This document shows, piece by piece, positions 1 to 64,000 of a stretch of 64,000 nt of DNA. The notes below the pieces were generated by a model that was given only the letters and a program-made list of their open reading frames with translations, ran no database searches and was not told the origin of the DNA. This DNA comes from Pirellulaceae bacterium (GTDB taxonomy: Bacteria; Planctomycetota; Planctomycetia; Pirellulales; Pirellulaceae): contig BPJV01000013.1 in the NCBI GenBank assembly GCA_026004795.1, positions 33,791-97,790 on the forward strand, given 5' to 3'. The number at the start of each line of letters is the position of its first letter. Within the stretch, counting starts at the first letter, position 1. The position numbers and the translations under genes were made by a program.

Positions 1-423
1 CAGCCCTTCCGCATACTTCAACATCAATGATTGCTGATCTCGGGGGTCCAATTGCTCCAGTGCATTGCGGACTTTCTCCTGGCGTTCGGCAGCAAGGAGG
101 AATCGAAGCGGATCATTCTCCGCGCCGAACTCCTGGCTCTCTGCCCAGGCTGCCGCGCGCTGCGCCAGTTTCCGCCGCCTCCCGGCTTTGCGTCGCAACT
201 GCATCATCTGCCGCATGGCCACCTGATAGAGCCACGCGCCCACGTCCCGTACCGGCTCAGGCCGCTGGGCCTGCTGCGCGGCTGCCACGGCGACCTCTTG
301 CATCACCTCGTCCACTTCCTCCCGATTGCCCAACCGCGCCAGTAGTCGAGCACGTAACCGCGGTTCATGCTCTTCTAGCGCTTCCAAGGGCGAGGGTGGT
401 TGGGAAGTGGAACGGGGCGTCAT
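1..423 (-). CDS. ECF-like RNA polymerase sigma factor, N-terminal part (continues beyond left edge)
   Basis: My own reverse translation from ATG at 423..421: MTPRSTSQPPSPLEALEEHEPRLRARLLARLGNREEVDEVMQEVAVAAAQQ...DVGAWLYQVAMRQMMQLRRKAGRR...ALEQLDPRDQQSLMLKYAEGL. Matches sigma-70 region 2 (EVDEVMQEVAVAA / WLYQVAMRQ) and the start of region 4. Open at the window edge, so absent from the ORF track. Confidence 0.8.
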   Translation of the reverse strand, partial: MTPRSTSQPPSPLEALEEHEPRLRARLLARLGNREEVDEVMQEVAVAAAQQAQRPEPVRDVGAWLYQVAMRQMMQLRRKAGRRRKLAQRAAAWAESQEFGAENDPLRFLLAAERQEKVRNALEQLDPRDQQSLMLKYAEGL

Positions 424-1272
424 GCAAGGGCCTTTCCCTTCTTGGTAGGGATCCTCGACAACGGAACCGGAGAACCATTGTCTTGGTTCATGGCCATCTG
501 TACCGTTGCCGTACGAGATGTCTTGTTGCAATTCAAGGTATGGTTCTCCGCCAGCTCGCCCAACATCGGAGACCTCGTACTCCTCTTCCGTTCAGTGTAG
601 TCGGCAGCTGCCTGTCGTGACAAACGCCCCTCAGCGGGAAGTCTACGAGGGCGGGACCGATCCCTCACCGTGTCGGTCTACTGGGCGCGTCAGACTGGCT
701 GGCCGAGGACGCAAAGGCGGCCGACGCCATGCCATCGATCCACCGGCACAGGTGCCCTTGCAGTCCATCCGATGGCCTTGCCCACGCAACTCGCACCAAG
801 AACGCTACGGCCAGGTGGCGTCGGGAACAATTGGGCAAACGGTAATCGCACAACATCACCTGCCGCCGAAGAGACGCCACACGCTATGGCTCCGCCGCCC
901 CTCCTCTACGAGAGCCCCTTCCCACTGGCGAGCCACCTGATCCCCTGTGGTGCGCCGAGCCAGCCGGACCGCCTCTGCGGGATTACCAGCCACTCGTTTT
1001 TCCGTTTTTCGGAGCTGATGGTGCTTAGGCCGCCCGGCCAGCAACGCCTTCGCTCCCCGCGGCGCAGAAACCCTGTGGACCAATGGCTTTCGAAGACGAA
1101 AAAAAACGCTACGATACGGCCAGCGGTTTAGGCTGAGATACCCAATCCGACCAATGTTCCGGGCGGCAGCCGTTCCAGCATCAGGAACCGTGGCATTGTC
1201 TGGGAGGGATTGCCGGCAATCCGCCGATGGTATCCAACCGATTTCGATTCCTAGTAGCGAACAGGTTACGAC

Positions 1273-2298
1273 ATGGGTATTGAGACGAGGCAGTTCGGTA
1301 AAACGCGCGACGGCGAAACGGTGACGCTGTTCGAATTGAGCAGTTCAGCAGGGGTTCTCGTGCGTGTGATGGATTACGGAGCGATATTGGTGGCGGTGGA
1401 GACGCCGGACCGAGAAGGCCATCGTGCCAATATCAACTTGGGGTACGACGAGCTGACGCCCTACTTGGGCAAGCATTCTTACTTGGGGGCCACCGTCGGG
1501 CGGTTCTGCAATCGCATCGCCGGAGGAAAATTCACGTTGGATGGGCACGAGTACCGCTTGGTGACCAACAATGGGCCCAACCACCTGCACGGTGGCACGG
1601 TAGGGTTTGACAAGTTAATGTGGTCGGCCGAGCCTGTCAGCGAGGAAGACCGCTGTGGCGTGCGGTTGAGCCTCGAAAGCCCCGACGGTCAAGAGGGCTA
1701 TCCCGGCACGTTGAATCTGACCACCGAGTATTGGCTCAGCGACGACGGTCGGTTGACCACCATTTATCGCGCGACGACCGACAAGCCCACGGTGATCAAC
1801 ATCACCAACCACGCTTATTGGAATCTCGCAGGCGTTGGCTCGGGTAATGTTTTCGACCACCAATTGCGGCTCGACTGCCATCGCTACCTGGAGGTCGACC
1901 CGACACTGATCCCCACGGGACGCATTCTCGATGTCGCGGGCACACCGCTCGACTTTCTCGATTTCCATGCCATTGGAGAACGGATCGAGCAGTTGCCGCA
2001 AACCAAGGGCTACGACCATTGCTACGTGATCGATGGCCAACCGGGAACGCTGCGGCGTTGTGCAACGGCCTGGCATCCCCAAACAGGTCGAGCGATGGAA
2101 GTACGGACGACTCAGCCCGGGGTGCAGCTGTACACAGGTCAAAATCTAGGGGGGGGCTACGAGCCCTACTCAGGATTCTGTTTGGAAACTCAACATTATC
2201 CCGATTCGCCCAATCACCCTGAGTTCCCGTCGACGCGGCTAGATCCAGGAACGCAGTTTGAAGAGGTGACTGAGCACCGGTTCTTCGTGTGGCAGTAG
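1273..2298 (+). CDS. galM: Aldose 1-epimerase (galactose mutarotase)
   Basis: 341 aa; FGKTRDGETVTLFELSS, GATVGRFCNRIAGGKFTLDG, NNGPNHLHGG, ITNHAYWNLAG, QPGVQLYTGQ are GalM motifs. Confidence 0.95.
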   Translation: MGIETRQFGKTRDGETVTLFELSSSAGVLVRVMDYGAILVAVETPDREGHRANINLGYDELTPYLGKHSYLGATVGRFCNRIAGGKFTLDGHEYRLVTNNGPNHLHGGTVGFDKLMWSAEPVSEEDRCGVRLSLESPDGQEGYPGTLNLTTEYWLSDDGRLTTIYRATTDKPTVINITNHAYWNLAGVGSGNVFDHQLRLDCHRYLEVDPTLIPTGRILDVAGTPLDFLDFHAIGERIEQLPQTKGYDHCYVIDGQPGTLRRCATAWHPQTGRAMEVRTTQPGVQLYTGQNLGGGYEPYSGFCLETQHYPDSPNHPEFPSTRLDPGTQFEEVTEHRFFVWQ

Positions 2299-2320
2299 TC
2301 ATGGCCCTCATGCCCCTGCC

Positions 2321-3322
2321 CTACGAATCCTCGCGCTTATCCTTTGCATCCGCTCGGGGGGCCTTGCGCGCAGCGGCGAGGCGGCGTACTACTTCGTCGA
2401 CGATGGTACCACCAAGAATGACGGCACCAATTACCGCATACTCGATGTTGGTGGGAATCCAATCGATGAGGGTGATCGAATTGCGAAGCACTTGCATGAC
2501 CGCCGCACCAATCACCACCCCTAGCACCGTGCCTTCGCCGCCGCGCAGACTGCACCCGCCGAGGACGGCTGCCGCGATGGCATACAGTTCATAGAAGCTA
2601 CCGAAATCGACCGGCTGTGCGCTGCCCACATCGAGCACGAACAGCAGGCCGCCCAGCCCACTGAGTGCCGCGCAGATGACGTAGGCTACGATGACCATGC
2701 GCTGGGTATTGATACCGCTGAATCGTGTCGCTTCTTCGTTGCGCCCCAATGCTAACAGGTAGCGACCGTAGACGGTATAGTTCAGAAAGAAGGCTGCCGC
2801 AACGGTGACCACCGCCAGGATGAGGCATGGGTTGGGTATGCCGAATTCCGTTCCCGGCAACGGTATCTGACCTTGTGACAGATTGCGCAACATGGTGTAA
2901 CCACCTCGAAAACCTTGCGTCTGATCGTTAACGATACCGCGTGTCAAACCGCGATAGATCAACAGACCGCAAAGGGTGACGACGAAAGGTTGCAGTCGCA
3001 ATTTGGTGATCAGCAGGCCATGGCTCAAGCCGATACCCAAAGACATGATGGCCACGATTGCCAAAGCTGTAGGGGGGGATAGCCCCTGCTCGACGAGCAT
3101 CCATGGAAACAAACAGCCGACCAGGCAAACCACCGAACCGATCGACAAGTCGATCCCCCCCGTGATGATCACGAAGGCGGCGCCGATGGAGATGATTCCG
3201 AACAAAGCACTGCGCCGGATCAAGTTCTCGATGTTGAACTCGGTCAAGAACCGGTCGCTCAGCAGTGCCGTAGCGACGCAAACGAAAACCAATAAGCCGA
3301 GGATGCCGAGAATCTTCTTCAT
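2321..3322 (-). CDS. Sugar ABC transporter permease (RbsC family)
   Basis: 333 aa polytopic; GGIDLSIGSVVCLVG, RNEEATRFSGIN, YELYAIAAAVLGGCSLRGGEGTVLGVVIGA are RbsC-type motifs. Confidence 0.93.
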   Translation of the reverse strand: MKKILGILGLLVFVCVATALLSDRFLTEFNIENLIRRSALFGIISIGAAFVIITGGIDLSIGSVVCLVGCLFPWMLVEQGLSPPTALAIVAIMSLGIGLSHGLLITKLRLQPFVVTLCGLLIYRGLTRGIVNDQTQGFRGGYTMLRNLSQGQIPLPGTEFGIPNPCLILAVVTVAAAFFLNYTVYGRYLLALGRNEEATRFSGINTQRMVIVAYVICAALSGLGGLLFVLDVGSAQPVDFGSFYELYAIAAAVLGGCSLRGGEGTVLGVVIGAAVMQVLRNSITLIDWIPTNIEYAVIGAVILGGTIVDEVVRRLAAARKAPRADAKDKREDS

Positions 3323-3328
3323 GGACGT

Positions 3329-4861
3329 CTATACCCCCGTGGTGGCCGCGGTGTTTCCGGTGGCCAAATGCATGATCGCTTCTTCCGTGATCTGCTCTCC
3401 CACCAGCTCCCCCATCACCTGTCCTTCATGCATCACCACCACTAAGTCCGACATGCTGATCACCTCTTCCATTTCGCTGGAAGCAAATAAGATGGCCACA
3501 CCACGCTCGGCCAGCTCTTCCATCAATCGGTAGATCTCCTGCTTGGCGCCAATATCGACCCCTCGCGTCGGTTCATCCAGGAGCAGGCACCAGGGATCCA
3601 TGGCCAGCCATTTTCCGATAACCACTTTTTGTTGATTTCCTCCCGATAGGTTCTGCACCGCTTGCCGAGGACTGCTGGTCTTGATCCGCATGGCATCGAT
3701 CATGCGCCGCGTATCCTCGGCCTCACGACGTCGATTGAGGATGGCACCAGCGATCTTGTGGCGTGCCAAGCCCGGCAGCCCAATATTGGTACGTACAGCC
3801 ATCGGCAAGATCAATCCCTGCTGCTTGCGGTCCTCGGGGACCAAAGCCAATCCCGCCTCGATAGCCGCACGGCAGCGTCCGGTAGGCAGCAGCTTTCCAT
3901 GCAGCCGCACGTGGCCGGCAACGGGGACATCGACTCCGAAGATCGCCCGCAACAACTCACTGCGCCCGGCACCTACCAACCCCGCCAGACCGACCATCTC
4001 ACCGCGACGGACGGTAAGATCGACCGCGTGCTGCGGCCAGGCCTGCGTGCGCAACCCACGGACCTCCAGCACAGGTTCTCCCACCTCATGAGGGCGGCGG
4101 GCATAAAACTGACTGATGTCCCTACCAACCATAAGTTGCACCAAAGAGTCGTGGTTGATCTCATGCCGTTGAAGTCGCCCGGCAATCTCTCCGTCACGCA
4201 GTACGGTTACCTCGTCTGCCAATCGCTGCACCTCCGCCAGGCGGTGCGAGATGTAGACGATAGCGGCTCCCTCATCGCGCAACTTGTCGATAATGGCAAA
4301 CAGAGCATCGACTTCCCGCTGCGAAAGGCTGCTTGTCGGTTCGTCCATGATCAGCACCCGTCCGCCCACCGACAGCGCCTTGGCGATCTCGACCAATTGT
4401 TGCTGAGCGATGGTCAGTTCGCCGACAAGCGTATCGGGAGGGACATTCAGGCCAACCGCATCCAAGTATTTCTTGGCATCTTGGCCGATGGCGGCAAAGT
4501 CGATCGTCCCCCACCGTCGCGGCTCGCGCCCCAGAAAAATGTTGGCTCCCACATCGAGGTTGTCGCACAGATTCAGTTCTTGGTGAATTAGCGCGATGCC
4601 ATGTCCTAATGCAGCTTGCACCGACCTCAGCTCGACCGGGCGTCCGTCGACCAGCAATCGTCCGCTGTCAGGAGCCAGCACACCGGCCATGATCTTCATC
4701 AAGGTGCTTTTCCCCGCGCCATTCTCCCCGATCACGGCGTGGACTCGCCCCGGCCGTATGGCCAGCGAAACTCCGCGCAGGGCTTGCACTCCCCCGAATC
4801 GCTTGGTGACATCCTCCACTTCCAGCACGGGGGCAGAGGACGTGGGCTGTGCGTCACTCAT
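3329..4861 (-). CDS. Sugar ABC transporter, duplicated ATP-binding protein (RbsA family)
   Basis: 510 aa; GENGAGKSTLMKIMAG, IMDEPTSSLS, LVPEDRKQQGLIL, NLSGGNQQKVVIGKWL, LLLDEPTRGVDIGAK. Confidence 0.95.
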   Translation of the reverse strand: MSDAQPTSSAPVLEVEDVTKRFGGVQALRGVSLAIRPGRVHAVIGENGAGKSTLMKIMAGVLAPDSGRLLVDGRPVELRSVQAALGHGIALIHQELNLCDNLDVGANIFLGREPRRWGTIDFAAIGQDAKKYLDAVGLNVPPDTLVGELTIAQQQLVEIAKALSVGGRVLIMDEPTSSLSQREVDALFAIIDKLRDEGAAIVYISHRLAEVQRLADEVTVLRDGEIAGRLQRHEINHDSLVQLMVGRDISQFYARRPHEVGEPVLEVRGLRTQAWPQHAVDLTVRRGEMVGLAGLVGAGRSELLRAIFGVDVPVAGHVRLHGKLLPTGRCRAAIEAGLALVPEDRKQQGLILPMAVRTNIGLPGLARHKIAGAILNRRREAEDTRRMIDAMRIKTSSPRQAVQNLSGGNQQKVVIGKWLAMDPWCLLLDEPTRGVDIGAKQEIYRLMEELAERGVAILFASSEMEEVISMSDLVVVMHEGQVMGELVGEQITEEAIMHLATGNTAATTGV

Positions 4862-5927
4862 TTCCCACCCGCTGCTTCAGTTCGGCCCAGAAGGCTTCCA
4901 CATTGTCTTGGCGTATTTGACGGGCAGGGATATCGAGTACCTTCGACTCGGGTACCCCTAATTCGACCAACGTCTTGCCGCGGCAGAGCCCGGCCAAGAT
5001 ACGGACGCTTTGGCGGCCATATTCATAAGGATTCTGCACGACCGTTCCGTGCACCGTGCCATCCACAATCCCTTGCAACGTTTCCTCCGCTTCATCGAAG
5101 GCGATCACTTTTACCTGCCCCAACTTCCCGGCTTGTTTGAGCGCTTCCAACAACAGAGGCGGGTTGTAGGCGAACAGGCCTACCATAGCGGCCAGATCAG
5201 GATGCCGCGACAACGCATCCTCGGCATTGGCCTTCCCCTTCGCACGATCGAATTGATCGGTGTACGTTCCTACGATGTGCCAGTCCCCTTCCTGAATCTC
5301 ACTTTCGAACGAGTCCCGGCGATCGGGATCGGCTGGCCTTCCCAGAATTGCATCCACGGTTCCTTGCCAACGTCGTCGCGCATTGTCCTGTTCCAAGCGT
5401 CCGACGAAGATGGCGACCTTCCCGCCGGACGGAATCGCCTCTCGCACCAACTCTCCGCACATCCTTCCTGCCGTGTAATTGTCCATGCCGATATAGCACA
5501 GCCGGTTGGACTTGGGGGCATCCGAATCGTGCGTGATCAGCTTGCAATAGCGAGCCGCTTTGTTCAGCAAGTCTGTCTGATTGTCCGGATCGATGGGGCT
5601 GATAGCGATTCCATCAATGCCCTTGGTAAGCAAATCTTCGACAATACGTTTCTGATCGGATATCCCTTCGGCGGGCATGTGAACCTCAACCTCCGCGTCG
5701 AATTCCTCGCCCCCCTTTCGGACCCCTGCTTCCGCAATTACCCAAAAGGAGGCGACTCCATTGGTGACAAAGGCAACCTGCGGCCTCCCGCTCTCCGAAT
5801 TTCCTGCCGAAGAGGTGGGGTTCGAATTTTTGCAACCGCTAATCAACAACGCCAAAGCAACGAAGCCAAGTGCAAAGGAATAGGAACGCCACATTGATCG
5901 GATCCTTTGGTTCGACGAGAAAAACAC
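4854..5927 (-). CDS. Sugar ABC transporter substrate-binding lipoprotein (RbsB-like)
   Basis: 357 aa; lipobox LLISGC; periplasmic-binding fold motifs (QKRIVEDLLTKGIDGIAISPID, VIAFDEAEETLQGIVDGTVHGTVVQNPYEYGRQSV). Overlaps the ATPase gene by 8 nt, so an operon. Probable start at 5894 (MWRSYSF). Confidence 0.92.
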   Translation of the reverse strand: MFFSSNQRIRSMWRSYSFALGFVALALLISGCKNSNPTSSAGNSESGRPQVAFVTNGVASFWVIAEAGVRKGGEEFDAEVEVHMPAEGISDQKRIVEDLLTKGIDGIAISPIDPDNQTDLLNKAARYCKLITHDSDAPKSNRLCYIGMDNYTAGRMCGELVREAIPSGGKVAIFVGRLEQDNARRRWQGTVDAILGRPADPDRRDSFESEIQEGDWHIVGTYTDQFDRAKGKANAEDALSRHPDLAAMVGLFAYNPPLLLEALKQAGKLGQVKVIAFDEAEETLQGIVDGTVHGTVVQNPYEYGRQSVRILAGLCRGKTLVELGVPESKVLDIPARQIRQDNVEAFWAELKQRVGNE

Positions 5928-6734
5928 GATAGCTCACTTCCATCGAAGGTGGTTGAGAACAGGTGAACACCGTACGGTAGCGTGGTAAACCACCAATATA
6001 ATGCAACTATAAAGCAGCGTCCTTAGGTTATACATCAGCACTACCAAATCGTTTGGTCTAGCGCGAGACGCCCCCGACGATGAGACTCAGCATGCGTGAC
6101 AGCACGACTCAGGCGTCTCCAACGCCGACTGACATAGGAAAACGTAGCACCACGGCGAAACGTGGAAGGAACACCAATTCCACGATGATCCTGAGGCTGG
6201 CAACGTACCAGCTTGTTGACCATGTACCGGACGTTTCCACGAACATTATGCAGTGTAGCGAACAACTCGGGTGGAAGGCCGCCGAATGTGCTCCTGACTT
6301 GGGCGGATGCCCTGGGCGATGGCGAGCTACAGTACGGCACCCCGGAGGCGAAGGTGACGCTCCCCTTCTTGATTAGCTGACCAGCGAAAGGATGCGATTC
6401 TTGGCCCCCGCCCATGCCTGCATCATCGCGGGGCCCGGGGCAACCACGACGTCCCGTCAATGCTGCGCGAGTATGCCCTGTCGGGCAGCATCTTCCAGCC
6501 CCCGAGAACTGTTCGACGACGTGGAAGTTGATGCGGAAGAGGGGCACAATCTGTACTGCGACCACCTGGCAGACGGTGGCTTCCGCGAAAGAACGTCTGA
6601 AACAATTCAAAACCTCCAGCAACAGTGCGTCTGGCCATCAGGGGATCAATCGATGATCGCTACTCCCATTGGTTCGCCCCAACGGGAGTGAGACTCTTCC
6701 CTCGCCCCAGCAGGGTGAGATGTTCCGCGCTGGC

Positions 6735-9224
6735 TTAGACATCCAGATTGCGCACCTCTAAGGCATGTTTCTCGATGAACTCACGGCGCGGCTCCACCTT
6801 GTCTCCCATCAGCACGCGGAACATCTCATCCGCCGCAGCCGCATCGTTTAGCGAGACCTGCAACAAAGTTCGATTGTTGGGATCGAGCGTCGTCTCCCGC
6901 AGTTCTTCAGGATTCATTTCTCCCAATCCTTTGAACCGCGTGACCTGCATGCCTTTCTCACCGGCCTTGCGTACCGCCGGAAGCAGGGCGCGCAGATCGT
7001 CCATACCGATGCGATTTTCATCGCGATACAAATAGAACTTCGATTCCGTACTTCCAGTGCGTACCTCGGGGATCAAATCACGAACCGTAAACCCGAATTC
7101 CGCCAAGCGACTCAAGCCAGCATTGATCGTCTTTACTTCATGCAGCTCGGTGACCACGGCCGGTAGCGTATCGGCGACATCCTCACTGTCCGACGAAGGC
7201 TCATCGACCGATTCGGTGTGCAGATTGTTTTGCTCGATGAACGCTTCGAGCGACTCACGTGTAAAAAACCAATGGGTATCATTGCCCACGGTGAGCATGA
7301 ACACAGGCAGCTTGTTCTCGGCTGAGATGCGTTCGGCGTGGGCTTTGAGACTGATACCACGCTTTTCCAAGGCGACCATCGCATCTTCCATGTTGGCTAG
7401 GCAATCGCACAGCGCGCGCATCAAGTCACCTTCGATGATCCGGCCCCCTTCGATCTCCAACCGGCAGTCGCTGAGACCACGCTCCAGCAACTGCCGTTTC
7501 ATATCCTCCTCGGTCTGGACGTAGTAACGAGTCGACTTGCCTTGCACCACGCGAAACAACGGCGGCTGCGCCAGGTAGACATGCCCGGAAGCGACCAATT
7601 GATACATCTGCCGATAGAAGAAGCAGAGCAGCAGCGTGCGGATATGGGAGCCGTCGACGTCGGCGTCGGTCATGATGACGACTTTGTTGTAGCGTCGCTT
7701 GGAGATATCCAGATCTTCGCCGATCCCGCAGCCGATCGCCTGAATCATGCTCTGCACTTCTTCATTGTTGAGCACTTTATCTTCACGACTCTTGTAGGCG
7801 TTGATGATTTTCCCCCGCAGTGGCAGGATGGCCTGAAACTCTCGAAAGCGTCCCCCCTCGGCACTGCCACCGGCCGAATCTCCCTCCACCAGGTACAATT
7901 CACATTCTTCCATCTTATTGCTGATGCAGTCGCGAAGCTTGCCGGGCAAACCTCCGCCGCTGAGCGCATCTTTGCGCTTGCGCAACAAGTCCTTGGCCTT
8001 GCGTGCAGCTTCCCGGGCTTCGCAAGCCAACAATGCTTTGCGCAAAATGGTCTTGGCCGTGCGGGGATTCTCTTCCAGGTACTTCTGCAGCGCGTCGCCC
8101 ACGGCTGCGTTGACGATTCCCTCGACCTCGCTGTTGCCCAGTTTGGTTTTGGTCTGGCCTTCGAACTGGGGGTGCGGTACCCGCAGGCTAACAACCGCAG
8201 TCAATCCCTCGCGGAAGTCGTCACCGGCTGGCGTAAGGTCCTTGAAAATGCCTTCCTTCCTTCCGTAAGCATTCATCACCCGGGTGAGGGCGGAACGGAA
8301 ACCAGAGACATGCGTTCCCCCCTCGATAGTATTGATGTTGTTTACATACGAATGCACATTCTCCGTGTATTCGTTGCAATATTGCATGGCGATCTCGTAC
8401 CGCACGCCATCCCGTTTTCCTTCGATCAAAATGACATCCGGGTGCAACGGTTCGCTGGCGCGGTTCAGGTGTTCGACGAATTCGACAATCCCCCGTTGAT
8501 AACAGAACTCACCCCCCTCGCCGATGCGTTCATCGTAGAACGAGATGTGCACGCCCGCATTGAGGAAGGCCAACTCCTGCAGTCGTTTGTATAGGGTGTC
8601 GAAATCGAACTTGGTATTCGGGAAGATACTCCCATCCGGCTTGAAGGTGGTCTTCGTTCCATGTTTCTTGGTGGGGTGCCCCTTGATCACCGGCCCGGTG
8701 GGGATCCCGTACTCGTAACTCTGCGACCATACGTACCCGTCACGGTACACCTCCACTTCACACCATTGGGACAGGAAGTTGACCACCGTCACCCCCACCC
8801 CGTGCAATCCGCCGGAGGTTTCGTAAGCCTTCTTCTCGAACTTGCCACCGAATTTGAGTACCGTCATCACGCCTTCCAGCGTGCTGACCTCGCGGCCAAG
8901 CTCTTGCGATAGCTGCTCGTGACGGGCCACAGGAATGCCTCGCCCATCATCCTCGACGGTAACCGAACCATCGGCATTGATCCGCACCGAAATGTGCTTG
9001 GCATAGCCCGCCATCGCTTCGTCGATCGAATTGTCGACGACTTCGTAGACCAGGTGATGCAGCCCCTTCAAGGTCGTGTCACCGATATACATGCTGGGCC
9101 GCTCGCGGACATGATCCCGGTCGCTCAAGTGCTTCAATGCGTCGGCATCATAATCGGAACCCTGAAAGGCGATTTCGTCGTCCTGGTGCTGGCTATCTTC
9201 TTCGTTGACCATGCGCTCTCCCAA
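6735..9224 (-). CDS. gyrB: DNA gyrase subunit B
   Basis: 829 aa; YEVVDNSIDEAMAGY, GLHGVGVTVVNFLS, ELYLVEGDSAGGSA, PLRGKIINAYK, VIMTDADVDGSHIRTLLL, TRFKGLGEMNPEELRETTLDP. Confidence 0.97.
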   Translation of the reverse strand: MGERMVNEEDSQHQDDEIAFQGSDYDADALKHLSDRDHVRERPSMYIGDTTLKGLHHLVYEVVDNSIDEAMAGYAKHISVRINADGSVTVEDDGRGIPVARHEQLSQELGREVSTLEGVMTVLKFGGKFEKKAYETSGGLHGVGVTVVNFLSQWCEVEVYRDGYVWSQSYEYGIPTGPVIKGHPTKKHGTKTTFKPDGSIFPNTKFDFDTLYKRLQELAFLNAGVHISFYDERIGEGGEFCYQRGIVEFVEHLNRASEPLHPDVILIEGKRDGVRYEIAMQYCNEYTENVHSYVNNINTIEGGTHVSGFRSALTRVMNAYGRKEGIFKDLTPAGDDFREGLTAVVSLRVPHPQFEGQTKTKLGNSEVEGIVNAAVGDALQKYLEENPRTAKTILRKALLACEAREAARKAKDLLRKRKDALSGGGLPGKLRDCISNKMEECELYLVEGDSAGGSAEGGRFREFQAILPLRGKIINAYKSREDKVLNNEEVQSMIQAIGCGIGEDLDISKRRYNKVVIMTDADVDGSHIRTLLLCFFYRQMYQLVASGHVYLAQPPLFRVVQGKSTRYYVQTEEDMKRQLLERGLSDCRLEIEGGRIIEGDLMRALCDCLANMEDAMVALEKRGISLKAHAERISAENKLPVFMLTVGNDTHWFFTRESLEAFIEQNNLHTESVDEPSSDSEDVADTLPAVVTELHEVKTINAGLSRLAEFGFTVRDLIPEVRTGSTESKFYLYRDENRIGMDDLRALLPAVRKAGEKGMQVTRFKGLGEMNPEELRETTLDPNNRTLLQVSLNDAAAADEMFRVLMGDKVEPRREFIEKHALEVRNLDV

Positions 9225-10040
9225 CCTACTACCAGTGCCGCATCGTGGGGCATCCCGCCTCTTCGGTAAGACGAGGGATGGGGGTGCCCCGATTATTGCT
9301 GTGAAGCCCCGATTATAGCAGTCCCGCCCGACTTTGACTGCTCCCTATCACCGCCCCTCCGCCTCACCCTCCCCCCAGTTCATCCGAGTCTGGCTAATGA
9401 TGGTTCTAGCCACACCTTCCATCTTCCCAATTGGTGCCAAACTGCTGTGGAGCGGCACAATGATCTAACTCCGGACCTGAGCCCGGAGTTGAGTTTCGAG
9501 TCTCATATTAGCCGCGAAGCGGCGGGATGATATAACTGCGGGCGCAAGCCGGAAGTTGGATTTGCGTACGCCTACCAGTAGTGGAATTCGCCAGAATTCC
9601 CCTATACTCAATAGGATCGCAGGGACGGCATGAGCACGCCCCAGCTGCAATGGTGATCCTTGCTGATCCGCCTGCGGGGCGTCCCACAATCGTCAGGGCA
9701 GCAATTGGCCCCGCCGGGGCAGGGCCATGAAAGCCCTGGGAACACGAATGCCCAACCATCCGAGCCCTGAAAGGGCGAACCAGTTCTCACGCGTTCTCGT
9801 GTGGCTTAGCGCCGGTGCCAATCTTCTATTTCTCGGTTCTCGTTGCCCGTTCGCTCCCCCACCGATTCGGTTGTCACACTCCTCGGCCAACTTGTTCAAT
9901 CTACAGACAGGAGACTTTGCGATCCCGACGATCTCTCCTAAGATGCCAGAGTGACGGTGGAAAGGCGGGTGCAAGTCGCATCCGCGGTACATCGATCCAC
10001 CTGGTCACTAGAGTATTCCCCGATTGAGAACCCACGGCCG

Positions 10041-11081
10041 ATGTCGGAGCAACTTCCTTACGATTCTTTCCTCCTGGTTTCCTTCGGCGGTCCCGAGGGG
10101 CGCGACGACGTGATGCCATTCTTGGAAAATGTATTGCGGGGCAAAAACGTTCCCCGCCAACGCATGCTCGAGGTCGCCGAACACTATTACCATTTCGAGG
10201 GCCGCAGTCCGATCAATGAGCAAAATCGTCAATTGTTACGCGCTCTGGAAGAAGAATTTCGTGCCGCGGGAATCGAATTGCCCATGTATTGGGGAAACCG
10301 CAATTGGCATCCGCTGCTCCCGGACACCCTGAGTCACATGCGTGATCAAGGGTGTCGGCGGGCGCTGGCCTTCTTCACGAGCATGTTCAGTTCGTATTCT
10401 GGATGCCGCCAGTATCGGGAAAACATTCAGGCGGCCCAGGAGCAAGTTGGGCCCGGGGCACCACAAGTTGATAAATTGCGCAATGCCTTCAATCACCCTC
10501 TGTTTATCTCTGCCGTCGCCGCACGGGTGCGCGAAGTGGTTGACCAACTTCCTGATCGGGAGGCACCGACTAAGCTGCTGTTCACCGCCCATAGCATTCC
10601 GATGGTGATGGCCCAGTTCAGTGCTTATGAACGCCAGTTGCGAGAAGCAGCCCGCCTGGTCGCCGCCGAGCTGGCCATCGCCGACTGGGAATTGGTGTAC
10701 CAAAGCCGCAGTGGTCCGCCAACTCAGTCTTGGTTGGAACCCGATGTCGTCGATCGCGTCGAACAGCTCGCCGCCGACGGGCTACGTCAACTGATCGTGT
10801 GTCCTTTGGGGTTCATTTCCGATCACATCGAGGTTCTGTTCGATTTGGACACCGAGCTGCGCGACCGTTGTGAGGAATGGAACATCGCCATGGTGCGTGC
10901 CCCCACCGTGGGCACGCATCCGGATTTTGTACGGATGATTCGGCTGCTCGTCGAGGAACGGCTGGACCCTAGCCGACCGCGTCAATACGTGGGCCAGCTT
11001 CCTATTTCGCCCGACACCTGCCCTCCCGACTGCTGTTTGTATCCTCATCGGCCTCTCCACCCGGCCGCCAGTGGCCAGTAA
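10041..11081 (+). CDS. hemH: Ferrochelatase
   Basis: ORF 9951..11081; likely start at internal ATG 10041 (MSEQLPYDSFLLVSFGGPEGRDDVMPFLENV). LLFTAHSIPMVMA, VYQSRSGPPTQSWLEPDV, LIVCPLGFISDHIEVLFDLD. Confidence 0.93.
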   Translation: MSEQLPYDSFLLVSFGGPEGRDDVMPFLENVLRGKNVPRQRMLEVAEHYYHFEGRSPINEQNRQLLRALEEEFRAAGIELPMYWGNRNWHPLLPDTLSHMRDQGCRRALAFFTSMFSSYSGCRQYRENIQAAQEQVGPGAPQVDKLRNAFNHPLFISAVAARVREVVDQLPDREAPTKLLFTAHSIPMVMAQFSAYERQLREAARLVAAELAIADWELVYQSRSGPPTQSWLEPDVVDRVEQLAADGLRQLIVCPLGFISDHIEVLFDLDTELRDRCEEWNIAMVRAPTVGTHPDFVRMIRLLVEERLDPSRPRQYVGQLPISPDTCPPDCCLYPHRPLHPAASGQ

Positions 11082-11192
11082 TCTTCGTCGGAAGCGTACT
11101 TCTCCCCTTTACAGCATCGGCAAATGGGAACAAACTTGGAGCAGTTTCACCGGCCGCGTGGCGGGCCATCGTGCAGGTGGCTGGGAATCCAA

Positions 11193-11266
11193 GGCGGAGT
11201 AGCTCAGCCGGTTAGAGCAGCGGAATCATAATCCGCGTGTCGGGGGTTCGAGTCCCTCCTCCGCTA
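11193..11266 (+). tRNA. tRNA-Met (CAT anticodon)
   Basis: Cloverleaf by eye: acceptor GGCGGAG/CTCCGCT (terminal G-U), anticodon stem GCGGA/TCCGC with loop ATCATAA, T arm GGGGG-TTCGAGT-CCCTC, discriminator A, CCA not encoded. Elongator Met vs lysidine-modified Ile2 not distinguished. Confidence 0.92.
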
Positions 11267-11298
11267 CTTTTGCACGTTCTCGCATCCCACTACAAGTG

Positions 11299-11340
11299 AA
11301 CGCCTAAGTTCGTAGATTGCAGGAGCTTAGGCGTTTTCTC
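11299..11340 (+). terminator. Probable intrinsic terminator downstream of tRNA-Met
   Basis: AACGCCTAAG (11299-11308) / CTTAGGCGTT (11326-11335), 10-bp perfect arms followed by T-rich TTCTCTT. Confidence 0.65.
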
Positions 11341-11782
11341 TTCCGCTCTCCGTGCATCGGTTTCATCGCACCGCTCTGCCGCCATTCGCAACGTTTCGCG
11401 TCCCTACTGCTGCGCCAACTGCAGCGCGCAGCAGTCGCCATCCAGGGTCGAACCGGCTCCATCGGTCTCGGTTGCTGCCATGGCATGTGGGTCATCGTCC
11501 GGATCGTCCCACCTCGCTTGTGCGTGCTCCACCGCATCGGCCACCCCTCCTGCGAACAGGAATGGTCACGAGGGAGTGCTTTTCTTGTGGGGTCGTACGT
11601 CTGCAGCAGGGACGCGGTGGGGATCGTACTGGCAACCCAACAGGTTGACCTGAGTCGCCTCGTGGAGACGGGAACGTGGGCATCACGAGCAGCGGATAGC
11701 GGCAACGTCAGATGTTCGCCCTGATTGGTTTCCTCCCTGCCCCCGCCATCGGCCGGATGGCAGCCAAGTTTTGTACTGCCGG

Positions 11783-14700
11783 TCACGACTTGTCTGCGGC
11801 GGCGATGTGGGCTTGTTGGGCGTGCTCTTTGAGCAAATGGATCACACTCGGTGATCGTGGCTGATTGATCTCCCGAAACGGCAAGCGGATTTCTTCGGTG
11901 GTGGGGTCGAGTTGATGGACTTCCGCGCACGCGGGCAAGGGGCGATCGTACCGTTCGGCGAACCCGGGTGCTCCGCGAAGGGTGACTACCAGTGCCTCCG
12001 GTTGCTTGGTAAACACGATCAACCAAGGATCGGTAGCTCCTTCCAAGAAGTAGCACGCGTGATCCCGCTGGTCCCACCGCCAGCGACCGGCAGGAGCCGC
12101 CACATGGACCGACTGTACCAAGACGCTCAGTGTTTCGGCCGGCCACTGAGGTTCCTGGCCGTCCGGGAATCCCTTGCGCAGCATATGCCACCGCTGTTTG
12201 AGCAGCTTCCACGGCGTATGCTCTTGAGGTGCCAGTTTCGCCGAAGACTCCGACGCTTCTTCTTGATGCCCCGCCCGTCCCAGAAAGGCGTTGGCAGCAT
12301 GGTGCAGCCATTTCCAGAATTTCGGCGTATCGATTTCCTCCAAACGAAATGCCCGAATTTCCAATTCGAGGTATTTACCACTGGCTTTCGCTTTGACCCG
12401 GGGTTGATTGCCATAAAGCTCAATCTCGTCGACTTCATTGAGCGTGGGAAGTTCCACGATGCGCAACAACTCGGCTTTGGTGAAATTTCGTCGCGGCACA
12501 CGAAACTTGAGTTTCAGTAGCCAAGGTTCGGCGGTGATTGCATGGAAAAACCAGCCTCGGCTTTTCACCGATCCCGTTATCTCGACGACACTGCGATGGC
12601 TCCAGCGGGTGGGAGCGAAGCCTTCGATTTGTTCGATCTCTGCGACCATCCGGGCCAGTAGGCGACGGTCCCAGCGGATGGGTGATCCATCGCGACTGAC
12701 GCTGGTTTCCAGGTGCCATTTTCGTCCATCGGCTTGCCACGGCGCTGAAGTCGCTTGAGCGATGGCGCGAATGGTGATATCTCCCTCACGGGTATCGTCG
12801 ACCGCGGTGGGCTGGAAGGTCTGGCGAGTAGCGTAATCGGCGCGTGCCATCACTGGAATCAAGGCTTCCCCGGTATAGCTGCGCCAAGGACCGGCATCGC
12901 TGGTACCATGGTGCGGGTCGCATGGTTCTCGCTGTTGCCAGCCAGCCGCATAATCAACCAGTTGCTCGGGCGTCCCGGCAAACACGAGCCGCCCGCCACG
13001 ATCGCCGGCTTCGGGGCCCATGTCGATGACCCAATCGGCCGACTTGATGACGTCCAGGTTGTGCTCGATGACCACCACGGTATTGCCCAAGTCGACCAGT
13101 CGATGCAAGACGTCTAGAAGTTTGGCCACATCCTGAAAATGGAGCCCCGTGGTTGGCTCGTCCAGCAAGTAGAGTGTGCGCCCGGTATCGGGACGCGATA
13201 ATTCGGCGGCCAATTTGACGCGCTGCGCTTCACCACCAGAGAGCGTGGGAGCGGATTGCCCCAAAGCGACATAATCCAGCCCCACATCGATCAGTGTTTG
13301 CAGAATACGCCGTATTTTGGCGATGTTGTCGAACACCTCGATGGCTTGGCTGATCGGCATTTCCAGGACGTCGTGGATCGAATAACCATGGTAGGTGATG
13401 CTCAGCACCTCTTCGGTGAACCGACGTCCATGGCAGCTGTCGCACTCGACCCATATGTCGGGCAAGAAGTGCATTTCGATTCGGCGTTGTCCATGTCCCT
13501 CACACTGTTCACAGCGCCCACCGGGAACATTGAACGAGAAGTGGCGCGCGGTCAATCCGAGGGTACGTGACTCGGGGAGGCTGGCGAAGAGTTGGCGGAT
13601 CAGGTCGTAGACCCCCGTATAGGTTGCCGGAGTCGAACTTGGATTCGAACCGATGGGGCTTTGGTCCACACAGATGACTTTGTTGATCGCTGCCGCTCCT
13701 TCGATGGCATCCCACAGGGGGCGACTGGGGGCCGCGGCTGCCGGGCGACGGGCCAGGGCGGGCAGCAGCACGTCGTGCACGAGGGAGCTCTTGCCGCTAC
13801 CACTGGGACCGGTCACCACGCAAAACCGCTGCAAGGGAATCGCCACGTCGAGGCGTTTCAAGTTGTTGGCCCGCGCGCCACGGACCACCAGTTCACCGAG
13901 ATCGGTCGTTCTCCGGTTGCGAGGAATGGGAATGTGTTGTTTGTCGCCCAGGTAGGGCCCCGTCGGCGTGCGGCGTCGTCGCGCCAGCTGCTTGGGCGTC
14001 CCCTCGGCAACCAACCTTCCGCCATACCGTCCGGCTGCGGGGCCGAAGTCGAAGACGCGATCGGAAGCTTCGATCACATCACGATCATGCTCAACCACGA
14101 TCAATGTGTTTCCCAGGTCGCGCAGTTTCCGCAGCGCGCCGATCAGCCGATGGTTGTCCCGGGGGTGCAATCCAATGGTCGGCTCGTCCAAGACGTAGAG
14201 GACGCCGCACAGGCCGCTTCCCAGCTGGCTAGACAATCGAATACGCTGGCTTTCTCCGCCGCTGAGCGTTGCCGCCGATCGTCCCAGGGTGAGATACTCC
14301 AGCCCGACATCGAGCAAGAATTGCAATCGTTCGCGGATCTCGCGCACCAGTTCACCGGCGATTTCCTGCTCGCGCTGGTCGAGCCTCCAGTCACACACCA
14401 TGGCGAACAACGATGCCAGGTCCGCATGCACATAATCGGCCATGGTCTTGCCGCGAAAACGCACGGCGGCGGCATCACGATTCAGCCGACTCCCCTCGCA
14501 CTCGGTACAGGTAATCTCTCCCACAAACTGATTGAGTGCAGCGCGCAGACGGTAGTTGAGTCGGGCGGCTTGTTCGACGGCTGGGAACAGGCCTCGCCAC
14601 TGGAACTCGAATTCGATCCCCTTGGCATTCTTGACCTTGAACCATCGGTCTGCTGCCCCGTGGAATAGGAGGCGTCGCTGGGCCGCGGAGAGTTCCCCGG

Positions 14701-17700
14701 CAGGCACGTCCATGGGAATACCGGCGGCTTGGCAAAAGGCGGTCAACAATGGTCCAGCCAGCTCAGGGGGCTCCCAGTCAGCTGCATCCGCATGCATGGG
14801 CGGCCAGCACCGCAAGGCGCCCGCGGCGAGCGTCTTGTCGGGATCGAGCAGCAGTTCGGGGGACGTACCGGTTTGCACGCCCAGCCCATCACAACCTGGG
14901 CACCATCCCAAGGGAGAGTTGAAGGAGAAGGAATGCGGCGTAAGGGCCGTGAGGCTGTGCCCACACTGCCGACAGGCCAGATGTTGACTATGGCGTGTCG
15001 CCTCCCAGTAATGCTCTTCAACATCATCGCGAGGATGCAGCACGAACAGCTCGCCGCCACCCAACGAGAGTGCCAACTCGACGCTTTCGGCAATCCTGCT
15101 TGCGGCGGCCGGGCCGACAGTCACCCGATCGACGACCGCTTCGATCTGATAGCTCACGGTGCTCGACAACACGGGTGGTTCATCAAGGTGGTAGGTGCGG
15201 CCATTGACGCGCACGCGCACCAGTCCAGAAGTCTTGAGATCCTCCCACATCCGCTCTGGATCCATCTTTGCTTCCCACCGCAGGGGCGCGGTGATCACCA
15301 ACCGCGTTCCATCGGGAAACTCCAGCAGATGCCGCGTGATATCGTCCGCGGTCTGCGTGGAGACGGGAAGGTCACAATGGGGGCAGTGAGGAATGCCCAG
15401 CCGCGCCATTAGAACGCGCAAGTAATCGTAAATCTCGGTGACCGTGCCTACCGTACTGCGCGGATTGTGGGCAACCGTCTTTTGTTCGATCGCCACGGCT
15501 GGTGCCAGTCCCTCGATACGATGCACGTGCGGTTTGGGCATCTGGCCGACGAACTGGCGAGCATAGGAGGAGAGGCTTTCCACATACCGCCGTTGGCCCT
15601 CGGCGTAGATGGTATCCATGGCCATCGAGCTCTTGCCACTACCGCTGGGACCACAAAACACGTTCAGAGCGTGATGAGGAATGGTCAGCGATACGTCCTT
15701 GAGATTATGTTCCGTCGCTCCTACGACGCGAATCTGCCGGCTGACCATGCGGCTCTTTGTCCGTCTTGTTTTCTTCGCCTTCTGTTTGCTGTCGTGGACC
15801 ATGGGGGCTACCGGTGGCATTTCCAAGTGGCGGGCCAGACTGCGTCCGGTATGCGACTGCGCGCATGCCAGAAGCTCTTCGGGCGTTCCAGCAAAGACAA
15901 GCTCTCCTCCCCGAACGCCGGCCTCCGGACCGATGTCGATGATCCAGTCGGCTACCTTGATGACATCGAGATTATGTTCGATGACCAACACCGTGTTCCC
16001 CCGCTCCACCAGATCCTGAAGCACGTTGATCAGCAACCGGATGTCATGGAAGTGGAGTCCGGTGGTCGGCTCATCAAGCAAGTAGAGCGTCCGGCCAGTA
16101 GCGCGGCGCGAAAGCTCCCTGGCCAACTTGATCCGCTGGGCTTCGCCGCCAGAGAGCGTGGGAGAAGGCTGGCCGAGTTTGATGTAGTCCATGCCGACAT
16201 CGACCAACGTCTGCAGCCGGTCGGCGATTTTCGGCACGTTCTCAAACAATTCCAAGGCCGCGCGCACATCCAGGTCGAGAACGTCGGCGATCGAGTGCTC
16301 CTTGAACTTGACCTGTAGCGTCTCGTAGTTGTAACGCTGACCATTGCACACCGGGCAAGTAACCCAGATGTCGGCCAAGAAATCCATCTCCAATTTGTTG
16401 GCCCCGTTCCCCTCGCACGGTTCACAGCGGCCACCAGCGACGTTGAAGGAGAAGCGTCCTGGGGCAAATCCCCGCCGCTTGGCCTCCGGCAAACTGGCAA
16501 ACAGACGTCGTATTTCATCAAACGCTTTGATGTACGTGGCCGGATTGCTGCGCGGCGTCCGCCCGATAGGAGATTGGTCGATGGGGATCACTTTGTCGAG
16601 ATGCTCGAGCCCTTCTACACGGTCGTGCTTGCCAGGTACATCTTCGGCCCGATGGAAATGGCGTCGCAACACGGGGACGATGATCTCGTTGACCAAGGAG
16701 CTTTTCCCGGAACCACTCACACCGGTGACGCACACCAGTTTTCCCAGGGGAATATCGACGTCGATGTTCTTGAGGTTGTTGTGCCGAGCCCCGCGCACGC
16801 GGAGTACCTGACCGTTGCCACGGCGGCGACTGGCGGGCACGGCAATCTGCTCGGCACCCGACAGATACTTGCCCGTGAGGCTGCGCGGCGCGGCGGCCAC
16901 CTCTGCCAAGGTTCCTGCGCCGACGATCTCCCCTCCCCGCACACCGGCTCCCGGACCGAAGTCGAGAACCATATCCGCAGCGCGCATGGTGTCCTCGTCG
17001 TGCTCCACGACGAGGAGCGTGTTGCCTTGGTCACGCAAGGCCTTTAACGAATCGATGAGCCGGTCGTTATCGCGAGGATGCAACCCGATCGACGGTTCGT
17101 CAAGCACGTAGAGGACACCGACCAGACCGGCGCCGATTTGGCTGGCCAGCCGAATGCGCTGGGCCTCCCCGCCGGAGAGCGTTGGGGCCGGACGATCGAG
17201 ACTGAGATAGTCGAGACCGACATCGATCAAGAACTGCAGCCGCTGGCAGACTTCCCGAATGACCTCCTCGCCGATCGTCCGCCGCAGCGGATCGAGTTCC
17301 AGCGATTTGAGGAACTCGAGCGTCTTGTCGATCGGCAAGTGGCACAACTCGGCGATATTCAACCATTGCCGCTCACCGGCGGCCGGAGCAGAGGAGGCCA
17401 GTTTCAAATGCCGCGCCAGCTCTCCCAGACGAGTTCCCCCGCAAGCATAGCAAGCGCATTGTTCCATGTACTTTTCCAGTCGCTTGCGCAACGACTTGGA
17501 GCCAGACTCGCGATACTTCTCTTCCAGTTGGCCGATGATGCCGGGAAACTTGCCGCCAAACTTCACCGGGTTCTGGCCCCCGCGCCAGGTAAAGGTGATA
17601 TGGCGCTCGCCCAGTCCGAACAACCAGTCGCGCTGTAGTGGAGCCGGCAGCCGATTCCACGGAGCCGCCAAGGCCATTCCCGGCTGCAAGCCGTAGTCTT

Positions 17701-18832
17701 CCTCCAACACGGCGGCGACGCCCAGCAGAATTTGGCGGTTCCAACGAGGAAGATCCTGCCAGCGTCCCAGCGGTTCGACGGCTCCGTTTTTTAACGACAG
17801 CTGCGGATCGGGAATAATCCGCTCGGGAACGAACGTGAAGGTATGACCCAATCCTTCACAGGTACGACACATACCCGCCGGGCTGTTGAAACTGAGGCTT
17901 TGGGGCGTCGGCGGTAGAAACGACTCGCCACACTGGGGGCAACTATACTCGCTGCTGAAAATAAGGTCTTCGATAGGTGGTCTGCTCGACGTTCTCTGCA
18001 GTAGTTCTGCCGCTTCCTGCGCCGAGGAGGCCTCTATTTCGTCGATTGCCGGCACGACGATCATCGTCCCCTCCCCCAACCGCAATGCCTCCTCGACAGC
18101 CTGAGCGATCTCGGTGCGCGGAGTCTGCCCGGGAACAAACTTTCCCACCACCACTTCCACGTCATGCTTCTGCTGGCGACTGAGCGGGGGAACGTCAGCG
18201 AGCCGACATAGGGTGCCGTCGATGCGCACTCGTGCATAACCCCGCCGTCGCAGTGAGTCGAACAGGTCGCGATGTTGACCACGGCTGCCGCGAATCACCG
18301 AAGCGAGAATCAGGTATTCCTGGTTGGCCGCGAGCGCTTGCAACCGAGCGATGATCTGATCCCGTGTCTGGGCGGTGATCGGCACGTCGCAAATAGGACA
18401 GAAACCTTGGCCAACGCGGGCGTAAAGTAGACGCAGGAAATCGTAGATCTCGGTGATCGTGCCGACGGTCGAACGGGGATTGGCACTGGTCGATTTTTGA
18501 CTGATCGAGATGGCTGGGCTGAGGCCGCCGATATAATCGACATTCGGCTTTGGCAATTGACCGATGAACTGCCGGGCGTAACTGGAAAGGCTTTCCAGGT
18601 ACCGTCGCTGCCCTTCGGCATAGAGCGTATCGAACGCCAAGGAGCTTTTCCCGCTGCCGCTCACTCCGGTAACGACGATCAACTGGTTGCGAGGAATCGA
18701 TAGACTAACGTTGCGCAGGTTGTGTTCCCGAGCCCCGCGCACGTCGATTGCACTGCCATCCATCTTGGGACTTATCCATCCGTAATTGACTGAGAATGCG
18801 GGCAAAACAAGTAATTCTAACCGATGGACCAA
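11783..18832 (-). CDS. uvrA: Double-length (tandemly fused) excinuclease UvrA with C-terminal extension
   Basis: 2349 aa; two complete UvrA units, each with two Walker A motifs ([56 protein letters not shown]), UvrA zinc modules (CEPCEGNG...[14 protein letters not shown]...CDSCHG) and LSGGEAQR signatures; then ~400 aa of unrelated sequence. Probable start at 18763 ([16 protein letters not shown]). Confidence 0.95.
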
Positions 18833-19281
18833 TGTTTGACTGTGGGGTAGGTGGCACTAGCGGACGATTTGCGTTGCTGCATCACACGTTCCTTCCTTCC
18901 CAAACCGGGAACAATCATTGGGACTTGATGTTCGACCAGCCAGATGGCTTGCTGACCTTTCGGCTGCTGGCGTTACCCGTGCCCAGTGACCCGCGGCAGG
19001 GCCACCGGGTGACCGCGGTGCGATTGCCGACGCATCGGCGAAAGTACCTGGAGTATGAGGGGCCCTTGTCAGGACAACGGGGCCACGTGCAGCGCGTGGC
19101 AGGTGGCACGTATCACGCCAAGAAACAAGATCTCCCCCACCAACCTCACGTGTCTTGGCAGGTGGACCTGCGTTCCCCGCAATTGGATGCCACGCTGATC
19201 CTCCCCGTCGTATCCATCCACCAAACTTGCCTGGTGACCGCGCACCAGTGGTGCTGGCATGACGGCACCATGGAGGACTGA
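18796..19281 (+). CDS. Small protein resembling the LigD 3'-phosphoesterase (PE) domain
   Basis: 161 aa; RFALLHHTFL...NNHWDLMFDQPDGLLTFRLLALP, RKYLEYEGPLSGQRGHVQRVAGGTY resemble stand-alone LigD-PE-like proteins. Start could be internal (ATG 18832). Confidence 0.6.
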   Translation: MRAKQVILTDGPMFDCGVGGTSGRFALLHHTFLPSQTGNNHWDLMFDQPDGLLTFRLLALPVPSDPRQGHRVTAVRLPTHRRKYLEYEGPLSGQRGHVQRVAGGTYHAKKQDLPHQPHVSWQVDLRSPQLDATLILPVVSIHQTCLVTAHQWCWHDGTMED

Positions 19282-19620
19282 TCGCAGGCCGTAGCGCCTG
19301 GCGCGGAAAGGCATGCGGCGGGGAAGCATCCGCGGGGTGAGGAGCGAGCAGCACGATGCCGCATGCTGCCGAGCCGCCTGTCCGACGGCAACCATTCCTG
19401 GCGGTATGCTTTCGGTCTTGGCCAGCGGGCCGCGTCGCCCCGATTTCAGGATGCCAGCTGTGGTCCCTGCCGCCTGCTGTCGATGCTGATCGACGGAGAA
19501 GAGGACGCCGGACTGCGCAGACGAAATCGACATTTTTGAGTAATCGGGGTTGCCGCCCGGTACCGATATTGAGTAATTGGAAAAGGTTCGATTTCGGGGA
19601 ACACACCGCGAGGTTCCATC

Positions 19621-20286
19621 ATGCCAGCGTTCCCTGGGGAACGCGTCCTCGGAACGAGAATCCCACATATAGCGGCTGGCGTCTCGCTGTTCACGATGAA
19701 TGGCGATCGCCAGAGGAAACCAACCGCAGGATGGGCTGGGGCTCGCGGCATTCTGGGCGATCGCTTTTGCCGAGTGACAACAGTGGTGGCCCGAGTTGAC
19801 GTTTTCGGTGCGAGGCCCGCCTCTCGGAAAGGAGGCCAGGACATGCCGGGTACCGTTCTTCCTCTGGTCAAGGGACTGCTCTTCCCCTTGCTCTGTTCAA
19901 TTTCCGGAACCAATGCGGGAGCCAATCGCGGAGTTTCGGAGCGTGTCGACCTCATCGAGCTGAATCACTTCTACGATGAACGCGGACGGCATGCCTACGA
20001 TCAAGTGATCTTTTACGAATGGTCGCCGGACTATTGTCGATTTCATGTGATCGCTTGGTGTTTGGTGGAGAACAATACCCATCGCATGCCGACCCGGGTG
20101 CCCGGCGCCAGCGGCGACTGGGCGGTTCGCTGGCTCGATCGTGACACGATGGTGCATCGCGAGGTTCGCTCGCGATTGTTCCGAGAGACCTGGAGCCATG
20201 TGGATCCGGAGCGAGCGAACAAAAAGCTGCTTGAAGAAAAATACCGCATCAGTTTGTTAAGGCTCGACGAACGGCAGCACCGTTGA
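19621..20286 (+). CDS. Conserved hypothetical protein
   Basis: 221 aa; compositionally convincing core RVDLIELNHFYDERGRHAYDQVIFYEWSPDYCRFHVIAWCLV; true start uncertain (N-terminal ~90 aa may be non-coding). Confidence 0.6.
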   Translation: MPAFPGERVLGTRIPHIAAGVSLFTMNGDRQRKPTAGWAGARGILGDRFCRVTTVVARVDVFGARPASRKGGQDMPGTVLPLVKGLLFPLLCSISGTNAGANRGVSERVDLIELNHFYDERGRHAYDQVIFYEWSPDYCRFHVIAWCLVENNTHRMPTRVPGASGDWAVRWLDRDTMVHREVRSRLFRETWSHVDPERANKKLLEEKYRISLLRLDERQHR

Positions 20287-20312
20287 CGAACATGCGCGGC
20301 GCGGCGATGCCC

Positions 20313-21641
20313 TCACTGCCGCTCGTCGATCCAGCGGCGGGCTTTGGCTTCGAACCGTGGCAATGTCCCCGAAGCAACTACGTGCACCGGAATCCGCAGG
20401 CCGAGGCGCATGAGCAACGCACGTTCCAAACCTGATCTGTCGGCCTCGGTGCCCTCGATCTCGATCCGCAACTCATCGAGCATGCCACGGCGGTGGATGC
20501 GCACACGATACTCAGCGATCTGCGGAAATTGACGCACGATGGCGTCGATACTGCTGGGGAAGACGTTGACGCCGCGGATGGTCACCATGTCGTCGGCGCG
20601 GCCCACGACGCCACGCGGCAACCACACGAACCGGCAGGGGCCGTCGGTGGGCCGGGCGAATTCCACTACGTCTCCCGTGCGGTAGCGGATCAGCGGAGCC
20701 CCGAGGCGTCCAATCGAGGTCAACACCAGCTCATGCAGCCCCGTTGCGGCATCCGCTCCCTGGCGGTCCACGGGGAGAAACTCAGCGATAAAGCTGGTTT
20801 CGATCACGTGCAATCCGATACGATCGGGCCAGCCAAACCCCCACGGCCCGATTTCGGTCGCCCCGCTATGATCGACGACGTGAGCCTGCCAGGCCGTCTC
20901 CATGCGCTGACGCACGGCGGGCACGCTGCCCCCAGACTCTCCGGCGACAATGATGGTTCGTACGGGCAGCTGGCCCAAAGGGAATCCTTCGTTTTCCGCA
21001 AGTTGCGCCAGGTGCAGCGCGTAGGACGGAGTGCAGCATACCACTGTTGCTTGCGTGCGTCGCATGAACTCTAGGCGCGCCATCGACGACATGCCACCAC
21101 CGGAGATGACCAAAGCGCCGCGTTCGATGCACGCCTGATGCGCACTCCAGAAACCGATAAAGGGGCCGAAAGAGAATGCCAGGAACACGCGATCGGTGGC
21201 ATCAACCCCCGCCGCGTGCAACACATGCTGCCACGTGCCCGACCACCAAGCAACCCAATCCTGCTCCGTATCGAGGATCAATAACGGGTCCCCCGTGGTG
21301 CCACTGGTGCGGTGCAGACGCGTGTATTCAGCGAGCGGAAAAGAATGATGGGGGCTGATTCCGTGGGGAGACTGTTGCGCGGCGGCCACCAACTCGCCTT
21401 TGGTGGTAAACGGCAAGTCCTTTAGTTCGTGCAAACTGTTCAACTGCAGCGAGTCCTCGCCGAGCTTTCGGCGATAGAATTCATTGCTGGGCAAAATACA
21501 ACGAAACTGCTTGTTCAGCGCATCCAGTTGCCACTGGGCCAATCGATCCTCCGGCCATTGCCAACTTTCTGCGACCGGCGGCAATCGCCAGGGCGACGCC
21601 GCGCGTGGCTGCCGGGAAGACTCCTCACGTTTCGCTTGCAT
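20313..21641 (-). CDS. Phenylacetate-CoA ligase-like AMP-forming enzyme (PaaK family)
   Basis: 442 aa; LHELKDLPFTTKGEL, TRLHRTSGTTGDP, DHSGATEIGPWGF, LIRYRTGDVVEF, GRADDMVTIRGVNVFPSSID. Confidence 0.92.
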   Translation of the reverse strand: MQAKREESSRQPRAASPWRLPPVAESWQWPEDRLAQWQLDALNKQFRCILPSNEFYRRKLGEDSLQLNSLHELKDLPFTTKGELVAAAQQSPHGISPHHSFPLAEYTRLHRTSGTTGDPLLILDTEQDWVAWWSGTWQHVLHAAGVDATDRVFLAFSFGPFIGFWSAHQACIERGALVISGGGMSSMARLEFMRRTQATVVCCTPSYALHLAQLAENEGFPLGQLPVRTIIVAGESGGSVPAVRQRMETAWQAHVVDHSGATEIGPWGFGWPDRIGLHVIETSFIAEFLPVDRQGADAATGLHELVLTSIGRLGAPLIRYRTGDVVEFARPTDGPCRFVWLPRGVVGRADDMVTIRGVNVFPSSIDAIVRQFPQIAEYRVRIHRRGMLDELRIEIEGTEADRSGLERALLMRLGLRIPVHVVASGTLPRFEAKARRWIDERQ

Positions 21642-21940
21642 GGGGCCTCTCTCTCGTTCCTAAACGTCATCGGGTAGGGTGCTGGGGGCGGTCGCGAATC
21701 GTGCGGACCACTGGATCCGCGGCCAACGTGATGGCCGACGATGCCTGTCGCAGTTCACCTCGCGGCTACGACGCTTCCCCGGAGCATCGACGCTGGCAGG
21801 TCTCGGAAAAACTTGCTGCCGGGGCGTAACCTCCTGCCCAGGATCGGGGTTAAAGTATAGACAGTTCGCCGCCATCTCGAAGGGAGTTGGGAGCGTCAAC
21901 ATCCTTAGGTCGTGTAAGCACTTACGAAGAGGTAATCGCC

Positions 21941-22702
21941 ATGTCCAATCGGCATCAGCGCCTAGTTGTTGAGCACATCCGAGATCGCTTTCCTGAGCTT
22001 CCTCGTTCGACGCGCCGATGCTTCCTGCGCCATTCCGCCTTTGCGGCTGCCCTGCTGGCCGTGCCCGGAGCATTCGCGGAAGAGCTGGCGACGACACCGC
22101 AGATGACCGAGGGGCCGTTCTATCCTGATCGTCTGCCGTTGGATACGGACAATGATCTCTTGATTCTCAACGATGCCATAACTCCAGCGGTAGGCCAGAT
22201 CACCCATGTGGCCGGACGGCTGCGCAGTAGAACGGGGCAGCCGGTGCGAGGGGCGTTCGTCGAGATTTGGCAGTGCGACAACAATGGCTCGTACTTGCAC
22301 AGCGATAGTGGCAATCGCGACCGGTACGACAGCAATTTTCAAGGCTATGGTCGCTGCCTGACCGATGCTGCCGGCCGTTACTATTTCCGCACCATCAAGC
22401 CCGTTCCTTACCCGGGAAGGACACCACATATCCACTTTGCAGTCAGTCTCCATGGGCGCCGCGTGTTGACCACCCAACTGTTTGTCGAAGGGCATCCGCA
22501 GAACGCGACCGATGGTCTGCTGCGACGGATTACCGATCCGGTGCAGCGAGCCTTGATCATCCGGCCGTTCCAACCGCTGCCGGATTCTAAGCTCGATGAA
22601 TTGACGGTGGATTTCGACCTGATACTGGGGCTGACGCCGGACGAAACGCAGTTGGATCGTCTGGAAGGGGGGATCGCTCGTCCCCAATCGCGGCGTGGCT
22701 GA
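21941..22702 (+). CDS. Exported intradiol ring-cleavage dioxygenase-like protein
   Basis: ORF 21887..22702, start ATG 21941. TEGPFYPDRLP, GRLRSRTGQPVRGAFVEIWQCDNNGSYLHSD, YYFRTIKPVPYPGRTPHIHFAV; N-terminal TRRCFLRHSAFAAALLAVPGAFA signal-like segment. Confidence 0.88.
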   Translation: MSNRHQRLVVEHIRDRFPELPRSTRRCFLRHSAFAAALLAVPGAFAEELATTPQMTEGPFYPDRLPLDTDNDLLILNDAITPAVGQITHVAGRLRSRTGQPVRGAFVEIWQCDNNGSYLHSDSGNRDRYDSNFQGYGRCLTDAAGRYYFRTIKPVPYPGRTPHIHFAVSLHGRRVLTTQLFVEGHPQNATDGLLRRITDPVQRALIIRPFQPLPDSKLDELTVDFDLILGLTPDETQLDRLEGGIARPQSRRG

Positions 22703-22707
22703 TCGTT

Positions 22708-23844
22708 TCAATCGGAGAGGACCATGTTGTCCCGGTGGATGACCTCTTCGTATGGGCAGTGTCCGAGCACTTGAGCAATTTCTGGAGAACGGAGGCCGCG
22801 AATTTTCGCGAGCTCGTCGGAGCTGTAATTGGTCAAGCCACGAGCGCACTCGCAACCCGACGAGTCGCAAACCGCGACGACATCGCCTTTGTGGAAACTT
22901 CCGCGAACCTCACGGATGCCGATTGCCAGCAAGCTTGGCCCCGCTCGCCGCAATGCTGCCGCGGCGCCATCGTCGACGACGATCGTACCGGCCACTTGAG
23001 CCGTAAAACCGATCCACCGCTTGCGGGGCGGCAAACCTCGCGCCTGCGGCACGAAGAATGTCCCCAGCGGCTCGCCCGCCACGATTCGCAGCAGCACGTC
23101 GGGGGTCCGACCGCCGGCAATGATGGCTGGAGAACCACTGCGCACCGCCAAGCGTGCCGCTCGTAACTTGCTAGCCATCCCTCCCTTGGATACGGACGAA
23201 CGATGCGGTGTGGCCAACTCCATCGTCTTGCTATCAATCTGTTCAACCGTCTCGATCACTGTGGCCTGCGGATCGTCGGGGTGGCGATCGTACAGCCCGG
23301 CGACATCGCTGAGGATCACGAGCAGGGGCCGCTTGAGCAGTCCGGCAACCATCGCCGCCAACCGGTCATTGTCCCCAAAGGTGGCAATCAGCTCGTCGAC
23401 AGCGACCGTATCGTTTTCATTGATCACAGGTACGACGCCCATACTGAGCAACGTCAACAGAGTATTGCGGACATTCAAATAGCGTGGGCGGTCATCGAGA
23501 TCGTCCGCCGTCAGCAGGACTTGGGCGGCATGACGGCCGTGCCGATGGAAGCACTGTTCGTAAGCCTGGATCAAATGGGCTTGGCCGACGGCCGCCACCG
23601 CTTGCAAATGCGACACGTCGGTAGGGCGTTGCACCAATCCCAGCTTCCCCATACCTGCCGCCACCGCCCCACTGCTGACGAGGATCACAGGCAGACCGCG
23701 GTCGTAGATCTGAGCGATCTGACGGGAGAGGTTGGCAACTTGTTGATGATCCAATCGCCCCTCGGCGTCGGACAGTACGCGCGAGCCGACTTTTACCACG
23801 AGGCTGGTCGCTTCGTTCAAATAGGGGTCTCTACGGGAGCTCAT
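22708..23844 (-). CDS. proB: Glutamate 5-kinase with PUA domain
   Basis: 378 aa; VVKVGSRVLSDAEG, VILVSSGAVAAGMGKLG, VPVINENDTVAVDEL, FGDNDRLAAMVA, GGMASKLRAARLAVRSGSPAIIAGG, C-terminal PUA-like region. Confidence 0.95.
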   Translation of the reverse strand: MSSRRDPYLNEATSLVVKVGSRVLSDAEGRLDHQQVANLSRQIAQIYDRGLPVILVSSGAVAAGMGKLGLVQRPTDVSHLQAVAAVGQAHLIQAYEQCFHRHGRHAAQVLLTADDLDDRPRYLNVRNTLLTLLSMGVVPVINENDTVAVDELIATFGDNDRLAAMVAGLLKRPLLVILSDVAGLYDRHPDDPQATVIETVEQIDSKTMELATPHRSSVSKGGMASKLRAARLAVRSGSPAIIAGGRTPDVLLRIVAGEPLGTFFVPQARGLPPRKRWIGFTAQVAGTIVVDDGAAAALRRAGPSLLAIGIREVRGSFHKGDVVAVCDSSGCECARGLTNYSSDELAKIRGLRSPEIAQVLGHCPYEEVIHRDNMVLSD

Positions 23845-24147
23845 ACTCGGATTGATCTACGATTGTTTGAAAAATTGCTGCGGCTCAATGGCCGTATGGC
23901 GACGAAAATCATACGCGGCGTTGTTGGTACGAACGAGGCCTCTTCCCCTCCCTCAGCCTATTTGTTGGCCAGTCGGCCGGGTTTCGGCAGGTTGGCAACC
24001 ACCGGCCGCCTGCCAATTGGCCATCTTCGGGGGATCGGTTAAACTGAAGGCGGCGGGCACCTGCGGCCATCCTGTCCACCGCCATGGGCAACCGTCGACA
24101 GATTCCTTCGATGAACTTTTGGAACGCACCGGACGCATTGAGCGGGC

Positions 24148-25746
24148 ATGAGCGAACTGTATCACGAATGCGGCGTGGCAGCCATCTATCACCTTCCTGT
24201 TGGAGACGGGGAGGATCCTAGTCCGCTGTGCCCCGAGCCGGGGCCGATGGAAGCCTCCCGCCTGCTACCAAGGATGTTACAGGACATCCAAAATCGAGGT
24301 CAGTTGGCCGCGGGGATGACCAGCTACAACCCGAATCGTTCGAATCTTCTGCAGACGATCAAGGACATCGGTACCGTGGCCGAGGTATTCCGTTTGTCGC
24401 ATCGCGGCAAGAGCGAGTCCTTGATGCGGGAGTACGCCGGGCCGGCAGCCATCGGCCACGTCCGCTATGCCACCTGCGGCAAGGACGATCGCAACTACGC
24501 CCAACCGTTTGAGCGGCAGCACATCCACAAGCACAAGTGGTTTAGTTTCTGCTTCAACGGGCAGCTGGCCAATTATGCGCAGTTGCGGGCCAATCTATTG
24601 CATGAAGGCGAGCACCACTTGGCTCGCGATACCGATACAGAAATCATCATGCACGAACTCGGTCGTGAACTCTCCGTCGGCGCGGCCAGTCGGCCCTTGG
24701 AGGAGGTGTTTGCCGCCGTGGCGCAGCTCTTTGATGGAGCTTATAGCCTCGCCTTTTTGAACGCGCGCGGCGAAATGCTGCTGGCTCGCGATCCGCTGGG
24801 CATCAAGCCGCTGTGCTATGCGATCGAGGGCCCTCTGTTTGCCGCCGCCAGCGAAAGTGTCGCCCTGCTGAACCTCGGCTTCCGTCCGGAGAATATTCAA
24901 TCGCTACCGCCGGGGCACTTGATTGTCATCCGCCCCGATGGCATCAACTTGCAGCAATTCGCCTCCAGTGACCGTACCGCTCACTGTTTCTTCGAATGGG
25001 TGTACTTCGCCAACGTTGCCAGCACGCTCGACGACCGCAGCGTCTACCTGTCCCGCACACGATTGGGGGAAGAATTGGCGCAGGCGGAGTTGGACGAAGG
25101 CTTGGTTCCCTTGGATGAGGATACGATCGTCGTACCTGTTCCGGATACGAGCAAGGCCGCCGCGGATGCCATGGCCTTTCGCTTAGGCATCCCCAGTCGC
25201 GAGGGGCTGATTCGCAACCGCTACAGTGGCCGAACCTTCATCGAAGGAGGGCGGGCGCGGATCTCGAAGGCAGCCAGCAAATACACGCCACTGCGCGAGG
25301 TACTGGAGGGGAAACGCGTCTTCTTGGTCGAGGATTCCATCGTCCGCTCGACGACGATGAAAGTTTTGCTGGACCGCATTCGCGACTTGGGAGGAGCACG
25401 CGAGATTCATGTGCGCGTCGCTTGCCCACCGATCATCGCTCCCTGCTTTTACGGCATCGACATGTCGACCATCAACGAATTGTTCGCCCCGAAATTCTTG
25501 GTCGACGGAAAGCTGACCAAAGAAGCACAAGATCGGATGGCGGCCGCGTTAGGATGCGATTCGTTGCGGTACCTGCCGGTGGAGAGCATTTCCCGAGCGA
25601 TCGGTCTGCCGGCCTCGGCACTGTGCCAAGCATGCATTACCGCGGAGTACCCGACGCCGCATGGTCAGCGCTTGTACTCCATCGCCTTAGAGCACCAGCA
25701 TGGCGACGTCCCCGAGGATGCGAGAACGTATGAACGGGTAAGCTGA
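24148..25746 (+). CDS. Amidophosphoribosyltransferase-like protein (PurF family)
   Basis: 532 aa; Ntn amidotransferase N-terminus [50 protein letters not shown]-terminal PRTase loop [18 protein letters not shown]. Confidence 0.88.
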
Positions 25747-26054
25747 GCGATCTGGTCGATCCCTGCGGGAGAGCCTTTACCCTGGTTCCTGTTGCCCATT
25801 GTCCGAACGACGCGTCGTCGCATGGGCCGGCACTTCCAAGGAACGCACCTCGGTTGGCTCATCCTCCACCGGACTCACCCCGCGTGGCCCCCTCAGGCTA
25901 TCGGTTCGCCCTCTCTCCGTACTGTTGGGCACGCTGCCCCTGTGGCGGCGGACGGACGATTTTTCCGTCGCCGGGGAGGGCTGATCAGGCGTGGTTTTTT
26001 GGGCCTGGCTATCGGTCTCCTGGAATTCGGGCCAGAGAGTTTCCGTTGTTTCCG

Positions 26055-26588
26055 TTATCGCAAAGGGGGCAAACCCAACTGCGCGCGCCGCCGGTTGACC
26101 AAGACCAGTGCCTGAGGATGCGTGCGAAGCAGTCGCACGAGCTGCGAGGTGGACACCCCCAGGCGCTCGGCGGCCGCCGAGATCTGCCATTGGCTACCCT
26201 CCAGCCAGTCGAGGGCTTCGGCCAGCACGGCCGGATAATCGGGATTGGTGGTGGCGATGCGACAACGCCCTGACGGAAATGCCTGCTGCCAAGTGACCGA
26301 TGGCGGACCGGCCCCTAGACTCGCGCCAGGCGTGACCGGTACGCGGTGTTCCAAGGCCAAGCGGAGGCGAAGCCGTTTCAGGGCCTGACGTCGATTCTCC
26401 GCCTGGCTCCGTCGCTCACCCGCTTCCGCCGTGATGCCCGTGGGAAGGTGTCGTAAGCGGACCGCCGTTTCGACCTTATTACGATGCTGACCGCCGGGGC
26501 CACGGCGCCGGGAAAACTCGACGTCGCATTGCTCCCACAACTCCTCGTCGGGCAAGGCGGCCGGGTGTCGCACTCTCCCATGTTCCAT
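26055..26588 (-). CDS. Peptide chain release factor-like protein (GGQ domain) with C-terminal HTH-like segment
   Basis: 177 aa; RRRGPGGQHRNKVETAVRLRHLPTGITAEAGERRSQAENRRQAL is the class I RF GGQ domain; C-terminus WQISAAAERLGVSTSQLVRLLRTHPQAL is HTH-like. Confidence 0.85.
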   Translation of the reverse strand: MEHGRVRHPAALPDEELWEQCDVEFSRRRGPGGQHRNKVETAVRLRHLPTGITAEAGERRSQAENRRQALKRLRLRLALEHRVPVTPGASLGAGPPSVTWQQAFPSGRCRIATTNPDYPAVLAEALDWLEGSQWQISAAAERLGVSTSQLVRLLRTHPQALVLVNRRRAQLGLPPLR

Positions 26589-26624
26589 GTGACGTTCGCT
26601 ACCTCAAAGTACCCGTAGCGCAAC

Positions 26625-26651
26625 AAAAAACGGACGCCGAAGCATCCGTTT
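26625..26651 (-). terminator. Intrinsic terminator of tRNA-Leu
   Basis: Minus strand AAACGGATGC-TTCG-GCGTCCGTTT followed by TTTTTTG: ~10-bp stem, UUCG tetraloop and U-tract immediately 3' of the tRNA. Confidence 0.85.
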
Positions 26652-26658
26652 CTCAAGG

Positions 26659-26742
26659 TGCCCAGGACTGGATTTGAACCAGCAAGGGGTTTCCCCCACA
26701 ACGACCTCAACGTTGCGCGTCTGCCAATTCCGCCACCTGGGC
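26659..26742 (-). tRNA. tRNA-Leu (GAG anticodon)
   Basis: Minus strand GCCCAGGTGGCGGAATTGGCAGACGCGCAACGTTGAGGTCGTTGTGGGGGAAACCCCTTGCTGGTTCAAATCCAGTCCTGGGCA; long variable arm, anticodon loop TTGAGGT. Confidence 0.95.
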
Positions 26743-26893
26743 GCTTTTCATCTCTCTCTCTCTCTTGCCGTCGGCTGTTGACGCCGGATCGCCAGTCGAC
26801 AGGTACCCGCGGCGTCCACCTGCCGCCGACTAGCTGATTCCAAGTCTAGGCATTGCTCGCCATTCGTCAAGTGACCGCCGGGGCGCTCCTGGA

Positions 26894-29800
26894 TCAAGGG
26901 AGGGGACTGGATGCGCAACGTTGCAGCCAACGGCTGATGGCCGGAATCGCAGCGATTTCATAGGGACGAAAACGTTGTTGGTGGCCGGTCGCCTCGTCGT
27001 AGAGCAACATCTCGTGGGCCCCAAGCCGAGCCGCCGTCAGGGAATCAACCAGACTGTTGGCGTCCGCAGCACCCATTTGCATCAGTAGGCGAACCTCGAA
27101 TTCCTTCAGCAGCGATCGCCCCAACCATCGTTGAACCGACGAATTTGCGTCCGCCCATGCGATCGTGAAGATGCCGTGGGAGGGACCCTCGACAAGAATC
27201 TGCTCAAACTGCTTGCTCAATGATGGCGTCTCCGTGTCGAGGTTCCCGAAGTCGAATTCATCGCTGCGTCGCAGCTCGCGGATGCGACCGAGATTGAGGA
27301 TGATCAGCAGATGAACGGGCAGAGTGGATGCCGCGGTTTGCTCCGCCTGTCTCTCCTCCAGTCGTTGATACGTCCGGACGATCGCTTCGGCGGCGTTGCG
27401 TGGATCGCTAATGGCAACTGTCGGCCTCCCCTCCCGCCACAGATCGGGCAACGACGACACGTGCTGGTCGGTCGGGCGTGCGGCCTGGATCACTTCACCA
27501 CTGAAGGGAATATTGCCCATCGAGCACCTTCGCGCCACCGACGCCATAATGGCGTGCAACGTGGCTGCCGCCGGTCCCTCCTGATTCCCTACCAACAAAA
27601 CGTTGCGCCCCGGTTGATAGGTCAATGGGAATACTACGGCGGGCCGGAGCGCCACGCTCTCTCCGGCAAGGCACCATACGGCGTGGGGATTGAGTTGAGA
27701 GCTGGCGTGATCGATCGCCTGGTCGGCAGCGTCCTCATTCCATCTGGCCGGCTTGCTGCCATCAAAAACGATCGCGGTGCCCAGTACGTTCGTTGTCGCG
27801 TCGGTATTGTGATAGCCATGTCCGACCCGTTCCAACACCTCGCGTTGCGCGGAATGGGCAAGCCAACCGACCTGCAACGGTTGATTCCCCTCGATGCGAC
27901 CACCGGCGTCGTTGTAAATCGCCTGTCCAGGATGTTTCAAACGACTGGCCGCGGGATTGTCTTCGTCAAAAATGATGTGAGTATCCGACGGGTCGCACTG
28001 CAGCGCAATGCGCACGCCGATTTGGCCTAATGTTGTTCGCGGCAACGAGTAGGATCCACCCAGTGTTTGACTGGCCAGAACCGCATGGATGCCAAAGGAG
28101 CGCCCCTGGCGGACAATACGATCCAGCGCCAACTCGGCCTCCGCGGTAATCTTGTCATCCTCGCAGAACAACTCCTGAAACTCATCGATGATCACCAATA
28201 CCCGAGGCAGAACGCGGTGGGGAAAACGCTGGTTCCAAGCCGTGATATCTTGCACTCCCTCACGGCGAAACAGTTCGCCGCGGCGCTGCAAGCACTCGTT
28301 CACGTAGGTCAATGCGCTCAGCCCGAACTCGCGGTGGCTTTCGATACCGATGATGTCGGCATGCGGTAATTCGGCGTCGGCGTAGACTTGAAATTCGACT
28401 CCTTTTTTGAAATCGAGCAGTACCAACCGCAAACGATCGGGACTGTACCTGGCCACCGCGCTGGTGATCAGAGCATGCAAGAGTGACGATTTTCCGGATC
28501 CCGTCTTGCCAGCGATGATCGCATGCTGAGCGGTTCCCGTGCCTAAGCGCAGCGAGTGCACGCGCCCCACGCCACTTTGACCAATGGGTATTTCCAAGGC
28601 GAAGGAGCTATCCTGCTGCTGCCAGGCCCGGTGGTCCGGCAAGACTTGTTGTAGTGGCACCTCGATGCGCGCCGCCTGTTGGGCGCGTCGGCCAACCTCC
28701 ATCACCAGTTTTTCAGCGACCGCATCGTCGACTGAACCGGATTCCCCGACGGGAACCCTGGTGTGATCGTTCACCGCCAATTGCCAGTGCCCGGCAGCCG
28801 ACGCTACATGGAGATGCATCCAGTCTCTCCACGCTTGTTGAATCGCCTCGCCAATGTCGTCGTCGCCGGTGGGATGTTCAAGGCACAGAATTGGGAAAAT
28901 GCCACATTTTGGACCCGACTCCATGAGACTGAGCAAATGCCGTTGCGCCGATTCGTCCAAGGCGGCCGGGAATCCGCGCCAAATGAGGATGCGAAAGGGT
29001 TCGGCCAGCGCCTGGGCGTCGCGATTGTATTCCACGATGTGGCGGTATTTGTTGCGCAATGCTTGCTGAATGATGTCTTCAGCCGCCTGTGCCAGTCGTT
29101 CAAGTTGCCTCGCTACGTGTCGTGGCTGGGTCCACACCCGATGCGTCACCAACTCCGGATCGTAGTCGGCCAGGTGCATCAACCAACCAAAGTCTCGCCC
29201 CAGCCCCTGAGGATCGACAACGCATATCTGCACGCGTCCCGCAGGGGATGAGGTCAACACTCGCAACAGCAAGGTCTTGAGCAGGTTTCCCACTGCAGTG
29301 GGAGCCTCAGTGGCATGGAGAACCAGGCCCCCGTCGTCGAGCGGAGAATAGAGCACAGGAACGGGGGCCACTGAGGATTGCGTGGCGGCGAGTTCCGCAG
29401 AAAGGCTGGAGGCCGAAACGCCCGCCCCCAGGGATCGCTCCAGCGTGCCGATGGGCACCACGGGAGCCTCGACCGGGGGCGGCCAGCTATCCGGGGCGGC
29501 AACCAGCTTCTTCCAATCTGGGAAACACTTTTGGCACCATTGCTGATGGGATTGCAGAAACCTTTCTCCGGTGGCGAGGCCGCGCTGCGTACGGATACGG
29601 ATCTGCGCATCGGTCGCCTGCAGCTGCTGGTCGAGCTGCTTCGTCGCCAACTCGGTTTGCTCGATGGCTTCCTGTTCGTCGGCGCGGTACCGCAACTCCA
29701 GCTCACTCAATTGTGCCTCCTCGGCAGCCTCCAATTCGGCCAGCCGGCGATCCAACTCCTGCGCTGCCAGTCGTTTTTGTTGCGCCGCGTACTGTTGCAA

Positions 29801-30871
29801 ACGATCTCTGGTGGCGGTCAACTGCGAGCGCAACTCGGATACCCGTTGTTCGCACCATTGATTGGCTCGCTCGCCGCGACGTCGCCTGGTTTCCTCGAGC
29901 CGCTCGATCGCGTCTTGGTAGTGCTGTTGCCCCGCTGCCTCCACGGCGCGACACAGCCCCTCGATCCGTTGCATCGCGCCGAGCAGTTCCGGTGCCCGGC
30001 GGCGCAGCACAGTACGCAACCAGGGCCGGATGCCGACGACGATGACAAGCAAGAAAAGAATCGTCGCTCCGCCGGCAACAGCTACCGCCGGCAGCAGTTT
30101 CAACCAGCCGCTCCCATACACGACGCAGAAAGAAACAATCAGCAAGGCGCCGCATAGTGCCCACAACCAGGCAGTGCCGAATAACCGCAACAGAGGATGC
30201 CGGGAAACCTGCTGCACCAACCGTCGCGCTGGCTCAAGTTCTCGGTCGATCTCCTCCAACATCCGCCGCGTCTCGTCGCCCCCGGCGAGCGCCTCATGGC
30301 CAACCCAGTTGGTTTCTTGGCTCGTATGCGGTGCGAGGTTGAGCTGCGCATGCATCGCATGCCACTGGCGAACAATCGCCTCCAGTTGCTGGCGGCATCT
30401 GGCCACTTGCTGGCGGAGCTGTTGATAGACGCGCGCATGAGCTTCTTTCTCTTGTTGCCCCTGACGCTCCAGCTCCGCAATTCTTTGCCGCGTCTTTTCT
30501 TCGGCCAGCTCGATGCCGCGGCGCGTCTCTTGTCGTAAACGTTGGATTTCGTCCTCCGTATCGCGAATCGCTTTGTAGGTTCGCAACTCGGCCTCGTCCC
30601 ACGCTTGCATTCGTTCGGCATCGATCGTCTCGATCGCTTCCCGGCGGCGCTCCTGCCATTGCGACTCCAGGCGTTGCACAAGCGACGCGAGTTCCGTTTG
30701 CAAACGCTCCTTCTCCTGGGCAACGGCCTGGCGATGCGCGCGCAACTGTTGAGCAAATCGCTGTTGTCGCGCATCGATTCCTTGCAGCAATCGCAGCAAG
30801 CGTCGGTAAGGAATCGGGCGTGAGTGATCAGCATGTCGCATGGTCGTTACCACTTCCGCTGTGTTCCCCAA
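26894..30871 (-). CDS. FtsK/SpoIIIE-type membrane ATPase with N-terminal coiled coils (type VII secretion EssC/EccC-like)
   Basis: 1325 aa; ~200 aa coiled coil, TM pair (LWALCGALLIVSFCVVYGSGWLKLLPAVAVAGGATILFLLVIVVGI), second coiled coil, then FtsK domain with Walker A IAGKTGSGKSSLLHAL, Walker B VLVIIDEFQELF, RSFGIHAVLASQTLGG. Confidence 0.88.
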   Translation of the reverse strand: MGNTAEVVTTMRHADHSRPIPYRRLLRLLQGIDARQQRFAQQLRAHRQAVAQEKERLQTELASLVQRLESQWQERRREAIETIDAERMQAWDEAELRTYKAIRDTEDEIQRLRQETRRGIELAEEKTRQRIAELERQGQQEKEAHARVYQQLRQQVARCRQQLEAIVRQWHAMHAQLNLAPHTSQETNWVGHEALAGGDETRRMLEEIDRELEPARRLVQQVSRHPLLRLFGTAWLWALCGALLIVSFCVVYGSGWLKLLPAVAVAGGATILFLLVIVVGIRPWLRTVLRRRAPELLGAMQRIEGLCRAVEAAGQQHYQDAIERLEETRRRRGERANQWCEQRVSELRSQLTATRDRLQQYAAQQKRLAAQELDRRLAELEAAEEAQLSELELRYRADEQEAIEQTELATKQLDQQLQATDAQIRIRTQRGLATGERFLQSHQQWCQKCFPDWKKLVAAPDSWPPPVEAPVVPIGTLERSLGAGVSASSLSAELAATQSSVAPVPVLYSPLDDGGLVLHATEAPTAVGNLLKTLLLRVLTSSPAGRVQICVVDPQGLGRDFGWLMHLADYDPELVTHRVWTQPRHVARQLERLAQAAEDIIQQALRNKYRHIVEYNRDAQALAEPFRILIWRGFPAALDESAQRHLLSLMESGPKCGIFPILCLEHPTGDDDIGEAIQQAWRDWMHLHVASAAGHWQLAVNDHTRVPVGESGSVDDAVAEKLVMEVGRRAQQAARIEVPLQQVLPDHRAWQQQDSSFALEIPIGQSGVGRVHSLRLGTGTAQHAIIAGKTGSGKSSLLHALITSAVARYSPDRLRLVLLDFKKGVEFQVYADAELPHADIIGIESHREFGLSALTYVNECLQRRGELFRREGVQDITAWNQRFPHRVLPRVLVIIDEFQELFCEDDKITAEAELALDRIVRQGRSFGIHAVLASQTLGGSYSLPRTTLGQIGVRIALQCDPSDTHIIFDEDNPAASRLKHPGQAIYNDAGGRIEGNQPLQVGWLAHSAQREVLERVGHGYHNTDATTNVLGTAIVFDGSKPARWNEDAADQAIDHASSQLNPHAVWCLAGESVALRPAVVFPLTYQPGRNVLLVGNQEGPAAATLHAIMASVARRCSMGNIPFSGEVIQAARPTDQHVSSLPDLWREGRPTVAISDPRNAAEAIVRTYQRLEERQAEQTAASTLPVHLLIILNLGRIRELRRSDEFDFGNLDTETPSLSKQFEQILVEGPSHGIFTIAWADANSSVQRWLGRSLLKEFEVRLLMQMGAADANSLVDSLTAARLGAHEMLLYDEATGHQQRFRPYEIAAIPAISRWLQRCASSPLP

Positions 30872-31013
30872 AGTTCAGCAGGCTCGGCCGCGGATCGATC
30901 TCGTTCCGCACCACCGGCCGATAGCACCTCTTGGCCGGCCGCTGGATTGCGCCTTACCAATGCTCTGCAAGGGTATCAGGAGCTGATAAGGAAGCCTCCT
31001 GGGCAACACGGTG

Positions 31014-31256
31014 TCATTGAGCTTGGGTCTCTTTCAACTGTTCCATCATCCGCTCTGCCAACTCGATCTGCTCGGCCAATCCGGTCACCAAAGAGTTGAA
31101 AGCGGGAGTGAGTATCTGGAGGTATTGCGTGCAAAACTGCCGCCCGACATCATCCTTCCATAGCTCCTGGGCTTCCGTAAACTCCGCATGCAACGCCTCG
31201 CCCAATCTCGCCAGCCGTTGCATGCATCCCGGCAAATCGTGATTTTCGCGTCGCAT
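31014..31256 (-). CDS. WXG100-like small helical protein (second copy)
   Basis: ORF 31014..31358; likely start ATG 31256: MRRENHDLPGCMQRLARLGEALHAEFTEAQELWKDDVGRQFCTQYLQILTPAFNSLVTGLAEQIELAERMMEQLKETQAQ, 80 aa, central W-K-D...F flanked by predicted helices. Confidence 0.65.
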   Translation of the reverse strand: MRRENHDLPGCMQRLARLGEALHAEFTEAQELWKDDVGRQFCTQYLQILTPAFNSLVTGLAEQIELAERMMEQLKETQAQ

Positions 31257-31351
31257 GGAAACTCTCTTTTCGATGCAATGACCGCTGTGTTGGACGAGCC
31301 AGCCGGACAGGCAGCGGAGCGACCGCATGGTCCGCTGCTCCCCGCCGCGGC

Positions 31352-31975
31352 TTAACAAGTATCTTCGCTGCCAAGCTGTTCACCTGGTTTCTGCTTCACT
31401 GCGGCATCCTCGTCTACCACGAGCTGAGGACGATCAGGTGCCAGTGATTTCTGGGGGACGGAGTCTCTACTGGGGACTGTGTCATTGGTGTAGCGATGCA
31501 GAATATCGATATACCGTTGGAGACGTTGCAACCCCTGATACAGATCTCCTTCGACGACATCTCGGCAATGAAGCATCCGCGCCGTCTGCTTGGTCATCGA
31601 TTGTTGCCATGCCCGTGCCGCAGCGCGCGCAGCACGCAATTTGGTCGCGCACAGCTCCTGCCGCTGACGAGCGATTATCAACCGTTTCTTCTGCTCGGTG
31701 CAAGGACGACGCTCCTCGTCGCGCACCGTTGCCATGCAGCGGCTGAGGGCTTCCTGCGCTTGCACCACGTCCAACTGACTGCGGCGGTACTGCTCGGCCC
31801 AGTAGGCGGGCGCATCGGTTTCGATCCACTGGGTCAATCGCCGCAATTGCAGCTGTAGTTGCTCCAGCGCTTGAACGGTTTGGTGGCGTAATTCGCCCAT
31901 TCGCGTCTGCAGTCGCTGCAACCTTGCCAACGAGCGAACTTCGGCATGGTTGGCCATGGCACCTTCCCCTCCCAT
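31352..31975 (-). CDS. Coiled-coil protein in WXG100/FtsK cluster
   Basis: 207 aa; Gln/Arg/Leu-rich helical sequence (RLQTRMGELRHQTVQALEQLQLQLRRLTQWIETDAPAYWAEQYRRSQLDVVQAQEALSRC); lies between the two WXG100-like genes on the same strand. Confidence 0.75.
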   Translation of the reverse strand: MGGEGAMANHAEVRSLARLQRLQTRMGELRHQTVQALEQLQLQLRRLTQWIETDAPAYWAEQYRRSQLDVVQAQEALSRCMATVRDEERRPCTEQKKRLIIARQRQELCATKLRAARAAARAWQQSMTKQTARMLHCRDVVEGDLYQGLQRLQRYIDILHRYTNDTVPSRDSVPQKSLAPDRPQLVVDEDAAVKQKPGEQLGSEDTC

Positions 31976-32090
31976 AACCGGCTCAGCTATTTGTCGTCAT
32001 GCGGTTCCCGGCGGTCGCTGCGGGCGTCTGATTGCAGCACTTGCGGCAGCAATCTTCCTCTCCCGGCAACCGTTCGAGCCATTCCCCGGG

Positions 32091-32360
32091 CTATTTTTGC
32101 AAGTACTGGTCGATGATTTCAGCTTTCTTCAGCAAATAAGGGACATGCCTGTCCGTGGACTCGAGCAACTTGTTGACCGTCGTCAACTGCGCGGCGAACT
32201 CCTCGGCAAACTTTCGATGCTCTTGGTCTCGCCACGACTCGGCCAGTCGTGCCTCCGCCTGCACCACGGCGGCAGTTGCCTCGCGAACCTGCTGGCTGTA
32301 TCGCCGCAGCAGCATGGCAAAAGTCCGTAGTTGTTCGGGGTCGACAATCGCTTGCGGCAT
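32091..32360 (-). CDS. WXG100-like small helical protein (first copy)
   Basis: 89 aa; MPQAIVDPEQLRTFAMLLRRYSQQVREATAAVVQAEARLAESWRDQEHRKFAEEFAAQLTTVNKLLESTDRHVPYLLKKAEIIDQYLQK; two helices around S-W-R-D...KF, as in WXG100 proteins. Confidence 0.75.
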   Translation of the reverse strand: MPQAIVDPEQLRTFAMLLRRYSQQVREATAAVVQAEARLAESWRDQEHRKFAEEFAAQLTTVNKLLESTDRHVPYLLKKAEIIDQYLQK

Positions 32361-32634
32361 CCGTCTACTCCTGGAAAAAATCGACGTCGCGGCGAGAAAG
32401 GCTCACCGTGTCCGCGCAGATGACGTTGGGGATTTGATCGAACTGCGTAGAATACAAGTAGCCAATACTAACGACAGTCCGACAGGGATCGTGGAGCATC
32501 ACTTGGCGCACGCATCGGGTGCTCAGGTCCAGTGGATCAACAGCAATGGCGACCCTGACGGTGAACGGCAACACTCTGTGCTATTGTACCTCACTGACTT
32601 GCCAACGGCCGGTCCATGGCCGAGAGTTAGGTGG

Positions 32635-33132
32635 ATGATTGACGAGGAAACTGGGACCATGGAAATCCCCACATTGCTACGCCAGCATTTCGAGGACCCC
32701 TACCATCGCGGTACTTGTGAACACCCGACGCACAGTGCGGAGAAGCATTGTCCTGAATCCGGCTGTGTCATTTCGATGGATGTCTTGCTGGACGCGGCCA
32801 CCAATGCCTGCCAGGAAGCCTGGTTTGACGGTCAGGGCTGCGAGGTGTGCGAAGGCATTGCGTCGATGCTGGTCGAGGATCTGGAGCGACGACCAGAGGC
32901 GCTGGCGGAGTGGGCAGCGGCCATCGAGGGCCTTAACGATCCCCCACGGAGCGTCTCGCGGCGGGCGAGCCTGTTGCGTCGTTTAGGGCTCTCCGACTTA
33001 GATGGTCTGCCCCAGGTCCCCTGTATCGATTTGCCGTTTCTCGTGTTGGGAGCGATTGTACAACAGGCAGCAGACGATGACCCTCTCGCCTGGCCGCACT
33101 TTGGTGGCCCTAGCCTGGGAGAGGAAGTTTAG
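32635..33132 (+). CDS. Divergent SufU/IscU-like scaffold protein (putative)
   Basis: In-frame part of ORF 32155..33132; likely start ATG 32635. CVISMDVLLDAATNACQEAWFDGQGCEVCEGIASMLVEDLERR and PCIDLPFLVLGAIV align by eye with SufU segments around its three Cys ligands; directly upstream of sufS-sufE. Confidence 0.55.
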   Translation: MIDEETGTMEIPTLLRQHFEDPYHRGTCEHPTHSAEKHCPESGCVISMDVLLDAATNACQEAWFDGQGCEVCEGIASMLVEDLERRPEALAEWAAAIEGLNDPPRSVSRRASLLRRLGLSDLDGLPQVPCIDLPFLVLGAIVQQAADDDPLAWPHFGGPSLGEEV

Positions 33133-33295
33133 GGAGCCTGCAGTGAGGAACCGCGCAGCACTAGGGCATACCAGATCGGCCGTTCCGGTTGGTCGCTCGC
33201 ATTTGAAGAACAGAAAGTACGTGGCCACGGAGAGCGTGGCGTGCCACGGTAGACCTGCGGTCATCTGCCGCTTGGTCTGCCATGCCTCGTGACCT

Positions 33296-35149
33296 ATGGC
33301 ATCCCCTATCGACCCAGCACTACGTGACGTCATGAATCATCCACAGACCCAATTCCCTTCCACCGACTTGGCATTCGAGGTCCGGCGAGACTTTCCGCTG
33401 CTGAATACTCAGATGCGCGGCAAGCCGCTGGTCTATCTCGACAATGGAGCGACGACTCAGAAGCCACGCCCAGTCATCGAGGTGGTCCACGACTACTATC
33501 AACGCCTCAACGCCAACGTGCACCGGGGAATGTACGAATTGAGCCAGCAGGCCACCGATGCCTATGAGGGGGCGAGGAAACGCATCGCAGCATTCATCGG
33601 AGCACCGAATCCTGCTGAATGCATCTTCACCAAGGGAACCACCGAAGCGATCAACCTGGTGGCCTTCTCCTGGGGAGGGGCCAACTTACGGTCCGGCGAT
33701 GAAGTCGTCATCACCTCGCTGGAACACCACTCCAACATCGTACCGTGGCAGATGATCTGCGAACGAACCGGTGCGAAGTTGGTCGTTGTGGAAGCCGATG
33801 CAGATGGGCATCTCGATGTCGATCGCCTAGCAGAACAATTGACCGCCCGCACGCGTCTTCTGGCAATGCAACATGTATCCAATGCTCTGGGGACGATCCA
33901 TCCGGTGGCCGAGTGCGTTGCCGTGGCGCGAGAGCGAGGGATTGTCACTCTGATCGATGGCGCTCAATGGGTGAGCCATCACCCCACCGATGTGCAGGAA
34001 CTGGGATGCGACTTTTATGCCTTCAGCGGACACAAGCTGTTCGGGCCCACAGGTATTGGCGTACTGTGGGGACGCAGTGAGCTGCTCAATGCGATGCCTC
34101 CGTTCCTCGGCGGTGGTGATATGATCGAATCGGTCACCTTCGAGAAAACCACCTACGCAGGATTGCCCAACAAATTCGAGGCGGGCACTCCGCACATTGC
34201 CGGCGCGATCGGCCTGGGTGCCGCGGTCGATTACGTGGAATCGCTTGGTTGGCAGCGCATTGCCGATTACGAACATCGGCTGGGAGAATACGCAGCCGCA
34301 CGACTGCAAGAAGTGCCCGGTATCCGTCTGTTCGGGATGAAGCCGCCGCGGGCCGCCATCTTTAGTTTTATCCTCGAACAGCCACCGATCGCTATCATCG
34401 ACTTGGCCAGAGCGTTGGACAACGAAGGAATCGCGATTCGCACGGGCCATCATTGCTGCATGCCGCTGATGCAGCGATTGCAGGTCGCGGGAACGTGCCG
34501 CGCGTCGTTGGCTTTCTACAACACGCCCGAAGATGTCGATCGTTTGGTCGACGCCCTGCAACGGCTTGTCACGCAATATCGCACCGCCTCCGGCAGTCCC
34601 CACCAGCAAAACAATCGAGATGATGCCCAGAGCTCCTCGCCGGCATTGGCCGATCAGGTCCGGTTTGCTCCACCGTCCGCGCCGTCGGTGCAAGAAGCGG
34701 CCGATCGGTTGGCAGCAGAATTCCTGGAGTTCGACGATCGCGAAAGCAAGACTGAATTGCTGATGGAGTTGGCGAACGAGGTTCCATCGATGTTCGACGC
34801 ATTGAAGTGCTTGAGCACGCCGGTCCCCGGTTGCATGAGCGAAGTGTACTTGATTGGCCGTGCGGTGCCCGACGCGCCGGATCGCTTCGAGTTTGCTGCC
34901 GATTCCAACGCGCAGATCGTGCGCGGCCTGATCGGCTTGCTGCAGCAGCTATTCTCGGGCCAACGGGTGGAGGAGATCCTCGACTTCGACACCGAGGGCT
35001 TTTTTCAGCGCATTGGACTGGATGAATTCGTGTCGACCCAACGCCGCAGTGGCCTGAGCGGTATGCTACAACGCATTCGCGCGCTAGCCGCTGGAAATAC
35101 CGAAACGGAAGAGGCGCTTTCGCCACCTCCCAGCAACGCAGCGCGGTGA
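33296..35149 (+). CDS. Cysteine desulfurase SufS fused to SufE-like domain
   Basis: 617 aa; YLDNGATTQKP, NVHRGMYELSQQATDAYE, FSGHKLFGPTGIGVLWG, FEAGTPHIAGAIGLGAA, IRTGHHCCMPLM (SufS); C-terminal LLMELANEVP...VPGCMSEVYLIG...ADSNAQIVRGLIGLLQQLFSG (SufE). Confidence 0.92.
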   Translation: MASPIDPALRDVMNHPQTQFPSTDLAFEVRRDFPLLNTQMRGKPLVYLDNGATTQKPRPVIEVVHDYYQRLNANVHRGMYELSQQATDAYEGARKRIAAFIGAPNPAECIFTKGTTEAINLVAFSWGGANLRSGDEVVITSLEHHSNIVPWQMICERTGAKLVVVEADADGHLDVDRLAEQLTARTRLLAMQHVSNALGTIHPVAECVAVARERGIVTLIDGAQWVSHHPTDVQELGCDFYAFSGHKLFGPTGIGVLWGRSELLNAMPPFLGGGDMIESVTFEKTTYAGLPNKFEAGTPHIAGAIGLGAAVDYVESLGWQRIADYEHRLGEYAAARLQEVPGIRLFGMKPPRAAIFSFILEQPPIAIIDLARALDNEGIAIRTGHHCCMPLMQRLQVAGTCRASLAFYNTPEDVDRLVDALQRLVTQYRTASGSPHQQNNRDDAQSSSPALADQVRFAPPSAPSVQEAADRLAAEFLEFDDRESKTELLMELANEVPSMFDALKCLSTPVPGCMSEVYLIGRAVPDAPDRFEFAADSNAQIVRGLIGLLQQLFSGQRVEEILDFDTEGFFQRIGLDEFVSTQRRSGLSGMLQRIRALAAGNTETEEALSPPPSNAAR

Positions 35150-35290
35150 TCGCAGCCCTTCATGCGAACCAAAACGGGCCGGGTGCCGGTCGCCAGGCGA
35201 TGCAAGTCGAGCCTGGCTAGGTTTCACGATGTTTGCTCGGCAATCAAATCGCGGCCGCAGGAGTCGCCGCCGATCACTGGCATGGCCGGT

Positions 35291-35617
35291 CTACACTGCC
35301 GGTTCGAGGTCGGAGTCGAATACCCGGACCGTTTTCCAGTTCGCCTTGTTTCGCTCGATGAATTCCACATGACGCGGAGCAGTCTGGTAGGCATCGTGGG
35401 CGGCACGATCGGCAAAGATCGTGTGGAGGGCCACGTGGAAGGCACGGTCATTGACCGGCCGGGCCAAATCTGGATTCAAGGTCCCAACGGCAAACAGTTC
35501 CTGGCCAGGATGCCCGGTCAGGTATTTCTTGCATTCGTCCATCAACTCCTGAATCTTGGCCGCCGAGGAATCCTCCAGCTCAAAATAGACCATGTGGGCT
35601 AAACGCTTGCTCATCAA
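35291..35617 (-). CDS. Dabb-family (stress-responsive alpha/beta barrel) protein
   Basis: 108 aa; HMVYFELEDSSAAKIQELMDECKKYLTGHPGQELFAVG...DRAFHVALHTIFADRAAHDAYQTAPRHVEFIE. Confidence 0.85.
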   Translation of the reverse strand: MMSKRLAHMVYFELEDSSAAKIQELMDECKKYLTGHPGQELFAVGTLNPDLARPVNDRAFHVALHTIFADRAAHDAYQTAPRHVEFIERNKANWKTVRVFDSDLEPAV

Positions 35618-36066
35618 TCGTCGTCTTCTGCTAAGTTGCGGTTGCTGTACTTTTTCTCGTCATCACGGCGTCGCAAACCGGCACGATCCATCAAGCCGCG
35701 TCGTAAGACCTCTTCGATGTGGTCGTCGTCCGGTGGCGGAGGCCCGAAGGCGCCCAGTTCTTCCGGCGAGTACTCGATAATGAACTCATGCTTGGCAAAA
35801 CGAATCTTGTCCCCGGGATCCAACCGCTTGCGACTGATGCGGAATCCATTGACCTTGGTCCCATTACGGCTACCCAGATCTTTGAGGAACCAGTAGCCTT
35901 GCTCGAGCGTCATCCGCGCATGCTGCCCCGATACGTTGGGAAAGCGGAGCACGATGTCGCAGTTCTCGCGACGCCCAATGATCAACTTGTCTTTCTTCAG
36001 CTCAATATTATCACCGCCGCCGGTCGGCACAAGCTGTCCGTAGCTAACGTCTTTGCTGGTCGTCAT
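35614..36066 (-). CDS. FHA-domain protein
   Basis: ORF 35614..36147, likely start ATG 36066; KLIIGRRENCDIVLRFPNVSGQHARMTLEQGYWFLKDLGSRNGTKVNG. 4-nt overlap with the Dabb gene. Confidence 0.9.
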   Translation of the reverse strand: MTTSKDVSYGQLVPTGGGDNIELKKDKLIIGRRENCDIVLRFPNVSGQHARMTLEQGYWFLKDLGSRNGTKVNGFRISRKRLDPGDKIRFAKHEFIIEYSPEELGAFGPPPPDDDHIEEVLRRGLMDRAGLRRRDDEKKYSNRNLAEDDD

Positions 36067-36227
36067 GGGCTTTACCTGATGTCTTGTTCGGATAAGGCTA
36101 CTTGGGCGTGAAAGAAGCACCGTGTTGGTATACATTTTAACGTGCAAAGAAAACCTTTCGTACTCAATGCCACGGCTGATTGCAGGATTTCTTTTTCTTC
36201 TGCCATACGAACCCTCATTGGCGCATC

Positions 36228-37190
36228 ATGTCTTCCACTAAATTCATCACCCACCATGCCGATTGGCGAGCGCTAGGACTGCCCTATTACCCGCTAAATG
36301 TCCACTATCGGCATCGCTTCGGCGGTCGGGTGCAGAAGATCAGTCTGGATGGTGGATTCACCTGCCCCAATGTGGATGGGACAGTGGCCATCGGTGGTTG
36401 CACGTTTTGCAGCAACCGGGCCTTCAGCCCCAGCCGCCGTGTGCGCCGCCAAGCCATCGAACGCCAGATCGAAGAAGGCATCTCCCGCTTGCGACGCCGG
36501 TATAAAAACGAACGTTTTTTGGCCTATTTCCAACCGGCGACCAATACCTATGGTCCCTTGGAGAAACTGCGGGAATTGTGGGATGCCGCGATCAGCGATC
36601 CGCGCATCCTGGGGTTGGTCATCGGTACGCGTCCCGATTGCGTGCCGGATGACGTGCTGGATCTGGTCGAGGAATTTGCTCAGCGCACCTACGTATCGCT
36701 CGAGTTGGGGGTGCAAACCATTCACGAGGCCAGCCTGCAATGGATGAATCGCGGGCATGGCCACGAGGCCTCCGTCGATGCCATGCGGCGCGCTCAGGGA
36801 CGCAGTTTCGAAATCAGTTTGCACGTCATGCTTGGACTGCCCGGAGAATCACGGGCGATGATGATGGAAACCGCCGAGCAGATCGCTCGCTGGCATCCTG
36901 CCGGGGTAAAAATCCACAACCTGTACGCGGTGAAAAGAACGCCTCTGGCCGAAGAGGTACTCACCGGAAAGGTACGGTTGTTAGAATTGGATGAGTACGT
37001 TGAGCTGCTGGCCGATTTTATCGAACGCTTGCCACCGGATACGGTCATCGAACGGCTCTCGGGGGACGCTCCCCCGGACGACCTGATCGGGCCGGCGTGG
37101 TGCCTGGAAAAAGGGGAAATCATCAAGCGACTAAAGGAAACGTTTGCCTACCGTAACACCTATCAGGGCTTTCGTTACCAAGGTGGTTGA
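36228..37190 (+). CDS. Radical SAM protein of the YhcC/TIGR01212 type
   Basis: ORF from 36180, likely start ATG 36228; KISLDGGFTCPNVDGTVAIGGCTFCSNRAF (CX7CXXC cluster), AYFQPATNTYGPLEKLRELWDAAI, GTRPDCVPDDVLDLV, VSLELGVQTIHEASLQWMNRGH. Confidence 0.92.
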   Translation: MSSTKFITHHADWRALGLPYYPLNVHYRHRFGGRVQKISLDGGFTCPNVDGTVAIGGCTFCSNRAFSPSRRVRRQAIERQIEEGISRLRRRYKNERFLAYFQPATNTYGPLEKLRELWDAAISDPRILGLVIGTRPDCVPDDVLDLVEEFAQRTYVSLELGVQTIHEASLQWMNRGHGHEASVDAMRRAQGRSFEISLHVMLGLPGESRAMMMETAEQIARWHPAGVKIHNLYAVKRTPLAEEVLTGKVRLLELDEYVELLADFIERLPPDTVIERLSGDAPPDDLIGPAWCLEKGEIIKRLKETFAYRNTYQGFRYQGG

Positions 37191-39296
37191 CTGTTCGCTC
37201 CCGCGCTGTGGATTCAGCCGGGCTATTATCCTGGAGCCTTGCCTTGAACCGGTTCCTGCCGCATCGAACCGCGTCGCGACCGAGCATCGGTAACGTTGTC
37301 CTACCGTTACTGGCCGGTATCCTTCTTGCCATCAATACCGGGTGCCCTTCGCGGCCTGCCTCTTCTGGCAATCGCAACGGGGAGCTTATCTCCCACTCTT
37401 CGGCTGGCGCCAGGGGAGATGGAGGCAGAACTTCGGCGCCGGGTGACAGGGTGCCTACCAAGCCCCACGACCTCCCTGCTTCCGATCTGGGCCACGATCA
37501 GGCCTCGCCAAGCTGGACAGTTCGCCGAGTGATCCTGCTGTTGCCTGGCGGGCCACAGCGCATCGACTTTGCCGCCGCCATCGGTCGATGCGACGTGGAG
37601 GCGGCCTATGCACAGGCAGCCGAAGGACTACGGAACGATTTTCTCGCCCTGTACGGCCCGGAACCGCTTGCGTGGGAGTCGCTGCTGCAATCCCCATTGC
37701 TGAAGTCCGGGTGGTTGGGTTCGGTGAGGCCCGGAAGTGCGATTACCGAAATGACGAGCACCCGCTTGGACTTCAACGGCAACCGCCACGTCGATGCGAT
37801 GGAATTCGCCGCTTGGTTGAAGAATGCACTGGCAGCCGATCCGCGATTCGACCTCCAGGAGTCACCTCGCGACGAGGGTGCCTGGGAAAACTCTCCCTTC
37901 GGCCCGCTGGATCTCGATGGTGATCATCGTCTTGGCCAGGCGGAATTGGCCTCTGGCGTAGAACGGCTTCCCCAATTCCAACCGGCAGACGCGGCACGGC
38001 TCAGCCTAGCTGATTTTCAAGGCCCCCCGATCGGTGACTCCCCTGATTCGATGATGAACCGAACGCCCCAATTGCTCGAGGTGCGATCGTTTCTGATTGT
38101 TCCGCCGCCGTTGTGGGAGCTCCTCCAATACTGCGCCGGATCGACCGACAGCAAACCACGGGTTGATCGACAAGGAACCATGCCCGGTGACGTTCCTTCA
38201 GAGAAGCGGGGGAAGGAAGAGGTAGAGCTAGCGGCGGCCCGTCCGAAAAGTACCGAAGATTCGCCGCGAGAAAGGTTGAAGCGTCTCGACGTGGCACAGC
38301 GTCGCGAAGTCATCTCCGTGCTGCAACTCCTCCTCCAGCAGTATTCGTATGCGGACACCATTTCGCGCGCTCAGGTGGACGATTGGGACGACGAGCAATG
38401 GAATGGTGCGGATCGCGATGGAGACGCCAGTCTCGATGCTGGGGAACTGATTGCTTGGCTGGTCGGCCCTGCAGATCATCGCATTCGAATTGAGCTGTCG
38501 TCGGTTTCCCCGGCTGCCGCCGTCAAGGATGACGATACTTTCCGTGGTGCGGAGCAGGCACAGGCCGAGGAACAGGATTCTTCGTCCTCGTCGGAGGCGA
38601 ACACGGTGCTCATTCCCGATCACGCCCCCCCACCTCCGTATCGATCTTCCTCTAGGCATCCTCTTGGTTACGGTCGACGATCCGCTATCACGATCCAGTC
38701 CACTATCGGCAGTGCTACGGTCGAGTCTGGCAGCCGCGCTGACCGACGCCAAGCAGCGAACCGAATTGGCCGACGCGTTGGGGTTGGTCTCCGCCGATGA
38801 TGTCTTTCTGGTGGACCGCGACGGGGATCGGCAGCTCAGCGACGAAGAATTCCACATGGCGTATCGCTGGCTTACCTGGGACGCATCGCTGCGCGTGGAA
38901 GGTGTGCTCGAAGCCCCTGCGGCACGTTGGTTCTACCTGGCCGATCTCGACGGCGATGGCTACTTAAGCGGTCTAGAGAGGAGGGAGTGGAGCCGTCGGT
39001 TGAGCGAACTGGACACCGATCAGGACGGGAGCCTAGTGCCCGCCGATCTCCCGATGGTGGTACGCGCCGCCGTGCGCCGCTCCCCCCGACGCGTTGCCAT
39101 CCCTTCGGCCAACTCCTCCCCAAGGGAGGTGGAGGCTCCTCTCCCGAACTGGTTCACCGCCATGGACATGAATGGTGACGGAGTAGTGGAGCCGGCAGAA
39201 TTTCTTGGCGAAAGCGAAGATTTTCGCAGTTATGATCGCAATCAAAACAGGCGTATCGAGCCCACTGAGGTTTACGACGCGCTGCCCAATCAGTAA
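37187..39296 (+). CDS. Multi-EF-hand exported protein, split by a +1 frameshift at a C7 tract
   Basis: ORF 37187..38800 (EF loops DFNGNRHVDAMEF, DLDGDHRLGQAEL, DRDGDASLDAGEL) continues in another frame as ORF 38451..39296 (DRDGDRQLSDEEF, DLDGDGYLSGLER, DTDQDGSLVPADL, DMNGDGVVEPAEF). Switch point consistent with C7 at 38625-38631. Confidence 0.8.
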
Positions 39297-39473
39297 ATTT
39301 GGGCGTCAAAATAGCACTTTTTGGTACAGTCGGCCCACCTGACAGGAATTTGACAACTACCCTTCCTGAGCATCGGCGCCCTGGGCCACCGGAAACCGAA
39401 CAGCTGAAGCAATAAGGCGCGTCGAGACGTTCGTTCGCCAGATCACCTGCACCAAGCCATTGAGAGCACCGTC

Positions 39474-40106
39474 ATGTCGTACGCACTTTTGATCGTCGAC
39501 GATCACCTCGTAGTCCGATTGGGCATTCGCAAAATCTTGGCGGGTTCCAATTATCAAGTGGTAGACGAGGCGGCCAGTGGGGAAGAAGCGTTGAAGAAGG
39601 TTGCCGAGCGGCGGCCGGATATCGTGTTGCTCGATGTCCGCTTGCCAAGCGGGGATGGCTTGCACGTCCTGGGACGCTTAAAGCTGGACTATCCGGATCT
39701 TCCCATCGTCATGTATTCCTCCTACGACAATCCGACGTACGTGGCCCGCGCTGTCGCTTTAGGCGCGTCGGGGTACGTGATGAAGAATGAGCCCCGGAAT
39801 GTGTTGCTGGAGACGCTCGATTCGGCCATTCAAGGCCAACCCGCCTGGTCGCGGGAAGAGCTTCGTCGAGTGACCGGCGCCCTGGCCACCCCCCGCATCG
39901 TGTCGGACGTGGAAGTGCCGTTGACGCAGCGTGAGAGTGATGTGTTGCGTCACATGGCCAACGGCCTGACCAACAAGGAGATCGCGCTGGCACTGGGGAT
40001 CAGCTACGAGACGGTCAAAGAGCACGTGCAGCATATCCTGCGCAAGATCGGTGTCACCGATCGTACCCAGGCGGCCGTGTGGGCAGTTCGCAAAGGGTTA
40101 ATTTGA
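39474..40106 (+). CDS. NarL/LuxR-type response regulator
   Basis: 210 aa; receiver LIVDDHLVVRLGIRKIL...DIVLLDVRLPSGDGLHVL; HTH LTQRESDVLRHMANGLTNKEIALALGISYETVKEHVQHILRKIG. Confidence 0.95.
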   Translation: MSYALLIVDDHLVVRLGIRKILAGSNYQVVDEAASGEEALKKVAERRPDIVLLDVRLPSGDGLHVLGRLKLDYPDLPIVMYSSYDNPTYVARAVALGASGYVMKNEPRNVLLETLDSAIQGQPAWSREELRRVTGALATPRIVSDVEVPLTQRESDVLRHMANGLTNKEIALALGISYETVKEHVQHILRKIGVTDRTQAAVWAVRKGLI

Positions 40107-40111
40107 ACACC

Positions 40112-41470
40112 ATGACAGATAAGAATTCGATCACCATCCAGGAGGTCACCAACTCGACACGCTCATTCTCCTACCGCCAGCCCATGAAGTTTGGTGGGCG
40201 CGTGGTGAACGACGTCACCGTGCTGCGGACCGAAATCGCTGTCACGCGGAAAGGTTCGCGCAAGAAGATCCACGGCGTCGGCGAGATGACCATGGGCAAT
40301 GCGTGGGCCTGGCCGAGTAAAATCCCGGATAAAATCACCTTGCGGTTGATGTTGGAGCTGGCCGACCGCTTAGCTGCTCGCGTCAATGAAGCCAAGATCT
40401 CTGGCGACGCCCTCCAGGTCGGCGAACAGATTCGTGGCCTGCGGGAACAGATCCGCCAGGAGATGATCACCGAGTTCAAGATGTCCGACCCCATGCCCAA
40501 GTTGGCGGCCATGGTTGCGGCAAGTCCGCTCGATGCTGCGGTGCACGACGCGTGGGGGCGGGCTCATCAGCGGAATGCGTTTCAATGCCTTTCCTCGGAA
40601 TTCCTTAATGCCGACTTGGGAGAGTACCTGGGCGAGCAGTTTGCCGGAAAGTACCCTGCCGACTATGTTTCGGCTGCCCCCAAGCCGACGATGCCGTTGT
40701 ATCACCTAGTCGGTGCATTGGATCCGCTGTCGGAGGCCGATTTGCGCACTCGGTTGAACGATGGGTTGCCCGAGACGCTCGAGGAGTGGCTGCGACTGGA
40801 AGGCATCAAGCGGCTGAAGATCAAACTCGACGGCAATGACATGGATTGGGATGTCGGGCGCATCGTGGAAGTGACACGTATCTGTGAACGGGTGGCACCG
40901 GAGCGCGACTGGAAACTGTCCTTTGATTTCAACGAGCAGTGCCCGAACGAGGATTATGTACTCGATTTGCTCGAGCGTCTGGAAAGCCTCAGCCGCCTGT
41001 CGTTCGAGCGGCTGCAGTACATCGAGCAACCTTCCCCGCGAGACTTGACGCAACGGAGCGAGTTTACGGTACACCGGTTATCACGCATCCGGCCCGTGGT
41101 GTTGGATGAAGCATTGACGGATATGGAAGCCCTGAAACTCGCCCGGCAACGCGGCTACTCCGGTATTGCGTTGAAGGCCTGCAAGGGACACACTGACTGC
41201 TTGTTCATGGGAGCGGCGGGAGCGGAATTCAATTTATTCACCTGCATGCAAGACCTCACCTGTGTCGGAGGATCCTTTTTGCATTCCGCGGCAATCGCTG
41301 CGCACTTCCCCCATATTCCTGCCATCGAAGGTAATGGTCGTCAGTATTGCCCGGCAGGCAATGAAGCCTACATGGAGGATTACGCTCCCATGTTCCGGAT
41401 TCGATATGGGACGGTTCCCACGCAATTGTTAGATGGCCCCGGCTTGGGATTCGAATGGAAGCCACTCTAG
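40112..41470 (+). CDS. Enolase-superfamily protein (mandelate racemase/muconate lactonizing type)
   Basis: Start ATG 40112; KLKIKLDGNDMDWDVGRIVEVTRIC, LSFDFNEQCPNEDYVLDLLERL, YIEQPSPRDL, RPVVLDEALTDMEALKLARQRGYSGIALKACKGHT. Confidence 0.85.
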   Translation: MTDKNSITIQEVTNSTRSFSYRQPMKFGGRVVNDVTVLRTEIAVTRKGSRKKIHGVGEMTMGNAWAWPSKIPDKITLRLMLELADRLAARVNEAKISGDALQVGEQIRGLREQIRQEMITEFKMSDPMPKLAAMVAASPLDAAVHDAWGRAHQRNAFQCLSSEFLNADLGEYLGEQFAGKYPADYVSAAPKPTMPLYHLVGALDPLSEADLRTRLNDGLPETLEEWLRLEGIKRLKIKLDGNDMDWDVGRIVEVTRICERVAPERDWKLSFDFNEQCPNEDYVLDLLERLESLSRLSFERLQYIEQPSPRDLTQRSEFTVHRLSRIRPVVLDEALTDMEALKLARQRGYSGIALKACKGHTDCLFMGAAGAEFNLFTCMQDLTCVGGSFLHSAAIAAHFPHIPAIEGNGRQYCPAGNEAYMEDYAPMFRIRYGTVPTQLLDGPGLGFEWKPL

Positions 41471-42429
41471 GTGCTCGTAGGATTTTCGGTAAATGCGCTG
41501 GACGGTTGAGCCGCCTCAGCGCCAGTCTACTCGTCGGGCTTAGTTGTCTGAGCTCACCTGGGGCGGCTCAAACCGACGCTCCTCGTCCTGCCGATCAACC
41601 ACCGCACTTGTGGGCCTCTCCGAGGTCGAATGCTTCCCACGCAGCTGCCGTACCGGAGCTGCCGTCGGCGGGAACGCAGGCCGATCGCGTCCCGTTGACC
41701 GTGGTGCCGGCTGGCTATTCCGTTACCACGCCGGTATCGCTAGCGACGCCGGAGCTGGTGGCCTGGATCCGGCGTTTGGTGCACGAAAATGTGCCAGCTC
41801 ATTATGAAGACAATCGCCAGTGGGGAAAACAGCGAGAGGTCTGGGACGGGCTGATGTGGCGTCGCGAGGGATGGAAGTTGGAGACGAAACGGCGTACTCG
41901 CTTAGTGAATTCAGGAACCTGGACGCGGTACACGATCGACCTTCCCCAGCCCCAGGAGAACCTTCACCTCGAGATCGACCAACTGGCCGTCCAACCAAAT
42001 GGCGATATCGTCTTTCGATTCTCAGTGCAAGCGCCACTGGACGTGTGGGGGCGGCTGAGTCATTGGGTACGCGACGTGCAAGTGGTCAGCATCAGTGCTG
42101 CGGCCGACGCGGCCTGTCGACTCGATCTGGCCGGGAAAGTTCGCGTGCGGGTCAATCCTTTGCAACTCCCCCCCGAGATTCAACTGCACCCCCACGTCGA
42201 TGCGGCGCGTCTCACCTTGACCCATTACCGTGTACGTCGCATCAGCCAGGTTGGCGGCGACTTCGCCAAATACTTGGGAACAAGCATGAAAGGCATCGTC
42301 GACGAGAAGATCGACGACCTGAACGCCAAGTTGGTCGAAAAGATCAACAAGCTCCTGCACCGCAATACGGAAAGCCTGCGGGTTTCCATGCAGGATTGGT
42401 GGCGCCAACACGCTGAAAAGACGCCCTGA
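41455..42429 (+). CDS. Exported hypothetical protein
   Basis: 324 aa; signal-peptide-like N-terminus (LSASLLVGLSCLSSPGAAQ), continuous coding composition; no recognised family. Confidence 0.75.
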   Translation: MEATLGARRIFGKCAGRLSRLSASLLVGLSCLSSPGAAQTDAPRPADQPPHLWASPRSNASHAAAVPELPSAGTQADRVPLTVVPAGYSVTTPVSLATPELVAWIRRLVHENVPAHYEDNRQWGKQREVWDGLMWRREGWKLETKRRTRLVNSGTWTRYTIDLPQPQENLHLEIDQLAVQPNGDIVFRFSVQAPLDVWGRLSHWVRDVQVVSISAAADAACRLDLAGKVRVRVNPLQLPPEIQLHPHVDAARLTLTHYRVRRISQVGGDFAKYLGTSMKGIVDEKIDDLNAKLVEKINKLLHRNTESLRVSMQDWWRQHAEKTP

Positions 42430-42548
42430 CGCCCCGCTCCGCGGGGCCATCGTTCGCGGCTCCGCGGGCTCGTTGGGAGTCGATCTCGAACGGGCGGGCG
42501 TCGAGAGTGCCGAGAAAACCCTCTCCAGAGCGAGAACTACTTGCCATC

Positions 42549-43703
42549 ATGATGCGTCAGTTTGCAATTGTGGCTGCGTTGGTTCTTACCTTGCTGGCAG
42601 CGTTGTTCTACAGCCAACGACGGGAGGAGCCGGTCGTCGTTTCCGGATTCGTCGAGGCGGATGAGATTCGAGTCGGGTCGCGCTTGGGCGGTCGCATCCT
42701 CGAATTGCTTGTCGAGGAAGGGCAGGAGGTGGAAGCAGGTCAAGCGTTGGTGCGATTCGATCCTTTTACGCTGGAGGAACAGATCGCTCAAGCGGAAGCC
42801 CAGTTGGCTGCAGCTCAAGCCGACTTAGAGCGCCTGCGATCGGGATTTCGCCACCAAGAAATCGCCCAGGCCGAGGCGCAGGTCGCCGCCCTGCAAGCGC
42901 GTTTGGACAAGCTAATCGCCGGTCCGCTTCCGGAAGAGATCGCCGTGGCGGAAGCCCAACTCCAGCTTGCCGAGGCTCAGTTGAAACGGGCGAGCAGCGC
43001 ATTCCGGCGCGTCCAGTTGTTGATTGAACGGGGCGAGGGAACCATTTCTCAAGACGAGATCGACCGCGTCACCGAAGAATTTCAAGCGGCCCAGGCCTTG
43101 GTGGCAACGCGTCGAGAGCAGCTGCAACTACTCCAACGCGGCTCCCGGGAGGAAGACATTCGTGCGGCGCGGGCGGAGTTGGAGGCGGCTCGAGCCCAAC
43201 TGGCTTTGCTGAAGGATGGATACCGCCCGGAGGATGTCGCCAAGGCGGAGGCGACGGTTGCCGCAGCCGAAGCCGCACTTCAAGCCCTGCGCAAACAGCA
43301 AACCGAACTTACGGTCGTGGCACCATCTCCGGGGACGATCGCTGCCCTCGACCTGCGCCCGGGCGACCTGGTAGCTCCTGGTGCACCGGTGCTGAGCCTC
43401 CAGGAACATGGAAGGTTGTGGGTGCGGGCCTATATCCCGGAACGCTACATGCGTCTGCAACTCGGCGATGCCTTGCCCATTACCGCCGATAGCTACCCGG
43501 GAAAAGTGTTCACCGGAAAGGTCGTTTTCATCGCCCCCCAAGCCGAATTTACGCCGCGCAACATCCAGACGCCTGAGCAGCGGACAAAGCTCGTCTTTCG
43601 CATCAAAATCGACTTGCTGCCCGACGGCATGGCGCTCCGCCCAGGCCTGCCAGTGGATGTTTGGCTTTCCGCTGGCCCTCAACAGGACGAATCTGATGAG
43701 TGA
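42549..43703 (+). CDS. HlyD/EmrA-type membrane fusion protein
   Basis: Start ATG 42549; N-terminal TM, VVVSGFVEADEIRVGSRLGGRILELLVEEGQEVEAGQALVRFDP, long Ala/Gln coiled coil, TVVAPSPGTIAALDLRPGDLVAPGAPVLSLQE. Confidence 0.93.
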   Translation: MMRQFAIVAALVLTLLAALFYSQRREEPVVVSGFVEADEIRVGSRLGGRILELLVEEGQEVEAGQALVRFDPFTLEEQIAQAEAQLAAAQADLERLRSGFRHQEIAQAEAQVAALQARLDKLIAGPLPEEIAVAEAQLQLAEAQLKRASSAFRRVQLLIERGEGTISQDEIDRVTEEFQAAQALVATRREQLQLLQRGSREEDIRAARAELEAARAQLALLKDGYRPEDVAKAEATVAAAEAALQALRKQQTELTVVAPSPGTIAALDLRPGDLVAPGAPVLSLQEHGRLWVRAYIPERYMRLQLGDALPITADSYPGKVFTGKVVFIAPQAEFTPRNIQTPEQRTKLVFRIKIDLLPDGMALRPGLPVDVWLSAGPQQDESDE

Positions 43704-46080
43704 AATTGTTATCGCAGCGCATCAGCTCACGCGCAGCTTCGGTCCCGTACTGGCCGTCGATCATGTCAGCTTCCAAGTAGCACGAGGAGCCATCTTCGGG
43801 TTGTTGGGGCCCAATGGCAGCGGCAAATCGACGATCCTACGCATGCTGTGTGGAGTACTGCAACCAACGTCGGGAACGGCTCGCGTACTCGGTTTCGACA
43901 CGGCCAAGCAAAGCGAGGCGATCAAACAACGTATTGGGTACATGTCCCAGCGTTTCAGTTTGTACAATGATTTGACCGTGCAGGAGAATTTGGACTTTTA
44001 TGCTCGCGTCTACGGGCTGAACCGCTCACGGGCAAGGCATCGATTGAGTGCGGTCACGGATCTGACCGGCGTCGGGCGCTTTCGTTCCCAGTTTGCCGGC
44101 AACCTTTCCGGAGGCTGGAAACAACGCCTTGCACTGGCGTGCGCGCTGATCCATGAGCCGGAGATTCTCTTTCTCGACGAGCCCACGGCAGGCATCGATC
44201 CAGTGGCTCGTCGCCAGCTCTGGGACCTGCTCTACGAATTGTCCGCTGCCAACGTCACCATGTTGGTAACCACGCACTACATGGACGAGGCCGAGCGATG
44301 TACGCAGGTGGCCTACCTGTACCTCTCCAAGCTTCTCGTGCACGGGGCACCGGAGGAATTGAAACGCCATCGGCAGGTAACGCCGCCAGGAATGCGTCGT
44401 TTTGAAATCGAGGTTCGTCAGGCGGCACGCCTGGTGAATCAACTCCGCCACGCGCCCGGAATTCACGAAGCAACGTTGTTCGGGGAACGTATCCACCTTT
44501 TGGTCGACGACCAGTTGTCCCCTACCGATCTGCAGCAGCTTATCGCCGTCAGCGCGGGGGAAATGGGGCTGACGATGGAAAAGGACTCGATTCGCATCCG
44601 TCCCATCGCCCCCTCCCTGGAAGACGTCTTTGTTACGCTCACTCGTCGCGCTGACAGTGCGTGGGCACAGAATCTGGCGGCGCCGCCGAACCATTCCGGG
44701 GCAACGGAGCCCGAGGGTACCTCCGCCCCCTGGGACCTTCGAACAGGTACAGCGACTTCACCAGATCAAGACCGGCAAACCTCCACGCAACGGATTGCCG
44801 AGGAACAGCCACCGCCATCTACCACCGCCTCCACCCCGGAACAACTTGCTCCTTCACCGGCTACGCCGTCCGTCCTCCCGCCGCCTGCTTCCCCACTCGA
44901 GACGAACATGGCGTCGCGGCACCCAAGCCACTGGATGTTCGGTTGGCTGGCAATCTTCATCAAGGAGCTTTTTCACATTCGTCGCCAACGTTCCACGCTG
45001 TTCTTCATGTTTGTTGTGCCTGTGCTACAGACGTCCATTTTCGGTTGGGCCATCCGTCTGCAGTTGGAGCACATCCCCATGACTGTCTTGGACTTTTGTC
45101 AGCAGCCCAGCAGTCGTCAACTCATTGAACAGTTCGTCAACACGCGGCAGTTCGATCTGGTAGCACACGCTACGACCCACGATCAGCTAAGGCATTTTTT
45201 CCAATCTGGTCGAGCTAAGGTAGCAATCGTTATCCCGCCCGATTACGACAGCAACCTATTGCGCGGAGAGACCGCCCGTGTTCAAGTCCTCATCGATGGC
45301 AGCGACTCTCAAGTGGCTACGACGGCGTTGAATACTGCCAACCTATTGGGGATCACCGTTTCCATGCAGTATGCCCGAGCGCGGGGCGAAGCAGCCCAGT
45401 TCGCTCCGGCCCGCGACGAATTCGGTAGGCTCTCACTCCCATTGGAAATACGACCTCGCATGCTGTACAACCCGAACCTGGAAAGCACTCGTTTCTTCGT
45501 GCCTGGATTGGTGGGAATTATTTTGCAGTTGGTGACTCTTTTTCTAACCTCCTTCGCCATCGTCCGCGAACGGGAACAAGGAACACTTGAACAATTGTTT
45601 GTGACTCCGGTGAGTCGGTCCGGACTTTTGTTAGGAAAACTGGTTCCGTACGCAGCGGTGGGATTTATCGAAGTTCTCTTGGTGCTGACGGTGATGGTTT
45701 ACCTGTTTCAAGTACCCATTGCCGGCGACCTCCTGCTTCTGTTGGGCCTTGCCCTGCTGTTCATCGTATGTAGTCTAGCCATGGGCTTGTTGGTTTCGAC
45801 CGTGGCGACCACCCAGATCGAGGCGATGCAATTTGCCTTTCTGATCATGCTCCCCTCGGTGCTGCTCAGCGGATTCGTCTTTCCTCGGTCGGAAATGCCA
45901 CTGCCGGTACATATGCTCAGCTATGCCATCCCCGTGACCTACTTCATCGAGATTTTGCGTGGCATCGTGTTGCGCGGTGCAGAAGTGGTCGATTTGACCG
46001 TGTGGATCGGCGGGCTGGGCCTCTGTTGCGTTGCCATTCTCATGCTGAGCTTGGTGCGGTTTCGCAAGCAGATCGCGTAA
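43696..46080 (+). CDS. ABC-2 type exporter: ATPase and permease fused in one polypeptide
   Basis: Start ATG 43696 (overlaps hlyD-like gene by 8 nt); LLGPNGSGKSTILRMLCG, NLSGGWKQRLALACALIHEPEILFLDEPTAGIDP; Pro/Ser/Thr linker; then ABC-2 permease FIKELFHIRRQRSTLFFMFVVPVLQ...REREQGTLEQLFVTPVSRSGLLLGKLVPY...SYAIPVTYFIEILRGIVLRG. Confidence 0.93.
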   Translation: MSEIVIAAHQLTRSFGPVLAVDHVSFQVARGAIFGLLGPNGSGKSTILRMLCGVLQPTSGTARVLGFDTAKQSEAIKQRIGYMSQRFSLYNDLTVQENLDFYARVYGLNRSRARHRLSAVTDLTGVGRFRSQFAGNLSGGWKQRLALACALIHEPEILFLDEPTAGIDPVARRQLWDLLYELSAANVTMLVTTHYMDEAERCTQVAYLYLSKLLVHGAPEELKRHRQVTPPGMRRFEIEVRQAARLVNQLRHAPGIHEATLFGERIHLLVDDQLSPTDLQQLIAVSAGEMGLTMEKDSIRIRPIAPSLEDVFVTLTRRADSAWAQNLAAPPNHSGATEPEGTSAPWDLRTGTATSPDQDRQTSTQRIAEEQPPPSTTASTPEQLAPSPATPSVLPPPASPLETNMASRHPSHWMFGWLAIFIKELFHIRRQRSTLFFMFVVPVLQTSIFGWAIRLQLEHIPMTVLDFCQQPSSRQLIEQFVNTRQFDLVAHATTHDQLRHFFQSGRAKVAIVIPPDYDSNLLRGETARVQVLIDGSDSQVATTALNTANLLGITVSMQYARARGEAAQFAPARDEFGRLSLPLEIRPRMLYNPNLESTRFFVPGLVGIILQLVTLFLTSFAIVREREQGTLEQLFVTPVSRSGLLLGKLVPYAAVGFIEVLLVLTVMVYLFQVPIAGDLLLLLGLALLFIVCSLAMGLLVSTVATTQIEAMQFAFLIMLPSVLLSGFVFPRSEMPLPVHMLSYAIPVTYFIEILRGIVLRGAEVVDLTVWIGGLGLCCVAILMLSLVRFRKQIA

Positions 46081-46118
46081 CCCTACTGTCCTCTGCTACC
46101 GCCGCGTTCGATTTTCTC

Positions 46119-46186
46119 GTTCCCAGGCTCCACCCCGGAGACTGTTCGTTCGATGTTTCCCCGGTTTCCTGGCAGAGCCTGGGAAC
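46119..46186. repeat. Inverted repeat (12-bp perfect arms)
   Basis: GTTCCCAGGCTC (46119-46130) and GAGCCTGGGAAC (46175-46186). Confidence 0.75.
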
Positions 46187-46291
46187 CAAGACCAATCGGT
46201 ACTCCAGTTCACTGGCCTTGCTATCCCACCACGAGGAAGACACTCGCACACGATGCAAATAAATGCGAACCGGGCCGGCTAACTCGAAAGA

Positions 46292-47251
46292 TCACCCATG
46301 TCTTTTCATGCGCCGATAGGCGATAAAGCCGCCCAGCACTGCCAACCCAATGGCCAACGGAAGCAGTCGCTTCCGCCATACCGAGCGCCCGTCTATCCCT
46401 TGAGCCTCTAAAGAAAAAAGACCGAGCGGTTGAGGTTGAGGATCGACGACGCTGATTTCACAATACGGCCCCGTTTCTTCCCTCGCATTTTCCCCCGTAT
46501 ACCGTCTGATCGTCACTCGTGAAACCTTCGGGAAAACGCCAATCGCTGAATCTTCAAAATACGCAAACTCGCCCTTCCGCTCGTTATGAAGTTCCCCATC
46601 CTTGTTGACCGTCAGCGTATAGGACTCGATACATGGCACTTCGATGGACCGAAACACAATCGAAAGAATACTGGCGGCCTGTTCAGAGGACGTGACATGC
46701 CGGAACTCGATGCTTCCATTGGCGCGTTTGTTTAGGCGCCCTTCGCTCTTTACTGTTGGCGGCGGTGGCGAGAATCCTTCCAGATCGATGTAACTCGCGA
46801 AATAGACTTCCGGTCCAACCCCCAACACTCGCGTCGCGTCGCAGAAAAACGGCAATCCAAACAGCGATTCCTTCCCTTTTTCGCTGGTCCCAAAATCGGC
46901 GATGGTGAGCGCCCCGTTGTTCGAGTTCAGAATCACGTAACCATCGGGACGGCATATTATCCGCTTCACTACAACGTTGGATGCGTCGGCAATATCAACG
47001 CGGAAGAATTGGTTATCGCGAGACCAAAACCGGAACCTTTTTGTCTCTTCGTTTCCTCCCAGAGAATAGGTTCCTTCCAAATAGCAGTTTCCATACGCCT
47101 CGTGGCGAATTCGCTCTAGTCCTTCATGAATTCGCCGCAACGAATCTTTCAACGGCAATTCCTCTTGGGCCGCGCTAAATCTCGCCAGGACGTAGATCGC
47201 GATCCACAGGGCGGTACATGCTATGTGAAGAAAACGGTTGCGCTTTAACAC
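46292..47251 (-). CDS. Exported hypothetical protein with C-terminal TM anchor
   Basis: 319 aa; N-terminal hydrophobic segment and C-terminal LLPLAIGLAVLGGFIAYRRMKRHG. Confidence 0.75.
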   Translation of the reverse strand: MLKRNRFLHIACTALWIAIYVLARFSAAQEELPLKDSLRRIHEGLERIRHEAYGNCYLEGTYSLGGNEETKRFRFWSRDNQFFRVDIADASNVVVKRIICRPDGYVILNSNNGALTIADFGTSEKGKESLFGLPFFCDATRVLGVGPEVYFASYIDLEGFSPPPPTVKSEGRLNKRANGSIEFRHVTSSEQAASILSIVFRSIEVPCIESYTLTVNKDGELHNERKGEFAYFEDSAIGVFPKVSRVTIRRYTGENAREETGPYCEISVVDPQPQPLGLFSLEAQGIDGRSVWRKRLLPLAIGLAVLGGFIAYRRMKRHG

Positions 47252-48262
47252 GGTACCACTCTTGTCTTTCGAGCAAAAAAGTGTCTAGCCAGAAATACCC
47301 TTCCCCACCTTGTGGGCATCGCGCCCGCCAACCTGCGCACCTTATTATTGCACTGATTGACCTGCCTCACAAACTTCGTCAACATCCCACCAGAGCTGAT
47401 CAAGCTCTTGTGGCTGACCCGTAGCATCATCGTCGCGCTGCTTATGCCATTCTAGCAACGGTAAGACTGTTGTTGCGACTAGCGGTCGCACTTACACCCG
47501 CTCGAGGAAAATCTACCTCTCGTGATGCACCTCCATCCACCAGGTCCGGCAAATGCTCCGGCGGGTTGATTGCTAGCACACGCGATGCTGTACAGATCAG
47601 GGGAATCTGGAGGGGCAAATAGCGCTACGAGGCCAACTCAGCCATCGGGCCGGTGGCATTTGATTGTTTCATGGAGGTGGATTTCCAATGCGTGATACCA
47701 GCGATTCGTTCGCTTTCCGGTGCCCGCCCGGAGTCATGCGATCGAACGATTTTCGCGCGATCTCCATTTCCGACGAGCAGGCGATTCGCTTTTTGCGAAG
47801 ACGACAAGCAGCACGTAATCCTCTTGCCGGCATCAAAGCAACCGTGCGATGGCGAGATGCAGTCCCTTGACGAAAGAGAAAATCACCCACGACGCTGCGA
47901 GCAACAAATCAGAAGCTGGCCGTCTCACGCTGGGCGTACCGGAATATCGTACGGAAAGCGCCGTCTACGACTCTCGTTCTTTGGGCCGGCTCCTCTTCCC
48001 CCTTGGCCGTGGACACGATGGACACGATGCCAGATCGCGTGCCCCTACTGTCCTCTGCTACCGCCATGCTCGATTGATGCCGGGCCAGGCGGGAGGCAGC
48101 TAGAGTAAAACGGCGCAGCTTGGGAGGAGACTGCCGTTGGCGACGAGAAGGATCATGCTACCGGTTGCAGGGGGACGATGCAGAGGAAGAAAGCGTGTTC
48201 TGTGAGGGGGTAGGTGCATGATGCAGCGGTAAAAGGGACGTTTTCACCGAAAGGGAATCTCG

Positions 48263-50221
48263 GTGCACGGAAGGGGGAGCAATGGGATGCCACAAGCAGT
48301 GGGGTACGGCATTTTGGCGGCAGGAGTTTTCCTCGCCATGCTGCTGCCAGCTTATGGCCAGCAAACCATGGCCCCGGCGCCGCAGGCGGCCGTAGTCCAC
48401 ATCGGGCTTCCCCAGCCCATTGATGAACCGTCATCCAGCCCCATCGATCTGCAGGATGCCCTCGGAGGGCTCGGGCCGGTGGCGCCCATCCGACCGCGGG
48501 AAGGACAATTGCCGGGAGCAGGCCATGGTCCAGACGAGCCTCTAGGGCGACCGACGATCCGTGGTGTCGATCCCCATGCCGAGGTTTTCGCGGAATCGCA
48601 GTATCCATCGGCCGTGACGTGCGCGAAATGCCATCGCCGGATCTACGACCAGTGGCGGGTCAGTGCGCATGCCTATGCGGCGGTCAGCCCTATGTTTCAG
48701 TGCTTCGAACAGAAAATGACCGAACTGACCCGCGGCACCGTCGGTACGTTTTGTGTGCGCTGCCATGCGCCGATCGCCATGCAGTTGAATTATCCGCGAT
48801 CCGCCTCGATGATCGATGCGCCAGCCCCGGTGCGCGAGGGCATCACCTGCGTCGCCTGCCACCGGGTAAAGTACCCGTTCGGGAAAGTCAACGGCGAACG
48901 CCGAATCGAACCTGGGCCGATTACCGACCCGGTGTACGGTGGCATCGGCGGAGAAGGAGTCGCCGCGGCGATCGCCAACAAAGATCCGTTGAAGATCAAG
49001 ACGGACGTCAACGATAAGCGTCCGGGTCAGACGATCCATCTCCAAGGGATCCGCTTTGAGCAACTGTCGCACAGCGAGTATTGTGCCCCGTGCCACCAGG
49101 TTGCCGTCCATCCTGGCATCGCGTTGGAAGTGGTGTGGGCCCAATATCGGGCAGGTCCCGCGGCCAAGAAAGGCATTCAGTGTCAGGACTGCCATATGGG
49201 TTTAGTCCCCGGCAAGCCGCTCGGATACGCCTACGGCCCCGTCGCCGAGGTGAATGGGCAGGTCGTGCATCCGATGCGCAAACAATCGAACCACTTGTTC
49301 TATGGACCAGGCAATTCCATTGCGCATCCGGGAATCTTTCCTCACAATGAGAACGCATTCCGCTGGAGCGCCGCCGCATGGCTGCATTTCGACTGGAAAA
49401 GCGGGTGGGGTACCGAGGCGTTTGAACAGGCCGTCGCTGCCGGTCAGCTCCATGTCGACTTTCCCCCACCCTGGGATTCGGTGGATGAACGACGCGCTGC
49501 GCGACGGATCATCGACGAAAACCTGCAGTTGCTCGATCTGAAAAAAGCGTCGGCCATCGCTGTCATGGAAGCCGGTTCTCACATCGATGGACCTTTCTTT
49601 GAGGCTCCTCCGCGCCGCGGCCAACCGCTTTCTTTTTACTATGAGGTGCGCAATATCAGCGAAGGGCATAACAATCCCTCAGGATCATTGGGGGCCCAAC
49701 CGCAATTGTGGCTGAACGTCGCCTTGACTGGTCCCGACGGGCGTCACCTATGGGAGTCGGGTTATTTGGATCGCCACGGTGACTTGGCCAATCAACACTC
49801 CCTGGATGTCACGTCCGGGCGCATTCCCTCGGACCGCCAGTTGTTCAACCTGCAAACGCAGTTTTTGATTACTGGGGTCAAGGGGACCGATCGCGAAATG
49901 TATCTGCCGATCAACGTGGATGTCGATCCCCTTCCTTTCCTTCGACCGGGCAACATTCCCGTTTCGGTGCTGAACCATCCGCCGCTGATCCGTATGGAGC
50001 AGAAGTCGCTACCGCCGCTGTCGTCCAAGAAAGCCCGCTATACCGTCCCCGGCGAATTGCTGCAGATGCCAGGAACCTATCGGCTCAGCGTTCGCCTGCG
50101 CAGCCGTATGGAACCGATATATTTCATGCGTTTTTGTGGAGCCACTCCCGAGATGCAGCGGCGGATGATCGAGCAGACCATCGACATCCATCCCCAGGCA
50201 GTCCAGTTCGTCGTTCCTTGA
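48263..50221 (+). CDS. Multiheme c-type cytochrome
   Basis: 652 aa; signal peptide; five CxxCH motifs (CAKCH, CVRCH, CVACH, CAPCH, CQDCH). Confidence 0.9.
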   Translation: MHGRGSNGMPQAVGYGILAAGVFLAMLLPAYGQQTMAPAPQAAVVHIGLPQPIDEPSSSPIDLQDALGGLGPVAPIRPREGQLPGAGHGPDEPLGRPTIRGVDPHAEVFAESQYPSAVTCAKCHRRIYDQWRVSAHAYAAVSPMFQCFEQKMTELTRGTVGTFCVRCHAPIAMQLNYPRSASMIDAPAPVREGITCVACHRVKYPFGKVNGERRIEPGPITDPVYGGIGGEGVAAAIANKDPLKIKTDVNDKRPGQTIHLQGIRFEQLSHSEYCAPCHQVAVHPGIALEVVWAQYRAGPAAKKGIQCQDCHMGLVPGKPLGYAYGPVAEVNGQVVHPMRKQSNHLFYGPGNSIAHPGIFPHNENAFRWSAAAWLHFDWKSGWGTEAFEQAVAAGQLHVDFPPPWDSVDERRAARRIIDENLQLLDLKKASAIAVMEAGSHIDGPFFEAPPRRGQPLSFYYEVRNISEGHNNPSGSLGAQPQLWLNVALTGPDGRHLWESGYLDRHGDLANQHSLDVTSGRIPSDRQLFNLQTQFLITGVKGTDREMYLPINVDVDPLPFLRPGNIPVSVLNHPPLIRMEQKSLPPLSSKKARYTVPGELLQMPGTYRLSVRLRSRMEPIYFMRFCGATPEMQRRMIEQTIDIHPQAVQFVVP

Positions 50222-50309
50222 GGTGGCCGCCCGGTATCCGCCCTGCCAGGTGGTTCAGGTTTTTCATTCGCTATTATTCAAAACGAAGCACGGACAAGTC
50301 ACATTCCCC

Positions 50310-52349
50310 ATGGTCGCCTACCGGACAAAACGTCGCCTGCGAGCCGTGTGGCTTGCCTTGCTGGCAGCGACTGCCGTGCCGGCCGGTGCGCAGACCGACA
50401 TGGCATCGTCCCCCATCGCCCCGTACGTCGAAGGACGCTCCCAGGCCCGCTGGCACCAGAGGTCGATGGACCCAGATCATGGTTCCTCGCCCCTGCCGGG
50501 TGGAAATCGCCGTCGTGCGGGGCTTGCCGATCTTCCGCCCCCACCGGTCGAGGCCCCTCCGGATGCCGTCCTGCAGTTGCCGGTCATCGCTCCTCCAGAC
50601 TGTTATTTTCCTCTCGACCTTCCCCGTCAAACGACCGTCACTGCAAGTCGCGCGCAGGCCGTGCTTGGACTTCCGCAACCGATTCCTCACCTCGAACCGG
50701 AACGCACCGAGACTACCCCGGCATCCCCATCGAGCTGCTCACCATCGTTGCTTGCCCTTCCCGCCACGGCAAGCGTACCGTCGACGGCAGCCCCCGCGCC
50801 GCGACGGCCACCGCCGGTTTCGTTCACTCCGCGCGACATCCGGTCTGGCGTGGCGACTCAACTCGCCTCGAACGTTCGACCAGGTGCCGGTGGGAACGAG
50901 CCGTCGCAGGCGTCTCCATCCGACACACTCCCTTTCTTTATTCCACCTCCGCAGATGCCGGTGGCCAGCGATCAGCAGGCGAGTCCTGTTCCTTATGACG
51001 CTCGTGCCTTTGCCCCGAATCCGCTGCATCCTTGCCCCAGCACTCCTGAACAAGAGATCGCCGTCTACCGAGGCAAGTTCGAAGTTCCGGTCCAGCGACC
51101 GTTGATCGAATGGTGGCGGCCGCTTTATGCCAGCGGCATATTGCCGCCGCCGCGACCATTCTTCGGCCCCACCAACCTTTCGAAACCGCACTTTTATGTT
51201 TATGGAGACTTTCGTACCGGCATCGGTGTCAATGACGCACGCGGAGATGATCGCAGCATCTGGGCGTTCCGCGCCAATCTGGACATGGACCTGCAACTGA
51301 CGGCTACCGAACGTCTTCATGCCTTCATCGGCCCCTTGGATCGGGGGGGCGATTTTACGCGCCTGGAGCTGGGCAGTCATCCACGGCTGGTCGATCGGAC
51401 CGACCTGCGACTGGACAACCTGTTTTTCGAAGGAGACCTGGGCCAGATTTGGGGAGGCCTGCAGGGGACTTATGCGCCGTTTGATCTTCCCTTCGCCGTA
51501 GGCTTCTTGCCACTGTTCTATCAGAACGGAATCTGGGCGGCTGACAACGTGATCGGGGCGGCCGTATCGATTCCGTCGCGCAACAGTCCGCGGCTGTTAT
51601 GGTCGAATTACGACGTGACCTTCTTTTGGGCCACGGACCAAGTCGATAGCGATGCCTTTCCTGGCGACCAACAGGCCGCCGAGTTTTTTGGCACCGCGTG
51701 GTTTATCGACGCCTACGACGGCTATATCGAGGCCGATTACGCATACGTTCACGATAAAGCCATCGGTGACAGAAGCTACCACAACATCTCGGTCGCCTTC
51801 ACGCGGCGTTATCTGCAACGGCTATCCAACTCGGTGCGCATCATCGCCAACGTAGGCCAATCGCTTCCCGCCGACCAGCGAACCGCCGATGGTGTGCTGT
51901 TCTTGCTAGAGAACTCGTTGATCTCGCACGCTCCCAACACCTTCGTCCCCTACTTCAATGCGTTCTATGGGCAGGGCCGGCCGCAGAGTCTGGCCCGTGC
52001 GGCGGGTGCCGGAGGCGTGCTGAACAACACGGGAATCCATTTCGAGACGGACGGATTGACCGGCTATCCGACGTTGGATTTTACAGCCAACAATACAGCC
52101 GGAGCGGCGCTTGGTTTCAATCTGCTCAGCGCCGACTTCCGGCAACAACTGGTCGTTGAGGTGGCTGGACTGGCGGCGGTGGGAAGCCCCCAGTTCCGGG
52201 CGGCGCGCGGCGATCAATACGCCGTGGGCCTACGCTACCAGCGGGCCTTGAGCAATGCCTGGCTGTTCCGCACCGATCACATGGTAGGGTGGCTGCGCAA
52301 CGACAACGATATTCGCGGATCGCGCATCGAATTGCGTTGGAAGTTCTAA
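50310..52349 (+). CDS. Putative outer-membrane beta-barrel protein
   Basis: Start ATG 50310; signal peptide LLAATAVPAGAQ, Pro-rich linker, then alternating-residue barrel-like sequence ending RIELRWKF (terminal aromatic residue). Confidence 0.65.
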   Translation: MVAYRTKRRLRAVWLALLAATAVPAGAQTDMASSPIAPYVEGRSQARWHQRSMDPDHGSSPLPGGNRRRAGLADLPPPPVEAPPDAVLQLPVIAPPDCYFPLDLPRQTTVTASRAQAVLGLPQPIPHLEPERTETTPASPSSCSPSLLALPATASVPSTAAPAPRRPPPVSFTPRDIRSGVATQLASNVRPGAGGNEPSQASPSDTLPFFIPPPQMPVASDQQASPVPYDARAFAPNPLHPCPSTPEQEIAVYRGKFEVPVQRPLIEWWRPLYASGILPPPRPFFGPTNLSKPHFYVYGDFRTGIGVNDARGDDRSIWAFRANLDMDLQLTATERLHAFIGPLDRGGDFTRLELGSHPRLVDRTDLRLDNLFFEGDLGQIWGGLQGTYAPFDLPFAVGFLPLFYQNGIWAADNVIGAAVSIPSRNSPRLLWSNYDVTFFWATDQVDSDAFPGDQQAAEFFGTAWFIDAYDGYIEADYAYVHDKAIGDRSYHNISVAFTRRYLQRLSNSVRIIANVGQSLPADQRTADGVLFLLENSLISHAPNTFVPYFNAFYGQGRPQSLARAAGAGGVLNNTGIHFETDGLTGYPTLDFTANNTAGAALGFNLLSADFRQQLVVEVAGLAAVGSPQFRAARGDQYAVGLRYQRALSNAWLFRTDHMVGWLRNDNDIRGSRIELRWKF

Positions 52350-52375
52350 GCCCCTGAGGGCTTTCTTGACCACCG

Positions 52376-53836
52376 CTAGGAAGTCGATTGGTGCGCTTCG
52401 ATCATCTCGAGACGGCGGCGATACAGCGGCTCGGACAACCCTACAGGATAGCCATGGGGATTCAATAGGCGACGCAGGGAAGGATGCAGCTGTTCGACTT
52501 GACGTCGCGCGTACTGTTGAATCTGCTCCAGCGATGGCCACGGGCCGACCAACTTGCCGTCGCGCAGCAGTGGTTGCAACAGTTCGCTCGCTTCCGCATC
52601 CGCTTCAATGACCCGGCGCCGCGTCGGATCTCCTGGATCGTAGATGACGCGGTTTGCCTCCGGGTCGTCGAGATCGTAGATCATGTCCGCCACTGCCATG
52701 CCGTTTCTGGTGAAGCGGCGGACACCCAGAACGCCAGGGATCGTCGTCTTCATCGTTTGCTCGGAGATCTTGATCCGCCGTCGCCATTGCCCCTCGGCCC
52801 CTCGCGTGGCCCCCAGCTTGTAGACCCCTCCCAGAGCCGGTTGATCGAAACTGGTAGCCAATCGCGTCCCCACACCCCACACGGTGATCGGTGCCCCTTG
52901 ATGCTTCAGACTCTCGATCGTCGCTTCGTCCAATTCATTGGAAGCGACAATGACGGCATCATGGAAACCGTGCGCATCGAGAATCTCCCGCGCGGCTTTG
53001 CTCAGATAATCCAGATCGCCCGAATCGAGGCGGATTCCCACCATGCGATGGCCGCGTGCACGCAGTTCCTCTCCCACGATGCAGGCGTGGCGCACGCCCT
53101 CGAGCGTGTCGTAAGTGTCGACCAGGAAGACGCAGTTGTTGGGTAAAGCTGCCGCATAGTGACGGAATGCTTCCAATTCATCGTCGTGGGCCATCACCCA
53201 ACTGTGAGCATGCGTTCCTTTTACCGGGATGTCGTACTTCATTCCCGCCAGCACATTGCTCGTGGCATCGCACCCGCCGACGAATGCCGCACGACTTGCC
53301 GTGACTGCCCCATCGGGCCCTTGCGCGCGGCGCAGGCCGAACTCTAGAACCTGGTCGTCTTTCCCTGCCACCTCGCGAATCCGTGCTGCCTTCGTGGCCA
53401 CCAAGGTGGGGAAGTTGATCAGGTTGAGCAGGCCGGTTTCCAACAGTTGACATTGCAAGATCGGCCCTTGGACCCGCACCATGGGAGCAAGGGGAAAAAC
53501 GGCAGTGCCCTCAGGAACGGCGTCCACGTCGCAGGTCAAGCGGAGGTCGCGCAAGTAGTGGAGGAACTTTTCCGCAAACAGCGGTCGTTGGTCATTGCCC
53601 CGCAATCGACTCAAGTATTCCAACTCGTGGTCGCGAAACCGGAAATTGGCCATCCACTGGGCCGCCGGACCGATCCCGGCTGCGATCGCATAGCCGCCGC
53701 GAAAGGGGAGGGAGCGGAAGAATTGGTGAAATACCGCTTCCTCCTCGGCACGTCCCTCGTGCCAATAGGCGTAGGCCATGGTCAACTGATACAAATCGGT
53801 CAACAATGGGGTTCCGGTCTCGGCAATCAGATCCAT
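52376..53836 (-). CDS. pncB: Nicotinate phosphoribosyltransferase
   Basis: 486 aa; [103 protein letters not shown]. Confidence 0.95.
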
Positions 53837-54007
53837 GGAATTGCTCGCCCATTACGCGGCGTCCAGATTCGGTGACTCGGCTACTCTTATGGTTATACTC
53901 TGTCGCCGAGCCTCGCTCAGCACCCACAGGGTGACGAGGCGACGCTCGCGGCGCGCGGTATGGAAAAGATCCTGTTGGCTACGTGGCATCTATTCCCTGG
54001 GGGCGAT

Positions 54008-54643
54008 ATGCGGCACATCGTCTTGCTTGGTGATTCGGTCTTGGACAATGCGGCCTACGTGCCGGCTGGTCACAGCGTTGTGGAGCATGTGCAGCGGAGG
54101 TTATCCGCCGGCGATCGCGTCACGCTGCTGGCGGTCGATGGTGCGGTCGTCGCTTCGGTGTTCGATCAGCTTGTGCAGATCCCGGAGGATGCCACCCATC
54201 TCGTACTCAGTGTGGGAGGCAACAACGCGTTGGCTATTGCGGGGACTACGCTGTCGACGAGTTGTTCTACGGTGCGGGAGGCCTTGGCGGCGCTGGGGCA
54301 GCAGATTGCCTTGTTCGCTGCTGACTATGCGAGGTTATTGAGCGAATTGGGGCGGCGACGCCTACCGCTGACGGCTTGCACGATTTACGATTCAGTTCCC
54401 GGACTGGACGAGGCAGAGAAGGTGGGGCTTTCGGCCATCAACGGTCTCATTCTCCGCCTTGCCTTCGCGGCTGGTGTCGATCTCTTGGACCTGCGTCTGC
54501 TGTGCCAAGAGCCGGACGATTATGCCGACTGCTCACCGATCGAACCGTCCAGCCAGGGTGGAGAGAAGATAGCATCGGCCATCGACCGTCTCACCGCCGG
54601 CGATGCAGCGGACGTAGGCGTTTGGTGCCGAGTACCACGGTAA
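54008..54643 (+). CDS. SGNH/GDSL hydrolase-like protein
   Basis: ORF from 53960, likely start ATG 54008 (MRHIVLLGDSVLDNAAYV); HLVLSVGGNNAL; QPSSQGGEKIA. Confidence 0.8.
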   Translation: MRHIVLLGDSVLDNAAYVPAGHSVVEHVQRRLSAGDRVTLLAVDGAVVASVFDQLVQIPEDATHLVLSVGGNNALAIAGTTLSTSCSTVREALAALGQQIALFAADYARLLSELGRRRLPLTACTIYDSVPGLDEAEKVGLSAINGLILRLAFAAGVDLLDLRLLCQEPDDYADCSPIEPSSQGGEKIASAIDRLTAGDAADVGVWCRVPR

Positions 54644-54689
54644 GCGATCGTCGGGCGTCTGGACCGCCTGACCGTAGAAGGACGCAACC

Positions 54690-55529
54690 TTGAGTGGAGG
54701 TGGAACGTTGTCGGAGTTGAAACAACTAGGTATCGTCGGCGGTGGCCAAATGGCCCAGGCCCTGTTGGGCGGAGCAGTGAAATCGGGGATCCTCAAGGTC
54801 GCCGACGTGTTGGTCGCGGAGCCCGATGCGTCGCGCCGCACGGTCCTGCAGGAGCAGTTTCCTGGCCTCCAAACCGTCGATGATGCTGAGAAGTTGGCCG
54901 AGCGATGTGCCCGCTTGCTGCTGGCGGTGAAGCCGCAGGTGCTAAGGGCGATTGGCAGCGACATCGGCCGGTGGTTGCCTCCCGAGAGGCTTGTGATTTC
55001 CATCGCTGCCGGGGTGTCCCTGGATGAATTGTGCAATCTATTGAAAACCAGGCAAGTAATTCGCGTCATGCCGAACACACCCTGCCTGGTGGGAGCCGGG
55101 GCCAGCGCGATGGCCGCCACCGCGGAGGTAAACGCCGACGACCTTCAATGGACGGAACAATTGTTGCAATCGATGGGTATGGTAGTCCGTGTGCCCGATT
55201 CCTTGATGCATGCAGTCACTGGTCTTTCCGGTTCCGGACCTGCCTATCTGTATCTCGTCATTGAGGCGTTGAGCGATGGGGGCGTGGCCAGCGGCTTGCC
55301 CCGCGCTACGGCTTTGCAATTGGCTGCACAAACCGTCTGGGGGGCGGCGCAGATGGTAATGCAGTCCGGACGCCATCCGGGGGAGTTGAAAGATCAGGTC
55401 ACTAGCCCGGGAGGCACGACCATCGCCGGCCTGCAGGTCTTGGAACAGCGAGCGATACGTAGCGCCTTGATCGATGCCGTATGCCAGGCGGCTCGACGAA
55501 GCAAGGAATTGTCCTCGCCAAACTCCTGA
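54690..55529 (+). CDS. proC: Pyrroline-5-carboxylate reductase
   Basis: 279 aa; LGIVGGGQMAQALLGG, LLAVKPQVL, VIRVMPNTPCLVGAGASAM, GLSGSGPAYLYLVIEALSDGGVASGLPR, QVTSPGGTTIAGLQVLE. Confidence 0.95.
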   Translation: MSGGGTLSELKQLGIVGGGQMAQALLGGAVKSGILKVADVLVAEPDASRRTVLQEQFPGLQTVDDAEKLAERCARLLLAVKPQVLRAIGSDIGRWLPPERLVISIAAGVSLDELCNLLKTRQVIRVMPNTPCLVGAGASAMAATAEVNADDLQWTEQLLQSMGMVVRVPDSLMHAVTGLSGSGPAYLYLVIEALSDGGVASGLPRATALQLAAQTVWGAAQMVMQSGRHPGELKDQVTSPGGTTIAGLQVLEQRAIRSALIDAVCQAARRSKELSSPNS

Positions 55530-55560
55530 GTGCGACACGAACTCTGTCGATGGGAATTCG

Positions 55561-56599
55561 ATGAACACGATGAATATTGTGGTGATGGGTACCGGCCCAT
55601 TTGCCGTCCCGGCACTGGAAAAATTGGCTGCGTCAGGGCATCGCATTGTTTTATGCGTTACCCGTCCGGTGCCCGAACCACTCCTGAAGAAACTGCCACC
55701 GCGTCCCGTGTGGGAATGGGCCACCAGGCGGGGAACCGAATTGTTCGAACCGCCATCGATCAATGCTCCTGAGGCCATCGATCGCCTGCGCTCAACTGCC
55801 GCCGACCTGCTGTTCGTCTGCGATTACGGGCAGATTCTCAGTACAGCATGTCTGGAGGCGGCACGACTGGGGGGGGGTCAACTTGCACGGTTCGCTCCTG
55901 CCGCGGCATCGCGGTGCCGCGCCAGTCCAATGGACGCTACTGCGCGGCGACCCTGTGGCCGGTGTCAGCGTGATTCACATGACTCCTCGTCTAGATGCAG
56001 GGCCGATCTTGGCGACGGCCAGTACGCCTGTACAACCAGATGAAACGGCAGCGGAGTTGGAACCGCGCCTCGCGCAGTTGGGAGCGGACATCACGTTGCC
56101 GGCCATCGAATTGCTCGCTGATTGGGATGGCCGGCTGCCGATCGGCACGCCTCAAGATTCACTGCTGGTCAGTCGGGCACCACGATTCGAGAAACGCCAT
56201 GGCCAACTCGATTTTCGCCTGCCGGCGCGCTACCTGAGCCGGCTGGTCCAGGCGGTGCAACCCTGGCCGGGAGCCTACGCCGAACTGCGGCTTGCACCGC
56301 ACAAACAACTGCGCGTGATCGTGCGTCGTTCCCGCTGGTCCGAGCACGCCCTCGAGGGCGCACCAGGAACCGTTCGGCTGTTGACGGGGGAGCAGTTGCC
56401 ATGGGGCGCCGATGAACGCTGGAAGAGCGCGTTGGCCGTGGCGACCGGTCGCGGGAGTTTCTACATCCTGGAGGTGCAGCCTGCTGGTAAGCGGACGATG
56501 ACCGCTGCCGAGTTTGCCCGCGGACATGCCCTCGATGAGGCCCATTTCTTGCTTCCCGAACCACCTGTTGTTCCCCTCGTTGACGATGACGAAGGTTAA
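55561..56599 (+). CDS. fmt: Methionyl-tRNA formyltransferase, split by a +1 frameshift at a G9 tract
   Basis: MNTMNIVVMGTGPFAVPALEKLAASGH...DLLFVCDYGQILSTACLEAARLG in frame of ORF 55474..56043; GVNLHGSLLPRHRGAAPVQWTLLRGDPVAGVSVIHMTPRLDAGPILA in frame of ORF 55763..56599. Frames meet at G9 (55869-55877); removing one G joins them. Confidence 0.88.
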
Positions 56600-58085
56600 C
56601 CTCCCGCATCCGAATGGTAGGCGCCGCCTGTGGCGGAGATGGTTACTACGCGGTTTGGCGGTGGCTACCGGGCTGCTGCCGTTGATCGTAGCCGAGTTGG
56701 CGTTGCGTTGGGCAGACTACCCACCACCTGCGGCGATTGACCCCTACGTCGACCTGCACCAGCTCCGCCCGCTTTTCGAACCGGTTCCTGGCGATCCGCA
56801 ACGAGTCCACATCGCGCCGGAACGTCTGCACCTTTTCCGCCCCGTTTCTTTTACTCGCCATAAACCTCCGGACACCATTCGCGTGTTCGCCTTGGGGGGC
56901 TCCACCACTCAGGGCGAACCCTACAGCACAGAAACCGCCTTCCCTCGTTGGTTCGGCGAGGCCATGCAGCTTGCCGATCCGACGCATCGCTACGAGGTAA
57001 TCAACTGTGGCGGTCTGTCGTATGCCAGCTACCGCGTCCTGGCGGTGCTGCGCGAAGTAATGCAGTATGAGCCCGACTGGATCCTCGTCTACACTGGCCA
57101 TAATGAGTTTCTCGAACGACGGACCTATGACCACCTGCAGGAAAAGAACTGGAAGAACCAACTCCTCAGTCGCACGCGCCGCCTGCACACCGTCCGAGCG
57201 CTGGGCGAACTTTTTCGAGGTGCACGACCAGCAGGCGACCGTTCCACTAAACCTCTCACGGTCATCCAATCCGAGGTTGACGCCCTCCTCGACTACCGTG
57301 GCGGGTTGGACGCGTACCATCGAGGCGACCCGTGGATGCAAGGCGTGGTGCCTCATTTTGCCTGGAACTTGGAACAAATGCTGCGTCTCTGCCGCCAGGC
57401 GAGAGTGCCACTCATTCTGATTCGTCCGGTGAGTAACCTGGCCGATTGCCCACCGTTTAAGATCGAGCCGCCTCCGAACCTGCCGCCGGATCGCCTCGAG
57501 GCATTTCAGTCGTTGTGGGATGCCGCCCGCGGTGAAGCGGATCCCAGTCGCGCGGCAGCGCTGGCCAACCAGGTCCTCGCTCTTGACCCAGAACATGCCG
57601 GCGCGCATTACCTGCTTGGGCGCTTGGCGTATGAACGTAATGATGCAGCGGAGGCCGATCGCCATCTGGTGCTAGCCCGCGACTTCGACGTATGTCCGCT
57701 CCGGGCGACGACGCCCGTTTTGGAAGTCATCGATCGACTTGCCCGCCGGTACCAGTGCGTCTTCGTGGACGCCGAGCAGCTTTTTGCCGTCCGCTCCCAC
57801 CTGCAGATCGTGGGCAACCAATGGCTGGTGGATCATATCCATCCCTCGATCGAAGGCCATCAGCTTTTGGGACACGAAATCGCTCGGGCATGCATCAACA
57901 ACGGGATGGTGGACGCTCCGGAGTCGAATTGGGCACAAGAGGTGGACGAACGCTTCCGTGACCTTCTTTTGCAACTTGATGAATCCTATTTTCACCGTGC
58001 TCGACAGCGCCTCGAAGGACTGCGTTTGTGGACGCAGGGCCGCGCCAACAAAATCCGTTCTGCCGCCCCCTATACCGCGGACTGA
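56586..58085 (+). CDS. Membrane-anchored SGNH-hydrolase-like protein with TPR-like segment
   Basis: Start ATG 56586; N-terminal TM, IRVFALGGSTTQGEPYSTETAFPRW, VINCGGLSYASYRVLAVLREVMQYEPDWILVYTGHNEFLE, WLVDHIHPSIEGHQLLG. Confidence 0.85.
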   Translation: MTKVNLPHPNGRRRLWRRWLLRGLAVATGLLPLIVAELALRWADYPPPAAIDPYVDLHQLRPLFEPVPGDPQRVHIAPERLHLFRPVSFTRHKPPDTIRVFALGGSTTQGEPYSTETAFPRWFGEAMQLADPTHRYEVINCGGLSYASYRVLAVLREVMQYEPDWILVYTGHNEFLERRTYDHLQEKNWKNQLLSRTRRLHTVRALGELFRGARPAGDRSTKPLTVIQSEVDALLDYRGGLDAYHRGDPWMQGVVPHFAWNLEQMLRLCRQARVPLILIRPVSNLADCPPFKIEPPPNLPPDRLEAFQSLWDAARGEADPSRAAALANQVLALDPEHAGAHYLLGRLAYERNDAAEADRHLVLARDFDVCPLRATTPVLEVIDRLARRYQCVFVDAEQLFAVRSHLQIVGNQWLVDHIHPSIEGHQLLGHEIARACINNGMVDAPESNWAQEVDERFRDLLLQLDESYFHRARQRLEGLRLWTQGRANKIRSAAPYTAD

Positions 58086-58462
58086 AATCAAGGGGGCGAG
58101 CCGTTTTGGTGCAGCTTTAGGACGTGGCGATGGGGGGCAACCCGTGACTGGATGAAACGTCTCATAGGAGCGACATGCAGGCCTGCATTGAGGCACGGTG
58201 CTGACCGGGTCGATTGGCAGAAGCAACTTCCAGCGGGGGTGAAGCTTACCGAACGACCTGTGGGGACTCGCCATCGGGACAGGTTTCGCCAGCACCGACC
58301 GCCTTGCCTCCCCGATCTGGCGTCCGGGTTGCAACACCCGATGTGTCCCTTTGCCTACGGGCCCTACCGAACTCGCTGCGGCAACATGGCAACGCACCGG
58401 ATGGACTACAATGCTTTGGCATGGCAAGCGATTTCAGTATCTCATGGTGATCGGAGTGGATC

Positions 58463-60094
58463 ATGATTAGCACACGGCGTGGTAAGCTGGTCGGCGCGGC
58501 CTTATCGGCGGTTCTAATAGTGATGTCCCTAGGGTCCAGCTTGGGGGCCGAGGAGCGCCCAAATTTCCTGGTGATCATCGCCGATGACATGGGGTATTCG
58601 GATGCCGGGTGTTACGGCGGAGAGATCGCCACACCGAATCTGGATCGGTTAGCAGCCGGCGGACTACGATTCACGCAGTTTTACAACACGGCACGGTGCT
58701 GGCCGACGCGTGCTGCCCTGCTGACCGGGTACTATCCCCAACAGGTTCGACGGGATAGCATGCCCAGTGCGCCGGCTGGATTTGGCGCGCGCGGGGAACG
58801 ACCAGCGTGGGCGCGAACAGTCGCCGCCTACTTGCAGGATGCCGGCTATCGGAGTTACCACTCGGGGAAATGGCACGTCGACGGAGAACCGACCGACCAG
58901 GGTTTCGATCGATCGGATCCCACCAGCCGCGGCCATGGTTTTTTCGAACCGGTGCACAAACCGAATCGTGACCCCCGGTACTACCGCACCATCGATACGG
59001 CAGATCATGCGATCGAGTGCTTGCAGGAGCATGCAGCCCGGTTTACCGATCGCCCCTTCTTTTCCTACGTCGCCTTCCATGCGCCGCACTTCCCGCTGCA
59101 CGCCTTGCCGGAAGACATCGCCCGTTACCAGGATCGCTATGTCGAGGGATGGGAGGAGTTGCGTCGTCAGCGGCATCGGCGGCAGCAGCAGTTGGGATTG
59201 AAAGTAGGGGAGCTTTCAAGACTTGAGCCGACTATCGGTCCGCCGTACGACTTTCCAGAACACCTTGCCTTGCTAGGTCCAGGGGAAGTCAACCGCCCCC
59301 TGCCATGGCACGAGTTGTCGCCGGTCCAGCAACAGTTCCAAGCGACAAAAATGGCGATTCACGCGGCCATGATCGATCGCCTCGATCGTGAGATAGGGCG
59401 GATTCTGGCGCAGGTGGAACGAATGGGAGCCTGGGACAACACGTTCATCTGCTTCCTGTCCGATAACGGTGCCAGCGCGGAGATCATGGTGCGCGGTGAC
59501 GGCCACGACCCGCAGGCACCGCTAGGCTCGGCGGCCACCTACTTGTGCCTGGGACCAGGGTTTTCCAGTGCCGCGAACACTCCGTTTCGTCGCCACAAGA
59601 CATGGGTGCACGAGGGAGGTATTTCGACTCCCTTCATCGTACACTGGCCGGCAGGAATCCTAGAGAACAATTCCTTGCGCACTACCGTCGCCCACGTGAT
59701 CGACATCACGCCCACGCTGCTCGACCTGGCCGGTGTAAAACTCGACCAGCAAAGCGGGCCGCCTATGAGCGGCGTAAGCCTGCGACCGGCGCTGGAGCGG
59801 GACGGCGTGGAGTTGCACGATGCCCTGTGGTTTTACCATGAGGGCAATCGAGCACTGCGGCAAGGGGATTGGAAGATCGTCTATGCCGATGACACGCGCT
59901 CGACTGGGGCGGATCGCAGCGGCCGCTTGGACCGCCGCCCGGCATCCGAGATTCCCTGGAGTTTGTACAATCTGGCCGATGATCGTGCCGAGCAACACGA
60001 TCTGGCGGAGAAGTTTCCTCAGCGGGTGGCAGCCATGGCCGCCCAGTGGGAGGCGATGCGGACAAAGTTTCTCCAACAGGCCACTGCGCGCTAA
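58463..60094 (+). CDS. Sulfatase (arylsulfatase family), exported
   Basis: 543 aa; RPNFLVIIADDMGYSDAGCYGGEIATPNLDRLA, CWPTRAALLTG (Cys-type C-x-P-x-R), GYRSYHSGKWH, FICFLSDNGA. Confidence 0.95.
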   Translation: MISTRRGKLVGAALSAVLIVMSLGSSLGAEERPNFLVIIADDMGYSDAGCYGGEIATPNLDRLAAGGLRFTQFYNTARCWPTRAALLTGYYPQQVRRDSMPSAPAGFGARGERPAWARTVAAYLQDAGYRSYHSGKWHVDGEPTDQGFDRSDPTSRGHGFFEPVHKPNRDPRYYRTIDTADHAIECLQEHAARFTDRPFFSYVAFHAPHFPLHALPEDIARYQDRYVEGWEELRRQRHRRQQQLGLKVGELSRLEPTIGPPYDFPEHLALLGPGEVNRPLPWHELSPVQQQFQATKMAIHAAMIDRLDREIGRILAQVERMGAWDNTFICFLSDNGASAEIMVRGDGHDPQAPLGSAATYLCLGPGFSSAANTPFRRHKTWVHEGGISTPFIVHWPAGILENNSLRTTVAHVIDITPTLLDLAGVKLDQQSGPPMSGVSLRPALERDGVELHDALWFYHEGNRALRQGDWKIVYADDTRSTGADRSGRLDRRPASEIPWSLYNLADDRAEQHDLAEKFPQRVAAMAAQWEAMRTKFLQQATAR

Positions 60095-60381
60095 GGTCTA
60101 CCGCGGTCAGCCCCCCCCGCACGATCGAGGGATGGACGCACGTTTCTTGTTCTGCCGGTCGGCACGGACTCGGGTCAGTCCCTCGGTTCGTCGATCTCAC
60201 GCCACCGAAGCCTCTGCGGCAGGTCGATCGCTTCGTCATCGCTCGCCGCAACTCTCGCCCTGATTTGTTGGTCTAGCGGATTCGATCTCGGGGAGCCACG
60301 AATTTGGCAAGCTATACTTGCGCGGCCGATCCGCTATCATTGGAAAAGCATCGTAAACAGGAAGGCATCGGGATCACGAGC

Positions 60382-61878
60382 ATGAATATTCAGCAATTCC
60401 TGCAACATCATGGCATTCAGCGCAACCCGTTCGTGGATGAAGATGCCCAAACGGATACCGTTTTCAAGGAGGGATGCATCGACGAGACCTTTCATCCCGC
60501 CTGGGATAAGGTCTATGGGGATCCGCGCGAACCAGCAACGGCGATCGTATTTGGGTGTAAAGGTTCGGGCAAGACTGCGATGCTGTTGCAAATCGCCCGG
60601 CACCTGAGCAAATTCAATCGAGAGCATCCGGACGAGCGCATTTTTACGATCACTTACAACGACTTCAATCCGTTCCTCGATCGCTTCCGCATGTCGCAGC
60701 ACTTCCATCGCGGGGATCCCCTGAAGCTGCTCCAACGTTGGCGATTATCCGACCACATGGATGCCATTCTATCGTTGGGTGTTACCAAGCTGATCGATGC
60801 GATTGTCGGCCATGGAGCCCCTGAGGAGACGGTGGCCGCCGATCGTCTGCGCGATCTTCCTCCCCACACGGTTCGTGATTTGCTCCTCTTGCAAACGTGC
60901 TATGACCAGTCAAGTGCCGAACCAGTGTTGAATCGCTGGCACATGTTGCGCAAGAAACTGCGCTATGCGCACTGGCGAGCTTATCTGCCGATGGCCGTGG
61001 GGGTGGTCGGCTCGCTAGGAGTCCTCACCGCGGCTATCGCCGCGGTCTCCCAGGGAAATGGTCGCTGGGTGTCTACCTATTGGTACGTGTGGCTCGGTGC
61101 CCTGATGGCAGTGTGGGGATGGTGGTTGCAACGGTTCGTGTTGTGGACTTGGCGCGCCAGTCGTATCCGAAAGCATACGCGCTCGTTGACGCTGGAAACG
61201 AACATGCTGCGACATCGCTTGCTGCGATTCTCCCCACGCGATCTGATGAATCAGCCGTTGCCGAACAAGAGCAGCTGCGAAGATCGGTACGAGCTGTTGG
61301 CGAAGCTGCAAGCCGTTCTGGCTGAATTGGCGTTTCGTGGCGTGATCGTGCTGGTCGACCGCGTCGATGAACCGGAACTGATCAACGGCGATCCGCAACG
61401 CATAAAGGCGTTGGTCTGGCCCCTGCTGGACAATAAGTTTCTCAAGCATCCCGGGTTGGGGGTAAAGATGATGTTGCCCGAGGAGCTGAAGCGTTTCGTT
61501 GATCGTGAAGACGCCGCATTCTACGAACGCGCTAGATTGGACAAGCAGAACATGATTTCCAGCTTCGAATGGACACCGGAAGCACTCCTTGATGTAGCCA
61601 ATGCCCGCATTGCTTGCTGTGCCGATGGCGATCGTTCAGTCACACTGTTTTCGCTATTGAGCGAAGATATTCGTCCAGAGCGAGTGAAAGACGCCTTGCG
61701 CGAGCTGCGTGTCCCCCGTCATCTGTTCAAGTTCTGCTATCGCTTGCTCGTCGCGCATTGCAATGCTCATACGCAAACAGACCCGGTATGGCATGTGCAG
61801 TTGTCGACGTTCGAGTCCGAGTTGGCTGTCTACCTGCGTGATCTGCACCGATTCGAGCAAGGGCTGGGAGCTGGCTGA
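60382..61878 (+). CDS. Membrane P-loop NTPase of unclear family
   Basis: ORF from 60304, likely start ATG 60382; Walker A FGCKGSGKTAML, TM pair (AYLPMAVGVVGSLGVLTAAIAAV; WYVWLGALMAVWGWWL), FRGVIVLVDRVDEPELINGD as probable Walker B region. Confidence 0.8.
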   Translation: MNIQQFLQHHGIQRNPFVDEDAQTDTVFKEGCIDETFHPAWDKVYGDPREPATAIVFGCKGSGKTAMLLQIARHLSKFNREHPDERIFTITYNDFNPFLDRFRMSQHFHRGDPLKLLQRWRLSDHMDAILSLGVTKLIDAIVGHGAPEETVAADRLRDLPPHTVRDLLLLQTCYDQSSAEPVLNRWHMLRKKLRYAHWRAYLPMAVGVVGSLGVLTAAIAAVSQGNGRWVSTYWYVWLGALMAVWGWWLQRFVLWTWRASRIRKHTRSLTLETNMLRHRLLRFSPRDLMNQPLPNKSSCEDRYELLAKLQAVLAELAFRGVIVLVDRVDEPELINGDPQRIKALVWPLLDNKFLKHPGLGVKMMLPEELKRFVDREDAAFYERARLDKQNMISSFEWTPEALLDVANARIACCADGDRSVTLFSLLSEDIRPERVKDALRELRVPRHLFKFCYRLLVAHCNAHTQTDPVWHVQLSTFESELAVYLRDLHRFEQGLGAG

Positions 61879-61914
61879 GTCCACACTGGCGCTGGCCCGC
61901 CAGGAGTTCGCGTT

Positions 61915-62073
61915 ATGCGATTTCTACGTGTGTTTCTCGGTCAGTTTTGTTTGGTGATGTCGCTGTTGTTTTTGGTTCAAAGCATTGCGCTGAGCCAGTC
62001 AATTTACGATTGCGAAGATTTTATCGATGGATGCAGGGGCGCCCCAACGGCTACCGCATGCGCTTTGTTATGA
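61915..62073 (+). CDS. Possible small exported peptide (52 aa)
   Basis: Own translation: MRFLRVFLGQFCLVMSLLFLVQSIALSQSIYDCEDFIDGCRGAPTATACALL*; AGGAG upstream of ATG; signal-peptide-like N-terminus. Below the ORF-track length cut-off. Confidence 0.35.
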   Translation: MRFLRVFLGQFCLVMSLLFLVQSIALSQSIYDCEDFIDGCRGAPTATACALL

Positions 62074-62291
62074 TGTATTGTGCCGTGGAGCGGATTGCGT
62101 CGGTTGCGTGCCCATCCCCACTCCGGAACCGGCCGGCCCGTGGTGTTATTGCAAGATTGGTTAGTTTTGCATCTAGCCACACAGCGTCATGGTAGCAACG
62201 CATCAGCCGGGCGTTTTTCGACACCCGGCTGGTGTGGAGCGTAGCGTGGGTAGCTTCCATCGCTGGGCATTTTAAGAGGAGGGTGCATTCG

Positions 62292-63209
62292 GTGTATTCG
62301 TCGCAAGTCTTCACTGTGTTGGTGGCACTGGCGCTGGCGTGGGTTGTACCGCGTGCCGCAGGAGTAACCGAAGCTGCATCGGCTCCAGAAATCGTGGATG
62401 AATGGGTGCAATGGGTCACCAATCCGTGGAAGCTGGACGGGCCATTCGAATTTGTGGTTGCGCACCCTTCCGGCAAAGGCGGTGCGAGGCAGCAATGGCG
62501 CGGCAGTTTTTTTCAGAATGGCTTGTACGAGTGTTACGTCTTCAAGTTGGAAGATTCGAATGCGGAGTGGGATCATGCTAAAATCGCCAATCCGGACTAC
62601 TCAGCGTCGCTCGAGAAATCCTCTGACGGCATATGGATACTGGAAGAAGTTGCCTTGCGTTCCACAGCGGAAGTTGTCGAATCGGACAGCCCGGATGTCG
62701 GATTCAAGACCTATGTTCTCGACACTATTCACCGTGCGAATCTGGAGTGGGAATACGACGAGCAAACTCATACATTGCACGGACAAGCATCGAAGACCTT
62801 CGTGGACTCGTTGCCTGAGGGGAAAAACTATGTGAAAAGTGCGATAGTTGAAGTGCGCTCCGATTATCCGCATCTGCCGGTGCGAGTCGAGTACGTTTAC
62901 GGTGGCGGGCTGGCGCCTGATTTTAAAATGATCAGGCACATCGAAGGGTGGCACCCGGTCGGCGATGACTGGATGTTTCGGTCTTTACGAGAAAAGCACT
63001 ACCTAGCGGGTCAAAAACCGATTGAATACGAACGATTCAAGTTAATTGCTGACCCAACGGGTAGTTTCGATACCAAGCGCTGCTATTTATCCTATTACGG
63101 GCTTACGGAGCCGGAGGGATTGGATAAGCCGAATTGGTGGGTGTGGATCGCATTGGCCATCGTCCTGGCCGTCGTGGGTGGACTGCTGGTCAAGAGGGCC
63201 CGCCGGTGA
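62292..63209 (+). CDS. Exported hypothetical protein with C-terminal TM anchor
   Basis: ORF from 62232; probable GTG start 62292 after AAGAGGAGG; signal peptide (VLVALALAWVVPRAAG) and C-terminal WWVWIALAIVLAVVGGLLVKRARR. Confidence 0.75.
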   Translation: MYSSQVFTVLVALALAWVVPRAAGVTEAASAPEIVDEWVQWVTNPWKLDGPFEFVVAHPSGKGGARQQWRGSFFQNGLYECYVFKLEDSNAEWDHAKIANPDYSASLEKSSDGIWILEEVALRSTAEVVESDSPDVGFKTYVLDTIHRANLEWEYDEQTHTLHGQASKTFVDSLPEGKNYVKSAIVEVRSDYPHLPVRVEYVYGGGLAPDFKMIRHIEGWHPVGDDWMFRSLREKHYLAGQKPIEYERFKLIADPTGSFDTKRCYLSYYGLTEPEGLDKPNWWVWIALAIVLAVVGGLLVKRARR

Positions 63210-63360
63210 GTTGATAACAGCGGGCAACGGATCGCCATTCCAATTTCGCACGTCGCAGCGAGTTGATGAGTGAGTTTGCGGTAAGCGTGTGTGAGGATTT
63301 TTGGGGGAACGGGTAGGCTGGAGGTGGGTTTGATCCTCTAGCCGAAAGGAGCTCCGTTCC

Positions 63361-63885
63361 ATGGAACAGCTTACTGCATCGAACGATTGTCTCACCGCAA
63401 CGAACGATTCTACTACAAGCAGCGATTCTCTTACTGCAACGAACGAGCGTCTTACTGCGACGAACGATTCTACTGCAACGAACGATCGGCTTTTCGAGCG
63501 GGCGGCGGAGGCGTTCAGGCAGTGGAGGGGGGCGAAGTCGGGACGCGGGCGGATTCCAGATGAACTATGGGATTTGGCGTGTCAGGTAGCTCGCAGGCAC
63601 GGCGTCGCGAAGACCGCCGGGTCGCTGAAGCTCGATTACTATACCCTGCAACGACGGATGGACGGTCGTGGTGGAACACGGGGTAAGGCCGCTGACGCTC
63701 GGAAAAAGCGTCATCCTGGTGGTGCGGGGGCGTTCGTGGAGCTGGCTCCGGTAACGAACATCAGTCCGCAGGCGGAGTGCGAATTGGAATTCGAGAACGG
63801 CCGCGGTACCAAGCTGACCCTGCGTTGGAAGGGAAGCACACCGCCCGACCTGGCTGCGCTCAGCCAACTGGTCCGCCAGGAGTAG
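63361..63885 (+). CDS. IS66-type accessory protein (TnpA-like, HTH)
   Basis: 174 aa; RGRIPDELWDLACQVARRHGVAKTAGSLKLDYYTLQRRM; located immediately upstream of tnpB as in IS66 elements. Confidence 0.75.
   Translation: MEQLTASNDCLTATNDSTTSSDSLTATNERLTATNDSTATNDRLFERAAEAFRQWRGAKSGRGRIPDELWDLACQVARRHGVAKTAGSLKLDYYTLQRRMDGRGGTRGKAADARKKRHPGGAGAFVELAPVTNISPQAECELEFENGRGTKLTLRWKGSTPPDLAALSQLVRQE
63370..63489 (+). repeat. Two 60-bp degenerate tandem repeats, each of 21+21+18-bp subunits, encoding LTATND-like units
   Basis: CTTACTGCATCGAACGATTGT / CTCACCGCAACGAACGATTCT / ACTACAAGCAGCGATTCT, then CTTACTGCAACGAACGAGCGT / CTTACTGCGACGAACGATTCT / ACTGCAACGAACGATCGG. Confidence 0.85.
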
Positions 63886-63890
63886 CGGCC

Positions 63891-64000
63891 ATGCTGCAGA
63901 TCACCCCGCACCTGCGCATTCTGGTGGCGGTCGAGCCGGCTGGATTTTCGCAAGGGCATCGACGGGTTGGCGCGGTTGTGCAAGGACGTGCTCGATGAAG
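63891..64000 (+). pseudogene. IS66 tnpB 5' end with apparent +1 frameshift, truncated by window
   Basis: ATG 63891 reads MLQITPHLRILVAVEPA, then the expected DFRKGIDGLARLCKDVLDE continues one frame over from GAT at 63943. Confidence 0.75.

Follow-up and report, generated by a model that had tools for sequence, protein, structure and literature searches.

Planctomycetes, which are two-membraned bacteria, encode a protein set whose make-up resembles that of the core of the type VII export machinery in tuberculosis bacteria and staphylococci. In the window, i.e. the whole 64,000-nucleotide stretch of Pirellulaceae DNA analysed here, this set consists of a small WXG100-like protein (A), a coiled-coil protein (C), a second small protein (B), and an EccC/EssC-like membrane ATPase, encoded in this order. 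Its parts are co-inherited even where their genes lie far apart on the chromosome, so the set probably works as one machine. The kind of module is already known, since WXG100/FtsK modules have been described in Gram-negatives, including the HP0062-HP0066 cluster and the CoCoNuT extensions. What is new is a phylum-wide, single-copy, membrane-anchored, and stand-alone form, along with evidence for C as a carrier.

Operon organization and protein families

A preliminary description, made from the DNA letters alone, had reported four ORFs on the same strand, and these were confirmed as an operon (A-C-B-ATPase) lying entirely on the minus strand (Table 1). The start of A is preceded by a good AGGAG site. 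For C and the ATPase, relatives and ribosome-binding sites probably favour downstream starts, namely the second ATG for C (31957) and an in-frame ATG at 30841 over the TTG at 30871 for the ATPase.

Table 1. Features of the A-C-B-ATPase operon, in window positions
Feature	Length (aa)	Position	Strand	Basis
A, WXG100-like helical hairpin resembling HP0062, bend motif W-R-D	89	32091..32360	-	Pfam WXG100, family profile
C, coiled-coil putative carrier	207 (~201 from likely start)	31352..31957 (ORF opens 31975)	-	AlphaFold, invariant residues
B, second, diverged WXG100-like hairpin, W-K-D	80	31014..31256	-	Iterated A-family profile, position
EccC/EssC-like membrane ATPase	1325	26894..30871	-	FtsK_SpoIIIE, EccCa, hydropathy, fold search
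Central ATPase domain with Walker A and Walker B, equals D1 of EccC/EssC		27857..28654	-	Alignment of relatives

Judging from profile matches, A fits the WXG100 superfamily, i.e. a helical hairpin of about 100 residues with an Esx-like sequence. The A of the window matches Pfam WXG100 at 4.7e-5, under the curated cut-off, and all 26 A-family members examined match this model (best 2.6e-11); the family profile itself matches Helicobacter HP0062 at 2.7e-10, followed by EsxB/EsxA. The sequence of B by itself gave no family or profile match. B was instead recovered by the iterated A profile, at the same position in most loci, and its own profile matches Staphylococcus aureus EsxA at 1.4e-3, which points to a diverged relative of A that fits the superfamily only weakly. 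A relative of A has a solved structure, and it is a helical hairpin. The W-x-G motif initially read in both had to be corrected: the bend carries an invariant W43-R44-D45 in A (W-R-D in 26/26 members) and W-x-D in B (29/29), hence our use of “WXG100-like” for both. A YxxxD/E export signal was detected in none of 26 A, none of 26 C, and two of 29 B proteins, and neither A nor B displays a conserved FxxxD export motif.

The AlphaFold model of C (pLDDT 86) consists of two long antiparallel helices (residues 10-83 and 93-165) joined by a Cys-containing tip, with W50, W59, and Y162 invariant and C92 kept in 56 of 58 sequences. A fold search with this model yielded generic coiled coils only and nothing at E <= 0.001, the matches of the C profile against PDB were meaningless, and C did not match the LXG family. 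Within planctomycetes, the C-terminal end of C is swapped: an Imm33-like domain was identified above cut-off in three loci (L097, L099, and L100), the C of the window ends bare, and no toxin end was found among the planctomycete C proteins examined.

The ATPase includes an N-terminal coiled coil, two membrane helices (approximately residues 229-247 and 264-282), a coiled-coil stalk, and three tandem ATPase domains, rather than the four of EccC/EssC. Both helices were predicted by hydropathy and would lie ahead of the ATPase domains, as in EccC/EssC, and hydrophobic segments at this position were detected in most planctomycete ATPases (at least one in 78/80, at least two in 66/80). Walker A (GKTGSGKS) and Walker B (IIDEF) are confined to the central domain and invariant in all aligned relatives, so that this domain alone is intact, the D0-like and C-terminal ones being degenerate. 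The protein matches FtsK_SpoIIIE at 8e-33, EccCa at 2.2e-32, and FtsK at only 5.5e-5, and its nearest solved structures are EccC/EssC both by profile and by fold (best fold match EccC, 3e-31). In a tree of ATPase domains, FtsK falls into a clade of its own with full support; the tree has long branches, and it supports separation of the operon ATPase from FtsK but no exact sister group. By family, profile, tree, and fold, the ATPase with its FtsK-type central domain is nearer to EccC/EssC than to DNA translocases.

A family search of the whole genome covering EccB, EssB/YukC, EsaB/YukD, and LXG yielded nothing above cut-off.

Conservation and co-inheritance

Of 35 order-level loci identified with iterated profiles (window counted), 26 share the order and strand of A-C-B-ATPase, as do 15 of 20 loci from a phylum-wide sample of more distant planctomycetes and 37 of 38 ATPase-containing loci fetched independently from genome contigs. 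Among the five distant loci that deviate, part of the gene set is located elsewhere or was not detected in the vicinity. In a survey of 393 Planctomycetota genomes, 61 had both A and the ATPase, three, all draft assemblies, had one without the other, and 329 had neither; the co-occurrence p-values ignore phylogeny. Conserved gene order and this co-occurrence rule out chance ORFs.

C follows the same pattern. It is present in 38 of 39 relatives having A, and A, C, and the ATPase are in near-perfect step across 60 relatives. They co-occur even when unlinked on one chromosome (genomes G020, G083, G166, G211, and G367), with A and the ATPase up to hundreds of kilobases apart, which shows a mutual dependence of the parts. 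C is an equal, co-inherited member of the set and not an accessory. Each genome encodes a single A and, in most cases, a single C. No effector array was found, as proteins like A or C recur nowhere else in this genome and only exceptionally in relatives. Across 55 loci, no extra neighbour is conserved, the best neighbour clusters (at most 7/55 loci) being generic genes at differing distances. Within the genus, A and the central ATPase domain share 67-78% and 73-77% identity, respectively, and C and B 33-39% for most pairs.

Comparison with known systems

WXG100 and FtsK modules have been reported from Gram-negatives (PMC10765036, PMC4978471, PMC11090510), and reviews describe such genes in a few of these bacteria as never confirmed to be secretion systems (PMC10765036). 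The HP0062-HP0066 WXG100 cluster includes an FtsK-family ATPase (PMC3397514, PMC4978471), and HP0062, the best profile match of A, is WXG100-like and carries the same WRD (PMC3397514). On the cat Helicobacter plasmid pNHP190012_1, an operon with the same gene order as in planctomycetes encodes a WXG100-like protein, a coiled coil fused to a WHH nuclease, a SUKH protein, a small helical protein, and an ATPase. It differs in the WHH/colicin-type nuclease borne by the middle protein, in the SUKH-family immunity gene next in line, and in its ATPase, which is 823 aa long without a clear membrane helix. The C profile does not match this nuclease protein, and a homology between the two would be based on position and coiled-coil form.

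The CoCoNuT III-A extension likewise includes two WXG100-type proteins, a coiled-coil protein, and an EssC-like ATPase with an N-terminal coiled coil and three ATPase domains, of which the central one alone is active (PMC11090510). According to the same source, citing Anantharaman 2012 (whose content is given here as relayed in PMC11090510 and PMC4978471), this WXG100/EssC module also occurs stand-alone. The CoCoNuT form, however, has an ATPase without membrane helices, a coiled coil that bears a nuclease, and TerY-VWA/PP2C/helicase neighbours, none of which characterizes the planctomycete set. The latter stands alone, is anchored in the membrane, and occurs in single copy across the phylum. 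Both forms are present in one relative (G035), whose CoCoNuT-type locus is L064.

The set shares WXG100-fold partners, an EccC/EssC ATPase, and two membrane helices before the ATPase domains with T7SSa/T7SSb and T7SSc-j, from which it differs by its three ATPase domains, its W-x-D motif, its diderm host, the absence of EccB, EssB, EsaB, and LXG matches, and a secretion function that is putative. Unlike antibacterial type VII systems, it comes without a toxin repertoire. In T7SSb, LXG toxins depend on two small WXG100-like partners, Lap1 and Lap2, for reaching EssC (PMC9600955). This arrangement resembles A-C-B in placing a helical carrier of about 200 residues, with a swappable end, beside two small helical proteins, but C has neither an LXG match nor, in planctomycetes, a toxin end, and A and B lack the FxxxD motif.

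Taken together, the core of the preliminary description, i.e. WXG100-like partners and an EccC/EssC-type membrane ATPase, conserved together in planctomycetes and found without the other type VII parts searched for, is supported, and the ATPase groups as predicted. None of the conditions that the description had named as refuting came true. What changes is that such a reduced, non-canonical machine is not unheard of in Gram-negatives, and that C is no mere partner.

Possible mechanism and alternative functions

We propose, with about even confidence, that the set is a compact type VII-like protein engine. The small hairpins A and B would associate with the long hairpin of C and hand it to the ATPase, which by analogy with EccC/EssC may be a hexamer, and whose single active domain would drive the A-C-B complex into, or through, the inner membrane. 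In favour of this reading are the kept gene order and co-inheritance, the lack of any other conserved neighbour, the affinities of A and of the ATPase with its EccC layout, and the precedent of the LXG toxins with their two small partners. The Imm33-like tails in planctomycetes and the nuclease of the corresponding Helicobacter plasmid protein are evidence that C may be a carrier, its counterpart ending in a nuclease in mobile relatives, in an Imm33-like domain in some planctomycetes, and bare here. The direction of movement would be export, and the planctomycete version may serve a housekeeping rather than a killing role. Several observations count against an export engine: the YxxxD/E signal is absent from A and C and rare in B, a genome with one A and usually one C lacks the toxin repertoire of antibacterial systems, and neither an outer-membrane partner nor any further type VII component is known to us. 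A more specific scenario, which we put forward tentatively, is that of an obligate four-protein exporter, moving its own carrier C across the planctomycete inner membrane for a core cellular purpose without the classical partners tested. Such an exporter would either descend from mobile toxin/defence modules or be their source, the effector end of C and the membrane anchor having been lost or gained on the way.

Since the same module exists with membrane-helix-free ATPases in defence-like operons, secretion is something we infer, and since the ATPases of mobile relatives have no clear membrane helix, the mechanism at the core could work without a membrane. The ATPase could instead pull or remodel the A-C-B complex, or bound nucleic acid, inside the cell as part of a stress or defence device, the membrane helices merely tethering it. 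The nearest related modules, whose ATPases have no clear membrane helix, do sit in TerY-VWA/PP2C/kinase/helicase operons (L064; Caballeronia L208), and a housekeeping-like single copy would fit a role in cell biology. We nonetheless consider this somewhat unlikely given the hydrophobic segments found at the EccC position in most planctomycete ATPases and the lack of any conserved kinase, phosphatase, nuclease, or helicase neighbour across the 55 loci. To our knowledge, moreover, every tested combination of WXG100 partners with an EccC-like ATPase is an export machine.

It is less probable still that A, B, and C are fixed adaptor parts of an apparatus exporting cargo encoded elsewhere. The fast evolution of C and B beside a conserved A and central ATPase domain, and the persistence of the components together when unlinked, would fit this reading, but the genome encodes no further protein with an A-like or C-like domain, nor, with rare exceptions, do relatives, so foreign cargo would need another signal, and none was identified. 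Finally, an FtsK-kind DNA translocase or plasmid-maintenance protein with unrelated small neighbours, suggested by membership in the FtsK/SpoIIIE superfamily, is strongly disfavoured and was rejected on the profile scores, the tree, and the fold search; the genome also encodes its own FtsK, and the ATPase is passed on together with A and C.

Implications

A, C, B, and the ATPase define the smallest complete set of this kind. They also bring type VII-like carriers, the defence extensions of CoCoNuT, and the toxin modules of Helicobacter into a single family in which the cargo end can be swapped. As a phylum with a version that is single-copy and free of toxins, planctomycetes offer a place to test the old question of whether Gram-negative WXG100/FtsK modules secrete.

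Operon layout and conservation

The four minus-strand open reading frames claimed in the preliminary description, encoding the small WXG100-like proteins A and B, the coiled-coil protein C, and the ATPase, were all found at their positions. The A-C-B-ATPase arrangement is retained, in order and strand, in 26 of 35 order-level loci (window included) and in 15 of 20 loci that represent other families within the phylum. A further 80 loci were fetched independently from the genome collection, every one recorded as a MAG and almost all with a Planctomycetota label; the ATPase is present in 38, in 37 of them within the complete arrangement. A tRNA-Leu lies directly downstream of the operon, and no additional gene family was found as its regular neighbour. 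A release-factor-like ORF (GGQ motif) also occurs near the operon in three relatives' loci (L032, L034, L047), and a SufS-like/SufE-like ORF adjoins it in L031 and L034 too. FHA domains are present on EssC proteins; no FHA-type gene recurred beside the operon in other loci.

Coordinates of the operon, its neighbours, and related loci
Feature	Position	Strand	Remarks
A	window:32360-32091	minus	89 aa
C	window:31975-31352	minus	207 aa; likely start 31957
B	window:31256-31014	minus	80 aa
ATPase	window:30871-26894	minus	1325 aa; likely start 30841
Release-factor-like ORF	window:26055-26588	minus	downstream of ATPase
SufS-like ORF	window:33296-35149	plus	617 aa; reads as cysteine desulfurase with SufE-like C-terminal extension
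FHA ORF	window:35614-36147	minus	177 aa; reads as FHA-domain protein
C with C-terminal Imm33-like domain	L097:8320-9450; L099:8222-9298; L100:8608-9759		other planctomycete families; PF24719, above cut-off
Second, CoCoNuT-like module version	L064:3341-17998 (G035:C3)		order-level relative; adjoins transposase genes
Cat Helicobacter plasmid operon	L207:6731-11133		Helicobacter sp. NHP19-012
Deinococcus plasmid module	L209:8036-11316		142-aa coiled-coil protein, then ATPase

A and the ATPase are inherited together. Both occur in 39 of 60 relatives (C in 38 of these) and neither in 20, the remaining genome having the ATPase alone on a contig that ends there. Across 393 genomes of the phylum, 61 encode both and 329 neither (Fisher p 5e-68, a statistic that ignores phylogeny); A stands alone in one 72%-complete genome, and the ATPase in one 61%-complete genome and one whose contig starts just before it. 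The pattern persists where the genes lie far apart on one contig (3.6 Mb in G020, 3.4 Mb in G083, also G166, G211, and G367), and therefore mutual dependence, not linkage, explains it.

A type VII-like ATPase and its partners

In the ATPase, an N-terminal coiled coil is followed by a pair of hydrophobic segments (residues ~229-282), a coiled-coil stalk, and three ATPase domains in tandem. Walker A and B motifs are confined to the central domain in all 35 members examined. HHalign matches the C-terminal domain with the central domain (98% probability, 1.8e-12), and the first domain with the C-terminal one (92%, 6.7e-7). The proposed EccC/EssC rather than FtsK affinity was upheld by family scores (EccCa 2.2e-32 vs FtsK 5.5e-5), the central-domain profile (EccC D1 domains first at 3.3e-49, FtsK 1e-17), a fold search with residues 445-1318 (EccC of Thermomonospora curvata 3e-31, then EssC, FtsK from 6e-16), and a tree separating the planctomycete domains from FtsK of the same genomes (FtsK clade support 100/99; other branches long). 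As to other type VII parts, which the preliminary description did not recognise nearby, genome-wide searches for EccB, YukC/EssB, LXG, and YukD/EsaB gave nothing above cut-off.

The WXG100-like assignment of the small proteins held at family level. A alone matches Pfam WXG100 at 4.7e-5, under the curated cut-off, while all 26 A-family members match (best 2.6e-11), and the family profile retrieves from the Protein Data Bank Helicobacter pylori HP0062 (2.7e-10), followed by EsxB and EsxA proteins. B is picked up by the iterated A profile, and its own profile reaches EsxA at 1.4e-3. The bend motif, instead of W-x-G, is W-R-D in all A-family members and W-x-D in all B members; HP0062 likewise has WRD, and its gene clusters with an FtsK/SpoIIIE protein (PMC3397514). 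No YxxxD/E export signal was found in the A and C family members scanned.

C matched no recognised family in family searches. Its AlphaFold model (pLDDT 86) pairs residues 10-83 with residues 93-165 in a single long hairpin of antiparallel arms; among 58 sequences W50, W59, and Y162 are invariant, and cysteines C92, beside the hairpin tip, and C80 are kept in 56 and 40. Each genome has one A and nearly always one C, and thus no toxin repertoire is visible.

Relatives in mobile and defence-like operons

In addition to the usual operon, G035 has a second form of the module (L064), which encodes two TerY-type VWA proteins, a WXG100-like protein, a coiled-coil protein whose end resembles a restriction endonuclease, a small protein, an ATPase of 1063 aa that lacks a membrane helix, a PP2C phosphatase, and a Mokosh-like helicase; a Caballeronia plasmid carries an operon of the same kind. 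In the CoCoNuT extension, a three-domain ATPase, active in its central domain alone, is accompanied by a coiled-coil nuclease and a pair of WXG100 proteins; such WXG100/EssC modules also stand alone (PMC11090510). The Helicobacter plasmid operon encodes, in order, a WXG100-like protein, a coiled coil with a WHH/colicin-type nuclease, a SUKH-family protein, a 77-aa helical protein, and an EssC-like ATPase; a hydrophobic stretch lies about midway along the N-terminal helical part of its coiled-coil protein. Further variants occur on Deinococcus and Rhodococcus plasmids. In the former, the EssC-like ATPase has no membrane helix, but the coiled-coil protein encoded directly before it carries one at its C-terminus, as though the N-terminal part of the planctomycete ATPase were its own gene.

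Proposed function

C looks like a carrier, because its end varies (bare or Imm33-like in planctomycetes) and its counterpart in mobile relatives ends in a nuclease; homology of the Helicobacter nuclease protein to C is drawn from position and coiled-coil form, without a sequence match. The observations are best explained by a model in which A and B would bind C and the membrane ATPase would drive the complex into or across the inner membrane. The gene set resembles that of LXG toxins with Lap1 and Lap2 (PMC9600955), where a helical carrier likewise goes with a pair of small WXG100-like hairpins and an ATPase of the EssC type. Since the ATPases of mobile relatives have no clear membrane helix, the main rival is a device working inside the cell rather than an exporter.

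Gram-negative WXG100/FtsK modules are known as a kind, with function unconfirmed (PMC10765036). No paper about planctomycete WXG100 systems turned up in a text search of one literature library; two papers outside that search, Sutcliffe 2011 and Anantharaman 2012, may mention cases. What is new, within a known kind, is the planctomycete form: stand-alone, membrane-anchored, single-copy, phylum-wide, and toxin-free.
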